DNA of 64,000 nucleotides from Flavivirga algicola (GTDB lineage: Bacteria > Bacteroidota > Bacteroidia > Flavobacteriales > Flavobacteriaceae), in the NCBI RefSeq assembly GCF_012910715.1, contig NZ_JABBHF010000004.1, forward strand, positions 186,001-250,000, in the 5' to 3' direction. The notes beneath the pieces were generated by a model. The model worked only from the letters and a program-made list of their open reading frames with translations. It was not told where the DNA came from and made no database searches. A program made the position numbers and the translations under genes. The first letter of the stretch is position 1. Each line of letters starts with the position of its first letter. Shown one piece after another: positions 1 to 64,000 of the stretch.

Positions 1-76
1 AATGTCGCACAAATAAAACAAAGTAAGAGGGAAGAGCGTTTTGTCATTTAAGGTTATGAGAGACTAGATTTACTAA

Positions 77-121
77 AAAAGCGACTACTTAGGTTACGCT
101 CAGTAACCATATGTCGCTTTT
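77..121 (-). terminator. Terminator after frr, nested hairpin
   Basis: A 9-bp outer stem (AAAAGCGAC at 77-85 with GTCGCTTTT at 113-121) encloses a second 6-bp stem (GGTTAC 92-97 with GTAACC 103-108). It starts four bases beyond the frr stop and ends in a T-run on the minus strand, so it probably ends frr transcription. The inner part resembles the dispersed flavobacterial sequence also seen in the 114-bp repeat after tRNA-Gln. Bases 1-76 show no gene. Confidence 0.7.
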
Positions 122-124
122 AGA

Positions 125-682
125 TTATACGGTCATGATTTCCTTTTCTTTTATATCGAAAAGACCATCGACCTTTTTAACGTAGTCATCAGTCATTTGT
201 TGTATATCAATTTCGGCGTTTTTAATTAAATCCTCCGATAAGTCGTCTAATTTTTTAATGTCGTTGTTAGCATCCTTACGCGCTGTTCTTATACTAACTT
301 TAGCATCTTCGGCTTCAGCTTTGGCCTGTTTTGCTAAATTACGCCTGCGCTCTTCCGTTAGTGGAGGTACATTAATAATGATGGTCTCACCGTTGTTCAT
401 TGGGTTAAAACCAAGGTTGGCGTATGCGATACCACGTTCTATTTCTTGTAGCATACTTTTTTCCCATGGTTGTACGGTAATGGTTCTTCCGTCGGGTGTG
501 TTCACATTAGCAACTTGACTTAAGGGTGTTTGTGATCCGTAATAATCTACCATAACACTACCAAGCATCGCTGGACTTGCTTTCCCTGCTCTAATATTAA
601 TAAATTGTTTCTCTAGATGCTTTATGGCATTATCCATAGCTTCTTTTGATGAATCTAGTATAAATTGTATGTCTTCGTTCAT
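125..682 (-). CDS. frr: Ribosome recycling factor
   Basis: This 185-residue protein matches ribosome recycling factor in length and layout. With EF-G it splits the post-termination ribosome in the cytoplasm. Family sequence is clear: an N-terminal helix (EAMDNAIKHLEKQF), the stretch VQPWEKSMLQEIERGI, and the conserved PPLTEERRRNLAKQAK near residue 107. The start ATG at 682 gives the normal N-terminus. It lies 282 bp downstream of pyrH on the same strand, the usual bacterial pairing. The gap is long enough for frr to have its own promoter. Nothing is odd about the coding sequence. Confidence 0.97.
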   Translation of the reverse strand: MNEDIQFILDSSKEAMDNAIKHLEKQFINIRAGKASPAMLGSVMVDYYGSQTPLSQVANVNTPDGRTITVQPWEKSMLQEIERGIAYANLGFNPMNNGETIIINVPPLTEERRRNLAKQAKAEAEDAKVSIRTARKDANNDIKKLDDLSEDLIKNAEIDIQQMTDDYVKKVDGLFDIKEKEIMTV

Positions 683-894
683 TATGTCAAACTTTTAGGT
701 CAATATAAATAGTCACCTACAAATATCATAAAAATAACTTGTGCAGATGTCATTTGCATTTTAATGTATTGGTTCAAATACCAAATACGAATATACTTAT
801 TTCAAATATTACGCCAAACTAACAATCTTGTTCTTTTATAATGTCCTGTTAGTTAGATTACCCTTTTTCATTTCGGCTTACTTTAACTTTAGTT

Positions 895-933
895 TGTCTT
901 GAGCAAATCCGAAAGGTTCAGCACAACAAGACA
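895..933. repeat. Inverted repeat / dispersed-repeat relic between pyrH and frr
   Basis: TGTCTTG (895-901) and CAAGACA (927-933) form a 7-bp inverted repeat around a 25-nt loop. The loop contains a stretch like the dispersed CTTCGGCTACGCTCTGCACAAG-type sequence seen elsewhere in this window. It could be a weak terminator after pyrH or only a relic of a repeat. The rest of 683-964 shows nothing recognisable. Confidence 0.35.
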
Positions 934-964
934 CTTAGCGAGCATAAGGGAACGATAGCCGCAA

Positions 965-1672
965 TTATAAATTAACTTCTGTACCAATTTTTTCGCCAGA
1001 AACCACCTTTAATAAGTTCCCTTTTTTATTCATATCGAAAACAATAATAGGCAATTCGTTCTCTTGACTTAGCGTAAACGCTGTGGTGTCCATAACTTTT
1101 AGTCCCTTACTTAAAACATCATCAAAAGATATGAAATTAAATTTAATGGCATTATCATCTTTTTCAGGGTCTGTATTATAAATACCGTCAACGCGGGTAC
1201 CTTTTAGAATAACATCGGCTTCAATTTCTATGGCTCTTAAAACTGCAGCAGAATCTGTAGTAAAATAAGGATTTCCTGTGCCACCACCAAAAATAACAAC
1301 ACGGCCTTTTTCTAAATGGCGCATGGCTTTTCTTCTAATAAAAGGCTCTGCTACTTCGTTAATTTTTATAGCTGTTTGTAAACGTGTAGGTATGTCAGCA
1401 TCTTCTAATGCGCCTTGCAGAGCTAAACCATTTATAACGGTTGCTAACATACCCATATGGTCTCCTTGTACACGATCCATGCCTTTGCTGGCTCCAGCAA
1501 CGCCTCTAAAAATATTTCCGCCTCCAATAACTATGGCAACTTCTACACCTTTATCTGTAATGGTTTTTATATCTTTTGCATATTCTGCTAATCGTTCTGG
1601 GTCAATACCGTACTGGCGATCTCCCATTAATGCTTCTCCTGATAGTTTGAGGAGTATACGTTTGTATTTCAT
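965..1672 (-). CDS. pyrH: Uridylate (UMP) kinase
   Basis: This 235-residue amino-acid-kinase-fold enzyme phosphorylates UMP to UDP in pyrimidine nucleotide synthesis. Visible family motifs are the N-terminal [14 protein letters not shown], the glycine-rich [10 protein letters not shown] (about residue 50), and [15 protein letters not shown] (about 130-145), which distinguishes UMP kinase from other members of the fold. Length is normal. It sits between tsf and frr on the same strand, the classic tsf-pyrH-frr order, although the 232-bp gap and a terminator after tsf suggest independent transcription. Cytoplasmic, normally homohexameric. Confidence 0.97.
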
Positions 1673-1834
1673 CTGTTAATTTCTATTGCTTTTTTACAGG
1701 TCAGATGTAACTCGTTATATAACATTTTCGAATCATATCGATTATGTGTTATAACTCATTTCATTTTACTTTTGAAAGTTTAGCAAATATAAACAATATC
1801 TTAATTTGCTGAAACGGATTTTTTAAATCACTTT

Positions 1835-1870
1835 TATAAAAAAACCACCAATTTATTAAATTGGTGGTTT
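1835..1870 (-). terminator. Strong intrinsic terminator after tsf
   Basis: A perfect 14-bp stem (AAACCACCAATTTA at 1842-1855 with its complement at 1857-1870) is followed on the minus strand by a run of T. It begins 34 bases after the tsf stop and probably ends the rplM-rpsI-rpsB-tsf transcript. The rest of 1673-1904 shows no other feature. Confidence 0.85.
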
Positions 1871-1904
1871 GTATTATTAAGGCTTTTGCCTTTGTAGAAA
1901 TTAA

Positions 1905-2879
1905 TTAGCCTACAGAAGCACGTTTGAAACCTGTAATTTCAACATCGCCGTAAGATGCTACATATTTAGCAACATTTATTTTTTCGTCTTTAATGAAGTT
2001 TTGATCTAATAAACATTGTTCCTGATCTAACGTTGTGTTATCAGAAATAAAACGCTCCATTTTTCCTGGTAAAATTCTATCCCAGATTTGCTCTGGCTTA
2101 CCTTCAGCTTTTAACTCAGCTTTAGCATCTTCTTCGGCTTTAGCTAATACTTCAGGCGTTAATTGTGCCATAGAAATGAACTGAGGTACATTTTTAAGTG
2201 TTTTACCTAAACGACCCAATTCGATATTGTCTTTTTCAATAACAGCGATTCTAGCTTCTGTTTCTGAAGCAACAAAAGCAGGATCGAAATCTTTATAAGA
2301 TAATGTTGTCGCTCCCATAGAGGCTACTTGCATAGCTACATCTTTAACCAATGTTTCAGCATTGTCTACTTTAGAAGATAAACCTACTAATGCAGCAATT
2401 TTATTGATGTGTACATAAGAACCAACAAAAGATGCTTCTAATTTTTCAAAAGCAGTGATATCTAGTTTTTCACCAATAACACCAGTTTGCTCTGTTAATT
2501 TATCTGCAACAGACATACCACCAAAATCAGCAGCTAAAAATTCTTCTTTAGTATTGTGGTTCAAAGCGATTTCAGCTAAGTCATTAGCTAAAGCTAAAAA
2601 GTTTTCGTTTTTACCAACGAAATCAGTTTCACAACCTAATACGATCGCTACGCCTTGGGTTTGATCTGCATTTATTTTTGCAACAGCAGCACCTTCAGAA
2701 GAGTCTCTGTCTGCTCTTTTTTCAGCTACTTTTTGTCCTTTTTTACGTAATACTTCAATGGCTTTGTCAAAATCGCCTTGAGCTTCAACTAAAGCTTTTT
2801 TGCAATCCATCATACCAGCACCAGTCGCTTTTCTTAACTTGTTTACTTCTGCTGCCGTAATTTTTACTGTAGATTCCAT
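1905..2879 (-). CDS. tsf: Elongation factor Ts
   Basis: EF-Ts is the nucleotide-exchange factor that recycles EF-Tu from GDP to GTP. The UBA-like N-terminus ITAAEVNKLRKATGAGMMDC is unmistakable, followed by the KALVEAQGDFDKAIEVLRKKG stretch in the same domain and a second family motif, GCETDFVGKN, near residue 82. At 324 residues it is longer than the roughly 280 of E. coli, as is usual in Bacteroidota, where the dimerisation region is extended. It follows rpsB by 85 bp with a hairpin between. The start at 2879 adds a few residues before ITAAEV and is the only good ATG. Confidence 0.97.
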   Translation of the reverse strand: MESTVKITAAEVNKLRKATGAGMMDCKKALVEAQGDFDKAIEVLRKKGQKVAEKRADRDSSEGAAVAKINADQTQGVAIVLGCETDFVGKNENFLALANDLAEIALNHNTKEEFLAADFGGMSVADKLTEQTGVIGEKLDITAFEKLEASFVGSYVHINKIAALVGLSSKVDNAETLVKDVAMQVASMGATTLSYKDFDPAFVASETEARIAVIEKDNIELGRLGKTLKNVPQFISMAQLTPEVLAKAEEDAKAELKAEGKPEQIWDRILPGKMERFISDNTTLDQEQCLLDQNFIKDEKINVAKYVASYGDVEITGFKRASVG

Positions 2880-2891
2880 ATCTTAATTAAT

Positions 2892-2941
2892 TTAAAAAAG
2901 TCGTTCAAATAATTTCGGCTAAGAAAAGAATTAAACGACTT
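2892..2941 (-). terminator. Partial terminator/attenuator between rpsB and tsf
   Basis: On the minus strand AAGTCGTT and AACGACTT (2934-2941 and 2898-2905 in plus coordinates) form an 8-bp stem with a 28-nt loop, followed by a run of T. The large loop suggests a leaky terminator, which could lower tsf expression relative to rpsB. Processing or autoregulation is also possible. Confidence 0.45.
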
Positions 2942-2964
2942 ATTTGTATTGTGTAATTGTTAAT

Positions 2965-3750
2965 TTATTCTTCTTCTTCGGCTGCAACTGTTTTAGCAGG
3001 AGCTGCTTCCGCTTTAGCCTTAGCTTTTGGAGCTTCAGGAGCAGATGCTGCTGCGTCTTTTTCTGCTTTACGCTCTGCTAAACCACCAGCAATAGAGGCT
3101 GTAACGTGAGTTAAAATTTTATCAATTGATTTAGAAGCATCATCATTTGCAGGGATTACATAGTCAACTTGACGTGGGTCTGAGTTGGTGTCTACCATTG
3201 CAAAAATAGGAATGTTTAATTTTTGTGCTTCTTTAATCGCGATGTGCTCACGCTTAATATCTACAACAAATAAAGCGCCTGGTAAGCGAGTCATATCACT
3301 AATAGAACCTAAGTTTTTCTCCAACTTAGCTCTTAAACGATCTACTTGCAAACGTTCTTTTTTAGAAAGAGTGTTAAACGTACCGTCTTTTTTCATTCTA
3401 TCAATAGAAGCCATTTTTTTAACAGCTTTTCTAATAGTAACAAAGTTTGTTAACATACCACCTGGCCATCTTTCTGTGATGTAAGGCATATTGATAGAAC
3501 CAGCTTTTTCTGCTACGATATCTTTAGCTTGCTTTTTTGTTGCAACGAATAAGATTTTACGGCCCGAATTAGCAATTTTGCTTAATGCTGCACCTGCTTC
3601 ATCAATTTTTGCCGCTGTTTTATAAAGGTTAATAATATGGATGCCGTTACGCTCCATGTATACGTAAGGAGCCATATTTGGATCCCATTTACGTGTAAGG
3701 TGACCAAAGTGTACACCTGCTTCAAGTAATTCTTTTACTTCTACTGCCAT
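2965..3750 (-). CDS. rpsB: 30S ribosomal protein S2
   Basis: S2 binds the outside of the small subunit between head and body. The start chosen is the ATG at 3750 (MAVEVKELLEAGVHFGHLTR), which gives the normal S2 N-terminus; the frame stays open for 11 codons upstream but that extension has no family match. Further motifs are WDPNMAPYVYMERNGIHII, FVATKKQAKDIV and RWPGGMLTNF. The C-terminus after about residue 225 is a low-complexity Ala/Lys/Glu tail, common in Bacteroidota S2. It is third in rplM-rpsI-rpsB-tsf. Confidence 0.97.
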   Translation of the reverse strand: MAVEVKELLEAGVHFGHLTRKWDPNMAPYVYMERNGIHIINLYKTAAKIDEAGAALSKIANSGRKILFVATKKQAKDIVAEKAGSINMPYITERWPGGMLTNFVTIRKAVKKMASIDRMKKDGTFNTLSKKERLQVDRLRAKLEKNLGSISDMTRLPGALFVVDIKREHIAIKEAQKLNIPIFAMVDTNSDPRQVDYVIPANDDASKSIDKILTHVTASIAGGLAERKAEKDAAASAPEAPKAKAKAEAAPAKTVAAEEEE

Positions 3751-3936
3751 TTTGTAATAGTTTACGTTCTGTTGAATTAGCAATGATTAAGTGGTCATTT
3801 TTAAATCGCCTCAATCATTTAGATGCTAAACTAAATCCTGTCTTTTAGAACTAGGACAACAATAACTAGTTTTATTTTTAATTTTTTTGAAAATGTTTCG
3901 AGTAACCAATAAACAGATACTGAAACAAGTTTGATA

Positions 3937-4323
3937 TTAACGTTTCGAGAATTGGAATTTCTTACGCGCTTTTTTCTGTCCGAATTTTTTACGCTCTACC
4001 ATTCTAGGATCTCTAGTTAATAAACCTTCTGGTTTTAATGTTAATCTGTTCTCAGCATCAACTTCGCACATAGCACGAGATATTGCTAAACGAACAGCTT
4101 CTGCTTGACCTGTAATACCGCCTCCAAATACATTTACTGTAATATCAAAGTTGCTATCATTGTTAGTCATAACTAAAGGTTGTTTTACTTTGTACTGTAA
4201 AGTAGCAGTAGTAAAGTAAGACGTTATGTCTTTTTTATTAATCGTGATGTTCCCTTTTCCTGGGGCAACATACACACGAGCAACAGCCGTTTTTCTACGA
4301 CCAATTTTGTGAATTACTTCCAT
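3937..4323 (-). CDS. rpsI: 30S ribosomal protein S9
   Basis: S9 is a small-subunit protein whose basic C-terminal tail reaches the P-site tRNA. The 128-residue sequence shows the conserved HKIGRRKTAVARVYVAPGKG start, the GGGITGQAEAVRLAISRA motif, and the tail RKKFGQKKARKKFQFSKR ending in Lys-Arg, as required for tRNA contact. Its ATG shares one base with the rplM stop (TAATG), so the two are translationally coupled. The 186 bp between rpsI and rpsB hold no clear terminator. Confidence 0.98.
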   Translation of the reverse strand: MEVIHKIGRRKTAVARVYVAPGKGNITINKKDITSYFTTATLQYKVKQPLVMTNNDSNFDITVNVFGGGITGQAEAVRLAISRAMCEVDAENRLTLKPEGLLTRDPRMVERKKFGQKKARKKFQFSKR

Positions 4324-4778
4324 TATTTGAATTCGTTTAAGTTAATTGTTTTAGGTTTTTGAGCTTCATGAGTATGAGCTGAACCAACAACAACATTTAA
4401 ATTACGGAATAAATCGGCACCTAATTTGTTTTTAGGTAACATTCCTTTTATTGATTTTTCTACCACTCTTGCTGGGTCTTTCCCATACAATTCTGTAGCA
4501 GTTAAACTTCTTTGTCCTCCTGGATAGCCTGTGTGACGGATGTACGTCTTTTCGGTCCATTTGTTTCCAGATAAGCTGATTTTTTCTGCATTGATAACAA
4601 TAACGTTATCACCGCAATCAACGTGAGGTGTGAAGTTTGGCTTGTGCTTACCTCTTAAAAGTTTTGCAACTTTAGAAGCGAGACGACCAAGTGCCTGACC
4701 TTCAGCATCAACTAAAACCCACTGTTTATTAACAGTCGCTTTGTTGGCTGAAATCGTTTTGTAGCTTAATGTATCCAC
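4323..4778 (-). CDS. rplM: 50S ribosomal protein L13
   Basis: L13 is an early assembly protein of the large subunit. The 151-residue sequence contains WVLVDAEGQALGRLASKVAK, RGKHKPNFTPHVDCGDNVIV, and the MLPKNKLGADLFRNL motif. It is first in the operon rplM-rpsI-rpsB-tsf, behind a good Bacteroidota promoter at 4827-4857. L13 autoregulates its operon in some bacteria, but I could not identify a protein-binding leader here. Confidence 0.98.
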   Translation of the reverse strand: MDTLSYKTISANKATVNKQWVLVDAEGQALGRLASKVAKLLRGKHKPNFTPHVDCGDNVIVINAEKISLSGNKWTEKTYIRHTGYPGGQRSLTATELYGKDPARVVEKSIKGMLPKNKLGADLFRNLNVVVGSAHTHEAQKPKTINLNEFK

Positions 4779-4826
4779 ACTAATTATTTTTTATTTATTA
4801 AACATTCCTCTCTCAAAAAGAGTTTG

Positions 4827-4857
4827 CAAATTTACGATTATATATTTGATTACCAAA
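4827..4857 (-). promoter_or_regulatory. Bacteroidota-type promoter for rplM operon
   Basis: Read on the minus strand, TAAATTTG (4827-4834) fits the TAnnTTTG -7 element, and TTTGG (TTG at 4854-4856) fits the -33 element, with exactly 19 nt between them. Transcription would start near 4820, giving a leader of about 40 nt before the rplM ATG at 4778. Confidence 0.8.
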
Positions 4858-4926
4858 TAGAGAAGAGAGATTATTTCTTTAAATAATTGAGTGACTCAAT
4901 TATTACTCATTATACTATTTATACCC

Positions 4927-5127
4927 ATGGAGCTATTCATGTATTTTAACAACGAAAAAATAGAGGTTCCCTGGAAGGATTCTGTATTTAAGAGAGTATT
5001 TAATGAAAAACCCACCATAGGTTCTGGTTCTGTAACTGGTAAGGAGACTGTAAGAATTATAACTGAAATTTTGTTTCCCCAAAACAAGGCTTCTTATTCT
5101 TTAGAAAAAACCTCAGGGTTTGGGTAA
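4927..5127 (+). other. Doubtful small open frame between rplM and DUF3179 gene
   Basis: An ATG at 4927 opens a 66-codon frame beginning MELFMYFNNEKIEVPW. It runs convergently into the 3' end of the DUF3179 gene, overlapping by 34 bp. Composition is protein-like, but there is no recognised motif, no promoter and no operon partner. I list it only because it fills an otherwise empty stretch (4858-5093). It may be a fragment of a lost gene or chance. Confidence 0.2.
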
Positions 5128-6167
5128 AATGCCGCTATGGCAAACCAATAACTCATAACAGATCTAGCTCCCAAAAGTGTTTCTCCTTGCCTTGGACCTT
5201 CAATAACTTTTCCAAAAACAGACCATTTATTACCTTCATTATCCTTAAAAAAAGTTTCTGAACCATTAAAATCGTATTCAAAAGTCAGATTTTCATGGTC
5301 ACCAGAGAGTTCAAATCCATAAATTAAGTCTTCATTACCTACGATTAAATAGTTTTTTCCTCTAAAAGTGTCTTTAATAACACTGCCTCCATTAAAATCT
5401 GAAAATTGATAAACCTTAGACTCGTCATCGTCTATAATGGCATAAATACGATCTTTATTAGGTAGGGCAGTGTTGATAATTGTTGGCGTAAATATAAACC
5501 TGTTATTATTAGTGGAGTAATCACCATAAGGAGATGTACCATAAGTTCTCGAAAAGCCTGTTTGAGTCGTTAAAACTTCTGTGTCTGGGTACAGGGCTTT
5601 CCATGTCTTCCAATCGGTTTCTACAACATCTATTAACTCGGGTTTATTATTAATTAGTGGGCCGTTTACACATTCAAGTCTCAGTTGAGACCAATTACTA
5701 TTAGTATTCCTGTCATATAATATGAGGTTGGCATTATATAGCAAACCAGAAACTCCAAAAGTGGTTTTTGTTCCGTTAACCATACTTTCCCAGGCAAAAG
5801 CAGTTCCAGTTAAAGGACAATAATTTAAAGTGATAAAAGTATTGTCAATTTCGTCATTAACGACTTCATGCCAATCTAAAATAACATGTGGGTAAGCTTT
5901 GGCCTGATTGCCTTTTACAACCCCAACAACAAGATCATTATCATTTAGGAAACTGGCATTATTGGTAGTCGTAAAATTCGGATTATCAATTGATGGAATC
6001 CCATCTTTACCAGGGCCACCATCCTTAACATCTGCAATTGGTATTAACCATTGTCCTGTATTATTGTTGTTGCCACCAGGAACTGTTGTTCCGTCGTTAA
6101 CATCGCTAGTGCTGCAAGACATTAATAGGGAGCAGCACATTAATAGGTAAAAAACACTTTTTTTCAT
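5094..6167 (-). CDS. DUF3179-domain lipoprotein
   Basis: This 357-residue protein begins with a lipoprotein signal (YLLMCCSLLMSCSTSD), so it is probably anchored to a membrane by the cysteine of LMSC. The body matches DUF3179: the stretch YCPLTGTAFAWES near residue 115, then FGVSGLLYNANLILYDR, SNWSQL, and a later TGFSRTYGTSPYGDY. The biochemical function of DUF3179 is unknown. It starts five bases after the stop of the outer-membrane-like gene at 6173-7144, so the two are one operon and probably act together. A cysteine in the YCPLTG motif is conserved in the family as I recall it and may be functional; that is inference. Confidence 0.8.
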   Translation of the reverse strand: MKKSVFYLLMCCSLLMSCSTSDVNDGTTVPGGNNNNTGQWLIPIADVKDGGPGKDGIPSIDNPNFTTTNNASFLNDNDLVVGVVKGNQAKAYPHVILDWHEVVNDEIDNTFITLNYCPLTGTAFAWESMVNGTKTTFGVSGLLYNANLILYDRNTNSNWSQLRLECVNGPLINNKPELIDVVETDWKTWKALYPDTEVLTTQTGFSRTYGTSPYGDYSTNNNRFIFTPTIINTALPNKDRIYAIIDDDESKVYQFSDFNGGSVIKDTFRGKNYLIVGNEDLIYGFELSGDHENLTFEYDFNGSETFFKDNEGNKWSVFGKVIEGPRQGETLLGARSVMSYWFAIAAFYPNPEVFSKE

Positions 6168-6172
6168 AGTAT

Positions 6173-7144
6173 TTAATTTAATTGTAAAACATTTTTCTTT
6201 GAGCTTATTTTTAATAAAAGCCCCGTAGTAATTCTATAGGTTGGTGTTAACTGTGTTCCATCAACATTATTATGGATAGGAATTTCGGCTTTTGTGGAAA
6301 AGATTAGATTAGACTTCAAATTAATTGAAAAGTTGGGAATAACAGACACCCAGTTACCTCCTGTATTATCCAGATCGAAATTGTCAATTTTATCCTTTCT
6401 GGCATTTCTATATTTAAAGGAAATACTAGGAGTGGTTAGGGCTTTTAGTAAAACGAATTGATCTGAAAAGCTTATAAAGCCTTGAAATTCGTTACCAAAT
6501 TTATAAGAACTATTGTCAAAGTAGGTATCGTTGGTCCCGGTATTTCTGTAAATAGCTCTCGAGGAAAATGTTAGGGAAGGTCTAAAACTAAAATTTTTAG
6601 AGAATGAAGTCCAATAGATAATGTCCCAGGCGTTGCTTCCTGGTTGTAAATCGGCATTTAGTCTAATACCTTGATCGTTTGTTTCTGTAGACGAGCCTAA
6701 AGGAATTTTTGTCCCTAGCCCAAAAGCAATGTTGCTTTGTTTTCCTAAAAGCTCAGGAAAATTATACTTTAACAATAGGACAGCATCTCCAATACCCGAA
6801 GTTTGATCTAGGTTTTCGTTTCCAAATTGAGAAATTTTACGTCTCTGGTTTACCCAAGTAAATAGACCTTCAATTGAAAACCTATTGGTGATAGAATAAT
6901 TGGTATTTAACAAAATAGAATGTGTAATTCGTAATCTGGAATTGTCATTTAAAGTTTTGCTACCAGAATTTAAAGTGTTTAAATTGTTGTAGTCATAATT
7001 TAAACCTATTTGAATGGTGCCTTTGTCTTCTTGAGATAACCCTATGTTATTTGATAATGGAATACCACCAGAACAACAAGTTTGGGCATTAATTTGAGAA
7101 AAGGCACAAAGGCATAAGGCACACAAAAAACCTTTAAAATTCAT
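6173..7144 (-). CDS. Outer-membrane beta-barrel-like protein, CCSGG type
   Basis: The 323-residue protein has a signal peptide (FLCALCLCAFSQINAQ) with probable cleavage before TCCSGGIPLS. The mature part alternates hydrophobic and polar residues in many short strands rich in aromatic and Asn residues, as in barrel proteins of the MetA-pathway-of-phenol-degradation/transporter type. No substrate can be read from sequence. The double cysteine just after the cleavage site is notable. It is the first gene of a two-gene operon with the DUF3179 lipoprotein, divergent from the ygiQ-like gene. Confidence 0.6.
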   Translation of the reverse strand: MNFKGFLCALCLCAFSQINAQTCCSGGIPLSNNIGLSQEDKGTIQIGLNYDYNNLNTLNSGSKTLNDNSRLRITHSILLNTNYSITNRFSIEGLFTWVNQRRKISQFGNENLDQTSGIGDAVLLLKYNFPELLGKQSNIAFGLGTKIPLGSSTETNDQGIRLNADLQPGSNAWDIIYWTSFSKNFSFRPSLTFSSRAIYRNTGTNDTYFDNSSYKFGNEFQGFISFSDQFVLLKALTTPSISFKYRNARKDKIDNFDLDNTGGNWVSVIPNFSINLKSNLIFSTKAEIPIHNNVDGTQLTPTYRITTGLLLKISSKKNVLQLN

Positions 7145-7267
7145 AGCAAGTTTGTTAACAGTATCTATGGTGTCGTTAAAAGATGCATTGCCTTACTAAT
7201 TTTAACATTAATAATGGCTTGTATTTACGATTCGCAGGGCGATTCCGGATAAGAATCAATTTTTGCC

Positions 7268-7275
7268 TATTTTTG
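7268..7275 (+). promoter_or_regulatory. Candidate -7 element for the YgiQ gene
   Basis: TATTTTTG fits TAnnTTTG and ends only seven bases before the ATG at 7283. If used, the transcript would start at or within a few bases of the start codon. No good TTG is present at the expected -33 position (about 7246), so the promoter is uncertain. Confidence 0.4.
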
Positions 7276-7282
7276 CTGCGTT

Positions 7283-9229
7283 ATGCAGGAGTTAAAACTT
7301 TCAGATTGGTTGCCTACCACAAACAAAGAGGTTAAAATACGTGGTTGGGACGCGCTAGACGTTATTTTATTTAGTGGTGACGCCTATGTAGACCACCCAT
7401 CGTTTGGTCCTGCAGTAATTGGTCGCATTTTAGAAAGTTATGGACTGCGGGTTGCTGTGGTACCACAGCCTAATGTAAACGATAACCTCCAGGACTTTGT
7501 GAAACTGGGAGCTCCTAAGTTGTTTTTTGGTGTTACAGGAGGGTGCATGGATCCCATGATTAGCAATTACAATGCCAATAAAAAGCGCCGTGATAAAGAT
7601 GCGTATACACCAAATGGAGATATAGGTTTTCGACCAGATTACGCCACAACAGTATATTCTAAAATACTAAAAGAAAAATGGCCCGATGTACCAGTTTTAA
7701 TTGGAGGTATTGAAGCTTCGTTGCGTCGTGTAACGCATTATGATTATTGGAGTGATAAATTAATGCCTACTATTTTAGAAAGCTCGAAAGCAGATATGCT
7801 GGTTTATGGTATGGGAGAACAACCTTTGCGAGAGGTCGTGCGTTTGCTACAAAAAGGAGTGCCTTTTAATAGCATCACTACAATAAAACAAACGGCAGTA
7901 CTCTTGGATAAAGATGCTAAGATACCAAAGAACAGTAACTGGGAGGATGTCGAAATTGTATCACACCAAAAGTGTTTAAAAGATAAAAAAGCTTACGCTG
8001 CTAACTTTAAGATTATAGAACAGGAATCTAATAAATTAGCTGCACGCCGCATTTTTCAGAAAGTAGGCGAGAAAACCTTGATGATTAATCCGCCATACCC
8101 TACTATGACGGAAAAGGAAATAGATGCCTCTTTCGATTTGCCCTATACCCGATTGCCGCATCCTAAATATAACAAACGCGGACCTATTCCTGCATTTGAA
8201 ATGATTAAGTTTTCTATAAACATACATCGCGGTTGTTTTGGTGGATGTAGTTTTTGTACTATTTCAGCACATCAGGGGAAGTTTATAGCGTCTCGTAGTC
8301 AGGAATCCGTGTTGCGTGAAGTCGATACCGTAGCAAATATGCCAGATTTTAAGGGGTATTTGTCTGATATTGGTGGCCCAAGCGCAAATATGTATAAAAT
8401 GAAGGGAAAAATACAATCTATCTGTGATAAGTGTGTAGCGCCTTCTTGTATTTCACCAGTTATTTGTAGCAATTTAGATACGTCCCATAAACCGTTAACT
8501 AAATTATATCAGGCAGTTGATAGCCACCCAAAAGTAAAGAAGTCCTTTATAGGGAGTGGTATTCGTCACGATATGCTTGTGCCCGAGTTTAATAAAAATG
8601 CCAATGCCAAAGAATTAGATGATTATACAGAAGAGGTGATGACGAAGCATGTGTCTGGTAGGCTTAAGGTAGCACCAGAACATACCAGTGACCCTGTTTT
8701 AAAATTAATGCGGAAACCATCATTTACTTATTTTCATAAGTTTAAAGAGCGTTTTGACAAAATTAATATTAAAAAAAATCTAAAACTACAGTTAATCCCT
8801 TATTTCATATCGAATCACCCCGCTTGCGAAGCCGAAGATATGGCTAACCTTGCGGCCGAAACTAAGGATATGGGCTTTCAGCTTGAGCAAGTGCAGGGTT
8901 TTACGCCAACACCTATGACGGTTGCCACGGTAATATATTATAGCGGATATCACCCTTATACCCTTAAAAAAATAAAGACCCCAAAAACACGTAAAGAAAA
9001 AGATGAACAACACCGCTTTTTCTTTTGGTATAAAAAGGAAAATAAAGCCTGGATTAAAAGCACCTTAAATAAATTAGGGCGTCAGGATTTGTTAAAAGTA
9101 TTGCTGCCAGAAAACGACAAGTGGCGAAAAAATAAACCAGGTAAACCTAAGCATACTTTTAATGATGCAGTTCCTTTTAACCAAAGGAAGAACAAAGCTA
9201 AGTTTCGATCTAAGAAGAAACAACGGTAG
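7283..9229 (+). CDS. YgiQ-family radical SAM protein
   Basis: A 648-residue radical SAM enzyme of the YgiQ family (formerly UPF0313), a near-universal but functionally uncharacterised group. The N-terminal domain (WLPTTNKEVKIRGWDALDVI, then GVTGGCMDPMISNY) resembles a cobalamin-binding fold. The cluster motif is RGCFGGCSFCTISAHQG, with the three cysteines at residues 318, 322 and 325. It also shows the family's CVAPSCISP cysteine pair and RLKVAPEHTSD. The C-terminus is very basic (QRKNKAKFRSKKKQR), suggesting RNA or ribosome contact, which is inference. It is monocistronic and divergent from the operon at 7144. Confidence 0.9.
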   Translation: MQELKLSDWLPTTNKEVKIRGWDALDVILFSGDAYVDHPSFGPAVIGRILESYGLRVAVVPQPNVNDNLQDFVKLGAPKLFFGVTGGCMDPMISNYNANKKRRDKDAYTPNGDIGFRPDYATTVYSKILKEKWPDVPVLIGGIEASLRRVTHYDYWSDKLMPTILESSKADMLVYGMGEQPLREVVRLLQKGVPFNSITTIKQTAVLLDKDAKIPKNSNWEDVEIVSHQKCLKDKKAYAANFKIIEQESNKLAARRIFQKVGEKTLMINPPYPTMTEKEIDASFDLPYTRLPHPKYNKRGPIPAFEMIKFSINIHRGCFGGCSFCTISAHQGKFIASRSQESVLREVDTVANMPDFKGYLSDIGGPSANMYKMKGKIQSICDKCVAPSCISPVICSNLDTSHKPLTKLYQAVDSHPKVKKSFIGSGIRHDMLVPEFNKNANAKELDDYTEEVMTKHVSGRLKVAPEHTSDPVLKLMRKPSFTYFHKFKERFDKINIKKNLKLQLIPYFISNHPACEAEDMANLAAETKDMGFQLEQVQGFTPTPMTVATVIYYSGYHPYTLKKIKTPKTRKEKDEQHRFFFWYKKENKAWIKSTLNKLGRQDLLKVLLPENDKWRKNKPGKPKHTFNDAVPFNQRKNKAKFRSKKKQR

Positions 9230-9652
9230 TTTTTGCACAGAGTTTTTTATTTTAAAAAAATCTATGTTCAGATAATCCTATGATCCCTGCAAGGAAATAT
9301 TTAGTCTCCCCTTCATTTTATGTTTTTAAAGTACCAAGTGATTCGTGAATTTTTCTAGGTTCCTGTTTTTGCTCTAAGGTTTAATATTTAAATCATCTTC
9401 AATTATATAAAATACATTATTAGACAGAAATCATTTAAATGAAAACAAGTTTTGTATGATATTGTAAGTAGTCAATTTATTTACTGTGAAAGACATTTTT
9501 TACACCAAAAGACACATCTTTATTCTAGATAGAGTTTAGTTTTATAAAATTAAGAGAAACCATTTCTTTAAATAAAGATTAGAATGAGGTTTGTCTATTT
9601 TTAATATTGTTTATGTCTTTTTTGTAGAGATATAAATGTAATGAATTGATTA
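9230..9652. other. 423-bp gene-free stretch before the DUF4249 gene
   Basis: Very AT-rich. I see no convincing open frame, terminator hairpin or RNA gene. TTTG at about 9591 could be a -33 element for the downstream pair, but no matching TAnnTTTG lies 19 nt away. Confidence 0.4.
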
Positions 9653-10834
9653 ATGACTAAAAAAGTGGTATTACTTTTAAGAAAATACAGATATTTTCTT
9701 CTATTATTCCTTCTTGTTGCTTGTGTAGAACCTATTGAGCCTGATTTTAATTTTAAAGAAGGCTTAGTTTATATTGATGCATTTTTATCTACAGGAAAAG
9801 GAACATCACTGGTAAATATTTTTGAATCTCGTTTTATAGGAAGCAACTTGCGGTATAAGTTTGTGTCAGGCGCAAGTGTGTCTTTTATAAATATAGACAC
9901 GGGTATACTTGTAAGTTTAAATGAACATGATAATGCCTACATCCCTCCAAGTGATTTCGAAGCCTCTGTAGGAGAAGAATGGAAGCTCATGGTAACTTTT
10001 CCAGATGGTAGGAATTATGAGTCGTTACCTGAATTGATTACTGAACCTGTAGAGATATCCAAAATTAATTATGAGTATAATCCGGAATTGATTTTTAGCG
10101 AAGATTCTGATGGGTTTTTACCAGGACATTCAGTTTTTGTAGATATAGAAGACCCTGTAGACAGCGAGAATTATTATTTATGGAAGTTTCGTTCGTTTGA
10201 AAAGATAGAGCTTTGCGATTATTGTTTCAATGGTATTTTAAGAAATGGAGAATGTATAGATCCTCCTATGAGTTTAGCAAATGAAGACCCAGTAATTACT
10301 ATTGGTTACAGATGTGAAAGCGATTGTTGGCGGGTACGATATAATGAAAATGTTAAAATTTTTGCAGACGAATTTTCAAACGGAGGAATTATAAAAGATC
10401 TACCTATTGCAGACATATTTTTGTATAGTAGGAAAAATATTGCCGTAGAGATACAGCAATTGTCCTTGACAAGAAAAGCCTACGACTACTTTAAAGTGTT
10501 GAAAGATCTCGTTGAGAATAATGGTGGTTTAAATGCACCACCTCCAGCGGCATTAATAGGCAACATGTTTAACCCAAATGATGACAAAGAATTTGTTTTA
10601 GGCAGATTTACGGCAGCAGCAGCTTCAAAAAAAAGCATATTTATAGATAGACGAGATATAAAGGAGGTTCCAATAACCACAACAAGGATTGATTATATTA
10701 ATGAGTATTGTGAGTTGTTTTGTACGTCTAGAGAATGTTATGATGCTTTGTGTGAAGAGTCTTTGGTGCTCACATCAGATTGTACAGAATCTCAATATAG
10801 AACTGCTATAGAACCTGAAGCTTGGATTGAATAA
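9653..10834 (+). CDS. DUF4249 lipoprotein, partner of TonB receptor
   Basis: The 393-residue protein carries a lipoprotein signal (YFLLLFLLVACVEPIEPDF; lipidated cysteine in LVAC). The rest fits DUF4249, a family that in Bacteroidota is almost always encoded beside a TonB-dependent receptor and is thought to form its surface-exposed partner, much like SusD does for SusC. The mature protein is unusually rich in cysteine, including CDYC, CESDC, CELFC and CYDALC, suggesting several disulfides or a metal site. It overlaps the frame of the receptor gene, so the two are co-translated. The ligand cannot be inferred. Confidence 0.8.
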   Translation: MTKKVVLLLRKYRYFLLLFLLVACVEPIEPDFNFKEGLVYIDAFLSTGKGTSLVNIFESRFIGSNLRYKFVSGASVSFINIDTGILVSLNEHDNAYIPPSDFEASVGEEWKLMVTFPDGRNYESLPELITEPVEISKINYEYNPELIFSEDSDGFLPGHSVFVDIEDPVDSENYYLWKFRSFEKIELCDYCFNGILRNGECIDPPMSLANEDPVITIGYRCESDCWRVRYNENVKIFADEFSNGGIIKDLPIADIFLYSRKNIAVEIQQLSLTRKAYDYFKVLKDLVENNGGLNAPPPAALIGNMFNPNDDKEFVLGRFTAAAASKKSIFIDRRDIKEVPITTTRIDYINEYCELFCTSRECYDALCEESLVLTSDCTESQYRTAIEPEAWIE

Positions 10835-10853
10835 TGAAAAAATCAATAAATTA

Positions 10854-13262
10854 ATGAGGCTAATAACTATTCTTTTTATAGCATCTATCTTTAATGCGTC
10901 TTATTCTCAGAATAAAGAATATAAACTTTCTTTTAAAATTATAGATCAAGAAACAGGTCTTAACGTTGATAATGCTCAAATCCTAATAACTCCTTGTGAT
11001 TGTGGAGGTGTAACCGATTATACAGGCTCTTTTAATGTAAAACTTGTAAAAAACACCTATACTATAAATATATCTTATATAGGTTATGAAACGTATTCTC
11101 AAATGATTAGCTTAGATAAGAATCAGCTGTTAAGGATAAAACTTCATAAAAAAGAAGAAAAACTTTCTGAGGTCATTGTTAAAGCTAAAAAAACTAATGA
11201 TAATGTAGAATCTACCCAAATGGGTATTATTAAATTAAAAGCTTTAGAGATTAAAAAAATGCCAATGGCATTGGGAGAAATGGATGTTCTTAGAGGGCTA
11301 ACATTTGTGGCAGGTGTTAACAATGCAGGGGATGTAAGTAATGGACTTTCTGTTAGAGGCGGGTCGTTAGATCAAAATTTATTGCTTTACGATTATGCTC
11401 CTGTTTTTAATCCTACACATTTATTTGGACTTATTTCTGTATTTACACCAGAAGCACTATCTTCTGTAGATTTATATAGATCAAACATTCCTTCACGTTA
11501 TGGAGGAAGAGTTACATCGGTAGTAGATGTTAAAGTTAAAAACCCATACGTCGATAAGTTTAAGCTTGCAGGTGGTATTGGAGTACTGTCTACAAGACTA
11601 TCGGTAGAAACACCAATAATAAAGGATAAATTATTGTTAATTACAGGGATAAGAAAAGGTTATACAGATTTTTTATTCCCAGCATTCTCTAAGCGCCTAA
11701 AAGATACCAAAGCTAATTATACAGATGGAACTATTAAATTATTATACTTGCCAACAGAAAAAGATCAATTATCCTTTACGGGTTTTTATAGTAAGGATTT
11801 TTATCAATTGGACTTTGTCTCAAGAATAGAAAATATTAATTCTGATAAAAATCAATATGATTTTGCTACATTAAACGGAACTTTAAAATGGATACATTCT
11901 TTTAATGATAATACTAATCTTAAAACGGTTTTAATAGGAAGTCATTATACCCCTAAAATTCTTTTTCCTGAACGAGAAGTTAACAATAAAATTGAATTTT
12001 CGTCCAATATTAAGTATCTAAGCCTAATCTCAGAATTTTCAAAAAAAGTTAATAAAAAGGTTGATTATTATGCAGGGACACAATTAAACCAATATAAAAT
12101 AGCTCCAGGAGATTTAAACCCAGGTACAGCCCAAAGTATAAGGCCTGTATCTCTGCCCTCAGAAAAGAATTATGAATTATCTATTTATGCTAACATTAAT
12201 TGGAAGCCAATAAAAAAACTATTTCTGTCTGGTGGGTTACGCTATACGAATTCTTTTCTGGTAGGGCCCTATACATCAGCTAGTTTTAATGAGAATTTAG
12301 GAACAATAAATGAAACTAGTTTTTTTTCGAAAGGAAAAAAAGTAAAAGGATATGACGCTTTAGAACCTAGACTTGGTGCTACATTTAAACTTGGAAACCA
12401 TACTTCTATTAAAACTAATTATGCAAAAACCAATCAATATTTACAAAATATATATAATACGACCACGCCTTTGCCAACTTCTAGATGGAAGAATGTAGAT
12501 TTTAATATAAAACCTCAAATTGGAAACACATATGGTGTTGGGGTTTTTCAAAATTTCAATGATAATACTATTGAGGTTGGGATAGAAGGCTATTATAGGG
12601 ATACTAAGAATGTGTTAACATATAAACCTGGGGCAGATTTTTTTCTCGAAGAATTTATACAAAAGGATATTGTACAGGGGCAGGGAAAAGCGTACGGAGT
12701 AGAGTTTAGCATTAAGAAGAACAAAGGCCCTATAAATGGTTGGTTAAATTATACATGGTCAAGAAGTTTTTTGCGTTCAATAAATGAAAAATTAGGAGAC
12801 AGAATAAATAACAACCAATGGTTTCCATCTGACTTTGACAGACCTCATGTTGTTAATGGCACTATTAACTTTGAAAGTAAGTACAATACTTTTAGTTTTA
12901 ATTTTACGGGACAAACAGGTAGACCATTTACAATACCTAATGGAATTGTTTCAGTTGGAGAAATAGAAACACCCATCTATTTAGAACGAAATAATAGTCG
13001 CCTCCCAGTATATCATCGTTTAGATTTTTCATGGAAAGTTCATTTTAGTAAAAGTAAAAAGAATAAACGCTGGTCTAATAATTGGATTGTTACGATATAC
13101 AATATTTACGATAGAAATAATCCTATTAATATTTTTTATAAATCCCGTGAAGATTATTTAGCAAATGCCCACCTCTTTAGGGATAGCCCACTAGGAGCTT
13201 TTCAACTTTCAATACTTGATAACCCGATCCTGTCATTAACATATAATTTTACATTTCAATAG
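10854..13262 (+). CDS. TonB-dependent receptor with carboxypeptidase-like N-domain
   Basis: An outer-membrane active transporter of about 802 residues. After a signal peptide (MRLITILFIASIFNASYSQ) comes a carboxypeptidase-regulatory-like domain (about residues 20-100), the plug (from about 125, with NGLSVRGGSLDQNLLLYD and PSRYGGRVTSVVDVKVKN) and a large barrel. The start is taken as ATG 10854, which gives a clean signal peptide. An in-frame TTG at 10827 would add nine residues and overlap the DUF4249 gene by 8 bp. It forms one operon with the DUF4249 lipoprotein. The C-terminus ends in Phe-Gln, close to the usual terminal aromatic of barrels. The gene converges with the polA relic just 5 bp after its stop. 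Confidence 0.88.
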   Translation: MRLITILFIASIFNASYSQNKEYKLSFKIIDQETGLNVDNAQILITPCDCGGVTDYTGSFNVKLVKNTYTINISYIGYETYSQMISLDKNQLLRIKLHKKEEKLSEVIVKAKKTNDNVESTQMGIIKLKALEIKKMPMALGEMDVLRGLTFVAGVNNAGDVSNGLSVRGGSLDQNLLLYDYAPVFNPTHLFGLISVFTPEALSSVDLYRSNIPSRYGGRVTSVVDVKVKNPYVDKFKLAGGIGVLSTRLSVETPIIKDKLLLITGIRKGYTDFLFPAFSKRLKDTKANYTDGTIKLLYLPTEKDQLSFTGFYSKDFYQLDFVSRIENINSDKNQYDFATLNGTLKWIHSFNDNTNLKTVLIGSHYTPKILFPEREVNNKIEFSSNIKYLSLISEFSKKVNKKVDYYAGTQLNQYKIAPGDLNPGTAQSIRPVSLPSEKNYELSIYANINWKPIKKLFLSGGLRYTNSFLVGPYTSASFNENLGTINETSFFSKGKKVKGYDALEPRLGATFKLGNHTSIKTNYAKTNQYLQNIYNTTTPLPTSRWKNVDFNIKPQIGNTYGVGVFQNFNDNTIEVGIEGYYRDTKNVLTYKPGADFFLEEFIQKDIVQGQGKAYGVEFSIKKNKGPINGWLNYTWSRSFLRSINEKLGDRINNNQWFPSDFDRPHVVNGTINFESKYNTFSFNFTGQTGRPFTIPNGIVSVGEIETPIYLERNNSRLPVYHRLDFSWKVHFSKSKKNKRWSNNWIVTIYNIYDRNNPINIFYKSREDYLANAHLFRDSPLGAFQLSILDNPILSLTYNFTFQ

Positions 13263-13267
13263 AAAGG

Positions 13268-13390
13268 TTAATGCGTTTCCAGCCAATTATCTCCAATATC
13301 TAAAACAATATCTCGATAACAAACTTGAAACAACATTTTAGTTTCTAATGTAGAATCGAACTTTGGTAAAAGTGTTGTTATAGTGTCGCG
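13268..13390 (-). pseudogene. Decayed duplicate of the polA 3' end
   Basis: Read on the minus strand, this stretch ends in LDIGDNWLETH-stop, nearly identical to the real polA end LDIGDNWLEAH-stop at 14004. It is preceded by LETKMLFQV, matching polA KTKMLLQV. Between the two blocks about 31 codons found in polA are missing (in frame). The region containing HDE of polymerase motif C is destroyed: VHDE reads V-C-Y-R-D. A stop codon closes the frame just upstream at 13391-13393. The wobble positions differ from polA, so the copy is old. It cannot encode a working polymerase. Confidence 0.8.
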
Positions 13391-13447
13391 AAATAATTAA
13401 AATCCTACTCAGTTTGACGTTTAGGTCTTTTTTGTAGGAGAAAAGAA

Positions 13448-13993
13448 TTAATTTATGTTGTAATCAATCAAGGTAAGCTCCGTTTTTTCGTTTTCAGTCC
13501 CCATTTGTACTTTAACAATTCCAACACCAGGGCAAATATAAGTATCTATAAAACTAGCAGAATCGCTAGGATCTCTAAATTCGTATTTAAAACATTTAAA
13601 ATTGCTAGTTCTGGTTTTAATTTTATGAAGCTTTTTAGTTACGGTAACTTTTTCCTGATTTACCATATAACTACGTTCGTTTTCTCTTTTTGGTAAACCA
13701 AAAACTAAAAATGTTTTGTTTTGTTCTTCATCAAGCTCAAATTGTTCTCCGTTTACATCTCTTATCGTATAATCATAACCATCTTCATTAGTAACATACC
13801 AAGTTTTACCATCAATAATTTTTGAAGTTTTTATAAAACTATAGGATGTGTCTTTTTTTACAATTTTACCATTAATCCAATCAGTTTTTATATAAGCCCA
13901 CTTGTTATTAACCTTTAGCGGAATTAATTCTTCTTGCGAAGTCATGGTGAAGTTAATCACTAATATGAAGAGAATTAAAGTTAACTTTTTCAT
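13448..13993 (-). CDS. Small secreted protein of unknown function
   Basis: About 181 residues from the ATG at 13993 (MKKLTLILFILVINFTMTSQ), which begins a signal peptide. An upstream in-frame ATG at 14032 would add 13 residues and overlap polA, and is less likely. The mature part (LIPLKVNNKWAYIKTDWING, then a C-terminal YICPGVGIVKVQMGTEN) looks like a small beta-rich periplasmic or surface domain. I do not recognise a family. It starts 10 bp after the polA stop on the same strand and lies between polA and the polA relic, so it may have arrived or been duplicated with the event that produced the relic. Confidence 0.6.
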   Translation of the reverse strand: MKKLTLILFILVINFTMTSQEELIPLKVNNKWAYIKTDWINGKIVKKDTSYSFIKTSKIIDGKTWYVTNEDGYDYTIRDVNGEQFELDEEQNKTFLVFGLPKRENERSYMVNQEKVTVTKKLHKIKTRTSNFKCFKYEFRDPSDSASFIDTYICPGVGIVKVQMGTENEKTELTLIDYNIN

Positions 13994-14003
13994 AGCTATT
14001 TGA

Positions 14004-16847
14004 TTAGTGTGCTTCCAGCCAATTATCACCAATATCTAAATCAACATCAAGAGGCACTTCCAGTTTATAGGCTCCTTCCATTTCGGTTTTTACCAGATTT
14101 TTAATGCTTTCTAGTTCTGGTTTATAAACATCAAATACCAATTCATCATGAACTTGAAGCAGCATTTTAGTTTTAAAATTACCTTCGTTTAGTTTCTGGT
14201 GAATATTAATCATCGCAATTTTAATAATATCGGCAGCACTACCTTGAATAGGCGCATTTACCGCATTGCGTTCTGCTGCGCCTCTTACCACGGCATTTCT
14301 GGAATTGATATCTTTTAAGTAGCGACGGCGTCCCAATACAGTTTGTACATAACCATGGTCTCTGGCAAAAGCTACTTGGTCGCTAACAAAGTTTCTAAGT
14401 TTTGGGTAGGTCGCGTAATAAGTGTCTATGAGTTCTTTGGATTCACTTCGCGATAAATTGGTCTGATTGCTTAATCCAAAGGCAGAAACCCCATAAATAA
14501 TCCCAAAATTAATCGTTTTTGCATTGCTACGCTGTTCTCGTGTTACTTCGTTTAAGTGAACGTTAAATACCTTGGAAGCTGTAGATGCGTGAATATCTTC
14601 TCCATTTTTAAATGCAGAGATCATGGTTTCCTCTTCACTTAGGGCCGCAATAATACGAAGCTCTATTTGAGAATAATCGGCAGCTAAAAGTGTGTAATCT
14701 TCGTTTCGCGGAATAAAGGCCTTTCTTACCTGTCTGCCGCGTTCGGTACGAATAGGAATATTTTGAAGGTTCGGGTTATTGCTACTCAATCTACCGGTTG
14801 CAGCTACGGTTTGCATGTAATCGGTGTGCACATGGCCAGTTGACTCCTCGACTTGGTCTGGTAATGCATCAACATAGGTGCTTTTCAACTTTGTTAAACC
14901 ACGGTAATCCAAAATGTTTTGAATGATATCATGGTCTTTGGCTAAATAAGATAGAATGTCTTCTGAAGTTGCATATTGCCCTGTTTTTGTTTTCTTTGGT
15001 TTATCTACAAGCTTTAATTTTTCGAAAAGAATGATACCTAATTGCTTAGGCGATGCTATGTTGAATGTTTCGCCAGCAGTTTCATAAATCTTGGTTTCTA
15101 AAGAAGCAATGTCTTTATTTAGTTCGCCCGATAGTGTTTCTAGGAATTTTTTATCTAAATTAATACCTTCTAATTCCATAGCTGCTAGTACACGAAGTAG
15201 CGGTACTTCAATATCATCAAAAAGTTTTTGTGTATTGGCTTCGCCTAATTCTTTTTCAAAATGTTCTTTTAATTGAAGCGTAATATCAGAGTCTTCAACA
15301 GCATACTCGGTTTGTTTTTCCAAGGGCACTTCCCGCATCGATAATTGATTTTTACCTTTCTTACCAACCAGTGTTTCTATAGAAATTGGTGTGTAGTTTA
15401 AATACGTTTCTGCTAACACGTCCATATTGTGCCGCATATCTGGATTGATAAGATAATGCGCCAACATGGTGTCAAACAATTTACCTTTTACTTCAATATT
15501 GTATTTAGCCAAAACTTTAATATCGTACTTTAAATTCTGACCAATCTTTTGAATGGCTTCACTTTCAAAAAACGGACGTAATTGTTCTATGAGTTCTTGC
15601 GCTTCTGTCTTTTCTTCTGGAAACGGTAAATAAAACCCTTTGCCTACTTCCCAGGAAAATGCGATACCAACCAGTTCGGCTGTTATGGGGTTTAATCCTG
15701 TGGTTTCTGTGTCAAAACATACCGAAGTTTGATTCATCAGGTTTTTAATGAAGAGCTTGGTGGCTATGCCAGAATCTATACTTTGATAAAAATGAGAGGT
15801 CGTTTCGGCTGTTTTTCGACTGTATTCTGAAGTAGGTTCAGTATTTGTTGCACCCGAAGGATCTCCACCAAATAACGAAAATTGTCCAGCCCCTGCAGAA
15901 GTTTGTTCTTTGAGTGTTGCTTTGGTTGTTGATGGTGTTGTGTTGGTTTGTGGGGTTTCACTATCGGTAGCAAACGTTTTGTTGAAATTATCAATTAAAC
16001 GCCTAAATTCTAATTCTTGAAAAATCTCGGTAACCTTGGGAATGTCGGGCTGGGACATCTCAAAATCTTTTTCATTAAACTCAACAGGAACGTCTAGCAT
16101 AATGGTCGCCAATTTTTTTGATAGGATTCCCAATTCGCCATTGGCTTCTATCTTTTCTTTCATTTTACCTTTCAACTCATGTGTATTGGCTAAAAGATTT
16201 TCCATACTACCGTATTGTGCTAAAAACTTTTTGGCTGTTTTTTCGCCAACACCGGGAAGCCCTGGGATGTTGTCACTGGAATCTCCCATCATACCTAAAA
16301 AGTCAATGACTTGAAGCGGGTCGGTAACCTCAAATTTTTTCTGGACTTCGGGAATCCCCCAGGTTTCGTAACCACCACCAAAAACAGGGCGATACATAAA
16401 AATATTTTCAGAAACCAATTGTGCAAAATCTTTATCGGGAGTAACCATAAAGGTTTTATAACCTTCTTTTTCGGCTTGTTTAGAAAGGGTTCCAATAACA
16501 TCATCGGCTTCATAACCTTCTTTAACCATAATAGGGATGTGCATAGCCTTGAGTATATCATAAATATACGGAACGGCAATTTTGATAGCCTCGGGTGTTT
16601 CATCTCTATTGGCCTTATATTCCTGGTACATCTCAACACGGTCTGTACTTCCTCCTTTATCAAAACAAACAGCTAGATGATCTGGACGTTCCCTTTTAAT
16701 AACATCTAAAAGTGAGTTCATAAAGCCCATAATAGCAGAAGTATCTGTGCCTTTTGAATTAATTCTTGGGTTTTTAATAAAGGCATAGTAGCCACGAAAT
16801 ATTAACGCGTAGGCGTCTACTAGGAAAAGACGTTTTTGATCTGACAT
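14004..16847 (-). CDS. polA: DNA polymerase I
   Basis: This 947-residue enzyme fills gaps and removes RNA primers. All three domains are present. The 5'-3' nuclease (about 1-290) has LVDAYALIFRGYYAF, EADDVIGTLS and GDSSDNIPGLPGVGEKTA. The 3'-5' proofreading domain (about 360-540) keeps its catalytic residues: FDTETTG, GQNLKYD and YAVEDSDIT. The polymerase domain has motif A DYSQIELRI, the O-helix RSNAKTINFGIIYG, and motif C QVHDELVF. A linker around residues 300-350 is low complexity. The ATG at 16847 is well supported. A possible -7 element (TAGCTTTG on the minus strand, 16870-16877) lies upstream. A relic of its 3' end sits 736 bp downstream. Confidence 0.97.
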   Translation of the reverse strand: MSDQKRLFLVDAYALIFRGYYAFIKNPRINSKGTDTSAIMGFMNSLLDVIKRERPDHLAVCFDKGGSTDRVEMYQEYKANRDETPEAIKIAVPYIYDILKAMHIPIMVKEGYEADDVIGTLSKQAEKEGYKTFMVTPDKDFAQLVSENIFMYRPVFGGGYETWGIPEVQKKFEVTDPLQVIDFLGMMGDSSDNIPGLPGVGEKTAKKFLAQYGSMENLLANTHELKGKMKEKIEANGELGILSKKLATIMLDVPVEFNEKDFEMSQPDIPKVTEIFQELEFRRLIDNFNKTFATDSETPQTNTTPSTTKATLKEQTSAGAGQFSLFGGDPSGATNTEPTSEYSRKTAETTSHFYQSIDSGIATKLFIKNLMNQTSVCFDTETTGLNPITAELVGIAFSWEVGKGFYLPFPEEKTEAQELIEQLRPFFESEAIQKIGQNLKYDIKVLAKYNIEVKGKLFDTMLAHYLINPDMRHNMDVLAETYLNYTPISIETLVGKKGKNQLSMREVPLEKQTEYAVEDSDITLQLKEHFEKELGEANTQKLFDDIEVPLLRVLAAMELEGINLDKKFLETLSGELNKDIASLETKIYETAGETFNIASPKQLGIILFEKLKLVDKPKKTKTGQYATSEDILSYLAKDHDIIQNILDYRGLTKLKSTYVDALPDQVEESTGHVHTDYMQTVAATGRLSSNNPNLQNIPIRTERGRQVRKAFIPRNEDYTLLAADYSQIELRIIAALSEEETMISAFKNGEDIHASTASKVFNVHLNEVTREQRSNAKTINFGIIYGVSAFGLSNQTNLSRSESKELIDTYYATYPKLRNFVSDQVAFARDHGYVQTVLGRRRYLKDINSRNAVVRGAAERNAVNAPIQGSAADIIKIAMINIHQKLNEGNFKTKMLLQVHDELVFDVYKPELESIKNLVKTEMEGAYKLEVPLDVDLDIGDNWLEAH

Positions 16848-17042
16848 ATTTTATATTTTGAAAGAAAACCAAAGCTACAAAAAGTAAATTGTAAAATAGC
16901 TTTTTAAAGGATTTCATATGGAATAAAATAATGGTTTTATAGCTATAATAAAAGTTAAGGCACGTTTGTAATTTAGATTAATAAAACTCTTAACAATTAG
17001 TTAAATAAGATTCACTTTACAATCATTAATTTAGAATACCAT

Positions 17043-17050
17043 TATATTTG
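17043..17050 (+). promoter_or_regulatory. Candidate -7 element for metallophosphoesterase gene
   Basis: TATATTTG fits TAnnTTTG and lies 13 nt before the ATG at 17064. The -33 position has no clear TTG, so confidence is moderate. Confidence 0.45.
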
Positions 17051-17063
17051 ATAAAAAAGAGAT

Positions 17064-18299
17064 ATGATTCGTTGGATTATTTTCCTTGTTATTTTTGGAA
17101 TTGCAGATGTTTATGCTTTTCAGGCATTTAAGACGGTTTCAAAAAATAGCTGGCTTCAAATACTATATTGGCTTATCACCGTATTGATAATAGGTAATTT
17201 TATGTTTCATTATTTCGGTTTTAATAGAAGTGATGGCTTTTCGCATGGACATGCATACGCTTTTGGACTTTTTATAGCCTTATTGGTTCCAAAAATGGTG
17301 CTACTGGTCTTTATGTTTGGTGAAGATATTTTTAGAGTGCCCCAGGCTGTTTTTAGATACTTTACCGAGGGTGATACAGCCAAAGGAAATTACTTTGCCT
17401 CGAGACGCCAATTTATAAGCAAGCTTGCTTTAGGCGTAGCGGCCATTCCATTGGCTTCAATTATTTATGGCATTTATAAAGGAAAATACAATTATAAAGT
17501 ACTAAAATATACCCTTCATTTTGAAGATTTGCCTCAGGCTTTCGATGGTTTTAAGCTCACCCAGATTAGTGATATCCATTCTGGGAGTTTTGACAATATG
17601 GATAAAGTCAATTATGCGGTCGACTTGATAAATGAGCAGGAAAGTGATGTTATCTTGTTTACTGGGGATATGGTAAACAATAAAGCAGAAGAATTAGTGC
17701 CCTATAAAAATGTTTTTGGTAAGTTAAAGGCTAAAGAAGGTCTGTTCTCTGTGCTGGGGAATCATGATTATGGGGATTACGTTCAATGGGAATCTGAAGC
17801 AGCAAAAAAACAAAACTTAGAAGACTTAAAGGCCTTGCAAAAAGAAATTGGATTTGATGTTTTGTTGAACGAAAGTCGGTATCTAGAAAAAAATGGTGAG
17901 CGTATAGCTTTGATTGGTGTTGAAAATTGGGGGGCTGGTGGCTTTAAAACAGCTGGCGATTTAAAAAAGGCTTCAAACGCTATTGATAAAGATGATTTTA
18001 AGATTTTGATGAGCCATGACCCTTCGCATTGGGAAAAAAAAGTGATTCATGATGATTACCACTATCATTTAACACTAAGTGGGCATACCCATGGCATGCA
18101 GTTTGGTATTGAAATACCAGGATGGTTTAAATGGAGTCCGGTGAAATGGCGTTATAAATATTGGGCAGGTATTTATGAGGAATTGGGACAATATATAAAT
18201 GTGAACAGAGGTTTTGGGTATTTAGCATTTCCAGGGCGTGTTGGAATATGGCCGGAAATTACGGTTATAGAACTTAAAAAAGGCTTAAAAAATGCATAG
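17064..18299 (+). CDS. Membrane-anchored metallophosphoesterase
   Basis: A 411-residue protein with four predicted membrane helices in the first 145 residues (the first is IRWIIFLVIFGIADVYAF; the fourth lies near FISKLALGVAAIPLASII). It is followed by a calcineurin-like phosphoesterase domain. Metal-binding motifs are intact and in order: SDIHSGSFD, FTGDMVNN, GNHDYGDY, SHDP and SGHTHGMQ. This matches YkuE/YaeI-like membrane phosphoesterases, some of which act on lipid A precursors or phospholipids; the substrate here is unknown. The gene stands alone between polA (divergent) and the thioredoxin-fold gene. Confidence 0.85.
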   Translation: MIRWIIFLVIFGIADVYAFQAFKTVSKNSWLQILYWLITVLIIGNFMFHYFGFNRSDGFSHGHAYAFGLFIALLVPKMVLLVFMFGEDIFRVPQAVFRYFTEGDTAKGNYFASRRQFISKLALGVAAIPLASIIYGIYKGKYNYKVLKYTLHFEDLPQAFDGFKLTQISDIHSGSFDNMDKVNYAVDLINEQESDVILFTGDMVNNKAEELVPYKNVFGKLKAKEGLFSVLGNHDYGDYVQWESEAAKKQNLEDLKALQKEIGFDVLLNESRYLEKNGERIALIGVENWGAGGFKTAGDLKKASNAIDKDDFKILMSHDPSHWEKKVIHDDYHYHLTLSGHTHGMQFGIEIPGWFKWSPVKWRYKYWAGIYEELGQYINVNRGFGYLAFPGRVGIWPEITVIELKKGLKNA

Positions 18300-18439
18300 T
18301 TGCTAAGAAATGCTATATTTACTATGAAATTTTATATTTTTATACATTGAACATAATGAGCCCTTTTACATCGTTGATGAAAAACAATTAAAAAATTGTA
18401 GGTTTGTATAATCATAATTTGACTAATAAACAATAAGAT

Positions 18440-18736
18440 ATGTCAAAATTTGGGGAACTTATAGATGTCGAAATTCCTGTTTTGTTAGATTTTTATACAG
18501 AATGGAATGACCAATCGACGGCCATGCACCTTGTTTTGAGGGATGTTGCCGCGGCACTGGGAGATAAAGCTAAAGTTATAAAGATCGATGTTGAAAAAAA
18601 CGAAGAACTTGCTGAAGCTTTAAGGGTAAAAACCCTGCCAACACTTATTATCTATAAAGATGGTGAGATGAAATGGCGTCAAAGTGGTGAACAGGATGCC
18701 AATACGCTTATAGGTATTATTCAACAATATGCCTAA
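18440..18736 (+). CDS. Thioredoxin-fold protein lacking the CxxC site
   Basis: A 98-residue cytoplasmic protein that follows the thioredoxin pattern throughout: LLDFYTEW, IDVEKNEELAEALRVKTLPT (with the cis-proline) and LIIYKDGE. The active site WCGPC is replaced by WNDQS at residues 22-26, so both redox cysteines (positions 23 and 26) are gone, and the protein has no cysteine at all. It cannot exchange disulfides, so a binding, chaperone or scaffold role is more likely; this is inference. It is convergent with the deacetylase gene, whose stop is 3 bp away. Confidence 0.8.
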   Translation: MSKFGELIDVEIPVLLDFYTEWNDQSTAMHLVLRDVAAALGDKAKVIKIDVEKNEELAEALRVKTLPTLIIYKDGEMKWRQSGEQDANTLIGIIQQYA

Positions 18737-18739
18737 GAA

Positions 18740-19411
18740 TTATTGTATAGCTTTAAAAGTATAGCCTTTTTTACTAAAGAATTCTAATACTTTTGGCAAG
18801 GCGTATTGCATATTTCTAGAAGCTTTCACACTATCATGGAATACAATAATACTACCACTGGTTGTTTTCTCAATAACGTTGTCTAAACATGTTTCCTGAC
18901 TAACATTTTTTCCCCAATCGAAAGATAAAATATCCCACATAATTATTTTATAGTTTAATGCAGTTAGTTTTTTTCCTTGTTTAGGGGTTATTTGTCCGTA
19001 AGGCGGTCTAAATAGATTAACGATTGTCGATTGCCGATTACCTGTTTCGGAAATCTTATTTGAAATTTCATCATTAATAGTTCTTTGAGCTTCTTCAATA
19101 TTCTTTAAATAATCTTTCGTTTTTGTTTTCCACCCCTTAACGTGGTTTTGTGTATGGTTCCCTATACTGTGGCCATTATCTAAAATGTTTTGAAAGATTT
19201 CTGGATATTTTTTAATATTGTTCCCAATACAGAAAAAGGTCGCCTTGGCATTGTATTCTTTTAACGTGTCTAGTACCCAGTTGGTGATTTTGGGCGTTGG
19301 CCCATCATCAAATGTGAGATATATAATTTTATCCGTAGAAGGAAGGTCCCAAATATAATTCGGGAATACTTTTTTTACGGCTAAGGGTGTTTTTATGGGT
19401 GTTAAGGTCAT
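18740..19411 (-). CDS. Polysaccharide deacetylase (NodB-like)
   Basis: A 223-residue carbohydrate esterase-4 type enzyme that removes acetyl groups from N-acetylated sugars, most often in peptidoglycan. The catalytic motifs are visible: YLTFDDGPTP (Asp pair), HSIGNHTQNH (metal-binding His pair), and FRPPYGQITPKQ. There is no signal peptide or membrane helix, which is odd for a cell-wall enzyme; it may act on cytoplasmic or lipid-linked sugars, or be exported otherwise. It starts 15 bp after the stop of the large DUF2723 gene, so the two probably form an operon in envelope glycan metabolism. Confidence 0.85.
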   Translation of the reverse strand: MTLTPIKTPLAVKKVFPNYIWDLPSTDKIIYLTFDDGPTPKITNWVLDTLKEYNAKATFFCIGNNIKKYPEIFQNILDNGHSIGNHTQNHVKGWKTKTKDYLKNIEEAQRTINDEISNKISETGNRQSTIVNLFRPPYGQITPKQGKKLTALNYKIIMWDILSFDWGKNVSQETCLDNVIEKTTSGSIIVFHDSVKASRNMQYALPKVLEFFSKKGYTFKAIQ

Positions 19412-19426
19412 AGCCTTATACCAGAT

Positions 19427-22400
19427 TTAATTAACACTATCTGCTTGCAAACCACCACTACTGTCTGTTGCAGGAAAGTCTCTGTCAGCAGGTATTGGAG
19501 CTGCTTCCTCTGGTTCCTCTCCATAAAAATGTTTAAAAGATCTCAGGTAGTTATTAAATGTCTCACCTTCAATTTCGGCCAATGCAATGTCGTATTCTAC
19601 TAAAACATTGATCAACCCTTTATAGCGTTGAATATCTGTATAAATATCTTCAAACAAGCGTTCTTGGTTATCTGTTTTTAAACTACTGTAATAGCTTAAA
19701 TTTTCTTGATACTTTTTAGCAACATCTTTAAATAAACGCTGGGCTTTTTCTTTGTTGCCAACTTCGTAATAGGCGCTAATATAAGGCTCTAAAAGCGTAT
19801 AGTACCCAAAATGTTCAACAGGCATATTGGTCATCGCTATATCTGCGATTTCTTCAGCCTTGTCCAGTTTTTCTTCATTAATTAAGGCTTCAATAAGTCT
19901 GGCTAAATTACCTCTATAGGTTATGGAGTTTTTACGGGTTTCAACATCATGATAAATTTCTGGACTACCACTGTTACCCCAATCCCATTTTTTAACCTTC
20001 TCATACATAAGATCGGTATCTACACGTCCCATGTCAAAAGGATTTGCTCTATCTACAGGGGTTCTTATAGGAACTAGTTTATAGCACATACCATCAAGTT
20101 GTAAATAGTCTTTCATCCAGATATAGTCGTCATCGCCAAAACTACCTCCCGTAAAATATATAGGACGTTTCCATTCGTTATTGGCTACGATATCTAGCAT
20201 AAGTAACCTGTTTTTATAAAGCGCACCACCTTTAATATTTATATCAATATGTGGTACTATTTTATCGGCATCTTCTGGTTTTACAATGCCAGATTTCAAA
20301 GCATTTTCCTTGTTTACAGGGATTCTTAAAAATTCTGTAGGTAAATAGGTAGCATTTAAATCTTGATTTCTAACTTTAGAGAGGTCTACATCTTGCTGCT
20401 GCAATACATAGCGATATTTTGTTTTAGGATTATCGCTAGCTACAAAATCTAAAAACTGCTTGACTTCTAAAGTATCTTTTATAACAGGTTGTATAACGAT
20501 ATAATCGTTTGTGCCATGTTTGTATAAATCATGCGTTAATTGAGATGGCACCGGGTCGCTTTCGTACGCTTTTCGTTTCATTTGATCTATATACCAATCG
20601 GTTTGAAATAAACTGGTATTAACAACACGTACATCGGTTCTGTAGCCTTCAATTTCCTGGGCATACCAAAGTGCAAAAGTATCGTTATCGCCAATGGTAA
20701 ACAGAATACCGTTTTCGGCACAAGAATCCAGGTACTTTTTTGCCATGGCTTTAGCAGTGTATTTACCAGATCTGTCATGGTCGTCCCAGTTGTTGGCCGC
20801 TAAAATACCAGGAACTAATATCAAGCATGCTAAAGTAATTATTGGTGCCGATAATTTTTGCGGGATATATTTTTTTAACACATCAAAAATGGCATATACT
20901 CCAAAACCAATCCATAGGGCAAAAACATAAAAAGATCCCACCACCGAGTAGTCGCGTTCACGAGGCTCAAATGGACGTACATTCGTATATACTTGAATCG
21001 CGATTCCTGTAAAAAGGAAAAAAACAAGCATGGTCCAAAACAATTTTTTGTCTTTGTTAAATAAAAAGAAAAATCCAAAAATTCCTAAGAGGAATGGCAA
21101 AAGAAAATAAGTATTTCGGGCTTTATTGTTTTTAACATCACTTGGTAAATTGTCTTGAGAGAACCCTAATAGCATTTCATCTATAAATTTTATACCAGTA
21201 ATCCAGTTTCCATGATTATCGTAACGCCCTTGGATATCGTCCTGTCTTCCAGAAAAATTCCACATAAAATAGCGCCAGTACATGTATCCTAATTGATACT
21301 CAAACATGTAGGCTATATTGCTTGCCAATGAAGGTTTTTCAATATCAATATAACTTTTAAAGCGCTTAAGGAAATTATTATAATCTTCGTAATCAACCTG
21401 GCCTTGCGCAACACTGTTTTTAAAATCTGAAACCGTCTTTCGCAATTGGTTTTCCATTTGGTAATCTGATTTTAGCTTAAAGTTTAAAAAACCAGAAAAC
21501 ATCATGTAATTCTCGGTATGTTCGGGACTCCACATGCGAGGTAAGATAGAGGCATGTTCTGAGTTATAATTTTGTTTTGCATTTTTATAATCGTTTACGA
21601 TAACATATTCTCCTTTTGTTTCGTCTTTTTCATATTTAGGTTTATCGTCTACATAAGGATTATTTTTATCAAGATAGGCATATTGATCTGTAAACTGAGG
21701 CCCATAAAACAAATGCGTTTCTGGATACTGCTCTAAATTATAATAAGCCAGTAATTCTCTGGCACTCGAAGGATTATTTTCATTAATAACCACATTGGCA
21801 TTGGCGCGAATAGGTAGCATGAGCCACGTAGAAAACCCAATAATAACAAATGTTAAGCAGAGAATACCCGTATTTAAATGTACAAAGTTTTTTTGTTTGG
21901 TATAGCGCAAGGCATAATATATAGCAGCTATTAATAATAAACCAGCGATGATAGATCCGGAATTAAAAGGCAATCCGATAGTGTTCACAAAAAAGATTTC
22001 GAAGACACTAAATATTTTAAGAATATTTGGTGCTAAAAGTTTAAAAATAAATAATAAAACGGCCACAGAAACAACATTGGCAATAATGAAATTTTTAATC
22101 GTAATCGTTTTGTAGTTTTTAAAATAATATATGAGGCCAATAGCGGGAATGGTTAGTAGTCCCATGAAGTGAACACCGAAAGATAGCCCAATAACAAAAG
22201 CAATTAAAATGAGCCAACGGTTACCACGGGGTTTGTCCATATCCTGTTCCCAACGTAAACCCAACCAAAATAAGACAGACATGATTAAAGTTGCCATGGC
22301 ATACACTTCTGTTTCAACAGCATTGAACCAAAAAGAATCTGTAAATGTAAAAGCAAGGCTACCAACAAGGCCGCTTCCTAAAATAGCCATGTATTGATTT

Positions 22401-22747
22401 TTGCTTAGATCTTCATGGTTGCTACCAATAAGTTTTTTTAGTAACAAGGTAATGGTCCAAAACATAAACAAAATAGTGAAAGCACTGGAAACAGCGCTCA
22501 TCATGTTCATTACCCAACCAATTTGAGAAGGCTCTAAAGCAAAAATTGAGAAAAAGGCACCAAACATCTGGAATAAAGGCGCTCCAGGCGGGTGTCCAAC
22601 TTGTAATTTAGATGATGTTAATATGTATTCGCCGGCATCCCAAAAGCTTACAGTAGGTTCGACAGTTAAGGTATAAGTAATGAGCGCTATTAAAAAAGAG
22701 AACCAGCCTAAAAGAGTATTCCATTTTTTAAAGTTGAATTGTGCCAT
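19427..22747 (-). CDS. DUF2723 large membrane protein (GT-C-like glycosyltransferase)
   Basis: An 1106-residue protein. The first 300 residues and a block from about 530 to 660 are rich in membrane helices; the last 430 or so are soluble. The start shows the DUF2723 signature TVSFWDAGEYILTSSKLQVG followed by HPPGAPLFQM, with the acidic residue typical of GT-C enzymes such as protein O-mannosyltransferases. In Bacteroidota such proteins are linked to protein O-glycosylation, but the donor and acceptor are not evident here. The C-terminal part has helical repeats (EEKLDKAEEIADIAM) like TPRs. It is co-directional with the deacetylase. Confidence 0.85.
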   Translation of the reverse strand: MAQFNFKKWNTLLGWFSFLIALITYTLTVEPTVSFWDAGEYILTSSKLQVGHPPGAPLFQMFGAFFSIFALEPSQIGWVMNMMSAVSSAFTILFMFWTITLLLKKLIGSNHEDLSKNQYMAILGSGLVGSLAFTFTDSFWFNAVETEVYAMATLIMSVLFWLGLRWEQDMDKPRGNRWLILIAFVIGLSFGVHFMGLLTIPAIGLIYYFKNYKTITIKNFIIANVVSVAVLLFIFKLLAPNILKIFSVFEIFFVNTIGLPFNSGSIIAGLLLIAAIYYALRYTKQKNFVHLNTGILCLTFVIIGFSTWLMLPIRANANVVINENNPSSARELLAYYNLEQYPETHLFYGPQFTDQYAYLDKNNPYVDDKPKYEKDETKGEYVIVNDYKNAKQNYNSEHASILPRMWSPEHTENYMMFSGFLNFKLKSDYQMENQLRKTVSDFKNSVAQGQVDYEDYNNFLKRFKSYIDIEKPSLASNIAYMFEYQLGYMYWRYFMWNFSGRQDDIQGRYDNHGNWITGIKFIDEMLLGFSQDNLPSDVKNNKARNTYFLLPFLLGIFGFFFLFNKDKKLFWTMLVFFLFTGIAIQVYTNVRPFEPRERDYSVVGSFYVFALWIGFGVYAIFDVLKKYIPQKLSAPIITLACLILVPGILAANNWDDHDRSGKYTAKAMAKKYLDSCAENGILFTIGDNDTFALWYAQEIEGYRTDVRVVNTSLFQTDWYIDQMKRKAYESDPVPSQLTHDLYKHGTNDYIVIQPVIKDTLEVKQFLDFVASDNPKTKYRYVLQQQDVDLSKVRNQDLNATYLPTEFLRIPVNKENALKSGIVKPEDADKIVPHIDINIKGGALYKNRLLMLDIVANNEWKRPIYFTGGSFGDDDYIWMKDYLQLDGMCYKLVPIRTPVDRANPFDMGRVDTDLMYEKVKKWDWGNSGSPEIYHDVETRKNSITYRGNLARLIEALINEEKLDKAEEIADIAMTNMPVEHFGYYTLLEPYISAYYEVGNKEKAQRLFKDVAKKYQENLSYYSSLKTDNQERLFEDIYTDIQRYKGLINVLVEYDIALAEIEGETFNNYLRSFKHFYGEEPEEAAPIPADRDFPATDSSGGLQADSVN

Positions 22748-22936
22748 ATATATAGATGTTTGTTTGCTTTGGCGAATTTAATAATAAATATGAAATGAGA
22801 CATAACTATTTAGTTAGTCTTAACATATAAAACAAAGGGCTTGAATTAAGTACGAAAAATAATAAATAGCAGCTTGATAAGGTCTCAAATGTTTTTTAAA
22901 GAACGTTAAGTATTCAAAATTATTTTAAAAAAATGC

Positions 22937-22966
22937 TTGTACAAATAAAACTTTGTACTAAATTTG
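22937..22966 (+). promoter_or_regulatory. Promoter for tRNA-Gln
   Basis: TTG at 22937-22939 and TAAATTTG at 22959-22966 match the Bacteroidota -33 and -7 elements with a 19-nt spacer. Transcription would start near 22973, about 32 nt before the mature tRNA. Confidence 0.8.
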
Positions 22967-23004
22967 CACCTGCTTTAGCGAGCGGTAGCCGTTAAATTGC
23001 ACAA

Positions 23005-23077
23005 TGGCCTATGGTGTAACTGGCAACACGTCTGGTTTTGGTCCAGAAGAGTCTAGGTTCGAGCCCTAGTAGGCCAA
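23005..23077 (+). tRNA. tRNA-Gln (anticodon TTG)
   Basis: A full cloverleaf can be folded. The acceptor stem TGGCCTA (23005-23011) pairs perfectly with TAGGCCA (23070-23076). The D stem is GTGT/ACAC and the anticodon stem is TCTGG/CCAGA with loop TTTTGGT, giving anticodon TTG. The T stem is CTAGG/CCTAG with loop TTCGAGC. It starts with U1-A72 as glutamine tRNAs do, and the discriminator is A. CCA is not encoded. Confidence 0.95.
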
Positions 23078-23352
23078 CGTTAATAGTAAATCCTGATCTT
23101 GAAAGAGGTCGGGATTTTTTTATGAAATGAGAATTTCTCTGGGGCGAGAAGCTTGTGCAGAGCGTAGCCGAAGTAAGCCCTAGTAGGCCAACGTTAATAG
23201 TAAATCCTGATCTTGAAAGAGGTCGGGATTTTTTTATGGAATGAGAATTTCTCTGGGGCGAGAAGCTTGTGCAGAGCGTAGCCGAAGTAAGCCCTAGTAG
23301 GCCAACGTTAATGGTAAATCCTGATTTTGAAAGAGGTCGGGATTTTTTGTTT
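23062..23352 (+). repeat. 114-bp tandem repeat of tRNA-Gln 3' end plus terminator
   Basis: Copies begin at 23063, 23177 and 23291, an exact 114-bp period; the third copy is cut off after about 60 bp. Copies 1 and 2 differ at one base seen by eye. Each unit opens with the last 15 or so bases of tRNA-Gln (GCCCTAGTAGGCCA), then the terminator hairpin. The first two then carry a tail containing GCTTGTGCAGAGCGTAGCCG, like the dispersed repeat elsewhere in the window. Only the first copy is attached to a full tRNA. Confidence 0.9.
23090..23121 (+). terminator. tRNA-Gln terminator with GAAA loop (copied at 23204 and 23318)
   Basis: An 11-bp stem with three G-U pairs closes a GAAA tetraloop (23101-23104) and is followed by seven T. 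The same structure recurs at 23204-23235 and, with one base change in the stem, at 23318-23348, giving three terminators in series. Confidence 0.85.
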
Positions 23353-23464
23353 TTAAAATTAGTATGTTATTATGAGGATGCGACTTTTATTAAATCTCTT
23401 TTATTGGTTATTTGCAAATTGTCCTAACATATAGCTTTTAAAGTTTTATATAAGTATTAAAAAC

Positions 23465-23497
23465 AAAAAGCGCAAGTCATTACGACCTGCGTTTTGT
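23465..23497 (-). terminator. Terminator after the gene at 23545
   Basis: On the minus strand AAACGCAGGTC and GACTTGCGCTTT form an imperfect stem with a GTAAT loop, followed by a T-rich run, 48 bp past the stop of the alpha-beta-barrel-like gene. Confidence 0.65.
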
Positions 23498-23544
23498 AGT
23501 CTCAAATTAAATTTGCATAAGCTAATGCGGTATTTTTAGAATCA

Positions 23545-24276
23545 TTATTTTTTTTCTGGTATTTGAATATGCGTGTAAAAAGCTTCCTCGTTATCTAAAG
23601 AACCGTGCACATGATATTTATAAGCTTTGGCTTCCTCTTCAGAGTTCCATTCAACAATGGCAATTTGTTGAGGTGCATTTCCAGAAGTTAAATCTTCATA
23701 GCCACTTACGGGAGCATTGAATAAAATACGACCGCCATGTTTCTTTATTTTTTTCTCTTTAAGTCTTTTTTTGTTCCAAAGCATCGTTATCTCATAAACC
23801 TTTCCTTCGTTAAAAGTCAGTGTGGTTTCTTTGTCTACTATAACCACTGGCTGTTTTAATTCTTCCCATACTTTTAAGCGCATAGGTCTGAGTTCAGAAT
23901 TTGGCAATTCTTTTAAAAATGCGTCTACAGCCTTTTGGTTTGTCCATGTGTAAAGTCCAAAAAAGTTGTTTGGCCTATAACTGCCGGCAACTACTTTGTC
24001 TATTGGAAAATTTGCTAAGGGCTTAAAACCGTTTTTTGAAGCTATAGGAAAGACTTTTTGAAAATAACCATTCATGGCTTCTTGGGCTCCTGGTTTTGTA
24101 ATAGAGGAGATAATTAATAATAATTCGTCCTTTTTAAGGGTTATTTGATGTTGTTTTGCTGACGTTGCTTTTTCCATGTTATTCATTTGATGACTTTTTA
24201 CCATAGCATTTTGTGCTTTCAAGTTTGCGACACATAGCATAGATATTGATAATACGATTAATTTTAATTGATGCAT
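23545..24276 (-). CDS. Secreted protein, possibly two dimeric alpha-beta-barrel modules
   Basis: A 243-residue protein with a signal peptide (LIVLSISMLCVANLKAQ). Two similar halves can be seen: residues about 45-125 (ITLKKDELLLIISSITKPGA ... FFGLYTWTNQKAVDAFLKEL) and about 150-240 (YEITMLWNKKRLKEKKIKKH ... IAIVEWNSEEEAKAYKYH). Each resembles a small ferredoxin-like dimeric barrel such as DUF1330 or ABM, where the strand before W-(N/T)-(S/N) and the following helix are typical. No catalytic residues can be named. It follows the LytTR regulator by 108 bp, with a possible -7 element TACTTTTG (minus strand, 24301-24308), so that regulator may control it. Confidence 0.55.
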   Translation of the reverse strand: MHQLKLIVLSISMLCVANLKAQNAMVKSHQMNNMEKATSAKQHQITLKKDELLLIISSITKPGAQEAMNGYFQKVFPIASKNGFKPLANFPIDKVVAGSYRPNNFFGLYTWTNQKAVDAFLKELPNSELRPMRLKVWEELKQPVVIVDKETTLTFNEGKVYEITMLWNKKRLKEKKIKKHGGRILFNAPVSGYEDLTSGNAPQQIAIVEWNSEEEAKAYKYHVHGSLDNEEAFYTHIQIPEKK

Positions 24277-24384
24277 TTTTCTTTTTTTTAGTTATTGCAT
24301 CAAAAGTATTGCACCTATAAAACAAGATGAAATTTGTGTTCTAATCAGGAAAAAAAAGTTGTGTACAGGAACGAAGTGTAATTT

Positions 24385-26109
24385 TTAAGCCGACGGGAAA
24401 AGCTCAAGAACATTGGAAACTTTATGCCTAGAAACAGGGATTTCAATAGCATAATCTTTCAAATACAACTTGGTGTTTTTTTTATTTCCAGTAATGGTAT
24501 AAAGTATATTGGTGTTGATTATGAATGAGTTGTGACATCTATAAAAATGTAGGTAAAAAGTATTATTCATAATTTTGGTAAGGGATGTACGTAATATTTT
24601 TTCTTGAACTTTTTTAGCATCGTTTAGATAAACCACTTTGCAGTAAACCCCTTGTGATTCAATAAAAAGTAATTGGCTTGAGGCCATGGCAAATATTTCA
24701 GAAGTAGTTGAGTGGACAACAATAACATCGTCAGTGTTTTCGGTAAGCTTAGGCGGTAATATGGGCGGCTTTAATAATTTTAATCGCTTTTTATAAATGT
24801 AGAATTTATTACTTTCTCTAAACGCTTTCCATGCGGGGTGCGATAGGGCTCTTATAAAACCCATTTTGTTTTTGTAAAATAGCTCAAATTGCGCTGTACC
24901 ATTTTTTGTATCGTCGAGTGCAAAATAAACAGCCGAAGCTTCTTTGCTATATTTTCCATCAGTGTCATTTTCAATGAGTATCTCTAACTTGTTTTTCCAG
25001 AACTCAAATTTATCCCATTCACCAAGCGCATTATAAACAATAATTTCTATAACAGGAGATAGGACTAAGTCCATTTTACTGTTTTCTACTAATGCTTTTG
25101 CTTTGTGGTATTGCTTACTCAAAATATAAGTCCAGATAAGCGCATCATAAGTAGCTTCGGAGTTTGGATGTGTGGCAAGCGTTTTTTTTAAATGGCTTTC
25201 GGCTTTTTGATGCTTATTGTGTAATAGAAGTGCAAATCCATAGGTGCTATTAGCTTGTAGGTTGACGGGGTCTGCTTTTAAAACAAAATCTAAAGCCTCT
25301 ATAGCTTTTTGGTACTTTCCAATAGTTATAAGATAATATGCATAATAATGATGTGCTTTTGTATAAGAGTTATCGATAGCAAATGCACTTTCAAAAGAAT
25401 AATAGGCTCCTAAAATATCTATGTCGTTCACCAATTTAATTAAGGCTAGAGATAGGTGTGCTTCAATTGAAGTATTGTCTAAAGCTATGGCTTTTATTGC
25501 TGCAGCCTTTGCAGCCTTATAGTTTTTTAAGCTATTTTTGGTTACAATTGCTGCCAAAAAAGAAAAACAATGGGATAACCGTACATAGGCTAAAGGGAAT
25601 TCGGGTTCTAATTCTATAACTTTTTTAAAATGAGCAATAGCACTTTTCACACTGGTTTCATTCCATGAATCCCAATGCTGAATTCCTTTAAGGTAATACG
25701 TATAGGCTTTCGGGCTTATTTCTGGTGTGTGCTTGTTCGTGGTGAATTCCAATTCTAAATAATGCACAACTTTTGAAGCCACCGAGTCAATAAGTTGGAA
25801 AATGTTATCGGTATGCTCTTCTAGTTTTATGGATAGCACACATGTTGCATCATGTCCATTAACAAGCTGAAAATTAAATCTAATAAGGTTTTTCGTTCTT
25901 AAAAAAGAGCCTTCTAAAAAGAAATCTATAGTGATGTCTTTGCCAAATTCACTTTTTATCAATGTCTTGGATTTGGTTGATATGATTCTTAGGTTTTTGT
26001 ACTGAGAAAGGAGGTGTGTGATTTCTATGGGAATAGAATGACTAAGATAATTATCCTTTTTAGCTTGAGATAAGTTTTTAAAATCTAAGATTAATATGTT
26101 TTTCGGCAC
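24385..26109 (-). CDS. LytTR transcription regulator with TolB-like and TPR domains
   Basis: A 574-residue soluble regulator. The N-terminus (LILDFKNLSQ to about residue 110, including IDFFLEGSFLRTKNLIRFNF) resembles the TolB/FlgO-like domain found in adenylate-cyclase-type regulators. Residues about 130-400 are TPR repeats (for example AIAHFKKVIELEPEFPLAYV and AIEALDFVLKADPVNLQA). The last 100 residues are a LytTR DNA-binding domain (LLFIESQGVYCKVVYLN, HRC-HNSFIIN pattern, IPVSRHKV). There is no receiver domain and no membrane helix, so it is not a normal response regulator; the TPR part may bind a partner protein. The likely target is the gene at 23545 just downstream. Confidence 0.85.
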   Translation of the reverse strand: MPKNILILDFKNLSQAKKDNYLSHSIPIEITHLLSQYKNLRIISTKSKTLIKSEFGKDITIDFFLEGSFLRTKNLIRFNFQLVNGHDATCVLSIKLEEHTDNIFQLIDSVASKVVHYLELEFTTNKHTPEISPKAYTYYLKGIQHWDSWNETSVKSAIAHFKKVIELEPEFPLAYVRLSHCFSFLAAIVTKNSLKNYKAAKAAAIKAIALDNTSIEAHLSLALIKLVNDIDILGAYYSFESAFAIDNSYTKAHHYYAYYLITIGKYQKAIEALDFVLKADPVNLQANSTYGFALLLHNKHQKAESHLKKTLATHPNSEATYDALIWTYILSKQYHKAKALVENSKMDLVLSPVIEIIVYNALGEWDKFEFWKNKLEILIENDTDGKYSKEASAVYFALDDTKNGTAQFELFYKNKMGFIRALSHPAWKAFRESNKFYIYKKRLKLLKPPILPPKLTENTDDVIVVHSTTSEIFAMASSQLLFIESQGVYCKVVYLNDAKKVQEKILRTSLTKIMNNTFYLHFYRCHNSFIINTNILYTITGNKKNTKLYLKDYAIEIPVSRHKVSNVLELFPSA

Positions 26110-26405
26110 CTAAAAGTATTGTCTTTTTTAGTAAAAATAATATTTATAAATGCTTCTTTATTTTTTTAAACAGAAGTTTAACTTTTTGTTAAGGAGTCTT
26201 TCAGGGATCAAGTTTTTTAAATTAAAGGCCAAGCGAAATTTATCTTTAGTTGTTCTTGTTTTAATACTTAATTAATATTGTTAAACTTATGGTTGCATTA
26301 ATTTAAAACTGCGGGTTTATAGTTTACATCAAGATAATTATAGGGTAATATTGAAAAAGCGTGTAATTCTTTTATTTACGGGATTAATTAATCCTTATAA
26401 ATAAC

Positions 26406-29400
26406 ATGAAAAAAATTACTCTCATTGCTAGTTTTCTAGCATTAACATTTTCTATGGTTAACGCACAAACATCTCTTCGGCATTTAACCAGTTACGAAAC
26501 TAATATTGAAGGCTCGGCCGAAACTGTAGCATACGATGCGGCAAACAAAAGGGCGTATTTTACCAATTCATCAGATAACAGCTTTACTATTGTCAATATT
26601 GGTGATCCCGAAAATCCTACGTTATTTAAAAAAGTAGGGCTGGTTGCCTATGGAGGTGGGCCAAATTCTATAGCGGTGCATGATAATCTTGTTGCAGTAG
26701 CTATTGAGGCAGATACCAAACAAGACCTTGGTAAAGTGGTGTTTTTTGATTTAGCTGGGAACTATTTAAATCAAGTTACAGCAGGAGCGTTACCAGATAT
26801 GATAACCTTTACGCCAGATGGTACAAAGCTTTTGGTCGCTAATGAAGGAGAACCGTCAGACGATTACACTAACGATCCAGAAGGCACCATCGATGTTATA
26901 GATTTAAGCAGCGGTGTGATGTCTGCTACAAAAACCTCCATTAATTTTAATGACTACAACAATAAAAAGGCATCGCTTCAAAATAAAGGTATTCGAATCT
27001 TTGGAAACAATGGGGCGGCAAGTGTATCTCAAGATTTAGAGCCAGAATTCATAACAGTTATAGAAGATGGCACAAAAGCTTACGTGAATTGTCAGGAAAA
27101 CAATGCATTGGTTGTTTTAGATTTAACCAATAACAGCATTTTAGATATTTTGCCTCTTGGCTATAAAAACCACCTGTTGGGAACACCAACGGTTACAAGT
27201 TATATAGTGAACGATTTAGTAACTAATTGGCCTGTTCTGGGGGTACCTGTTTATAATGGAGGCCAAGCACCTGTTTCTTTAGGCGGATTTTCGGGTTTGT
27301 ATTACGATGCGGCAAATTCTACTGATAACGATTATGTTTTTTATGCAGTGCCAGACAGAGGCCCAAATGATGGAGCGGTTAAAAAAGCAAATGTAACGCC
27401 TGCGTCTTCTCAAAATTTAAGGCCTTTTAAATTACCAGATTACCAAGGTAGAATTGCAAAATTTACTTTAAACAAAACAACAGGGGAAATTGCTATAAAC
27501 GATCAAATCTTATTAACCAGAAAGGACGGAACAACACCTATAACCGGTAGAGGCAATATTCCTGGGTTTGATGAGGTTCCTGTAACCTATACAGATGCTT
27601 CCACAGCTTATACAAATGTAGATTATATAGATGGGACTTCTAAGGAATACCATGAATTGCCTTATGATGCATATGGTGGGGATTTTGAGGGCGTTCTTAT
27701 TGATAAAGATGGTAATTTTTGGATGTGTGACGAGTATAGACCGGCACTATATAAATTCAATCCTACGGGGAAATTAATAGAACGTTATGTGCCATCTAAA
27801 ACATCTATGTTGGGAACAACACCGCAGCCAGCCGGGACTTACGGTGCCGAAACCTTACCAGAGGTTTACTCTAAAAGAAGAGCAAACAGAGGGTTTGAAG
27901 CCATTGCTTACGACGATGCGGAGCATATTATATACGGGTTCATTCAATCGCCATTATATAACCCTTCCAGTGCTACTAAAAATAATTCGGATGTTATCAG
28001 GATTTTAGGGATCAATGCAGATACAGGAGCTCCCGTTGAGGAGTATGTGTATTTGTTAGAAAGAAATAAAGATGCGGGTTATGCATCATCTAGAGTCGAT
28101 AAAATAGGAGATGCCGTTTATACGGGAAATGGTAAATTTTTGGTGATAGAAAGAGACTCTGAAGGGCCAACAGTATCTACAGGTAAAAAATATGTTTTCG
28201 AGATCGACATTAACTATGCAACAAATATTTTAAATACAAGTTGTGGGGCATCTATAGGGAAAGAATTGGAAGAAATGACAGCAGATGAAATTGCTGCAGA
28301 AGGTATTTATCCGGTTCATAAAACGAAGGTTTTTAACTTGCCGTCTATTGGGTACCAGGGGTCTGATAAAGCCGAAGGCATTGCCCTGCTGCCAAATAAC
28401 GAAATTGCCATTATAAATGATAATGATTTTGGCCTGGCAGGGGCAGGTATTACAGATAATAGTGTTTTGGGTATTGTTTCTTTTGCAAATGATTATGGTT
28501 TTGATGCTTCTAATAAAGATGATGCCATCAATATTGCACAACATCCAACGTTGGGAATGTTCATGCCAGATGCTATTGCATCTTATACGGTAGATGGCGT
28601 AAATTATATAGTAACAGCTAATGAAGGGGATGCCAGAGATTATGATGGATATTCTGAAGAAGTACGTGTAAAGGATTTAACATTAAACCCGGCATACTAT
28701 TCAAATGCAGCTACGCTTCAAACCAATGAAAATTTAGGTAGGTTAAAAACAACTACAGCTACGGGCGATTATAATAACGATGGTGCTATCGAGCAAATCT
28801 ATTCGTATGGAGCCAGATCATTTTCAATTTTTGATGCGTACGGCAACCTGGTATTTGATAGTGCAGACCAATTTGGACAAAAAATAGCTTCAGAAGAACC
28901 TACTTTATTTAACGAGGATGAAGGTGATATAGACGACCGATCCGACGATAAAGGCGGAGAACCAGAAGCCGTGGCTATAGGAACTATTAATGGCAAAACA
29001 TACGCTTTTATTGGTTTAGAAAGGCAAAGTGCCATATTAATGTACGATATCACAAATCCTAAAGATGTAGAATTTATTACCTATTACAAAGGGAATAGAA
29101 CCTCTGGAGATGTCGCACCAGAAATTATCAAATTTGTTTCTGCTGCTGATAGCCCCAATTCTAAAAACCTGCTTTTAGTTGGTTACGAGGTAAGTGGTAC
29201 TTTAGGCATTATTCAAATAGATAATTCTGTTTTAAGCGTTAGTGATCTGGTAGCGAAAAACGACTTTAAAATGTATCCTAACCCTTTGATTCATGCAGAT
29301 TTAAAGTTTAATAAAGCCCTGTCTGGAATTATTTATAACGTTAACGGACAAGAGGTAAAAAGATTTGAAGAAAAAACATCTTTAAAAGTGCCCGAACTAA

Positions 29401-29462
29401 CGTCGGGTATTTACATTATAAAAACCAAAGTACATGGCGTAAAGCGCTTTGTTAAATTATAA
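26406..29462 (+). CDS. T9SS-secreted choice-of-anchor-I / phytase-like esterase protein
   Basis: A 1018-residue exported protein (signal MKKITLIASFLALTFSMVNA). The N-terminal beta-propeller part (about 25-245: AETVAYDAANKRAYFTNSSD, LVANEGEPSDD, NALVVLDLTNNSILDILPLG) and a later part (about 715-930: TANEGDARDYDGY, GGEPEAVAIG) are the two halves of a choice-of-anchor-I propeller. Between them, at about 270-690, sits an esterase-like phytase domain (GFSGLYYDAANS, YAVPDRGPNDG, YGGDFEGVLIDKDGNFWMCD). The last 75 residues are a type A T9SS sorting domain (FKMYPNPL ... SGIYIIKTKV ... RFVKL). It is likely a cell-surface or released phosphoesterase; activity is inferred from family only. Its gene stands alone. 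Confidence 0.85.
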   Translation: MKKITLIASFLALTFSMVNAQTSLRHLTSYETNIEGSAETVAYDAANKRAYFTNSSDNSFTIVNIGDPENPTLFKKVGLVAYGGGPNSIAVHDNLVAVAIEADTKQDLGKVVFFDLAGNYLNQVTAGALPDMITFTPDGTKLLVANEGEPSDDYTNDPEGTIDVIDLSSGVMSATKTSINFNDYNNKKASLQNKGIRIFGNNGAASVSQDLEPEFITVIEDGTKAYVNCQENNALVVLDLTNNSILDILPLGYKNHLLGTPTVTSYIVNDLVTNWPVLGVPVYNGGQAPVSLGGFSGLYYDAANSTDNDYVFYAVPDRGPNDGAVKKANVTPASSQNLRPFKLPDYQGRIAKFTLNKTTGEIAINDQILLTRKDGTTPITGRGNIPGFDEVPVTYTDASTAYTNVDYIDGTSKEYHELPYDAYGGDFEGVLIDKDGNFWMCDEYRPALYKFNPTGKLIERYVPSKTSMLGTTPQPAGTYGAETLPEVYSKRRANRGFEAIAYDDAEHIIYGFIQSPLYNPSSATKNNSDVIRILGINADTGAPVEEYVYLLERNKDAGYASSRVDKIGDAVYTGNGKFLVIERDSEGPTVSTGKKYVFEIDINYATNILNTSCGASIGKELEEMTADEIAAEGIYPVHKTKVFNLPSIGYQGSDKAEGIALLPNNEIAIINDNDFGLAGAGITDNSVLGIVSFANDYGFDASNKDDAINIAQHPTLGMFMPDAIASYTVDGVNYIVTANEGDARDYDGYSEEVRVKDLTLNPAYYSNAATLQTNENLGRLKTTTATGDYNNDGAIEQIYSYGARSFSIFDAYGNLVFDSADQFGQKIASEEPTLFNEDEGDIDDRSDDKGGEPEAVAIGTINGKTYAFIGLERQSAILMYDITNPKDVEFITYYKGNRTSGDVAPEIIKFVSAADSPNSKNLLLVGYEVSGTLGIIQIDNSVLSVSDLVAKNDFKMYPNPLIHADLKFNKALSGIIYNVNGQEVKRFEEKTSLKVPELTSGIYIIKTKVHGVKRFVKL

Positions 29463-29491
29463 ATAAAAAATAAAATGTCTGGTTGAGTATA

Positions 29492-29548
29492 ATCGAAAAC
29501 CAAAAGGTTTTCGATTGTGCTTGAACGGGCAAAAAAATATTTTTTTGC
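29492..29548. terminator. Bidirectional hairpins between convergent genes
   Basis: ATCGAAAACC-AAAA-GGTTTTCGAT (29492-29515) is a perfect 10-bp hairpin. A second palindrome, GCAAAAAAATATTTTTTTGC (29529-29548), follows. They lie between two gene ends (29462 plus, 29583 minus) and could terminate both. Confidence 0.55.
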
Positions 29549-29582
29549 TTTTGTTTATATTTGAACTAGGCCTTCAAAAGTA

Positions 29583-30407
29583 CTAAATCTTAAAAGTAAT
29601 TACAGGGCGTTTCGCATGGTTTACCAAGTCTTCACTAATACTACCATTAAAGAAATGGGATATGCCTTGTCTTCCATGTGTGCTCATACCAATTAAATCT
29701 GCTTTTATAGATTGAGAAAAATTCATAATGCCTTTTTCAATACTAATATCATTATAAATATTCATGCTGTGATTAGGGAAATCAAAAGCTTCAACAAACT
29801 TTTTCATTCTGTTTTTCGATTTTGCCGAGGTAATAAATTTATTAGGCGTATTTACCATGAGCAAGTGTATTTTGGCCTTTAATATTTTGGCAAAACCAAT
29901 TGCTTTTTCATAGGTCGCTTTGCTTTCGTCTTTGAAATCTGATGCAAATACAAAATCTTTAACTTTAAAGGTTTGATGTTCATTTTTTATAACTAAAACA
30001 GGTGTTTCAGATGTACGAACTACTTTTTCGGTATTACTACCAATAAGCATTTCTTTTAAACCACTAACCCCATTGGAGCCCATGATGATTAAATCGATAT
30101 CATGTTTTTTACAAACATGGAAAACACCTTTGAAAATTTCTTGAATTTCAACAGTTTCGTGTATGATCAAGTTTTCTAAATAGTCTTTTCCCTTTAAGGT
30201 TTCAAACTGCTTATGTGCTAGTTTCATAAAATAGATAGCTTCAGGTAAGCTACTGGAAGAGCTTAAAGGGTCCACTTCCTGTAACGGAATTTCAAGTATG
30301 TGTAATAAATAAATTTCGCAATCGTATTTTTTTGCTAATTGAGCTGCTACTTTTAAAGCATTTTCAGCTTGTATCGAAAAGTCGGTGGGGACAAGTATTT
30401 TTTTCAT
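29583..30407 (-). CDS. Tandem universal stress protein
   Basis: A 274-residue cytoplasmic protein made of two UspA domains. The first (1-145) starts KKILVPTDFSIQAENALKVA and ends with the nucleotide-binding pattern MGSNGVSGLKEMLIGSNTEK. The second (about 150-274) ends MSTHGRQGISHFFNGSISED, also with a G-x2-G-x9-G(S)-like pattern, so both halves may bind ATP. Such proteins help survival under starvation or stress through unclear mechanisms. Monocistronic, divergent from rimP. Confidence 0.9.
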   Translation of the reverse strand: MKKILVPTDFSIQAENALKVAAQLAKKYDCEIYLLHILEIPLQEVDPLSSSSSLPEAIYFMKLAHKQFETLKGKDYLENLIIHETVEIQEIFKGVFHVCKKHDIDLIIMGSNGVSGLKEMLIGSNTEKVVRTSETPVLVIKNEHQTFKVKDFVFASDFKDESKATYEKAIGFAKILKAKIHLLMVNTPNKFITSAKSKNRMKKFVEAFDFPNHSMNIYNDISIEKGIMNFSQSIKADLIGMSTHGRQGISHFFNGSISEDLVNHAKRPVITFKI

Positions 30408-30470
30408 AATATCAGGGGTAAGGCATATCTAAATTTATGAAATATTCCTTTAAAAGTCAATAAAATATTA

Positions 30471-30478
30471 TATATTTG
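30471..30478 (+). promoter_or_regulatory. -7 element of the rimP-nusA-infB promoter
   Basis: TATATTTG fits TAnnTTTG. The -33 position carries TTT rather than TTG. Transcription would start near 30485, giving a leader of about 58 nt that contains the hairpin at 30507. Confidence 0.7.
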
Positions 30479-30506
30479 CACCGTTGAAAGGCGAAATTTA
30501 AGAAAT

Positions 30507-30532
30507 GAGGGGACGGAAAGTCCCCTCTTTTT
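30507..30532 (+). terminator. Intrinsic terminator/attenuator in the rimP leader
   Basis: A perfect 8-bp GC-rich stem (GAGGGGAC 30507-30514 with GTCCCCTC 30520-30527) with a GGAAA loop is followed directly by TTTTT. It lies between the promoter and the rimP ATG at 30543, so it must be read through for the operon to be expressed. Because nusA is in the operon, termination here could be modulated by NusA. The USP gene points away, so it does not serve that gene. Confidence 0.8.
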
Positions 30533-30542
30533 ATACTAAAAA

Positions 30543-31004
30543 ATGTTTAAAACAACTGTTACAGATTTATTAGAAGCTGCATTAATTGAAAGGCCGGATT
30601 TGTTCCTTATCGATTTTTCTATTCAGGGAGATAACCAAATTAAGGTAACTATAGATGGAGATAATGGTGTTTTAGTTGAAGATTGTATGTTTGTTAGCAG
30701 GGCTATTGAACATAACCTCGATAGGGAAGAACAAGACTTTTCTTTAGAAGTTATGTCTGCGGGAGCAACATCGCCTTTAATTCACAAAAGGCAGTATAAA
30801 AAGAATTTAAATAGAGTACTTCATGTGAAGACGGCTTCCGATAAAATGGAAGGAACTCTTACAGAAGCAACAGATAGTGATATTAAATTAGAGTGGAAAG
30901 TTAGGGAGCCAAAACCAATAGGTAAGGGTAAAGTAACTGTAAAAAAACAAGCGAACATCGCTTACGAAAATATTGTAGAAGCAAAAGTTATGATTAAATT
31001 TTAA
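30543..31004 (+). CDS. rimP: Ribosome maturation factor RimP
   Basis: A 153-residue protein needed for late 30S subunit maturation. The family pattern is present: an N-terminal alpha/beta domain (LFLIDFSIQGDNQIKVTIDG, VEDCMFVSRAIEHNLD, FSLEVMSAGATSPL) and a C-terminal SH3-like barrel ending in KQANIAYENIVEAKVMI. In most bacteria the motif after SLEVSSPG is DRPL; here it is SAGATSPL, a mild variation usual in Bacteroidota. It is first in rimP-nusA-infB, 13 bp before nusA. Confidence 0.95.
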   Translation: MFKTTVTDLLEAALIERPDLFLIDFSIQGDNQIKVTIDGDNGVLVEDCMFVSRAIEHNLDREEQDFSLEVMSAGATSPLIHKRQYKKNLNRVLHVKTASDKMEGTLTEATDSDIKLEWKVREPKPIGKGKVTVKKQANIAYENIVEAKVMIKF

Positions 31005-31017
31005 TTCAAAAAGAGTT

Positions 31018-32250
31018 ATGGAAAATGTCGCGTTAATTGAATCTTTTTCAGAATTCAAAGACGATAAGCTAATTGACAGAGTTACGTTAATGGCAATTTT
31101 AGAAGATGTATTTAGAAGCACTTTAAAAAAGAAGTATGGCGATGATGACAACTTTGATATTATTGTAAATCCTGATAAAGGAGATTTAGAAATATGGAGA
31201 AATAGGGTTGTGGTAGCAGATGGAGAGGTTGAAGAACCCAATCAAGAAATTTCTTTATCAGAAGCCCGTAAAATTGAGCCAGATTTTGAAGTAGGAGAAG
31301 ATGTGTCTGAAGAAGTAAAGCTTATCGATTTAGGGAGAAGAGCTATTTTGGCATTACGTCAAAATTTGATTTCTAAAATCCATGAGCATGACAATACCAT
31401 AATTTATAAGCAATTTAAAGATTTAATAGGAGAAATTTATACAGCAGAAGTACACCATATTCGTCATAGAGCAGTTATTTTGTTAGACGATGAAGGCAAT
31501 GAAATAGTGCTGCCAAAAGATAGACAAATACCTTCAGATTTCTTTAGAAAAGGAGATAACGTAAGAGGAGTTATTGATGCTGTTGAGCTCAAAGGTGCAA
31601 AACCGACGATTATCATGTCGAGAAGTTCTCCTGTGTTTTTAGAGAAGTTATTTGAACAAGAGATCCCAGAAGTTTTTGATGGTTTAATTACTATCAAAAA
31701 TGTAGTAAGAATCCCTGGAGAGAAAGCTAAAGTAGCAGTAGACTCTTATGATGATAGAATAGATCCTGTTGGTGCCTGTGTTGGTATGAAGGGCTCTAGA
31801 ATTCATGGTATTGTTCGTGAATTGGGTAACGAAAATATTGATGTAATTAATTATACTAATAATTTACAATTATATATTACAAGAGCATTAAGCCCGGCAA
31901 GAGTTACTTCAATAAAATTGAATGAAGAAGCTAAAAGAGCAGAAGTTATTTTAAAACCAGAAGAAGTAAGTAAAGCGATTGGTAGAGGAGGGCATAATAT
32001 CCGATTGGCAGGTCAATTAACTGGTTATGAGATTGATGTGTTTAGAGAAGGTGCGGAAGAAGATGTGGAATTAAGAGAGTTTTCCGATGAAATAGAAAGC
32101 TGGATTATTGAAGAATTTAGTAAAGCTGGACTAGATACTGCTAAAAGTATTTTAGAGCAAGAAGTAAATGATTTAGTAAAAAGAACAGACTTAGAAGAAG
32201 AAACAATTAATGAAGTTATTAGAATTTTGAAAGAAGAATTCGAAGAATAA
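31018..32250 (+). CDS. nusA: Transcription termination/antitermination factor NusA
   Basis: A 410-residue RNA-polymerase-binding factor controlling pausing, termination and antitermination. The N-terminal domain (LIESFSEFKDDKLIDRVTLM, IVVNPD-like IIVNPDKGDLEIWR) is followed by S1, then KH1 and KH2 (CVGMKGSRIHGIVRELGNENIDVI and KAIGRGGHNIRLAGQLTGYEIDV motifs shown in part). It lacks the acidic repeats at the C-terminus found in E. coli, as is normal for this phylum. It sits behind an attenuator it may itself affect. Confidence 0.97.
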   Translation: MENVALIESFSEFKDDKLIDRVTLMAILEDVFRSTLKKKYGDDDNFDIIVNPDKGDLEIWRNRVVVADGEVEEPNQEISLSEARKIEPDFEVGEDVSEEVKLIDLGRRAILALRQNLISKIHEHDNTIIYKQFKDLIGEIYTAEVHHIRHRAVILLDDEGNEIVLPKDRQIPSDFFRKGDNVRGVIDAVELKGAKPTIIMSRSSPVFLEKLFEQEIPEVFDGLITIKNVVRIPGEKAKVAVDSYDDRIDPVGACVGMKGSRIHGIVRELGNENIDVINYTNNLQLYITRALSPARVTSIKLNEEAKRAEVILKPEEVSKAIGRGGHNIRLAGQLTGYEIDVFREGAEEDVELREFSDEIESWIIEEFSKAGLDTAKSILEQEVNDLVKRTDLEEETINEVIRILKEEFEE

Positions 32251-32279
32251 CATATATTTGAGTATTTTAAAGGCGATTT

Positions 32280-35066
32280 ATGGCTGAAACAATTAGATTA
32301 AATAAAGTATTACGCGAGCTTAATATCTCTCTGGATCGTGCTGTGGAATTTTTAGATTCTAAGGGTATTGAGATAGAGAAACGACCCACTACAAAGATTT
32401 CTGAAGAAACATATACCGTGCTTTCTAATGAATTTCAAACAGATGCTAATAAAAAAGTGGCATCTAAAGAAGTTGGTGAAGCCAAGATAAAAGAGAAAGA
32501 GGTGTTGCGTGAGCAACGCGAGCGTGAACTTGAACAGAAACAAAAAGCGACAGCCAAAAAAGAAGAAATAGTTAAAGCTGCTGCAGCGCTTTCTGGGCCA
32601 AAGCAAGTTGGGAAAATTGACTTAGAACCAAAAAAGAAAATAGCAGAACCTGTTTCTAAGAAAGCCGAAAAAGTAGAAAAAGTTGCAGAGCCTGTAAAAA
32701 AAGAAGTCAAAAAGGAAGTTGTTAAAGAGCCTGTAAAGGAAGAAACTCCAGAACCTGTTAAAGAAGCGGTTAAATCTGAGCCTGTTGTTGAGAAGAAAGT
32801 TGAAGAAAAGAAAGAAGAAAAGCCTAAGAAGCAGATTATAAGTGAAGAAGGAGAAATTCTTCCAGACGAACGGGTAGCAACGCAGTACAAAAAACTTACA
32901 GGGCCAAAAATAGCAGGAGATAAAATTGATTTATCTAAGTTTAATAAGCCTAAAAAGAAGAAAGAAGAGAAGAAACCAGAAGCTAAGGCTGGAGAAGCAG
33001 GAGCTACCAATAAGAAGAAACGCAGAAGAATTAGCAAAGTAGGTGGCCCTCAATCTGGAAATGGTCAAGGTAATAGGCAAGGAGGCGGAAGATCTGGAGG
33101 AAACGATAGATTTAAAGGAAAGCCTGGTCAAGGACGACGTAATATTGTTAAGGAAGAGCCTAGTGAAGAAGATGTAAAAAAGCAAGTACGCGAAACACTT
33201 GAAAAACTTCAAGGAAAATCCTCAAAAGGTAAAGGCGCAAAATACAGAAGAGATAAGAGAGATCAACATAGAGAACAAACAGAGATTGATCAACAAATAG
33301 AAGCAGCGGAAAGTAAAATTCTTAAAGTTACAGAGTTTGTAACGGCAAGTGAAGTTGCTACTATGATGGATGTTGGAGTTACTGAGATCATTTCTGCATG
33401 TATGTCACTTGGTATGATGGTTACAATGAATCAGCGTTTAGATGCTGAAACACTTTCTATTGTAGCAGAAGAGTTTGGTTATCAAGTAGAGTTTATAACG
33501 GCAGATATAGAGGAATCTATTGAAGAAGTTGAAGATAAGCCAGAAGATTTGAAATTACGTGCTCCTATTGTAACAGTTATGGGACACGTAGATCATGGTA
33601 AAACATCCCTTCTAGATTATATCCGTAAAGAAAATGTCATAGCAGGAGAGTCTGGTGGAATCACACAGCATATCGGCGCTTATGGTGTTGAATTGGAAGG
33701 CGGACAAAAAATTGCGTTTTTAGACACACCTGGTCACGAAGCCTTTACAGCGATGCGTGCTCGTGGTGCTCAAGTAACTGACATTGCTATTATTGTAGCA
33801 GCAGCAGATGATGATATCATGCCACAAACAAAGGAGGCCATATCGCATGCTCAGGCAGCAGGCGTTCCTATTGTTTTTGCTATCAATAAAATTGATAAGC
33901 CAGATGCGAATCCAGATAAGATTAAAGAAGGATTGGCTAATATGAACTTATTGGTTGAAGATTGGGGTGGAAAAATTCAATCTCACGATATTTCGGCTAA
34001 GATGGGTACTGGTGTAAAGGAATTACTAGAAAAAGTGTTGCTTGAAGCCGAGTTATTGGAGCTTAAAGCCAACCCAGATAAACCAGCCGTTGGTACTGTA
34101 GTGGAAGCCTTTTTAGATAAAGGCCGTGGTTATGTATCGACCATTTTAGTACAAGCAGGAACATTAAAGGTGGGAGATTATGTATTGGCTGGTCAGCACA
34201 GTGGTAAGGTAAAAGCGATGCATGATGAGCGCGGAAAAGACGTTGAAGCAGCAGGACCTTCCACACCGGTTTCTATACTTGGTCTAGATGGTGCGCCTCA
34301 GGCAGGTGATAAATTTAACGTATTTGCAGACGAGCGTGAGGCCAAACAAATAGCCTCAAAAAGAGCGCAGCTACAGCGTGAGCAATCCGTTAGAACACAG
34401 CGTCATATTACGCTTGATGAGATTGGCCGTCGTATCGCACTTGGTGATTTCCAGGAATTAAATATTATCCTTAAAGGTGATGTGGATGGTTCGGTTGAAG
34501 CCTTAACAGACTCATTCCAAAAACTATCTACTGAAGAGATTCAAGTTAATATCCTACATAAAGGTGTTGGTGCTATTACCGAAAGTGATGTGTTGTTAGC
34601 ATCTGCGTCCGATGCCATTATTGTTGGGTTTAATGTACGTCCAGTTGGGAATGCCAGAATGATTGCCGATAAAGAGGAAATTGATATTAGAACATACTCT
34701 ATTATTTATGATGCTATAAACGACCTTAAAGATGCGATGGAAGGTATGTTATCTCCAGAGCTTAAGGAAGAAATTACAGGTACTGCCGAAATTAGAGAAA
34801 TATTCAAAGTATCGAAAGTTGGTAGTATTGCTGGTTGTATGGTAACAAACGGAAAGATACTTAGATCGTCTAGTGTTCGTTTAATAAGAGATGGTGTTGT
34901 AGTTTATACTGGAGAATTGGCTTCATTAAAACGATTTAAAGATGATGCTAAAGAAGTGACTAAAGGTTACGATTGTGGTATGCAGGTTAAAAACTATAAC
35001 GACATTAAAGAAGGTGATATTATCGAGGCCTTCCATGAGGTTGAGGTTAAGAAGAAATTGAAATAA
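32280..35066 (+). CDS. infB: Translation initiation factor IF-2
   Basis: A 928-residue GTPase that brings initiator tRNA to the ribosome. The N-terminal 50 residues are an IF2_N domain ([20 protein letters not shown]). Residues about 60-330 are a long charged Lys/Glu/Pro linker with basic patches. The GTPase domain starts near 430: G1 [10 protein letters not shown] (435-444), G3 DTPGHEA, G4 NKID. The C-terminal domains end [18 protein letters not shown]. The long linker is typical of Bacteroidota. It ends the rimP-nusA-infB operon before a strong terminator. Confidence 0.98.
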
Positions 35067-35090
35067 TTTTCAAAGTATTTTTAATATAGA

Positions 35091-35130
35091 AGACCGTTTA
35101 AAGAAATTGCTTTAAACGGTCTTTTTTTTT
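35091..35130 (+). terminator. Terminator of the rimP-nusA-infB operon
   Basis: A perfect 13-bp stem (AGACCGTTTAAAG 35091-35103 with CTTTAAACGGTCT 35110-35122) and a run of nine T. It lies 25 bp past infB and faces the stop of the regulator gene at 35161. Confidence 0.92.
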
Positions 35131-35160
35131 AATAATAAATAAGAACAAAAGATAAAAAAA

Positions 35161-36354
35161 CTACAAATTTAGATTAGAATCAATTTTCTCTAAATGAATT
35201 ATTTTAGAACTCAATTCCATTCTGTCAATACCGCTTACTTCAAATAAAACTTTATAGTACTTGGGGATTTCTCCAAACTTATTTTTCATGGCTTTTTCCA
35301 ATTCAATAGCCAATTCATAATCGGTAAAATGCTTGAAGCTTTGAGAAGCGCCAGTGTCCCAGATGCCTCCAAAAAGGTAAATAGTATTATTACTATTAGC
35401 TCCCGGAACCTTTAATAGAATGGCATAATCTGTATGATATTTATCAGCATCACCGTTAGCAATATATGTTTCGTGCTTTTTTAAGTTCCCATTCCAATAG
35501 TTCAGTTTACTGTCATTAATTGAATAACCTTCTTTGTTGATGTAATCTTTAAAAAGTCCGAGTGTTTTTATCATACCAACTACGACCAAATCATTATCAG
35601 GTAATTCTTTTGGATTGAAACGTGACATGGTTCTAATGACAAAATCTTTTTCTGCCTCATAAAATACTTCGCTTAGATCTTTAACCCATAGTGCACTATT
35701 TCTAATTAAGAAACTGTAGCTTAAAGACTCAAAAGCAATACCCTTGCGAGTATAAACAGACTTAATGGTGTCAAATTCTTCCGGTGAATTTATTGAAGGA
35801 TCCCTAACAGTTTTAACCTGACCAGTAATTGAATCTGTTTCTTCATATATAAAAAGATCGCCTAAGACCATCATAGTATTATTTTTACTGGCAAAAAGAT
35901 CGCTCCAAAGTTCGGTTTGGCGGACCTCATTGGTTCTGTTTCTAGCAATATCAAACAAAAATGGAATAGCAATAACAGATAAAATAATTAAAGTGACCCA
36001 TACCTTGTTATATGATTTCTTTTTGGCAAGCTGATCGTCTTTTTTTATAAATTGAACCTTATAACTTCCCTTGGGTATTTTTAGGACGGTAGTGTCATTT
36101 ATGCCTTCATTTTCATAATAACCAGCAAGCTTTTTTCTTAAGTTATAAACATAAACCCTAATTAAAGTACTTTGGGAAGGGTCAAATTGTTCCTTTCCAA
36201 AGATATCATTTGCAATGGTTGTCTCTTTAGGAATTTGAGATTCTATAGTACATTCAACCAGATAACGAAATAGATTAGCATAGGTGTCCGAGCGACCAAA
36301 CGATTTGCTGGCAATAATAGTTTCGACTATGCTTGAATAATGCTCTTTTTCCAC
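35161..36354 (-). CDS. Membrane-anchored winged-helix regulator
   Basis: A 397-residue protein with a cytoplasmic DNA-binding domain (residues about 1-103), one membrane helix (about 117-135, VWVTLIILSVIAIPFLFDIA) and a 260-residue C-terminal domain that would be periplasmic. The N-terminus follows the winged-helix pattern common in Acidobacteria and Planctomycetes: LFRYLVECTIES, TIANDIFGK, FDPSQSTLIRVYVYNLRKKL and VLKIPKGSYKVQF. The layout resembles ToxR/CadC one-component sensors. The C-terminal domain is not recognised; it may sense a ligand or a partner. It is divergent from the PSD1 operon across a short region holding an inverted repeat, so it probably regulates that operon. Confidence 0.7.
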   Translation of the reverse strand: MEKEHYSSIVETIIASKSFGRSDTYANLFRYLVECTIESQIPKETTIANDIFGKEQFDPSQSTLIRVYVYNLRKKLAGYYENEGINDTTVLKIPKGSYKVQFIKKDDQLAKKKSYNKVWVTLIILSVIAIPFLFDIARNRTNEVRQTELWSDLFASKNNTMMVLGDLFIYEETDSITGQVKTVRDPSINSPEEFDTIKSVYTRKGIAFESLSYSFLIRNSALWVKDLSEVFYEAEKDFVIRTMSRFNPKELPDNDLVVVGMIKTLGLFKDYINKEGYSINDSKLNYWNGNLKKHETYIANGDADKYHTDYAILLKVPGANSNNTIYLFGGIWDTGASQSFKHFTDYELAIELEKAMKNKFGEIPKYYKVLFEVSGIDRMELSSKIIHLEKIDSNLNL

Positions 36355-36394
36355 TGGGAAATATAAAAATATAAAGATAGTAATTATAATTATT

Positions 36395-36413
36395 AACAGT
36401 TAATGAAACTGTT
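36395..36413. promoter_or_regulatory. Inverted repeat, candidate operator for the PSD1 operon
   Basis: AACAGTT-AATGA-AACTGTT is a perfect 7-bp inverted repeat in the divergent intergenic region, 32 bp upstream of the -7 element of the PSD1 operon and 41 bp upstream of the regulator start. Its position suits control of both genes. Confidence 0.45.
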
Positions 36414-36444
36414 TCAAGCTACCATAAGTACCGTATTGAATCTA

Positions 36445-36452
36445 TATATTTG
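36445..36452 (+). promoter_or_regulatory. -7 element of the PSD1 operon
   Basis: TATATTTG fits TAnnTTTG. It overlaps an in-frame TTG at 36450, which therefore cannot be the start, and supports the ATG at 36471. No TTG is found at -33, which would fit a promoter needing an activator. Confidence 0.55.
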
Positions 36453-36470
36453 GGATTCTTAGTATTAGGT

Positions 36471-39400
36471 ATGGCAAAACTGAAATTTTATTTTACGGTC
36501 TTTTTTTGTGCGCTTTTGTTTCTCGGTTGCAACTGGAATTTACCAAAAGAAGTAGAAGTTGAATATGCAAAACTTCCAGATAAGATAGATTTTAATTATC
36601 ATGTAAAACCTATACTGTCAGATAAATGTTTTGCTTGCCATGGCCCAGATAAAAATAACCAAAAAGCTGGTCTTAGGCTCGATATTGAAGCAGATGCCTA
36701 TCGGGCATTAAAAAGTGGTAATCATGCCATAGTTCCAGGAAGTTTATCTAAAAGCGAGATGGCAACTAGAATTTTTTCTAAGGATCCTGAGATCATGATG
36801 CCTCCACCCGAATTTAATGTTACATTAACTCAAAAGGAAATAGCCACACTTGTTAAGTGGATTGAACAAGGAGCCGAGTATAAGCCACATTGGTCTTTTA
36901 TAAAACCAAAAAAAATAAAAACCCCTAAAGTAAAGGATGCGGAACAAAGCCCTATTGATTTTTTTGTTGCAGATAAATTAAATAAGAGTAAGTTGTCTCC
37001 CTCAGAAAGAGCATCGAAAGAAACATTAATTAGGCGAGTTAGTTTTGGTTTAACAGGGTTGCCGCCTACACTTGAACAAATAGAAAATTTTGCAAACGAT
37101 ACTTCTAAAGATGCCTACAAAAATTTAGTAGAGAGGTTACTGGCTTCTCCAGAATATGGTGAGCGTATGACGGCCAATTGGTTAGATGTGGCTCGTTATG
37201 CTGATAGTGATGGGTATTTGGATGATAAACATAGGGATTTTAGTCCATGGCGCGATTGGGTTATTCATGCTTTCAACAATAATATGCCGTATGATGAGTT
37301 TGTAACCAAACAATTAGCAGGAGATTTAATTCCTGATGCAACTACAGAAAGTATATTAGCTACAGCATTTAATAGATTGCATAGAAAAAACTCTGAGGCA
37401 GGTATTGTTTTTGAAGAATTTAGAACAGAATATGTAGCTGATAGAACCGCTACAGTATCAAAGGCGTTCTTAGGACTAAGTGTAGAATGTGCCAGATGTC
37501 ATGACCATAAATACGATCCAATTAGTCAAAAGGATCACTATAAGTTGTCTGGGTTTTTTAACAGTACGAACGAAATAGGAACTGCTATTTATGGACCTGG
37601 TCAGACACCAGGTCCGTCATTATTGTTAACCAATGATGAACAAAAAGACGTCATAGATTTTATTAACACCAAAATAGAAGGGACAGAAAAAAAGTTAATC
37701 AGAATTGAAAATATAGATACTGATGCTTATAACACGTGGGCTTTAAGGTCAAAAAAAGTCTATCAATCTATCGCAAAGGAAGCCCGAAGGGGATTGGTGG
37801 ATTATTATCCTTTCGACAATTTTTTAGATAAAGGGAATGGGGTTTATACCAGCGCCAATAAATTGGCAAAGAATAAAATTGCAAAAATAAAAGAACCTAT
37901 AATAAAAAAGGGCGCAAAAAACAAAGGAGTTTTTCTCAATGAATTTACAACGATTAAACTTCCTAAAAGAACAGGTTGGTTCGATCATACAGATCCTTTT
38001 TCTGTAGCAATATCTGTTTTTCCAGATACTATTTATGAAGAGGCAACACTTTTTTATCATTGTGAAGATCTTAGGTATGGTTTAAAAGGCTATTCACTAT
38101 ATCTAAATGAGAATCGATTGAAATTTATTATGGCTTACTCATGGCCTAACAATGCTATAGAAGTCATAACAAAAGACCCAATTCCTAAAAAAGAATGGAG
38201 CAACATTACAATATCCTATGATGGTTCTGGTAAGGCAGATGGCATCAAAATTTTCAGTAATGGAAAGGAAGTTCCATTAGATATAAAATTAGACAATTTA
38301 TATAAATCTATTCTTCATAAAAAAAGTGTCCACACCTTTAACTTTCCTGGATTTGGATTGGGCAATAGAAATAAAATGAAAACTTTTGTGAATGGAGGTA
38401 TAGATGAGCTGAAGATTTATAATAAGCAATTAACGGAACTCGAAGTACTGTACCATCAATCCCCTAATAGTTTAAAAACGGTTCTTGAAAATATTAATGC
38501 TGAGAAAAATAAAAAATTATTGACCAAGTACTATAATAATTATCATAATTCATCATCAAAACAGGTTAAAGAAGGTTTACGGGCTCTTAAGAAAGAGCTT
38601 ACGATGCATGTAGATAGTATTCCAGAAATTATGGTTTTGGGGGACTTATCAGAACCACGACCAACCTACGTTTTAGATCGTGGGGCATATGATGCTTTAG
38701 GTGAAGAAGTACAACCAGGTGTTCCCGAAGCCGTTTTGCCGTTTTATGATACTTTGCCAAAGAATAGGTTAGGTTTTTCAAAATGGTTATTTGACAAAGA
38801 TAACCCGTTAACTGCACGTGTGTTTGTAAATCGTATCTGGCAAATGCATTTCGGAAGAGGTATAGTGGCCTCATCTGAAGATTTTGGAAACCAAGGCAGC
38901 TTACCATCACATCCAGAACTGTTGGATTGGTTAGCGGTAACATTTATGGAGTCTGGCTGGGACATTAAAAAGCTTCATAAATTAATAGTGATGTCTGCTA
39001 CCTATCAACAAACATCTAAAGTAAATGAAAAATTGTTGGAAGTAGATCCAGAAAATGTATTACTGGCTAGGGGGCCAAGTTTTAGGTTGCCAGCAGAAAT
39101 GGTTCGCGATAATGCCTTGGCTATAAGCGGATTGTTGTCTAAAAAAATAGGGGGACGCAGCGTTTATCCATATCAACCAGAAGGATTATGGGAGGAGCTA
39201 ACTACTAAAGTGTGGCGCTATAAATATAAATTGGAGACAGACGAAAATTTATATAGGAGAAGTATGTATACCATATGGAAACGTACCTCGCCACCACCTT
39301 CGATGACTATTTTTGATGTCGGAGATAGAAGCGTGTGTACCGTAAAACGTAGACAAACCAGTACCCCTTTGCAAGCTTTAGTACTTTTAAATGACCCTCA

Positions 39401-39707
39401 ATTTTTGGAAGCCGCTAGAGTGCTGGCTGAAAATGTGATTGATGTCTACGAAAAGGATACTATTAAACAATTAAAACAAGCCTTTAAAATTAGTACAGGC
39501 AGACTCCCAAATAATAAGGAACTTGATATTCTGGAAAGGTTTTATACTGATGAGGTACGACGATTTTCTAATAAAAAAGATGAAGCACAAGCATATTTAA
39601 ATATTGGAAATTACAAATCAAAAACTAATAATTCGATAGAAATTGCTGCCTTGGCAACAGTTATTAATGGGATAATGAATACAACAGAAGGTTATACGCT
39701 TAGATAA
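36471..39707 (+). CDS. PSD1/planctomycete cytochrome c domain lipoprotein
   Basis: About 1078 residues from the ATG at 36471 (lipoprotein signal YFTVFFCALLFLGC, Cys 20). Domains in order: planctomycete cytochrome C with CFACH (about 53-57, heme c binding); DUF1549 (about 165-370, with NWLDVARYADSDGY and a second heme-like motif CARCHDHKYDP); a LamG-like beta-sandwich (about 500-660, FNFPGFGLGNRNKM, GGIDELKIYNKQL); and DUF1553/PSD1 (about 720-1070, LTARVFVNRIWQMHFGRG, SATYQQTS). This order is typical of Planctomycetes. The function is unknown. It begins a four-gene operon, 6 bp before the DUF1501 gene. Confidence 0.88.
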   Translation: MAKLKFYFTVFFCALLFLGCNWNLPKEVEVEYAKLPDKIDFNYHVKPILSDKCFACHGPDKNNQKAGLRLDIEADAYRALKSGNHAIVPGSLSKSEMATRIFSKDPEIMMPPPEFNVTLTQKEIATLVKWIEQGAEYKPHWSFIKPKKIKTPKVKDAEQSPIDFFVADKLNKSKLSPSERASKETLIRRVSFGLTGLPPTLEQIENFANDTSKDAYKNLVERLLASPEYGERMTANWLDVARYADSDGYLDDKHRDFSPWRDWVIHAFNNNMPYDEFVTKQLAGDLIPDATTESILATAFNRLHRKNSEAGIVFEEFRTEYVADRTATVSKAFLGLSVECARCHDHKYDPISQKDHYKLSGFFNSTNEIGTAIYGPGQTPGPSLLLTNDEQKDVIDFINTKIEGTEKKLIRIENIDTDAYNTWALRSKKVYQSIAKEARRGLVDYYPFDNFLDKGNGVYTSANKLAKNKIAKIKEPIIKKGAKNKGVFLNEFTTIKLPKRTGWFDHTDPFSVAISVFPDTIYEEATLFYHCEDLRYGLKGYSLYLNENRLKFIMAYSWPNNAIEVITKDPIPKKEWSNITISYDGSGKADGIKIFSNGKEVPLDIKLDNLYKSILHKKSVHTFNFPGFGLGNRNKMKTFVNGGIDELKIYNKQLTELEVLYHQSPNSLKTVLENINAEKNKKLLTKYYNNYHNSSSKQVKEGLRALKKELTMHVDSIPEIMVLGDLSEPRPTYVLDRGAYDALGEEVQPGVPEAVLPFYDTLPKNRLGFSKWLFDKDNPLTARVFVNRIWQMHFGRGIVASSEDFGNQGSLPSHPELLDWLAVTFMESGWDIKKLHKLIVMSATYQQTSKVNEKLLEVDPENVLLARGPSFRLPAEMVRDNALAISGLLSKKIGGRSVYPYQPEGLWEELTTKVWRYKYKLETDENLYRRSMYTIWKRTSPPPSMTIFDVGDRSVCTVKRRQTSTPLQALVLLNDPQFLEAARVLAENVIDVYEKDTIKQLKQAFKISTGRLPNNKELDILERFYTDEVRRFSNKKDEAQAYLNIGNYKSKTNNSIEIAALATVINGIMNTTEGYTLR

Positions 39708-39713
39708 TTTATT

Positions 39714-41180
39714 ATGGACGAATTGACAAGACATTTAAAATTTGCGGATACCCGAAGAGGGTTTTTAAAAAAAGCATCCTTGGGGTTTGGTTCTATAGCC
39801 CTTTCATCAATGTTGGGGCCAACAAATGCTTTTGCAAATACATTGATAGGGAATGATAAGAATCTTGGAGGTGGTATATTAAATGGAACACATTTCCCTG
39901 CAAAGGCCAAAAGGGTTATTTATCTTTTTCAAAGTGGTGCGCCATCTCAATTAGAGACTTTCGACTATAAACCTGCTTTGGCCAAATGGCACGGGAAGGA
40001 AATTCCAGCATCTGTTAAAGGAATGCAACGTAACTCTGGAATGGTTACGAATCAATCATCATTTCCTTTGGTTAAATCTATTTTCGATTTTAAGCAGCAT
40101 GGACAATCTGGTGCTTGGGTCAGTGAAATTTTTCCATATACAGCTAAGATGGTTGACGACCTTTGTATAATAAAATCCATGTATACAGAAGCTATAAATC
40201 ATGAACCAGCTGTTATGTTTATGCAAACTGGGTCTCAATTAGGGAGCAGACCATCCATAGGCTCATGGCTAAGTTACGGATTGGGAAGCGATAATAAAAA
40301 CTTGCCAAACTTTGTGGTGTTATTATCTAAAGGCTCGGGCGCACAACCTTTAAGCTCGGCAGCTTGGGGAAATGGTTTTTTACCTTCTCACCACCAGGGA
40401 ATTCAATTTAGGTCTGGCAAAGATCCTGTATTGTATTTAAATAACCCCGAAGGTGTTCATGATGAGGATAGAAGAAGGGCCTTGAATTATATAAGTGACC
40501 TGAACCAACATCAATACGATATTTGGAAAGACCCCGAAATACAATCAAAAATTGCGCAATATGAAATGGCTTATAGAATGCAAAGTTCCATACCAGAGGC
40601 CGTAAATACTAAAGAAGAACCTGAGCACATTTATAAACTTTATGGTGAAGACGCGAGAATTCCTGGAACTTATGCGGCAAATTGTTTGCAGGCGAGACGT
40701 TTGGCAGAGCGTGATGTGAAGTTTATTCAACTTTACCATACAGGTTGGGACCAACATGGTAATCTACCAGGGGGGATTAAAAGACAAGCAAAGGATACTG
40801 ACCAGGCGACAGCAGGCCTGTTGCAGGATTTAAAGCAGCGTGGACTTCTGGAAGATACCTTGGTAATATGGGGTGGAGAATTTGGACGAACGAGTTTTTC
40901 TCAAGGACGTCTTACGGCAACAAGTTATGGGAGAGATCATCATCCAGGGTGTTTTACCATGTGGATGGCTGGAGCAGGTGTTAAACCAGGCATGGTATAT
41001 GGCGAAACCGATGAGTTTAGTTATAATGTATTGCGAGATGGTGTTCATATCCATGATTTTCAGGCAACGTTACTACATCTTTTAGGCATAAATCATGAAA
41101 AGCTAACATTTAAGCATCAAGGCAGGCGTTATAGGTTAACAGATGTCCATGGCAGGGTTGTCAAAGATATTTTGGCTTAA
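39714..41180 (+). CDS. DUF1501 protein with Tat signal
   Basis: A 488-residue protein with a twin-arginine signal (TRRGFLKKASLGFGSIALSS), so it is exported folded. The body is DUF1501, a sulfatase/alkaline-phosphatase-like fold: VIYLFQSGAPSQLETFDYKP, the EINHEPA-like AINHEPAVMFMQTG, GGEFGRTSFSQG, GRDHHPGCFTMW, and the C-terminal IHDFQATLLHLLGINHEKL. In Planctomycetes DUF1501 genes follow DUF1549/DUF1553 genes, exactly as here. The substrate is unknown. It is second in the operon. Confidence 0.88.
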   Translation: MDELTRHLKFADTRRGFLKKASLGFGSIALSSMLGPTNAFANTLIGNDKNLGGGILNGTHFPAKAKRVIYLFQSGAPSQLETFDYKPALAKWHGKEIPASVKGMQRNSGMVTNQSSFPLVKSIFDFKQHGQSGAWVSEIFPYTAKMVDDLCIIKSMYTEAINHEPAVMFMQTGSQLGSRPSIGSWLSYGLGSDNKNLPNFVVLLSKGSGAQPLSSAAWGNGFLPSHHQGIQFRSGKDPVLYLNNPEGVHDEDRRRALNYISDLNQHQYDIWKDPEIQSKIAQYEMAYRMQSSIPEAVNTKEEPEHIYKLYGEDARIPGTYAANCLQARRLAERDVKFIQLYHTGWDQHGNLPGGIKRQAKDTDQATAGLLQDLKQRGLLEDTLVIWGGEFGRTSFSQGRLTATSYGRDHHPGCFTMWMAGAGVKPGMVYGETDEFSYNVLRDGVHIHDFQATLLHLLGINHEKLTFKHQGRRYRLTDVHGRVVKDILA

Positions 41181-41227
41181 ATTAATTTAAAAGTATTACG
41201 AATCATTTTTTTGAATAATATTAAAAC

Positions 41228-42313
41228 ATGCAGAAAACATCTATAGGTAGACGTAACTTCATAAAATCTTCATCAATAATAACCGTTGGGACAGTCCTGG
41301 CTCCAACTACAATGTCTTCTTTTAATATTTTACCATCAAAACCTGAGCTATCAAAAGATATTATAGGACATGGGGATTATCGTTATCGTGTAGAGAAAAA
41401 CTGGAGTGATCTTAATCCGAAAAATCACCCTGTAAAGAATTGTCATGAAATGGTTATGGATAGGAAGAAACGTCTTTTCCTGTTAACCGATCATCCAAAA
41501 AACAATGTGCTTGTTTATGATAAATCAGGAAAACTAATAAATAGTTGGACACTTCATTTAAAAGGTGCTCATGGTTTAACAATTCATGATGAAAATGGAA
41601 GTGAATTTCTTTATATTACAGATCCGAGTAATGGACGTGTTTTAAAAACCACATTGAATGGTCATATTGTTTTAGAAATTAAAAACCCACAAGAAGCAGG
41701 CGTATATAGTAAATACAAACCCTATAAACCAACCGAAACAGCCATAGGGCCTAATGGCGACATTTATGTCGCCGATGGCTATGGATCTCAATTCATTCTT
41801 CAGTATAATGGTAAAGGTGAATTTATTAGAAAGTTTGGAGGCGATAGTTTTTTGCAACCCGATAAATTTAAACAAGCACATGGTGTTGCTTTAGACACCA
41901 GAGACCCAAACAATCCCACACTAATTTGTTCTGCAAGAATTAAAAATTCCTATAAACGGTTTTCCTTAGATGGGAACTATATTGAATCATACTATATACC
42001 AGGTGCTTTTATAAGTAGACCTGTTATTGATGGTGATGACATTTATTCGGCCGTTTGTTTCGGTATGGAAAAGGACAATTATAACATGATGATGAATAAA
42101 GGTTTTGTGACCATTATGAATAAAGAAAATATAGTAGTATCCAACCCAGGAGGAAGCAAACCAAAATATAAAAACGGAAAATTAGATTTGATTTTACAAA
42201 AGGAACCTGTCTTTAAACAGTGTCATGATGTATGTGTAGACGATGATAAAAATTTGTATGTATGTCAATGGAATGCCGGAGGTGTATATCCTTATAAATT
42301 ACATAGAGTATAA
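41228..42313 (+). CDS. NHL/6-bladed beta-propeller protein with Tat-like signal
   Basis: A 361-residue protein. The N-terminus (GRRNFIKSSSIITVGTVLAP) is a Tat-type signal. The rest has propeller blades of NHL type: KKRLFLLTDHPKNNVLVYDK, HGLTIHDENGSEFLYITDPS, AIGPNGDIYVADGYGSQFIL, and HGVALDTRDPN. NHL proteins bind partners or small ligands; some are lyases or lactonases, and no active site can be named. It is third in the operon, 47 bp after the DUF1501 gene and 3 bp before the next gene. Confidence 0.8.
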   Translation: MQKTSIGRRNFIKSSSIITVGTVLAPTTMSSFNILPSKPELSKDIIGHGDYRYRVEKNWSDLNPKNHPVKNCHEMVMDRKKRLFLLTDHPKNNVLVYDKSGKLINSWTLHLKGAHGLTIHDENGSEFLYITDPSNGRVLKTTLNGHIVLEIKNPQEAGVYSKYKPYKPTETAIGPNGDIYVADGYGSQFILQYNGKGEFIRKFGGDSFLQPDKFKQAHGVALDTRDPNNPTLICSARIKNSYKRFSLDGNYIESYYIPGAFISRPVIDGDDIYSAVCFGMEKDNYNMMMNKGFVTIMNKENIVVSNPGGSKPKYKNGKLDLILQKEPVFKQCHDVCVDDDKNLYVCQWNAGGVYPYKLHRV

Positions 42314-42316
42314 TTT

Positions 42317-43723
42317 ATGGAAGCTTCAAACCAGGTATCTGAATTTGTTATTTTCATAGGCAGATTTCATCCGTTAATCGTACATCTTCCGATCGGTATT
42401 TTATTAATAGGAATACTCATGCATTTTCTTGCAAAAAAGAAGCGGTTTCAATATTTAGATAAAGCGGTTTCGTTTACATTGGCTATAGGATCTATTAGTG
42501 CTATTCTTTCCTGTTTTCTAGGGTATTTATTATCGTTTCAAGGGGGGTATGATGCCGATGCTCTTTTTAACCACCAATGGTTGGGGATAGCGGTGGGCTG
42601 TTTTTCATTGTTAGCCTATAGTACAAGGGTCTGGAAAAAGACTCGAAAGTCGTTTGTCTTAAATTCAATTGCGATGGGTATCCTTTTTATTGGTTTGGGG
42701 TTAACAGGACATTTAGGAGGCAACTTAACTCATGGATCTGCCTATCTCACACAATATGCACCAGAACCAATTAGAAAAATAATAGGATTGGCTCCAAAAC
42801 CTAAAAAACGTCCTCCAATTATGGTTTTAGATTCTGCAGATATATTTTTAGATGTCATTAATCCTATGGTTTCTAATAAATGTATCAGTTGTCATAATTT
42901 AGAAAAAACTAAAGGTGGTTTGTTGCTTACATCGCATGCTTCCATGTTAGAAGGAGGAGAAAACGGGCCCGCGATTGTTGCAGAGGATTTACAAAAGAGT
43001 GAGCTGTTTAAAAGAATAACACTACCAGAACATCATGAAGATTTTATGCCTCCCGAAGGAAAAAAACCTTTTTCTGAAGATGATATAAAACTTATTGAAT
43101 TTTGGATTTTAAATGGAGCACGTCCAACAGGCTTACTGGCAGATATAGAGCTTGATGAAGATAATACGAAACTTTTCGAAAATTTTCTGGGTTTGAAAGA
43201 CAGCCAAAATAACCCGCTATTAGCAGATGCGGAAGCAGGAGATTCTTTGGTTATTAGGTCGCTTCGTTCTAAAGGATTTAAAATAGAAAGCCTAAGTAAT
43301 GAAAGTAATTTGTTGGATGTAAGCTTGTCTCCTAATAATATAAAAGGATTGGAAAGTATTGAAGAGCTCCTTTTGCTAAAAGATCAAATAGTACATTTAA
43401 AATTAAGCAGCCTAGGATTAAAAGATAATAACCTCAAGGTTATAGGGCAATTGAATCATTTAATAAGGTTGAATTTACATTCTAATCCCATAACAGATTC
43501 AGGTATTTCGTTTTTGTCTGAATTACAAAATTTAGAATCGTTAAACCTTTATGGTACTCAGATAGAAAATAAAAGTCTGGAACTATTGTCTACATTAAAA
43601 AACTTAAAACGATTGTACGTGTGGAATACTAAAGTTACAAAAGCTAAGGTTGAGGCATTTAAAAATTCACGTACAGATTTGGATATTATTTTTGGGCTCG
43701 CTCTCTTTATTGTGAAAGAATAA
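42317..43723 (+). CDS. DUF2231 membrane protein with cytochrome c and LRR domains
   Basis: A 468-residue fusion. Residues about 10-145 hold four membrane helices of DUF2231 type (FIGRFHPLIVHLPIGILLIG, with histidines that could bind heme b). Next comes a planctomycete cytochrome c domain with CISCH at 189-193 and the closing FMPPEGKKPFSEDDIKLIEF. Residues about 340-460 are leucine-rich repeats (LSSLGLKDNNLKVIGQLNHL, LESLNLYGTQIENKSLELLS). It could move electrons between membrane and the periplasmic cytochromes of the same operon; this is inference. Last gene of the cluster. Confidence 0.82.
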   Translation: MEASNQVSEFVIFIGRFHPLIVHLPIGILLIGILMHFLAKKKRFQYLDKAVSFTLAIGSISAILSCFLGYLLSFQGGYDADALFNHQWLGIAVGCFSLLAYSTRVWKKTRKSFVLNSIAMGILFIGLGLTGHLGGNLTHGSAYLTQYAPEPIRKIIGLAPKPKKRPPIMVLDSADIFLDVINPMVSNKCISCHNLEKTKGGLLLTSHASMLEGGENGPAIVAEDLQKSELFKRITLPEHHEDFMPPEGKKPFSEDDIKLIEFWILNGARPTGLLADIELDEDNTKLFENFLGLKDSQNNPLLADAEAGDSLVIRSLRSKGFKIESLSNESNLLDVSLSPNNIKGLESIEELLLLKDQIVHLKLSSLGLKDNNLKVIGQLNHLIRLNLHSNPITDSGISFLSELQNLESLNLYGTQIENKSLELLSTLKNLKRLYVWNTKVTKAKVEAFKNSRTDLDIIFGLALFIVKE

Positions 43724-44263
43724 TTAATTGAAAGGAAGAAGGGTTTAGGTAATAAGAGTGTCAAAAGAGTCATAAAGAATGGTGTTGCTTTTATTATTAT
43801 GGCAAAAACAAAGGCATATAACTACAATCTTAATTTGATAATTATTAGGACTCAGATTTTATTTTGGAGAGTTGCCATTCAAAAAGACATTGTAATAAAT
43901 CATTACGCTAGTATTCATTAACAATAAAAGAGGAAAAGTTACTGTAGAGAAGAATTAGCTATGGTTTCTTTTCATTTGACCATGGATAAAACCTAAATTC
44001 AAGACGTCAAATGCTTTTTAGTTCTTGTGATCTACCCAAAAGAAGTTGCTGGAAAAAAGGATACTGTGGTTCTCTTTTTTTTGTAAAATATGAACTTAAA
44101 ATGAGCCACCTTGTTTCGTTAAATAAAAATGGAAAAGATACCTTGTACTAATCTTAATATATAAGTATATTAAAATCAATAAAAGAAGGTTTGCAATGGG
44201 GCTTTTAGGTTCTGTCATAACAATGATTGATGCTCTATGTCAAGTGAAATAGGACAAATTTAA
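43724..44263. other. 540-bp gene-free stretch after the PSD1 cluster
   Basis: Only short, interrupted open frames on both strands. No terminator hairpin, tRNA or repeat was recognised. It separates the PSD1 cluster from the peptide cassette and may be a decayed gene, but I could not identify it. Confidence 0.4.
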
Positions 44264-44298
44264 AACTTAAAAAAATGGTCGAAAGAAATTCTGACCAT
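44264..44298 (-). terminator. Terminator after the peptide cassette
   Basis: ATGGTC and GACCAT (44275-44280 and 44293-44298) form a 6-bp stem with a 12-nt loop, followed on the minus strand by eight T. It lies just past the stop at 44301. Confidence 0.65.
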
Positions 44299-44300
44299 GC

Positions 44301-44906
44301 CTAGTGCAACACTTGCTTTTTTTTAAAATAAGAAGGAAGTATTTCTGTATAGTATTTTTCAGTAAAATATGGATAAAAATCAGGAATAAACAGTGAGTTT
44401 ATGCTCAAATCTTTTTTTAAAATGAAAATAAGAGGTTGATGGTTTATGCCTTTTGAAAATCCAAATTCATTATCATTACAATAAACAGTGTTGGTTATAA
44501 GTTTAGATATATTCTCATCAACATATTTTTTAAAATCACTTTCAGTTTTGAAGTTTCCTATAAACAGAAATTTATCTTTATTTATATTGCTGCTAAGAAT
44601 ATCGAAATAGTTAAGAGCTTCTAGGATACAGCTATTACAGTTGCCATCAGTAACATATAAAACAATTTTATCTTCGTTTATTGAACTTAATTTTTTTGAA
44701 CCTTCCTCACTAAGTTTGGTATTCTTGTATCCATAGGTTATTAGTTTTTCTAAACTGTTTATATAATGCTTTTTGTTTTCTAGAGATTCATGGTTAAGAA
44801 TTTTGACTTCTTTTAATTCTTGATTCAAATAGACTTGTCCATAGCCCAAATAAAAACAAATAAAAACTAATATGATAATAGACAAGTATAGATGTTTTTT
44901 CTTCAT
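44301..44906 (-). CDS. Membrane-anchored CxxC thioredoxin-like protein
   Basis: A 201-residue protein with one N-terminal membrane helix (about 5-22, HLYLSIIILVFICFYLGYGQ) and a periplasmic part. After a helical linker comes a thioredoxin-like strand with a CxxC: IVLYVTDGNCNSCILEAL (Cys 90 and 93). Later strands (KFLFIGNFKTESDFKKYV, GFSKGINHQPLIFILKKD, with a proline near the cis-Pro position) fit the fold. It may reduce or form disulfides. It starts 5 bp after the propeller lipoprotein stop, third in the cassette with the four-cysteine peptide, a possible substrate. Confidence 0.6.
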   Translation of the reverse strand: MKKKHLYLSIIILVFICFYLGYGQVYLNQELKEVKILNHESLENKKHYINSLEKLITYGYKNTKLSEEGSKKLSSINEDKIVLYVTDGNCNSCILEALNYFDILSSNINKDKFLFIGNFKTESDFKKYVDENISKLITNTVYCNDNEFGFSKGINHQPLIFILKKDLSINSLFIPDFYPYFTEKYYTEILPSYFKKKQVLH

Positions 44907-44911
44907 TTTAA

Positions 44912-46003
44912 TTAATTGGAATTTAGTTTAGTTAAATCGTATCTTCTAATAATATTATTTTCAAACAAACTAGTTGTGTATAAATAACTATTTTCTTTAT
45001 CAACATCAAAAAAATCAAAATGACTATCTAACTTACATCTTGCTATTGGTTTTCCATGCCAATCAAAAATATGGATTTCCGGGATAAAAGATTCCAAAGG
45101 GAAGTTGTTTTTAATAAAAGTATTGTAATCTGCATTATATATTTGAACAAAAATATAATCATTATTGGCTTTAATACCCCATGAAAAGACTTTAGTTTTA
45201 TCCAAGGGTTGATCAGTTTTAGATAATTTATTTATCTTTAGATTTTTTTCTAAGGTTGGAAAATATTTATATTCCAATGTTATAGGTCTTTTTCTGTTTT
45301 GTGAGATGTTAAATATTTCTATTCTTCCCATAGTGGAGTACGTTCTTACAAATTTTTTATTATCTGGTTTGATAGTCATATAGCAAGAGTAAACTTCTCT
45401 TTTTGTGTGACTATCCATACGAGGATAATCATTTAGGTATTCTGCAAAATTTTCTAATAATGATTCACTATTGTCATATTTAAAAAGATCTATATTGTTG
45501 CCGTAAGGTGCACCAAATATTAATGAATCCTTTGCATATATAATATCTCTAAATGAATTCAACTTTGGGGGTAATTTTGAAATTTTGTATGGCGTAATAT
45601 TCTTATTAAGTAAATCCTGTATTTTATAATATTGTATATTAGTCATTTTATTACCCATCGCAAAAGTAGCAGTTTCATTATGAACAGGTTTAAAAGTTTG
45701 AATTGAAGCCGAATTAAACTCTAAAGGGCCATTACCTTTATTTCCAAAACTATATAAATGATTAAAGCTTGGTAATTTAAATATTGAAAACATTGAGTCT
45801 TTTCTTTTTTGGCTAATAACAAAAAAGGAATCAATGACTAATACCCTATTTACATTTAAAGTGTTAGATGCTAATTGAATTTTTTTTGATACCAGATCAA
45901 CCTCTTTTGGGAATTTTTCTATTATATAATCAGGTTTTATTCTATTATTATTACAACTTGCAATTAAAATGCTCATTATAAATAGACAAATGATTTCTTT
46001 CAT
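44912..46003 (-). CDS. 6-bladed beta-propeller lipoprotein (BF3164-like)
   Basis: About 363 residues from the ATG at 46003 (EIICLFIMSILIASCNNN, lipobox cysteine in IASC); an upstream ATG at 46042 would spoil the signal. The mature part has propeller-type blades (HLYSFGNKGNGPLEFNSASI and IHIFDWHGKPIARCKLD) like the 6-bladed propeller proteins, often called BF3164-like, that accompany NVEALA peptides in Bacteroidota. The function is unknown; binding of the peptide is an inference. It lies between the peptide gene (77 bp upstream) and the CxxC protein gene. Confidence 0.65.
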   Translation of the reverse strand: MKEIICLFIMSILIASCNNNRIKPDYIIEKFPKEVDLVSKKIQLASNTLNVNRVLVIDSFFVISQKRKDSMFSIFKLPSFNHLYSFGNKGNGPLEFNSASIQTFKPVHNETATFAMGNKMTNIQYYKIQDLLNKNITPYKISKLPPKLNSFRDIIYAKDSLIFGAPYGNNIDLFKYDNSESLLENFAEYLNDYPRMDSHTKREVYSCYMTIKPDNKKFVRTYSTMGRIEIFNISQNRKRPITLEYKYFPTLEKNLKINKLSKTDQPLDKTKVFSWGIKANNDYIFVQIYNADYNTFIKNNFPLESFIPEIHIFDWHGKPIARCKLDSHFDFFDVDKENSYLYTTSLFENNIIRRYDLTKLNSN

Positions 46004-46080
46004 ATTTTTGATTTTAAATTTAAAAACCATTGAAGGAATCAATGGTTTTATAGAATTTTATTTTTAAGATGACAATGATT

Positions 46081-46338
46081 TTAGTTACAACTATATGCTG
46101 TTGTTCCTCTGAAATCGTCATCCCAAAAACAGCCATCTGGATGACAAAGCCAACTTCCTGAGCCAGGTTGATAACTAGCCGATTCATAGCACATAATGCC
46201 ACCAGATTCTGCGTTAGCAGACTGTAAAGTTACTAAGGAACTTAAAGTGAGTTTGTCGTTCATTACTGAATCACCTGAGAATTTGAGATTTATTGCTAAA
46301 ATTGAAGCTAAGCCAAAAAGAAATAAGATTTTTTTCAT
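46081..46338 (-). CDS. NVEALA-type four-cysteine secreted peptide
   Basis: An 85-residue precursor. The N-terminus is a hydrophobic helix (ILFLFGLASILAINLKF). Then a spacer ends in LVTLQSANAES (residues 35-45), which matches the NVEALA-type motif that ends the leader in this family. The C-terminal 40 residues contain four cysteines (50, 65, 70, 84) and are rich in Gly, Ser, Trp, Asp. This looks like a peptide exported and cut after NA, possibly disulfide-bonded. The family has no established function. It begins the cassette with the propeller lipoprotein and the CxxC protein. Confidence 0.7.
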   Translation of the reverse strand: MKKILFLFGLASILAINLKFSGDSVMNDKLTLSSLVTLQSANAESGGIMCYESASYQPGSGSWLCHPDGCFWDDDFRGTTAYSCN

Positions 46339-46433
46339 TTTTAAGATATTTGTTTGGATTTAACATCCTTCATTTTAATTTTGATTTAAGTTAAGTCTAT
46401 GTTAGGCATTCTACTTTTGGAAAATGACAATCG

Positions 46434-46449
46434 CTATATGCGCATATAG
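46434..46449. promoter_or_regulatory. Perfect 16-bp palindrome upstream of the peptide gene
   Basis: CTATATGCGCATATAG reads the same on both strands and lies 95 bp upstream of the NVEALA-type gene. Its symmetry suits a dimeric repressor or activator. No -7 element was recognised near the peptide start. Confidence 0.45.
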
Positions 46450-46649
46450 GATTGTAAGGCTAATCTTTAAATTAATAATAAAGAATAAAGTCTTCCTCTT
46501 GTTTTTTAATTTAGTATCTTTTCATATTTTTTATGATTAGGAATCTATTACTATTTGAATTTTAAAATTTCTTGAGAGACTAATTGTTTTTTGTAAAATT
46601 AAAAGCTTGGAGGGACAAATTTTGTCACTTTGGTTTAACAAAAAAACAT

Positions 46650-46673
46650 AAAATGTTATATATTTAACATTTT
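46650..46673. repeat. AT-rich inverted repeat before a small open frame
   Basis: AAAATGTTA (46650-46658) and TAACATTTT (46665-46673) are perfect arms around a 6-bp AT centre, ending 24 bp before a small ATG frame. It could be an operator or simply AT-rich symmetry. Confidence 0.35.
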
Positions 46674-46697
46674 ATAAAAAACATTAAATAAATTTAA

Positions 46698-46766
46698 ATG
46701 AAGAAACTAAAAAGAATAGAAGAGCTTTCTGAATTTAAAACTTTGTGCAAAGAAAAAGAAGACTAA
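46698..46766 (+). CDS. Possible short leader-like peptide (22 codons)
   Basis: The frame MKKLKRIEELSEFKTLCKEK is followed by Glu-Asp and a stop. The run of Lys, the EELSEFKTL helix and the location resemble the leaders of flavobacterial bacteriocin or RiPP precursors, which normally go on to a Gly-Gly and a core. Here no Gly-Gly or core follows; after the stop the same frame continues 17 codons without meaning. It may be a truncated precursor or coincidence. The 470-bp gap holding it (46339-46809) shows no other gene. Confidence 0.3.
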   Translation: MKKLKRIEELSEFKTLCKEKED

Positions 46767-46809
46767 AAGGAATTTATAGTGTTTGAAATGTCAAAAGTTA
46801 GGACCAATA

Positions 46810-47199
46810 CTATTTTTTAGGCTTAAATATAAAAGCATAAGGGAATTTCTTTTTTACTTTTTTTAATGCCCTATCTGCTTCTAGGCGCGTTCTAAAATTA
46901 CCCAGCCAGGTTTTAAAATTTGGAGGTTCATATCTTACGATAGGGTTCCAAACTGTAAATGAATTACGAAATTCTTCTTGAGCCGAATAAGCACCAGAAC
47001 GATTCCCAGAATAGATTTGTATTTTGTATCTTCTGGAATTATCCTCATTTTTATTGGTTTTCTTTTTAATATCCAATAATGCTGTTATGTTTTTGTCTTG
47101 ATTTACAGTAACACTGCCCTGTTGCGCTAAACAATAAGTTGAGGTCATTACAAAACAAATAATGCTTAAAAAACTAATTTTTATATTCAATAATTTCAT
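46810..47199 (-). CDS. Small secreted SPOR-domain protein
   Basis: About 129 residues from the ATG at 47199 (signal ISFLSIICFVMTSTYCLAQ); an ATG seven codons upstream at 47220 is less likely because a -7-like TACATTTG (minus strand, 47218-47225) overlaps it. The C-terminal 75 residues are a SPOR domain (YKIQIYSGNRSGAYSAQEEF ... TWLGNFRTRLEADRALKKVK), which binds denuded glycan strands of peptidoglycan. The gene is divergent from the act-cox operon. Confidence 0.8.
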   Translation of the reverse strand: MKLLNIKISFLSIICFVMTSTYCLAQQGSVTVNQDKNITALLDIKKKTNKNEDNSRRYKIQIYSGNRSGAYSAQEEFRNSFTVWNPIVRYEPPNFKTWLGNFRTRLEADRALKKVKKKFPYAFIFKPKK

Positions 47200-47322
47200 G
47201 TTCAAAATATATTTATACAAATGTATACGATATAAACTTAATTGTGGGTCTTTTTATTATTTAGAATGTCTCTAAATTACTAATAACAGTTCTGTAACAT
47301 TTCTAAAATCGACTTTAAGTAT

Positions 47323-47330
47323 TACTTTTG
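47323..47330 (+). promoter_or_regulatory. -7 element of the act-cox operon
   Basis: TACTTTTG fits TAnnTTTG; a weak TTC replaces TTG at -33. Transcription would start near 47337, giving a leader of about 77 nt before the first gene at 47414. Confidence 0.55.
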
Positions 47331-47413
47331 CCTGAGATTTTACAGCTGTGCTTTTTTCTATATATTATAAGAAAAAATCATACCAAAGTTTAGAAGTTAA
47401 TTTAACTAACAAT

Positions 47414-48712
47414 ATGGAAAAGGTGATTCACCGTAAATTAGGGAAAAACATTCTTAGTTTAGGCTTAATTATTTTATTAGCGTTTACAACCTCTCTTTCT
47501 GCCCAGGAAGGCGATCCAGCAAAAGGAAAAGCTTTATTTAATGCCAATTGTGCTGCTTGTCATCAATTAGATAAAAAAATGACGGGCCCTGCATTGCGTA
47601 AAGTAGAACAACGTTTGTCTGATGAGCAAGGTTTAGATAGAGATTGGATTTATGCCTGGATACGTAATAGTGCAGGTGTTATTAAATCAGGTGACGCTTA
47701 TGCAAACAAGATTTATAATGAGTACGGTGGTGCAGCTATGACGGCATTTCCACAATTGTCTGATGATGATTTAAATAATATTCTTGCATATACTGCTGAA
47801 GAAAAAGCAACGCCTGCAGTTGCGGCGGTTGCTACCGATTCTGCTACAACGACGTCTGATTCAGGAGGTATTTCAAACGAACTTATTTTAGGGGCTTTGG
47901 CGATCCTGTTTATATTGTTGGCTGCTGGATTGTATATCGTAAACAAAACATTACGTCGTTTTGCTATAGCGCAAAATATAGAGTTGCCAGAAGCGACTCA
48001 AAGAACACCTTTATGGAAGGCTTTTGTTAAGAACCAATTCTTAATGTTAGTTACAGCCATATTTTTTTTATTAGCCAGTGCGTATTTTGTATTTGGATAT
48101 TTAATGCAAATTGGTGTAGATCAAGGGTATGAGCCTGTGCAGCCAATACATTATTCGCACAGAATTCACGCGGGGGATAACGGTATCGATTGTAAATACT
48201 GTCATTCTTCTGCAAGGGTAAGTAAAACATCTGGGATTCCTTCTTTAAATGTGTGTATGAATTGCCATAAGTCTATTTATGAAGTCGCTCCTGAAACTTT
48301 GGCTGAAGGAAAAGCGATAGGTGTTGATTATAACGAAGAAATTAAGAAGTTATATGCCGCTGCTGGATGGGATGATGCCGAGCAAAAATATACAGGAGAT
48401 TCTCAGCCAGTAAAATGGGTACGTATTCATAACTTGCCAGATTTTGTTTATTTTAATCACTCACAGCACGTATCGGTTGCAGGAGTTGAGTGTCAAACAT
48501 GTCATGGTCCTGTTGAGGAAATGGAAGTAATGTATCAACATGCACCATTAACCATGGGATGGTGTGTTGAGTGTCACAGAACAACAAACGTGAATGTAAA
48601 AGATAATGCCTACTACACCAAAATACATGAAGAGTTGTCTAAAAAGTATGGTGTAGATAATTTAACAGCCGCTCAAATGGGTGGACTGGAATGTGGAAAA
48701 TGTCATTACTAA
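47414..48712 (+). CDS. actA: Alternative complex III subunit A, multiheme cytochrome c fused to a monoheme domain
   Basis: About 432 residues from the ATG at 47414 (signal LGKNILSLGLIILLAFTTSLSA); a GTG 22 codons upstream is unlikely. The N-terminal domain is a monoheme cytochrome c (CAACH, about 46-50). Two membrane helices follow (LILGALAILFILLAAGLYIV and FLMLVTAIFFLLASAYFVFG). The C-terminal domain has five heme motifs (CKYCH, CMNCH, CQTCH, CVECH, CGKCH), the pentaheme set of ActA. The complex oxidises menaquinol and reduces cytochrome c. It begins actABCDEF-coxBA, an eight-gene operon. The fused monoheme domain is an addition to canonical ActA. Confidence 0.88.
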   Translation: MEKVIHRKLGKNILSLGLIILLAFTTSLSAQEGDPAKGKALFNANCAACHQLDKKMTGPALRKVEQRLSDEQGLDRDWIYAWIRNSAGVIKSGDAYANKIYNEYGGAAMTAFPQLSDDDLNNILAYTAEEKATPAVAAVATDSATTTSDSGGISNELILGALAILFILLAAGLYIVNKTLRRFAIAQNIELPEATQRTPLWKAFVKNQFLMLVTAIFFLLASAYFVFGYLMQIGVDQGYEPVQPIHYSHRIHAGDNGIDCKYCHSSARVSKTSGIPSLNVCMNCHKSIYEVAPETLAEGKAIGVDYNEEIKKLYAAAGWDDAEQKYTGDSQPVKWVRIHNLPDFVYFNHSQHVSVAGVECQTCHGPVEEMEVMYQHAPLTMGWCVECHRTTNVNVKDNAYYTKIHEELSKKYGVDNLTAAQMGGLECGKCHY

Positions 48713-48785
48713 ACAGAGTAGTTTTCCTTTTCATGAATACGGGAAACTTAAGAATAAATAATAAGAAGTAATTCAATTATATAAT

Positions 48786-51700
48786 ATGTCATCAAACAAG
48801 AAATACTGGAAAAGTGTTGAAGAGCTAAACGAGAATAGCTCTATTGTTGAGACGCTAAAACAAAACGAGTTTGTAGAAGAAATTCCTACTGATGAATTTT
48901 TAGGTGATAAAGAGACATTAGAAGAAACCTCTACAACGCGTCGCGATTTCTTAAAATATATAGGTTTTAGTACAGCAGCTGCATCATTAGCAGCTTGCGA
49001 AGGTCCTGTTAAAAAATCTATTCCTTATGTTGTGCAACCAACGGAAATTATTCCAGGTGTTGCCAACCATTATGCAACTACCATTGCGAATGGATTTGAT
49101 TTTGCGAGTGTTTTAGTTAAAACCAGAGAAGGTCGTCCAATTAAAATTGAAAACAACACTATGGCAGCTACTAACGGTAGTGCTAACGCTAGAGTGAATG
49201 CTTCAGTTTTAGGTTTGTACGACAGTTTAAGAGTTCAAGGCCCAAAGAAAGCAGGTAATTCTATTTCTTGGAATGTGTTTGATGCTGAAACCTCTGAGAA
49301 GTTAACAAATATTGCTGCTGCAAATAAAGATATTGTGTTATTAACACAAACATTTGCAAGTCCATCTACAAGTAAGTTGATTTCTGAGTTTAAAGAAAAA
49401 TATGGTAATGTTCGTCATGTCATTTATGATGCTGTTTCAGAATCGGCAGCATTAGACGCTTACCAAGCTAAATATGGCGAGCGTGGATTGGCAAATTACG
49501 ACTTCTCAAAAGCGATGACCATTGTCTCTGTTGGAGCTGATTTCTTAGGTGATTGGCAAGGTGGCGGTTTCGATTCGGGATATGCTAAAAATAGAGTGCC
49601 AGATCATGGTAAAATGTCACGTCACGTGCAGTTTGAGTCTAATATGTCTTTAACTGGTGCGAATGCCGATAAGCGTGTACCATTAAAACCAACAGAACAA
49701 AAATTAGCTTTAGCTAAATTATATAGCCTTATTACTGGTAATAATGTATCGGTAAGTGGTCTTTCTGAACAAGTAGAAGCCGCTGTTAAAAGTGCAGCTT
49801 CGCAACTTAAAAAAGCAAGAGGTAATGGTGTTGTAGTGACAGGAATTCAAGATGTCAATGCACAAACTGTCGCTTTAGAAATAAACGAATACTTAACTAG
49901 TAAAGCATTCGACCCTAAAACACCGGTTAAAACCCGACAAGGGAATGATAAAGCTGTTGCTGGTTTAATTACTGATATGAAAGCAGGTAAGGTTGGAGCG
50001 ATCATCATGAGTGGTGTGAATCCAATATATACCTTGCCTAATGCTTTGGAATTTGAAGAAGGTTTAAAGAAAACACAATTGTCAATTGCGTTTTCAATGA
50101 AGGCTGATGAAACAGCTTCTAAAGTTGAATATCTTGCTGCTGCACCTCACTATTTAGAATCTTGGGGCGATGTAGAACTTAAAAAAGGACATTATGCATT
50201 AACGCAACCAACCATTCGTCCTTTATTTGATACCAGACAATTTCAAGACGCTTTATTAAAATGGACAGGGAATGATCTTTCTTACCATAATTATATTAAA
50301 GAGGCTTGGGGAACCGATATTTTAGGAGGTAGTTCTTTTAACAAAGCATTGCACGATGGTGTTTTCGTTGGAAGCATTGCAACAGAAACAGAAGATACTG
50401 TTGAAGAAAGTTCAAGCTCAGATAATGCTGAAGATACTACAGAAACAGCGCTTTCAGGAAATGCAGCTCAAGCACTTGTTGCATCTGCAAAAAGTAAAGG
50501 ATTAGAATTAACATTATATACGAAAGTAGGTATGGGTGATGGACAACAAGCCAACAACCCATGGTTACAAGAGTTTCCAGACCCAATTACAAGAACGTCT
50601 TGGGATAACTATTTAACAGTATCAAAAGCCGATGCTGATGCTTTAGGTCTTACCAATGAAAATGTAGCTAATGGTGCATTAAATAGTAATTATGCCAAAG
50701 TTACCGTTAATGGTGTATCGGTTACGGCTCCTGTTATTATACAGCCTGGACAAGCAAAAGGATCTGTTGGTTTGTCATTTGGGTATGGTAAAAAGTTAGG
50801 CTTAAAGACAGAAATGCAAACAGGTGTTAATGCTTATCCGTTATATCAAGGGTTCAATAATGTACAAAATGTTACTGTTGAAGCCGTTGGAGGTGAGCAT
50901 GAGTTTGCTTGTGTGCAATTGCACAACACTTTAATGGGACGTGGAGATATTGTTAAAGAAACGACTTTAGAGATCTTCAATACTAAAGATAAAAAACATT
51001 GGAATGCCATTCCTGTAGTATCTTTAAATCATGAAGAAACTCCAGTAACATCGCCAGATGTTGATTTATGGGATGAATTTGATCGTTCAATCGGACATCA
51101 TTTCAACCTGTCGATCGATTTAAACGCCTGTACAGGATGTGGTGCTTGTGTGATCGCATGTCATGCCGAAAATAATGTGCCTGTAGTTGGTAAAACTGAA
51201 GTTCGCCGTAGCCGTGATATGCATTGGTTACGTATCGATAGATATTATTCATCTGAAGAATCATTTGAAGGAGATAATACTAAAAAAGATAGCATATCTG
51301 GATTAGGAAGTTCTTTAAGTGAATTTGGTGAAATGGAAAATGCTTCAGAGAACCCTCAAGTAGCATTCCAGCCAGTCATGTGCCAACATTGTAATCATGC
51401 ACCTTGTGAAACTGTATGTCCTGTGGCTGCAACTTCACATGGTCGTCAAGGTCAGAATCATATGGCTTATAACCGTTGTGTAGGTACTAGATATTGTGCT
51501 AATAACTGTCCTTATAAAGTACGTCGTTTCAACTGGTTCTTATACAATGGAAATGATGAGTTCGATTATCATATGAATGATGATCTTGGACGTATGGTAT
51601 TAAATCCAGATGTTGTTGTACGTTCTCGTGGTGTAATGGAAAAATGTTCTATGTGTATTCAGATGACACAAAAAACAATCCTTGATGCTAAGCGTGACGG

Positions 51701-51905
51701 GCGTGAAATTAAAGATGGTGAATTCCAAACAGCATGCTCAGCGGCTTGTAGCAGCGGCGCTATGACATTTGGTGACATCAATGATAAAGAGAGTAAAGTT
51801 GCAAAACTTAAAGAAGATAACCGTATGTATCACTTGTTAGAGCATGTAGGAACAAAACCTAATGTACAGTATCAAACAAAAGTGAGAAATACAACAGAAG
51901 CATAA
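48786..51905 (+). CDS. actB: Alternative complex III subunit B, iron-sulfur/molybdopterin-like
   Basis: A 1039-residue subunit with a Tat-type motif (TRRDFLKYIGFSTAAASLAA, RR at 52-53). The first 700 residues follow the molybdopterin oxidoreductase fold but, as in other ActB proteins, probably bind no molybdenum. The last 280 carry four cysteine groups for Fe-S clusters: CTGCGACVIACHAEN, CQHCNHAPCETVCPV, CVGTRYCANNCPYKVRRF, and CSMC with CSAACSSGAMTFGD. Electrons would pass through them toward ActA hemes. A Ser/Glu/Asp-rich linker lies near residue 540. It is second in the operon. Confidence 0.9.
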   Translation: MSSNKKYWKSVEELNENSSIVETLKQNEFVEEIPTDEFLGDKETLEETSTTRRDFLKYIGFSTAAASLAACEGPVKKSIPYVVQPTEIIPGVANHYATTIANGFDFASVLVKTREGRPIKIENNTMAATNGSANARVNASVLGLYDSLRVQGPKKAGNSISWNVFDAETSEKLTNIAAANKDIVLLTQTFASPSTSKLISEFKEKYGNVRHVIYDAVSESAALDAYQAKYGERGLANYDFSKAMTIVSVGADFLGDWQGGGFDSGYAKNRVPDHGKMSRHVQFESNMSLTGANADKRVPLKPTEQKLALAKLYSLITGNNVSVSGLSEQVEAAVKSAASQLKKARGNGVVVTGIQDVNAQTVALEINEYLTSKAFDPKTPVKTRQGNDKAVAGLITDMKAGKVGAIIMSGVNPIYTLPNALEFEEGLKKTQLSIAFSMKADETASKVEYLAAAPHYLESWGDVELKKGHYALTQPTIRPLFDTRQFQDALLKWTGNDLSYHNYIKEAWGTDILGGSSFNKALHDGVFVGSIATETEDTVEESSSSDNAEDTTETALSGNAAQALVASAKSKGLELTLYTKVGMGDGQQANNPWLQEFPDPITRTSWDNYLTVSKADADALGLTNENVANGALNSNYAKVTVNGVSVTAPVIIQPGQAKGSVGLSFGYGKKLGLKTEMQTGVNAYPLYQGFNNVQNVTVEAVGGEHEFACVQLHNTLMGRGDIVKETTLEIFNTKDKKHWNAIPVVSLNHEETPVTSPDVDLWDEFDRSIGHHFNLSIDLNACTGCGACVIACHAENNVPVVGKTEVRRSRDMHWLRIDRYYSSEESFEGDNTKKDSISGLGSSLSEFGEMENASENPQVAFQPVMCQHCNHAPCETVCPVAATSHGRQGQNHMAYNRCVGTRYCANNCPYKVRRFNWFLYNGNDEFDYHMNDDLGRMVLNPDVVVRSRGVMEKCSMCIQMTQKTILDAKRDGREIKDGEFQTACSAACSSGAMTFGDINDKESKVAKLKEDNRMYHLLEHVGTKPNVQYQTKVRNTTEA

Positions 51906-51933
51906 ATCTAATTAAAGAATCAATTATATAATT

Positions 51934-53388
51934 ATGGCGTCTCATTACGAAGCACCTATTAGAAGACCTTTAGTTACAGGCGAAAAATCATATCACGATG
52001 TTACTGTAGATGTGGCAAAACCTGTTGAAGGAAAAGCAAATAAACAGTGGTGGATAGTTTTTGGTATTTCACTTGTCGCTTTTCTTTGGGGAATTGGATG
52101 TATCATTTATACGATATCAACAGGAATTGGAACCTGGGGTTTAAACAAGACCGTAGGTTGGGCTTGGGATATTACTAACTTCGTTTGGTGGGTTGGTATT
52201 GGTCATGCAGGAACACTTATTTCTGCGGTACTATTATTATTCCGTCAGAAATGGAGAATGGCGATTAACCGTTCTGCAGAAGCAATGACAATATTTTCTG
52301 TTGTTCAGGCAGGATTATTCCCAATCATTCATATGGGTCGTCCATGGTTAGGATACTGGGTATTGCCAATCCCAAATCAGTTCGGATCACTTTGGGTAAA
52401 CTTTAACTCGCCATTACTTTGGGATGTATTTGCAATATCGACTTATTTGTCTGTATCATTAGTATTCTGGTGGACAGGCTTATTACCAGATTTTGCTATG
52501 CTACGTGATAGAGCTATTAAACCTTTTCAAAAGAAAATATATGCCCTATTAAGTTTTGGATGGTCTGGTCGTGCTAAAGATTGGCAACGTTTCGAAGAAG
52601 TATCTTTGGTACTTGCAGGTTTAGCAACACCATTAGTACTTTCGGTACATACTATTGTATCGTTTGACTTCGCAACATCGGTAATTCCAGGTTGGCATAC
52701 CACTATATTTCCACCTTACTTTGTTGCAGGAGCGGTGTTTTCTGGATTTGCAATGGTAAATACACTTCTTATTATTATGAGAAAAGTGTGTAACCTTGAA
52801 GATTATATTACAGTACAGCATATAGAATTAATGAACATTATCATCATGATTACTGGTTCTATTGTAGGTGTCGCTTATATAACCGAGTTATTCATTGCAT
52901 GGTATTCTGGTGTAGAATATGAACAATATGCATTCTTAAATAGAGCTACAGGACCTTACTGGTGGGCATATTGGGCTATGATGACTTGTAATGTATTCTC
53001 TCCACAGTTTATGTGGTTTAAGAAGCTAAGAACAAGTATTATGTTCTCTTTCTTTATCTCTATTGTGGTAAATATAGGGATGTGGTTTGAACGTTTTGTA
53101 ATTATTGTAACATCATTACATAGAGATTATTTACCATCTTCTTGGACGATGTTCTCACCTACATTTGTGGATATTGGAATTTTTATAGGAACGATAGGTT
53201 TCTTCTTTGTACTATTCTTATTATACTCCAGAACATTCCCTGTAATTGCACAGGCAGAGGTTAAGACGATTTTAAAATCTTCTGGAGAAAAATATAAGAA
53301 CTTAAGAGAAGCAGGAGAGAGTTTAGTAGGAACTGGTGCAGATCCTAGAACCTCTGGAGATAATAATAAAGAAACAAAAAACAACTAA
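51934..53388 (+). CDS. actC: Alternative complex III subunit C, NrfD/PsrC-type quinol-binding protein
   Basis: A 484-residue integral membrane protein of the NrfD/PsrC family with about ten helices. Family landmarks are WVGIGHAGTLISAVLLLFRQ, MGRPWLGYWVLPIPNQFGSL and SVHTIVSFDFATSVIPGWHT. This subunit is thought to bind quinol and may help pump or translocate protons. It is third in the operon, 28 bp after actB. Confidence 0.92.
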   Translation: MASHYEAPIRRPLVTGEKSYHDVTVDVAKPVEGKANKQWWIVFGISLVAFLWGIGCIIYTISTGIGTWGLNKTVGWAWDITNFVWWVGIGHAGTLISAVLLLFRQKWRMAINRSAEAMTIFSVVQAGLFPIIHMGRPWLGYWVLPIPNQFGSLWVNFNSPLLWDVFAISTYLSVSLVFWWTGLLPDFAMLRDRAIKPFQKKIYALLSFGWSGRAKDWQRFEEVSLVLAGLATPLVLSVHTIVSFDFATSVIPGWHTTIFPPYFVAGAVFSGFAMVNTLLIIMRKVCNLEDYITVQHIELMNIIIMITGSIVGVAYITELFIAWYSGVEYEQYAFLNRATGPYWWAYWAMMTCNVFSPQFMWFKKLRTSIMFSFFISIVVNIGMWFERFVIIVTSLHRDYLPSSWTMFSPTFVDIGIFIGTIGFFFVLFLLYSRTFPVIAQAEVKTILKSSGEKYKNLREAGESLVGTGADPRTSGDNNKETKNN

Positions 53389-53397
53389 GAGTAGCAT

Positions 53398-53931
53398 ATG
53401 GAAGCTTCAAAAGTAATTCACGCTATTTATACGGATGATGATGTATTAATGTCTGCTGTTAAAAAGGTAAAGTCAGAAAAGCATCATATAGAAGAAATAT
53501 ATACACCATTTCCAGTTCACGGGTTAGACAAAGCTATGGGGTTAGCGCCTACACGTATTGCTATTACGGCATTTATGTATGGGTTAGTAGGCTTAACAGT
53601 GGCTATTACCATGATGAATTTTATCATGATTGAAGACTGGCCTCAAAACATTGGAGGAAAGCCAAGTTTTAGTTATTTAGAAAACATGCCAGCATTTGTA
53701 CCAATTATGTTTGAGTTAACGGTGTTTTTTGCGGCACATTTAATGGTAATTACTTTTTACTTACGCAGTAGAATGTGGCCATTTAAAAAAGCCGAAAATC
53801 CAGATCCAAGAACAACAGACGACCATTTCTTAATGGAAATCGCCGTTCATGGTAACGAAAATGAATTAGAAGACTTGCTTAAAGAAACTGGAGCAGTTGA
53901 AGTGAATTTAGTTGATAAAGAAGCTCATTAA
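53398..53931 (+). CDS. actD: Alternative complex III subunit D (DUF3341)
   Basis: A 177-residue protein with two membrane helices (about 57-80 and 96-120) and soluble ends. DUF3341 motifs are visible: IYTPFPVHGLDKAMGL and FVPIMFELTVFFAAHLMVIT. It is an accessory structural subunit of complex III. It lies 9 bp after actC and 9 bp before actE. Confidence 0.9.
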   Translation: MEASKVIHAIYTDDDVLMSAVKKVKSEKHHIEEIYTPFPVHGLDKAMGLAPTRIAITAFMYGLVGLTVAITMMNFIMIEDWPQNIGGKPSFSYLENMPAFVPIMFELTVFFAAHLMVITFYLRSRMWPFKKAENPDPRTTDDHFLMEIAVHGNENELEDLLKETGAVEVNLVDKEAH

Positions 53932-53940
53932 TTTAGTCAT

Positions 53941-54492
53941 ATGAAAAGCTTAATTAAAATATTAGTAGTAGCAGTGGTTTTAGTAGCAGTATCATGTAAA
54001 AAAGATACCGCTCCAAACTATCAATTCATGCCTAATATGTATGAATCTGCAGGATATGAAACTTATGGAGAAGCAGCGTTTCCTAATGGTGTAGAAGCAC
54101 AATTGCCTGCAGAAGGATCTGTTCCAAGAGGATTTATACCTTTTGATATTGAAAATTCAACAGAAGGGTACGAATTGGCTAAAACTACATTGGTAAGTGC
54201 TTTAGATTCTACTCAAGTTGATTTAGATAGAGGAAAAGCACTATACGATATATACTGCGGTATTTGTCATGGAAACAAAGGGAATGGCCAAGGAAAGCTT
54301 GTAAAGCGTGAAAAAATTCTTGGTATCCCAAGTTATGATGACGCAGGAAGAGCCATAACTGCTGGAAGTATTTACCATACTATTTATTATGGTAAAAATG
54401 CAATGGGTTCTTATGCAAACCAATTGAAGGAAGAAGAACGTTGGCAAGTAGTAGCATACGTGTTGAAGTTAAAATCAGATTTAGAAAAGTAA
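53941..54492 (+). CDS. actE: Alternative complex III subunit E, monoheme cytochrome c lipoprotein
   Basis: A 183-residue lipoprotein (ILVVAVVLVAVSCKK, lipobox VSC). The family stretch PNMYESAGYETYGEAAFPNG is followed by one heme motif CGICH (106-110) and the axial methionine region NAMGSYANQL. It is the electron exit subunit of complex III, likely passing electrons to a soluble cytochrome or directly to the oxidase encoded downstream. Confidence 0.9.
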   Translation: MKSLIKILVVAVVLVAVSCKKDTAPNYQFMPNMYESAGYETYGEAAFPNGVEAQLPAEGSVPRGFIPFDIENSTEGYELAKTTLVSALDSTQVDLDRGKALYDIYCGICHGNKGNGQGKLVKREKILGIPSYDDAGRAITAGSIYHTIYYGKNAMGSYANQLKEEERWQVVAYVLKLKSDLEK

Positions 54493-54514
54493 GATTGATA
54501 AGATTATTATAGAT

Positions 54515-55870
54515 ATGTATACATTTTCAAATAAATTAAAGACATTTTCTTTCATACTAATGATTTTAGGAGCGTTAGGTGTTGGATATGGTTTTATAAC
54601 ATCTCATAAATCTTTTGAAGAAGTTGAGCACTTGCTTGCAGAAGAAGCACATCATGGAGGTGGGCACGGAGAAGAAGCTGCGCATGCAGCTCCAGCTCAT
54701 GATACACACGTAGCAGATAGTCATGGAAATAATGATCATGCTGAAGTTGATGGACATAAGAAACATGTAGAGCACGTTCAGCATCAAATTCACAACAGAC
54801 CATGGTCTGCTTTATACGTAGCTGCTTTTTTCTTTATGATGATCGCTCTAGGAATATTAGCATTTTACGCAATACAAATTGCATCACAAGCAGGATGGTC
54901 TCCAGTACTGTTTAGGGTTATGGAAGGTATGACAGCATATTTATTACCTGGAGCTCTTATTGTATTAGCAATTGCTGTTTTTGCAGGTGATCATCTATTC
55001 GTATGGATGAATCCAGATATGGTAAACCCAGAAAGTGAGCATTTTGATAAGTTGGTAGCAGGTAAGTCTGGTTGGCTAAATAAAACAGGTTTTATTATTC
55101 GTGGCTTAATCTTTATTGCAGGATGGAGTTTATACCGTCATTTTTCACGAAAATTTTCAATTGCTCAAGATACAGCTGAAGATAAGAGTAACTTTAAAAA
55201 ATCATTCCGTATTGCAGCAGGGTTTTTAGTATTCTTTATTTACACGGAATCTATGATGTCTTGGGACTGGATTATGAGTGTAGATCCTCACTGGTTCTCT
55301 ACATTATTTGGATGGTATGTATTTGCAAGTATGTTTGTAAGTGGTATAACAGTGCTGGCATTAATTACCTTATATTTAAAGTCTAAGGGACAGTTAGAAT
55401 TTGTAAATGAGAATCACTTGCACGATGTGGCTAAGTTTATGTTTGCATTCAGTATATTTTGGACTTACTTATGGTTCTCACAATTCATGCTTATTTGGTA
55501 CTCTAACATACCAGAAGAGGTGACTTATTTTGTAACGCGTTTCCAAGATTATAAATTACCATTCTTGGGTATGGTTGTTATGAACTTTGTATTCCCGATA
55601 CTTATGTTAATGAACGCCGATTACAAACGTATTCCTTGGTTTGTTGTTATGGCTGGATTGGTAATATTAGCAGGTCATTATATTGATATTTTCAATATGA
55701 TCATGCCAGCTACTGTTGGTGATAGATGGTTTATAGGAATTCCAGAAATAAGCTCGGTATTACTATTCGCAGGGCTATTCATATTTATAGTATTTACTGC
55801 TTTAACCAAAGCACCATTACTAGTAAAAGGATATCCTTTTAGAAAAGAAAGTGAAGATTTTCATTATTAA
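54515..55870 (+). CDS. actF: Alternative complex III subunit F, quinol-binding membrane protein
   Basis: A 451-residue membrane protein of the ActC/ActF type with about ten helices (for example SALYVAAFFFMMIALGILAF and LPGALIVLAIAVFAGDHL). Landmarks are the membrane motif YTESMMSWDWIMSVDPHWFS and the late VVMAGLVILAGHYIDIFNMI. Residues about 38-90, between the first and second helix, form an extremely His-rich loop (HHGGGHGEEAAHAAPAHDTH) that may bind metal or act as a linker. It is the last act gene, directly followed by coxB. Confidence 0.9.
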   Translation: MYTFSNKLKTFSFILMILGALGVGYGFITSHKSFEEVEHLLAEEAHHGGGHGEEAAHAAPAHDTHVADSHGNNDHAEVDGHKKHVEHVQHQIHNRPWSALYVAAFFFMMIALGILAFYAIQIASQAGWSPVLFRVMEGMTAYLLPGALIVLAIAVFAGDHLFVWMNPDMVNPESEHFDKLVAGKSGWLNKTGFIIRGLIFIAGWSLYRHFSRKFSIAQDTAEDKSNFKKSFRIAAGFLVFFIYTESMMSWDWIMSVDPHWFSTLFGWYVFASMFVSGITVLALITLYLKSKGQLEFVNENHLHDVAKFMFAFSIFWTYLWFSQFMLIWYSNIPEEVTYFVTRFQDYKLPFLGMVVMNFVFPILMLMNADYKRIPWFVVMAGLVILAGHYIDIFNMIMPATVGDRWFIGIPEISSVLLFAGLFIFIVFTALTKAPLLVKGYPFRKESEDFHY

Positions 55871-55900
55871 TTAAGATATAAATAAAGACGAACGATAACA

Positions 55901-56968
55901 ATGACTGCTTTATTAACAATTATAGTTTTAGTATTTATTTTAGTAGCCATTTGGCAGATGGTAAAGATTTTTGATTTAGCACAAGCTAAAAACGAAAATA
56001 CAGGAGTTGCTACCGATAAGGATAATACAATGAATGGGTATTTAATGATGGGCTTTTTAGCTTTCATTTATGTAATAACTATTGTATGCTTTGTAAAATG
56101 GGGTGATTTACCATTAATGTCAAATTCTGCTTCTGCACACGGTCCAACTATTGATAATTTAATGGTTATCTCTATGGTAATTATCTTTATAGTACAGACC
56201 ATCACACAGTTTCTATTACATTATTTTGCCTTTAAATATAAAGGTGAAAAAGGAAAGAAAGCCTTATTCTTTGCAGATAATAATAAACTAGAAGCCATTT
56301 GGACAATCATTCCTGTAATCGTTCTAGCTGGTTTGATTATATACGGATTAAGCACTTGGATTAATATAATGGGTGTTGATGAAAGTGATGACCCTTTGGT
56401 AGTAGAGTTATATGCACAACAGTTTAACTGGAAAGCCAGATATGGTGGTGCAGATAACACTTTGGGAAAAGCCAATGTGCGTTTAATTGATATCGATCGC
56501 GCCAATATCTTAGGTTTAGATGAAGCAGATCCTAATGCGCAAGATGACGTCATTACCACAGAATTACATTTGCCAGTTGGAAAACCTGTATTATTCAAAA
56601 TGCGTTCTCAAGATGTATTACACTCCGCTTACATGCCACACTTTAGAGCACAAATGAATTGTGTACCAGGTATGATTACCCAATTTGGTTTTACACCAAC
56701 AGTTACGACGGCAGATATGCGTGAAACACCTCAAATGAAAGAGAAAGTTAAAAAAATTAATGATATTAGAGTAGAGAATAGTAAACCTTTATTAGCTAAA
56801 GGAGAAGAGCCTTTAGAGCCGTACACGTTTGATTACTTGTTAATATGTAATAAAATTTGTGGGAAGTCTCACTACAACATGCAAATGAAGATCGTAGTAG
56901 AAACTCAAGAAGAATATGATGCTTGGATAAAAGAACAAAAAGCATTTAAAAACTCTCTAATAAATTAA
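55901..56968 (+). CDS. coxB: Cytochrome c oxidase subunit II
   Basis: A 355-residue subunit carrying the CuA centre that receives electrons from cytochrome c. The copper motif is present: ICNKICGKSHYNMQMKIVV with Cys, Cys and His ligands, and the first His in VLHSAYMPHFRAQM. Four membrane helices are predicted (about 4-20, 47-66, 85-110, 134-156), two more than the usual two; the first pair is an N-terminal addition seen in Bacteroidota. It lies 30 bp after actF, linking complex III and oxidase in one transcript. Confidence 0.92.
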   Translation: MTALLTIIVLVFILVAIWQMVKIFDLAQAKNENTGVATDKDNTMNGYLMMGFLAFIYVITIVCFVKWGDLPLMSNSASAHGPTIDNLMVISMVIIFIVQTITQFLLHYFAFKYKGEKGKKALFFADNNKLEAIWTIIPVIVLAGLIIYGLSTWINIMGVDESDDPLVVELYAQQFNWKARYGGADNTLGKANVRLIDIDRANILGLDEADPNAQDDVITTELHLPVGKPVLFKMRSQDVLHSAYMPHFRAQMNCVPGMITQFGFTPTVTTADMRETPQMKEKVKKINDIRVENSKPLLAKGEEPLEPYTFDYLLICNKICGKSHYNMQMKIVVETQEEYDAWIKEQKAFKNSLIN

Positions 56969-56998
56969 CTAATTAAAAGATAAAAACGATATAAGATT

Positions 56999-58792
56999 AT
57001 GTCAGCACACGCAGATACTCACGCACACGACGACGACCACGGACATCATCATAAAGAAACGTTTGTAACTAAATATATATTTAGTCAAGACCATAAAATG
57101 ATTGCAAAGCAGTACCTGATTACAGGTACCATTATGGGCGTTATAGGGGTATTAATGTCTATGATGTTTCGTATGCAAATCGCATGGCCTGAAGAACCTA
57201 ATGTATTGTTTGAAGCATTATTAGGTAAATGGGCTCCAGATGGTGTTATGGATGCAGATATTTATCTAGCATTGGTAACCATACATGGTACCATTATGGT
57301 ATTCTTTGTATTAACAGCTGGTTTAAGTGGTACATTTAGTAACTTATTAATTCCGTTACAAATTGGTGCAAGAGATATGGCATCAGGCTTTTTAAATATG
57401 GTATCTTATTGGTTATTCTTCTTATCAAGTATAATCATGGTCATATCTTTATTTGTAGAAGCAGGCCCTGCTGCAGCTGGGTGGACTATTTATCCACCAT
57501 TAAGTGCTTTACCTATGGCTCAAGGAGGTTCTGGTATGGGTATGACTTTATGGTTAGTATCTATGGCAATATTCATTGCTTCCTCATTATTAGGATCACT
57601 TAACTATATCGTTACAGTTATTAACTTACGTACTAAAGGGATGTCTATGACTAGACTACCATTAACGATCTGGGCATTTTTTGTGACAGCAATTATTGGG
57701 GTGGTTTCATTTCCTGTTTTATTATCTGCAGCCTTATTATTAATAATGGATAGAAGTTTTGGAACATCATTCTTCCTATCAGATATATTTATTCAAGGCG
57801 AAGTATTACACTATCAAGGAGGGTCTCCTGTTTTATTTGAACATTTATTTTGGTTCTTAGGGCATCCAGAAGTATATATTGTGATATTACCGGCAATGGG
57901 GCTAGTGTCTGAAATTATGGCATCCAATTCACGTAAGCCTATTTTTGGTTACCGTGCGATGATTGCTTCTATATTAGCAATTGCATTCCTATCTACAATT
58001 GTATGGGGACACCATATGTTCGTTTCAGGAATGAATCCATTTTTAGGATCTGTATTTACATTCACAACCTTGTTAATTGCTATACCATCTGCGGTTAAAG
58101 CATTTAACTGGATAACCACACTCTGGAAAGGAAACTTGCAAATGAATCCTGCGATGTTATTCTCCATTGGTTTTGTATCAACATTTATTACTGGAGGTTT
58201 AACAGGGATTATTCTTGGAGATAGTGCTTTAGATATCAATGTACATGATACCTATTTTGTGGTTGCTCACTTCCATTTAGTAATGGGTATATCCGCTTTA
58301 TATGGTATGTTTGCAGGAATTTACCATTGGTATCCAAAAATGTTTGGTAAAATGCTCAATAAAAACTTGGGATACATCCACTTTTGGATTACTGCAATAT
58401 GTGCTTACGGTGTGTTCTTCCCTATGCATTTTATTGGAATGGCTGGATTACCACGTCGTTACTATACAAACAGTAACTTCCCTTTGTTTGATGATTTAGC
58501 TAATGTAAACGTTATTATCACCATATTTGCTTTAATAGGTGGTGTGGTTCAAATCGTTTATTTATACAATTTCTTTGTTAGTATTTTCTTCGGAAAGAAA
58601 GCGCCGCAGAACCCATGGAAATCAACAACATTAGAATGGACAGCGCCAGTAGAACATATGCATGGAAATTGGCCAGGTGAAATTCCTCATGTACATCGTT
58701 GGGCTTATGATTATAGTAAACCAGGTCATGATGTAGATTTTGTTCCTCAAAATGTTCCTCTTAAAGAAGGGGAAGAAGAGTTGCAACACTAG
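56999..58792 (+). CDS. coxA: Cytochrome c oxidase subunit I
   Basis: The 597-residue catalytic subunit of a heme-copper oxidase, reducing oxygen to water and pumping protons. Heme and copper ligands are intact: VTIHGTIMVFF (heme a), GHPEVYI (with the cross-linked His-Tyr of CuB), WGHHMFVSGMN (CuB pair), and NVHDTYFVVAHFHLVMG (heme a3 and a). The HPEVY tyrosine indicates an A-family oxidase. The N-terminus is a His/Asp-rich stretch (DTHAHDDDHGHHHKETFV) not needed for catalysis. It ends the operon before a strong terminator; subunits III and IV are elsewhere. Confidence 0.95.
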   Translation: MSAHADTHAHDDDHGHHHKETFVTKYIFSQDHKMIAKQYLITGTIMGVIGVLMSMMFRMQIAWPEEPNVLFEALLGKWAPDGVMDADIYLALVTIHGTIMVFFVLTAGLSGTFSNLLIPLQIGARDMASGFLNMVSYWLFFLSSIIMVISLFVEAGPAAAGWTIYPPLSALPMAQGGSGMGMTLWLVSMAIFIASSLLGSLNYIVTVINLRTKGMSMTRLPLTIWAFFVTAIIGVVSFPVLLSAALLLIMDRSFGTSFFLSDIFIQGEVLHYQGGSPVLFEHLFWFLGHPEVYIVILPAMGLVSEIMASNSRKPIFGYRAMIASILAIAFLSTIVWGHHMFVSGMNPFLGSVFTFTTLLIAIPSAVKAFNWITTLWKGNLQMNPAMLFSIGFVSTFITGGLTGIILGDSALDINVHDTYFVVAHFHLVMGISALYGMFAGIYHWYPKMFGKMLNKNLGYIHFWITAICAYGVFFPMHFIGMAGLPRRYYTNSNFPLFDDLANVNVIITIFALIGGVVQIVYLYNFFVSIFFGKKAPQNPWKSTTLEWTAPVEHMHGNWPGEIPHVHRWAYDYSKPGHDVDFVPQNVPLKEGEEELQH

Positions 58793-58817
58793 CATACAAA
58801 AACATAATTTTTAATAT

Positions 58818-58860
58818 AAAGCCAAAGCCTTTCTAATTTAGAAAGGCTTTGGCTTTTAGT
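58818..58860 (+). terminator. Terminator of the act-cox operon
   Basis: A perfect 17-bp stem (AAAGCCAAAGCCTTTCT 58818-58834 with its complement at 58840-58856) with an AATTT loop, followed by a short T-run. The rest of the stretch to 59143 is AT-rich; it may carry a promoter for the next gene, but no clean TAnnTTTG was seen. Confidence 0.9.
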
Positions 58861-59143
58861 TGTTTATCCATTTTCTCTTCTTTTTAAGTAGGATTATACT
58901 TACAAAATAATTCTATAAATTATAATTTAAGCTTTAAAAGCAATCTAAAAAAGCTTCAAATCTCTTTTAAATACTCATTTTATCGATGAATGGTAAATAT
59001 TTCATTAATTAATCGATAAAACACAAAAAAATCCGTTAAATTGCACATCGAATGATTTTGTTAAAAACTTTATGTTAAAATTCTTGACAATATTTAAGGC
59101 GTTTTACCATAAGCTTTTATGATATGAATCTAAATTTTCGATT

Positions 59144-62100
59144 ATGAAAACAACATTACTATTTAGAAATGTATTAAAGAGTACATTCTATATGTTACTG
59201 TTCTTGTGCACTTCATTGTCAGTTTATGCACAGTGTCCTACAATAACAGATCCTGCACCACCTGCTATTTGTAATGCATCAGGATTTACTTTTAACGATT
59301 TAAGTACTTATGCAACAGATGGAGGTAATGGTATTGTATGGTATGATGTGGCCACTGGAGGTGTTCCTTTTGATTCAACTGGACTCGTCATTGAAGGGGT
59401 CTATTATGCCGACGATAATTCTGGTTCTTGTGGTTCTAGGGCATCAATAACTATAGATTTTACAATAGACCCGACTGGACGGTTTTTAGACCGTATTTAT
59501 TGTAGTAATACAAGCCCTATCATTCAAGATTATATTGATGATGTATTGACACCTAGTATCCCTTCGGGTGGGAGTGTTGAAGTATATTATTCATCCATAC
59601 CACCAAACCCTCCCGTTTTGGCAAACCCTACCGATGTGTTACCACTGCTTGGAACAAACGTACTCGTTGTATTTATTGATAACTCAGGATGTAGAAGCCA
59701 ATTTGAACCAGGTCAAATATTTGTGATTAATGCGCCACAAGATCCGACACCAACCAGCCCACAAGAATTTTGTGCAAGTACAAACCCTACATTAGCTGAT
59801 TTAGATACGGGTACTTTAGCAACCAATATTAATTGGTATTCAGGTCTTGATGGTTTTGGGAATCCTGTATTACCATCATTATCATTATCAACACCATTAG
59901 TTGATGGGAATACATATTATGTTCAAATAGACGATATATTCTGTGACAGTAACCCCATACCAGTAACTGTAAATATTGATACTCCAGTAGATGCGGGTTC
60001 ATCAGGAACTTTGCAATATTGTGAAGATAATATACCTGCTACAGATTTTAATTTGTTTGATGAACTGGGAGGCTTTCCGCAAACAACAGGAAATTGGACA
60101 GGGCCTTTATCAACAACAAACGGACACTTAGGAACTGTAAATATTTCAACGCTAATAGCAGGTACACATGTGTTTACATATACCATTTCGACAGCAGGTG
60201 TTTGCCCGCCAGGTATTTCAACCGTAGCGATTACAATTTACGAACCATTGTCTTCTGGGAATCCATCGGGAGCAAACCCAGCAACATTTTGTGAATCTGG
60301 TCTACCTTCGAACTTTGACTTGACAACGTTATTAGAAAATCATGACCCCAATGGTCAATGGACCCAAGGAACTTTAAGTACAGATCCTGCAGTCACCTCA
60401 CCTATAGATTTAACAACTGGGGCTTTTACACCAGGAACTTACAATTTTACATATACGCAAAACCGCCTAACACCTTGTACCGAAGAATCTACAACCGTTC
60501 AGGTTGTTGTACTGGCAGATCCCAATGCTGGAACTGCTATAAATGCTACATTTTGTGAGAATGAGTTGATAATAAATTCTCCTTATGATCTATTTAATGC
60601 TTTAGATGGATCTCAAGATAATAATGGAGGGGTCTGGACAGATGCAACAAATGCTCCCGTAACCAACCCTATAGACATTACAACGCTAACAGTAACAGGA
60701 AGCCCCTATACTTTTAACTACACGATTGATAATGGAACGTGTTCTGACACAGAGCCCATAACCATAACAGTTCAGCCTGCACCCGAATCTGGAACACCAA
60801 TAGCAACCTTCCCAGAGTTTTGTGAAGGGGATGTACAAACAGTAGATTTGTTTGATTTACTAACAGGCGAAGACCAGACAGGGACATGGAATGACGATGA
60901 TGCTTCAGGAGCACTGTCAGGAAACGAAGTTACTATTAGCGGCCTTATAGCTGGAACCTATGATTTTACCTTTGATGTGGATGTTGTTGGAACCTGTGAT
61001 GACCCAAACGTGACCGTTTCTATAATAATAAATCCGTTACCCAATACAGGGACACCAGCACCAGCCATATATTGTGAAAATGAGCTAGCTGCAAATTCTC
61101 CATTAGATCTATTCGGTCAGCTTACAGGAGAAGCTACAGGAGGTACCTGGACAGACGATAATGCTTCAGGTGCATTAAGCGGTAGCGATGTAGATTTAAC
61201 AGCTTTGGCTATTGGATCCTATAACTTTACATATAGCATAACAGATACTAACGGATGTACGAACAGTTCGACTGTAATAGTCACGATTAACGATGCACCC
61301 GAATCTGGAACACCAGTAGCATCTTTTCCAGAGTTTTGTCAGGGAACCGTACAAATGGTAAATCTGTTCGATTTATTAACGGGTGAGGACCAGACAGGAA
61401 CATGGAATGATGATGATGCTTCAGGCGCGTTATCAGGAAACGAAGTGACAATCGATGGTCTTGCTTCAGGAACTTACGATTTCACTTTCGATGTGGATGC
61501 CATTGGTGGCTGTGATGACCCAAATGTAACCGTTTCCATAGTAATAAACCCGTTACCCAATACAGGGACACCAGCACCAGCCATATATTGTGAAAATGAT
61601 TTAGTTGCGAACTCCCCCTTAGATCTATTCGGTCAGCTTACTGGGGAAGATAGCGGAGGTACCTGGACAGACGATAATGCTTCAGGTGCATTAAGCGGTA
61701 GCGATGTAGATTTAACAGCTTTGGCTATTGGATCCTATAACTTTACATATAGTATAACAGATACTAACGGATGTACGAATAGTTCGACTGTAATTGTTAC
61801 GATTAACGATGCTCCCGAATCTGGAACACCAGTGTCATCTTTCCCAGAATTTTGTATTGTAGATATTACTGCAGCTCAAACAGTAGATTTGTTTGATCTA
61901 CTAACAGGAGAAGACCAGACAGGGACATGGAATGATGATGATACCTCGGGAGCTTTATCGGGAAATGAGGTCACCATAGATGGGCTCGCTATAGGAACAT
62001 ACAATTTTACATTTGATGTCGATGCCATTGGAATCTGTGATGATCCAGATGTAACTGTATCAATTATAATAAATGATACGTCAGTACCAACAGCAACAGC

Positions 62101-63838
62101 ATCGCAGGCATTTTGTGATGCAGCAAGTATTACAGATTTGGTCGCAACAGGAACAACTATACAATGGTACGATGATGCAACGGGAGGCTCTCCTTTAGAT
62201 GGAACAACGGCTTTAATAGATGGGGAAACCTATTATGCAACTCAAACAAATGCAACCACGGGTTGCGAATCCTCAATAAGGACAGAAGTTATCGCCACAA
62301 TTTATCAATCTCCAAATGCTGGAGTAGCTAATAGCCCTGGGGTTTCCGAGTGTAATAACACTACAATAAACCTTTTTGATGGTTTAGATGGTTCTCAGGA
62401 TAGTGGAGGAACTTGGTATGAAGGCCCAGACAATACGGGAACAGTAGTTGTAAATCCAACAACATATAACGTTACAGGATTTAGTACTAATAATTATCAA
62501 TTTACGTATTATGTGGTAGCCGCTTCGCCATGTATAGATGACAGTACAACCATAACAGTTTCTATTGAAGAGCCTTTAAATGCAGGAACGGATAATATTT
62601 TAGACGCTTGTAGTACCGATGGAACTACAGATTTGTTCACACTGTTAGGAACTGCAGATCCAGGAGGGACATGGTCGCCGGCATTAACAAGTGGAACAGG
62701 TGTTTTTGATCCAGCTGTTGATTCGGGTGATACTTATCTGTATACGCATACTAATGCCTGCGGTACTTCGAGTAGTCAGGTTGTAGTAACAGTAACACAG
62801 GCACCAAACGCAGGAACGAGTAATACCACTCTAATTTGTGTCATTGATGGTCCAACAGATTTATTTACCTATTTAGGAGGGGCAGATACGGGAGGAACAT
62901 GGTCGCCTGCATTGACAAGTGGTACAGGTGTTTTCGATCCTTTAGTAGATTCAGATGGTGTTTACAGGTATACAGTGACAGCAAACTCGCCTTGTACAAC
63001 AGATGCTTTTGCGGAAATAACGGTAACAGTTAGCGATATTTCGCCTCCAGTTATAAATAATGCAACAATGGAATTTTGTTTGGTAGATAACCCAACAGTT
63101 GCAGACTTAGATTCGGCCATAACTGTTACGGGAACAGTTATTTGGTATGAAGATGTAGCTTTAACAATGCCGCTTAATGTTACAGATATATTGGTAGATG
63201 GGGAAGATTATTATGCGACGCAAACAAATGCTTCTGGTTGCGAATCTTCAATAAGTGCACAGGTTGATGTAATTGTTAATGATACGCCGACACCAACATT
63301 AATAAACACTGCGATAGAATATTGTATTAATGATGGTCCGACAATTATTGATCTGTCATTAAACATTACAGAATATAACGCCTCAACAGATAATATAGTT
63401 TGGTATGATGCCGCAACAAACGGTACAGTTGTTTCAGGCAATGCCATTTTAGATCACGATAATACTTATTATGCCGCTTTAGTAGATGCTACAACAGGTT
63501 GTGAAAGCAGTGTTCGTTTAGCAGTTACTACAGATTTAACAGCTTGTGGCAAATTAATACTTCCAGATGGGTTCTCACCCAATGGAGATGGCACTAATGA
63601 TACGTACGATTTTGATAATCTACATATACTATACCCAGACTTTGTCATAGAAATCTTTAATCGCTACGGAAACATTGTTTATAAAGGAAATTCCAATACA
63701 CCAAGATTTGATGGTACATCCAATCAATCTAGAACAGTTGGAAACGGCGATTTACCGGTAGGAGTCTATTATTATATTTTCTATTTCAATGATGGAGAAA
63801 ACAAACCAGAACAAGGACGCTTATACTTAAGCAGATAA
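59144..63838 (+). CDS. Repetitive surface protein with type B T9SS sorting domain
   Basis: A 1564-residue exported protein (signal YMLLFLCTSLSVYAQ). Most of it is a series of Ig-like or adhesin-like modules of about 80-90 residues with motifs such as FDLLTGEDQTGTWNDDDASG and ALSGSDVDLTALAIGSYNFT; some carry a YCEN or FC motif with a likely disulfide. The C-terminal 80 residues form a gliding-motility-associated CHU_C/type B sorting domain (LILPDGFSPNGDGTNDTYDF, FNRYGNIVYKGN, PVGVYYYIFYFNDG), which directs secretion through the T9SS. It is next to a PorP/SprF gene, the usual partner. It may be an adhesin on the cell surface. Confidence 0.9.
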   Translation: MKTTLLFRNVLKSTFYMLLFLCTSLSVYAQCPTITDPAPPAICNASGFTFNDLSTYATDGGNGIVWYDVATGGVPFDSTGLVIEGVYYADDNSGSCGSRASITIDFTIDPTGRFLDRIYCSNTSPIIQDYIDDVLTPSIPSGGSVEVYYSSIPPNPPVLANPTDVLPLLGTNVLVVFIDNSGCRSQFEPGQIFVINAPQDPTPTSPQEFCASTNPTLADLDTGTLATNINWYSGLDGFGNPVLPSLSLSTPLVDGNTYYVQIDDIFCDSNPIPVTVNIDTPVDAGSSGTLQYCEDNIPATDFNLFDELGGFPQTTGNWTGPLSTTNGHLGTVNISTLIAGTHVFTYTISTAGVCPPGISTVAITIYEPLSSGNPSGANPATFCESGLPSNFDLTTLLENHDPNGQWTQGTLSTDPAVTSPIDLTTGAFTPGTYNFTYTQNRLTPCTEESTTVQVVVLADPNAGTAINATFCENELIINSPYDLFNALDGSQDNNGGVWTDATNAPVTNPIDITTLTVTGSPYTFNYTIDNGTCSDTEPITITVQPAPESGTPIATFPEFCEGDVQTVDLFDLLTGEDQTGTWNDDDASGALSGNEVTISGLIAGTYDFTFDVDVVGTCDDPNVTVSIIINPLPNTGTPAPAIYCENELAANSPLDLFGQLTGEATGGTWTDDNASGALSGSDVDLTALAIGSYNFTYSITDTNGCTNSSTVIVTINDAPESGTPVASFPEFCQGTVQMVNLFDLLTGEDQTGTWNDDDASGALSGNEVTIDGLASGTYDFTFDVDAIGGCDDPNVTVSIVINPLPNTGTPAPAIYCENDLVANSPLDLFGQLTGEDSGGTWTDDNASGALSGSDVDLTALAIGSYNFTYSITDTNGCTNSSTVIVTINDAPESGTPVSSFPEFCIVDITAAQTVDLFDLLTGEDQTGTWNDDDTSGALSGNEVTIDGLAIGTYNFTFDVDAIGICDDPDVTVSIIINDTSVPTATASQAFCDAASITDLVATGTTIQWYDDATGGSPLDGTTALIDGETYYATQTNATTGCESSIRTEVIATIYQSPNAGVANSPGVSECNNTTINLFDGLDGSQDSGGTWYEGPDNTGTVVVNPTTYNVTGFSTNNYQFTYYVVAASPCIDDSTTITVSIEEPLNAGTDNILDACSTDGTTDLFTLLGTADPGGTWSPALTSGTGVFDPAVDSGDTYLYTHTNACGTSSSQVVVTVTQAPNAGTSNTTLICVIDGPTDLFTYLGGADTGGTWSPALTSGTGVFDPLVDSDGVYRYTVTANSPCTTDAFAEITVTVSDISPPVINNATMEFCLVDNPTVADLDSAITVTGTVIWYEDVALTMPLNVTDILVDGEDYYATQTNASGCESSISAQVDVIVNDTPTPTLINTAIEYCINDGPTIIDLSLNITEYNASTDNIVWYDAATNGTVVSGNAILDHDNTYYAALVDATTGCESSVRLAVTTDLTACGKLILPDGFSPNGDGTNDTYDFDNLHILYPDFVIEIFNRYGNIVYKGNSNTPRFDGTSNQSRTVGNGDLPVGVYYYIFYFNDGENKPEQGRLYLSR
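60779..62071 (+). repeat. 516-bp tandem repeat in the surface-protein gene
   Basis: Copies begin at 60779, 61295 and 61811, exactly 516 bp (172 codons) apart; the third is cut short. Each unit encodes two related modules, one with DLLTGEDQTGTWNDDD and one with CEN-DLFGQLTGE. Some stretches of over 80 bases are identical between copies 1 and 2, including silent sites, so the duplication is recent or kept alike by gene conversion. Confidence 0.9.
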
Positions 63839-63867
63839 TTTATAGATAAAGCAAAATTTAAGAAACA

Positions 63868-64000
63868 ATGAAAAATTTAAATATATATCATAAAATAGCT
63901 GCTTTGTTAAGTCTGACGCTCTTGTCATTTCAAAGTTTAGCACAACAAGACCCTCAATTTACACAGTATATGTATAATATGAGCGTTATTAATCCAGCTT
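63868..64000 (+). CDS. PorP/SprF-family T9SS membrane protein, 5' end only
   Basis: The frame runs off the window after 44 codons. A signal peptide (IAALLSLTLLSFQSLAQ) is followed by QDPQFTQYMYNMSVINPA, the standard start of PorP/SprF outer-membrane proteins. In Bacteroidota these genes follow genes for type B T9SS cargo, as here, and help bring that cargo to the surface. It begins 29 bp after the surface-protein stop and is probably in one operon with it. Confidence 0.85.
   Translation, partial: MKNLNIYHKIAALLSLTLLSFQSLAQQDPQFTQYMYNMSVINPA

What the first reader, a model, noticed from the sequence alone, without database searches (positions are those of the whole stretch)
35161..43723. Planctomycete-style PSD1/DUF1501/propeller/cytochrome-LRR operon with a membrane-anchored regulator
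Seen: four co-directional genes with gaps of 3-47 bp, encoding a PSD1 heme protein, a Tat-exported DUF1501 protein, a Tat-exported beta-propeller and a DUF2231-cytochrome c-LRR fusion, divergent from a one-component winged-helix protein with a membrane helix. Known: DUF1549/DUF1553/DUF1501 clusters are abundant in Planctomycetes and largely uncharacterised. Inference: the operon is a periplasmic redox system for an unknown substrate, switched on by the regulator, and may have been acquired from a planctomycete-like donor, since the regulator's DNA-binding domain is also of a type common there.
Basis: partly seen in the sequence, partly recalled or inferred. Interest (0 to 1): 0.7.

Follow-up and report, generated by a model that had tools for sequence, protein, structure and literature searches.

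The report
Sugar-linked redox operon with dedicated switch
A flavobacterium carries a small, common but uncharacterised set of exported heme and hydrolase-like proteins, and next to it sits a membrane-anchored switch protein whose likely DNA target can be read from the genomes, which makes this family's function testable.

Summary
Gene content is confirmed: REG (winged-helix-like, one membrane helix), PSD1 (lipoprotein, two CxxCH motifs, LamG insert), DUF1501 and NHL propeller (both Tat), DUF2231-cytochrome-LRR; gaps 6/47/3 bp. The set is modular: PSD1-DUF1501 is the core, NHL common, DUF2231 optional. It is ordinary in Flavobacteriaceae (PSD1 in 79 of 299 genomes). A recent planctomycete donor is not supported: trees put this subtype in a Bacteroidota clade, apart from PVC/Acidobacteriota.

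What is new is the switch. REG orthologues (37% identity or more) flank PSD1-DUF1501 divergently in 20 of 20 loci from 14-15 genera; the closest homologue without PSD1 is 36% identical. All 20 intergenic regions carry TTAACWGTTAAYRAAACWGTTT or a close variant (window 36393-36414), and in 16 genomes scanned other copies are at background level. Two loci found after the motif was defined carry it too. REG is most likely a dedicated local regulator.

Neighbours (SusCD, ThuA, Gfo/Idh/MocA, UxuA, TRAP) and REG paralogues beside SusC-like, GH2, GH115 and sulfatase genes point to sugar or sugar-acid catabolism. In the genus, 2 of 12 species carry the island. Best reading: a periplasmic respiratory sugar-processing module under its own membrane sensor; substrate unproven.

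The parts
35161..36354 (-). REG: one-component regulator (N-terminal winged-helix-like domain ~1-105, membrane helix ~115-139, ~250-aa extracytoplasmic domain)
   Evidence: Trans_reg_C below cut-off; alignment A3; hydrophobic segment; topology inferred
36393..36414 (.). Predicted REG operator TTAACAGTTAATGAAACTGTTT: two AAC-N-GTT dyads 12 bp apart
36445..36452 (+). Promoter-like TATATTTG upstream of PSD1 (Bacteroidota -7 type TAnnTTTG, consensus recalled)
   Evidence: inference
36471..39707 (+). PSD1 lipoprotein: PSCyt1 heme domain, PSCyt2/DUF1549 with second CxxCH, LamG lectin-like insert, PSD1/DUF1553 (ORF listed from TTG 36450)
39714..41180 (+). DUF1501 protein, Tat leader, alkaline-phosphatase/sulfatase superfamily fold
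41228..42313 (+). NHL-repeat propeller, Tat leader
42317..43723 (+). DUF2231 membrane domain + PSCyt1 cytochrome + LRR

Best explanation
REG is a membrane-spanning one-component regulator dedicated to the operon beside it. It binds the tandem AAC-N-GTT dyads between the two genes; the site lies about 45-66 bp upstream of the predicted PSD1 transcription start (activator position) and 38 nt upstream of its own start codon (autoregulation). Its extracytoplasmic domain senses a saccharide-related signal. The operon encodes a periplasmic module: the PSD1 protein, a lipoprotein with two heme motifs and a lectin-like insert, and the Tat-exported sulfatase-fold DUF1501 protein are the catalytic core. 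The propeller assists, and the DUF2231-cytochrome protein, where present, passes electrons to the respiratory chain. The module oxidises or otherwise processes a sugar or sugar acid, whose product enters dedicated uptake and catabolism. Shown by computation: gene content, conservation, operator, lineage, superfamily of DUF1501. Inferred: binding, activation, signal, electron flow, substrate class.
For: REG next to and divergent from PSD1-DUF1501 in 20 of 20 orthologue loci; 19 were found or re-found by searching with REG itself or its DNA-binding domain, one (L157) only through DUF1501. Operator in 17 of 17 intergenic regions; 18 of 18 in a second count without the window, shuffled mean 0.000; exact at G569. 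Across 16 genomes the pattern with <=2 mismatches gives 21 hits: 15 at this intergenic region (12 exact) and 6 elsewhere, all with 2 mismatches; the reversed-pattern control gives 4. Neighbours of this subtype (20 loci): ThuA 7, LacI 5, SusC 5, DctM 4, DUF6807 4, Gfo 3, UxuA 2, versus 1, 3, 8, 0, 1, 2, 0 of 56 other Bacteroidota PSD1 loci. One clade member without REG (L151) has an IlvD/EDD dehydratase, GntP permease and FAA-hydrolase-type gene beside the pair. Some REG paralogues lie beside or near SusC-like receptors, GH2, GH115, sulfatases and 3-keto-disaccharide hydrolase.
Against: No binding, expression or enzyme data. In the window no marker sugar gene lies within about 8.5 kb; the neighbours are nusA, infB and respiratory ActA-type genes. 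The marker genes were picked from the regulator-type loci themselves, so the comparison is biased, and several loci are from one genus. Neighbours vary (arabinose isomerase, uronate-type, sulfatase genes), so no single substrate emerges. The '20 of 20' depends on where orthologues are cut off: a 36% homologue (G912, 194 bits, against 272 bits for the weakest of the 15 family orthologues) lies beside a TonB receptor, not PSD1. Some paralogue neighbours are not carbohydrate genes (an M16 peptidase, an Ig-like protein, one with no Pfam match). The PSD1 core has no PDB relative by sequence, and the fold hits shown look like matches to its lectin-like insert, so oxidation is not shown. DUF2231 is adjacent in only 6 of 20 loci.
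Confidence: 0.58

Rival explanations
1. The operon is a stress or envelope-maintenance redox system rather than a catabolic one; REG senses envelope conditions, not a sugar.
For: In Rhodopirellula baltica a PSD1/PSC2 gene was reported as the suggested target of an ECF factor up-regulated under three stresses (passage of PMC2754498). The window copy sits among housekeeping and respiratory genes.
Against: Other lineages place it beside sugar uptake and catabolism genes, and several other PSD1 clusters have a local AraC, LacI or two-component regulator beside them (families checked), as carbohydrate loci do.
Confidence: 0.2
2. PSD1-DUF1501 acts hydrolytically: DUF1501 is a sulfatase-like or phosphatase-like enzyme and the hemes are structural or auxiliary.
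For: DUF1501 matches sulfatases by profile (E 5.9e-7) and fold (sulfamidase 4miv E 2e-6, though TM only about 0.35). True sulfatase genes lie near 3 of 20 regulator-linked loci, directly downstream in L154 and L314, and near 7 of 56 other Bacteroidota PSD1 loci at the marker threshold.
Against: The sulfatase C/S-x-P-x-R signature is absent from all 25 aligned DUF1501 sequences; the apparent equivalent site holds a His (H163) in all 25, though that register has no statistical support (E 0.28). The invariant heme motifs of PSD1 would be unexplained.
Confidence: 0.28
3. The island was acquired recently from a planctomycete-like donor.
For: PSD1-DUF1501 pairs are widespread in PVC bacteria (26 of 32 non-Bacteroidota loci have PSD1 directly before DUF1501); the island is absent from 10 of 12 congeneric genomes.
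Against: Nearest relatives of both proteins are Bacteroidota; all 20 REG-linked loci are in Bacteroidota genomes; NHL and DUF2231 companions were not seen above 60 bits in those 32 loci (weaker DUF2231 hits at L207 and L224).
Confidence: 0.03

Closest known systems
PSCyt/PSD1 gene clusters of Planctomycetes and Verrucomicrobia
   Same: PSCyt and PSD domains combined in one gene, some with lectin-like modules, usually next to an unknown gene family (PMC5615132, section 13 read)
   Different: Many Bacteroidota loci add NHL propeller and DUF2231-cytochrome-LRR genes, and this subtype adds a dedicated membrane regulator with a conserved operator
ToxR/CadC-type membrane one-component regulators (recalled)
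   Same: N-terminal DNA-binding domain, one membrane helix, C-terminal extracytoplasmic domain
   Different: Trans_reg_C model below cut-off, no PDB relative by profile, own operator type, and several of its paralogues sit in carbohydrate loci
Polysaccharide utilisation loci of Bacteroidota
   Same: Local regulator divergent from an exported gene set; several relatives lie beside SusC/SusD
   Different: No SusC/SusD marker beside the window copy; a 2024 review of hemicellulase regulation names HTCS, ECF sigma/anti-sigma and carbon catabolite repression as the three commonly used systems (passages of PMC10766802)

Membership tests
PSD1/PSCyt2 heme proteins (PF07587, PF07583) | Both domains above Pfam cut-off | tested here: met
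   348.2 and 285.8 bits, cut-offs 28.5 and 29.8
PSD1/PSCyt2 heme proteins (PF07587, PF07583) | Heme attachment motifs | tested here: met
   CxxCH at 60 and 347; C60, C63, H64, C347, C350, H351 invariant in 30 sequences; heme itself not measured
DUF1501 (PF07394) | Domain above cut-off | tested here: met
   530.7 bits, cut-off 27
Alkaline phosphatase/sulfatase superfamily (DUF1501 as member) | Shared fold | tested here: met
   hhalign E 5.9e-7 over the C-terminal 93 columns; Foldseek E 2e-6, 130 matches at E<=0.001 (50 shown), TM about 0.35, on a model of mean pLDDT 70.7
S1 sulfatases (DUF1501 as sulfatase) | C/S-x-P-x-R formylglycine signature | tested here: not met
   0 of 25 sequences; apparent equivalent site reads H-x-P-A in most, register unsupported statistically
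OmpR/ToxR/CadC-type regulators (Trans_reg_C) | Trans_reg_C domain above cut-off | tested here: not met
   14.2 bits against 26.2
OmpR/ToxR/CadC-type regulators (Trans_reg_C) | Single membrane helix between DNA-binding and outer domain | tested here: met
   One hydrophobic segment, 115-139
Polysaccharide utilisation locus | Adjacent SusC/SusD pair | tested here: not met
   None within 8.5 kb of the window copy by the markers; SusC at 5 and SusD at 3 of 20 loci of this subtype
Planctomycete-derived island | Nearest relatives in Planctomycetota | tested here: not met
   Trees

The most novel reading that the evidence does not exclude
REG defines an undescribed class of membrane-spanning carbohydrate regulators in Bacteroidota, of which many read a tandem AAC-N-GTT operator, and the PSD1-DUF1501 pair it controls is an unrecognised respiratory (oxidative) route for breaking down saccharides, running in parallel to glycoside hydrolases.
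Probability: 0.3. Interest if true: 0.75.

Novelty: new variant of a known kind. Interest (0 to 1): 0.45.

Why it matters
PSD1-type proteins are numerous and uncharacterised (a 2009 paper says each of the two domains is represented 41 times in R. baltica; [quoted passage not shown] A subtype with its own regulator and a readable operator in 14-15 genera gives a direct handle: find the inducer, find the substrate. If the oxidative reading is right it adds a redox step to bacterial carbohydrate turnover.

Tried and rejected
Planctomycete donor: rejected on trees and on a domain search in 20 genomes. Both are quick trees with a few long branches (L093 most of all); the root is not known. The same two loci are missing from the tallies.

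Solved structures: the PSD1, DUF1501 and REG searches gave nothing useful beyond PSCyt1 resembling hydrazine-synthase and FoxE cytochromes and the insert resembling an S-layer domain. For the PSD1 model (mean pLDDT 82) the 50 rows shown are proteins with concanavalin-type lectin-like or sialidase domains, e.g. arabinanase AbnA domain 4 and clostridial neurotoxins and their receptor-binding domains. The listing gives no query ranges, so that the LamG insert is what matched is my inference; it is a sugar-binding-module resemblance only. NHL gave weak NHL-propeller hits.

The idea that DUF1501 has a His in place of the sulfatase formylglycine was read from alignments; a targeted profile comparison returned the same register but without support (E 0.28). 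My first tally suggested no sulfatase near the regulator-type loci; a check with eight sulfatase queries and Pfam found them at 3 of 20, so I raised the hydrolytic rival slightly and lowered the main reading slightly. The operator test read one strand only and missed G751; one search read both.

Literature searches: DUF1501 (10 papers), DUF1501 with DUF1553 (0), PSD1-related pairs (3), PSCyt terms (8, several unrelated), one-component regulators in polysaccharide loci (4), 3-keto-glycoside routes, DUF1553/DUF1549/PSD1 (1). I read passages of three papers (one section in full); the rest I saw as listings only. None of what I saw gives a function for PSD1-DUF1501 or describes REG; subscription journals are largely not held.
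Full report
WHAT IS THERE. Pfam gives PSCyt1, PSCyt2/DUF1549, Laminin_G_3 and PSD1/DUF1553 for the first operon gene, DUF1501 for the second, NHL for the third, and DUF2231 + PSCyt1 (with LRR models below cut-off) for the fourth; the divergent regulator (REG) has only a sub-threshold Trans_reg_C match. DUF1501 and the propeller carry twin-arginine motifs, PSD1 has two CxxCH motifs, the DUF2231 protein has one, and REG has a single hydrophobic segment at 115-139; gaps are 6, 47 and 3 bp. Both PSD1 heme motifs are invariant in the 30 PSD1 sequences aligned. The listed TTG start of PSD1 lies inside a promoter-like TATATTTG; ATG 36471 gives a clean lipoprotein signal (the promoter consensus is recalled).

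HOW COMMON. PSD1 is found in 79 of 299 genomes of the same family, with up to 8 copies shown (scoring stops at 8 candidates); the window's own genome has three loci. The pair PSD1-DUF1501 is the constant core: 26 of 32 non-Bacteroidota loci tallied from the scan have PSD1 directly before DUF1501 (two further loci without a usable ORF were dropped). Nine of 56 Bacteroidota loci without REG have all four genes in the window's order. Several other clusters have AraC-, LacI- or two-component genes beside them instead of REG (families checked for examples).

THE REGULATOR-LINKED SUBTYPE. REG was sought in 397 family genomes: 31 have a match, of which 15 (the window included) are 38-100% identical and the rest at most 34%. 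All 15 lie beside and divergent from PSD1-DUF1501. Five more orthologues behave the same way: G581, a Saprospiraceae and a Seonamhaeicola genome, a Cyclobacterium genome and G751 from another family of the class. That is 20 of 20 loci: 11 genera in the family plus three or four more (Seonamhaeicola may be one of the 11). The nearest homologue not beside PSD1 is 36% identical, in G912, at 194 bits against 272 for the weakest of the 15. The NHL gene is present in 17 of 20 (not L140, L154, L314) and DUF2231 is adjacent in 6 of 20; all four in order only in the window, L095 and L142 (the stretches of L154 and L157 end soon after the cluster). In L137 the REG gene is broken by a stop.

THE OPERATOR. 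The REG-PSD1 intergenic regions share TTAACWGTTAAYRAAACWGTTT or a close variant: 17 of 17 examined. Scanning 16 genomes with an orthologue (those of L154 and L157 were not scanned), with up to 2 mismatches, gives 21 hits: 15 are in this intergenic region (12 exact, 1 with one and 2 with two mismatches) and 6 are elsewhere, all with two mismatches; the pattern read backwards gives 4 hits. G491 has no hit at that stringency, but its region holds a looser copy. The Cyclobacterium and G751 loci, found after the motif was defined, match the degenerate core exactly and with 2 changes. In one search, 18 of 18 PSD1-linked loci (window and L137 not included) have the core with <=2 changes, against a mean of 0.000 in mononucleotide shuffles; of 31 other REG homologues 12 have it, against 0.03 expected, some of them near-duplicates. 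Related sequences are not independent, so these figures overstate significance. The site is 36393-36414 in the window, 38 nt from the REG start codon and 30 bp upstream of the promoter-like element of PSD1, a position that fits an activator of PSD1 that also controls itself (inference).

CONTEXT AND FUNCTION. Around the 20 loci of this subtype tallied (including L151 and L152, which belong to the clade but show no REG; L286 and L314 were found later and are not in the tally): ThuA-like 7, LacI 5, SusC 5, TRAP DctM 4 (DctP 3), DUF6807 4, DUF7133-cytochrome 4, Gfo/Idh/MocA 3, UxuA 2, sulfatase 0 at that threshold; in 56 other Bacteroidota PSD1 loci: 1, 3, 8, 0 (0), 1, 0, 2, 0, 7. With eight sulfatase queries, sulfatases appear near 3 of the 20 REG-linked loci (L139, L154, L314). 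L151 has an IlvD/EDD-type dehydratase, a GntP permease, an FAA-hydrolase-type and a GSDH-like gene around the pair. The markers were chosen from these loci, so the comparison shows association, not enrichment by a blind test. REG paralogues: of the 9 nearby proteins scanned, three are GH2, one GH115, one a sulfatase fused to a gluconolactonase-like domain, one a 3-keto-disaccharide hydrolase, one a BNR protein, one an M16 peptidase and one has no match; of 10 divergent neighbours that I chose from the 22 listed, eight have CarboxypepD_reg-like domains and six of these a TonB-receptor barrel or plug (SusC-like), one is a sugar-type MFS transporter and one an Ig-like protein; three further ones are a LacI regulator, a solute symporter and a sulfatase. 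Hence REG looks like one branch of a family of largely carbohydrate-locus regulators. This agrees with the suggestion for Verrucomicrobia that PSCyt gene products, if involved in carbohydrate degradation, act on mono- or oligomers (PMC5615132, section 13 read).

FOLDS. DUF1501 matches sulfatases by profile (E 5.9e-7), and its model (mean pLDDT 70.7) matches sulfamidase, LtaS and alkaline phosphatase in the PDB at good E-values but TM of only about 0.2-0.4; the sulfatase signature is absent from 25 of 25 aligned sequences. The PSD1 model (mean pLDDT 82.0) gave, in the 50 rows shown, only proteins with lectin-like or sialidase domains.

ORIGIN. In the DUF1501 tree (109 rows) the 18 REG-linked rows plus L151 and L152 form one set with 97% SH-aLRT support, among Bacteroidota; 32 PVC, Acidobacteriota, Armatimonadota and Actinomycetota-labelled rows form a separate set with one Bacteroidota MAG (support 93). 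In the PSD1 tree (103 rows) the smallest starred sets around the window hold only this subtype, the largest of 17 rows (15 REG-linked and 2 further Bacteroidota, presumably L151 and L152; support 99); the place of the other four REG-linked rows was not printed. The REG DNA-binding domain was found in 4 of 20 named-record genomes: 2 of 4 Acidobacteriota, 2 of 7 Bacteroidota (one of them already known to have REG), 0 of 5 Planctomycetota, 0 of 4 Verrucomicrobiota. In the genus, 12 genomes were examined: the window's species and G581 carry the island between infB and the SPOR/ActA genes (window), the other 10 have infB and SPOR/ActA without it, and those 10 lack a REG orthologue (two have a 30% paralogue). 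The simplest history is one gain in the ancestor of the two species, from another bacteroidotal source. No tRNA lies at the site, and none of the eight ORFs scanned between infB and ActA matches an integrase.

JUDGEMENT. The module is a known but uncharacterised kind; the regulator subtype with its operator is, within the searches made, undescribed.

Noticed in passing
window 44301-46042 (-): A small gene of thioredoxin-like look (no Pfam match over cut-off) and a TolB_like 6-bladed propeller gene occupy the place where G581 and six of the ten other congeners have a phage-tail-Collar-type protein between the island or infB and the SPOR gene; local GC falls to about 26%.
   Followed up: partly
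L137:9513-10697: The REG gene of G569 is split by an in-frame stop while its operator is exact: a natural regulator-loss case. Described only.
   Followed up: no
L157:535-12513: In the Seonamhaeicola genome one REG lies between two divergent PSD1-DUF1501 pairs, one of each subtype.
   Followed up: no
L287:9312-10550, L288:9113-10264: REG paralogues (about 30%) of two congeners sit between a SusC/SusD pair and an 880-aa exported-looking protein and have a TTAACGGT-type inverted repeat near their start.
   Followed up: partly
window 39714-41180 (DUF1501 residue H163): A His found in 25 of 25 aligned sequences, with the spacing H-x8-T-G, sits where sulfatases seem to have C-x-P-S-R...T-G; no statistical support but worth a structural test.
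   Followed up: partly
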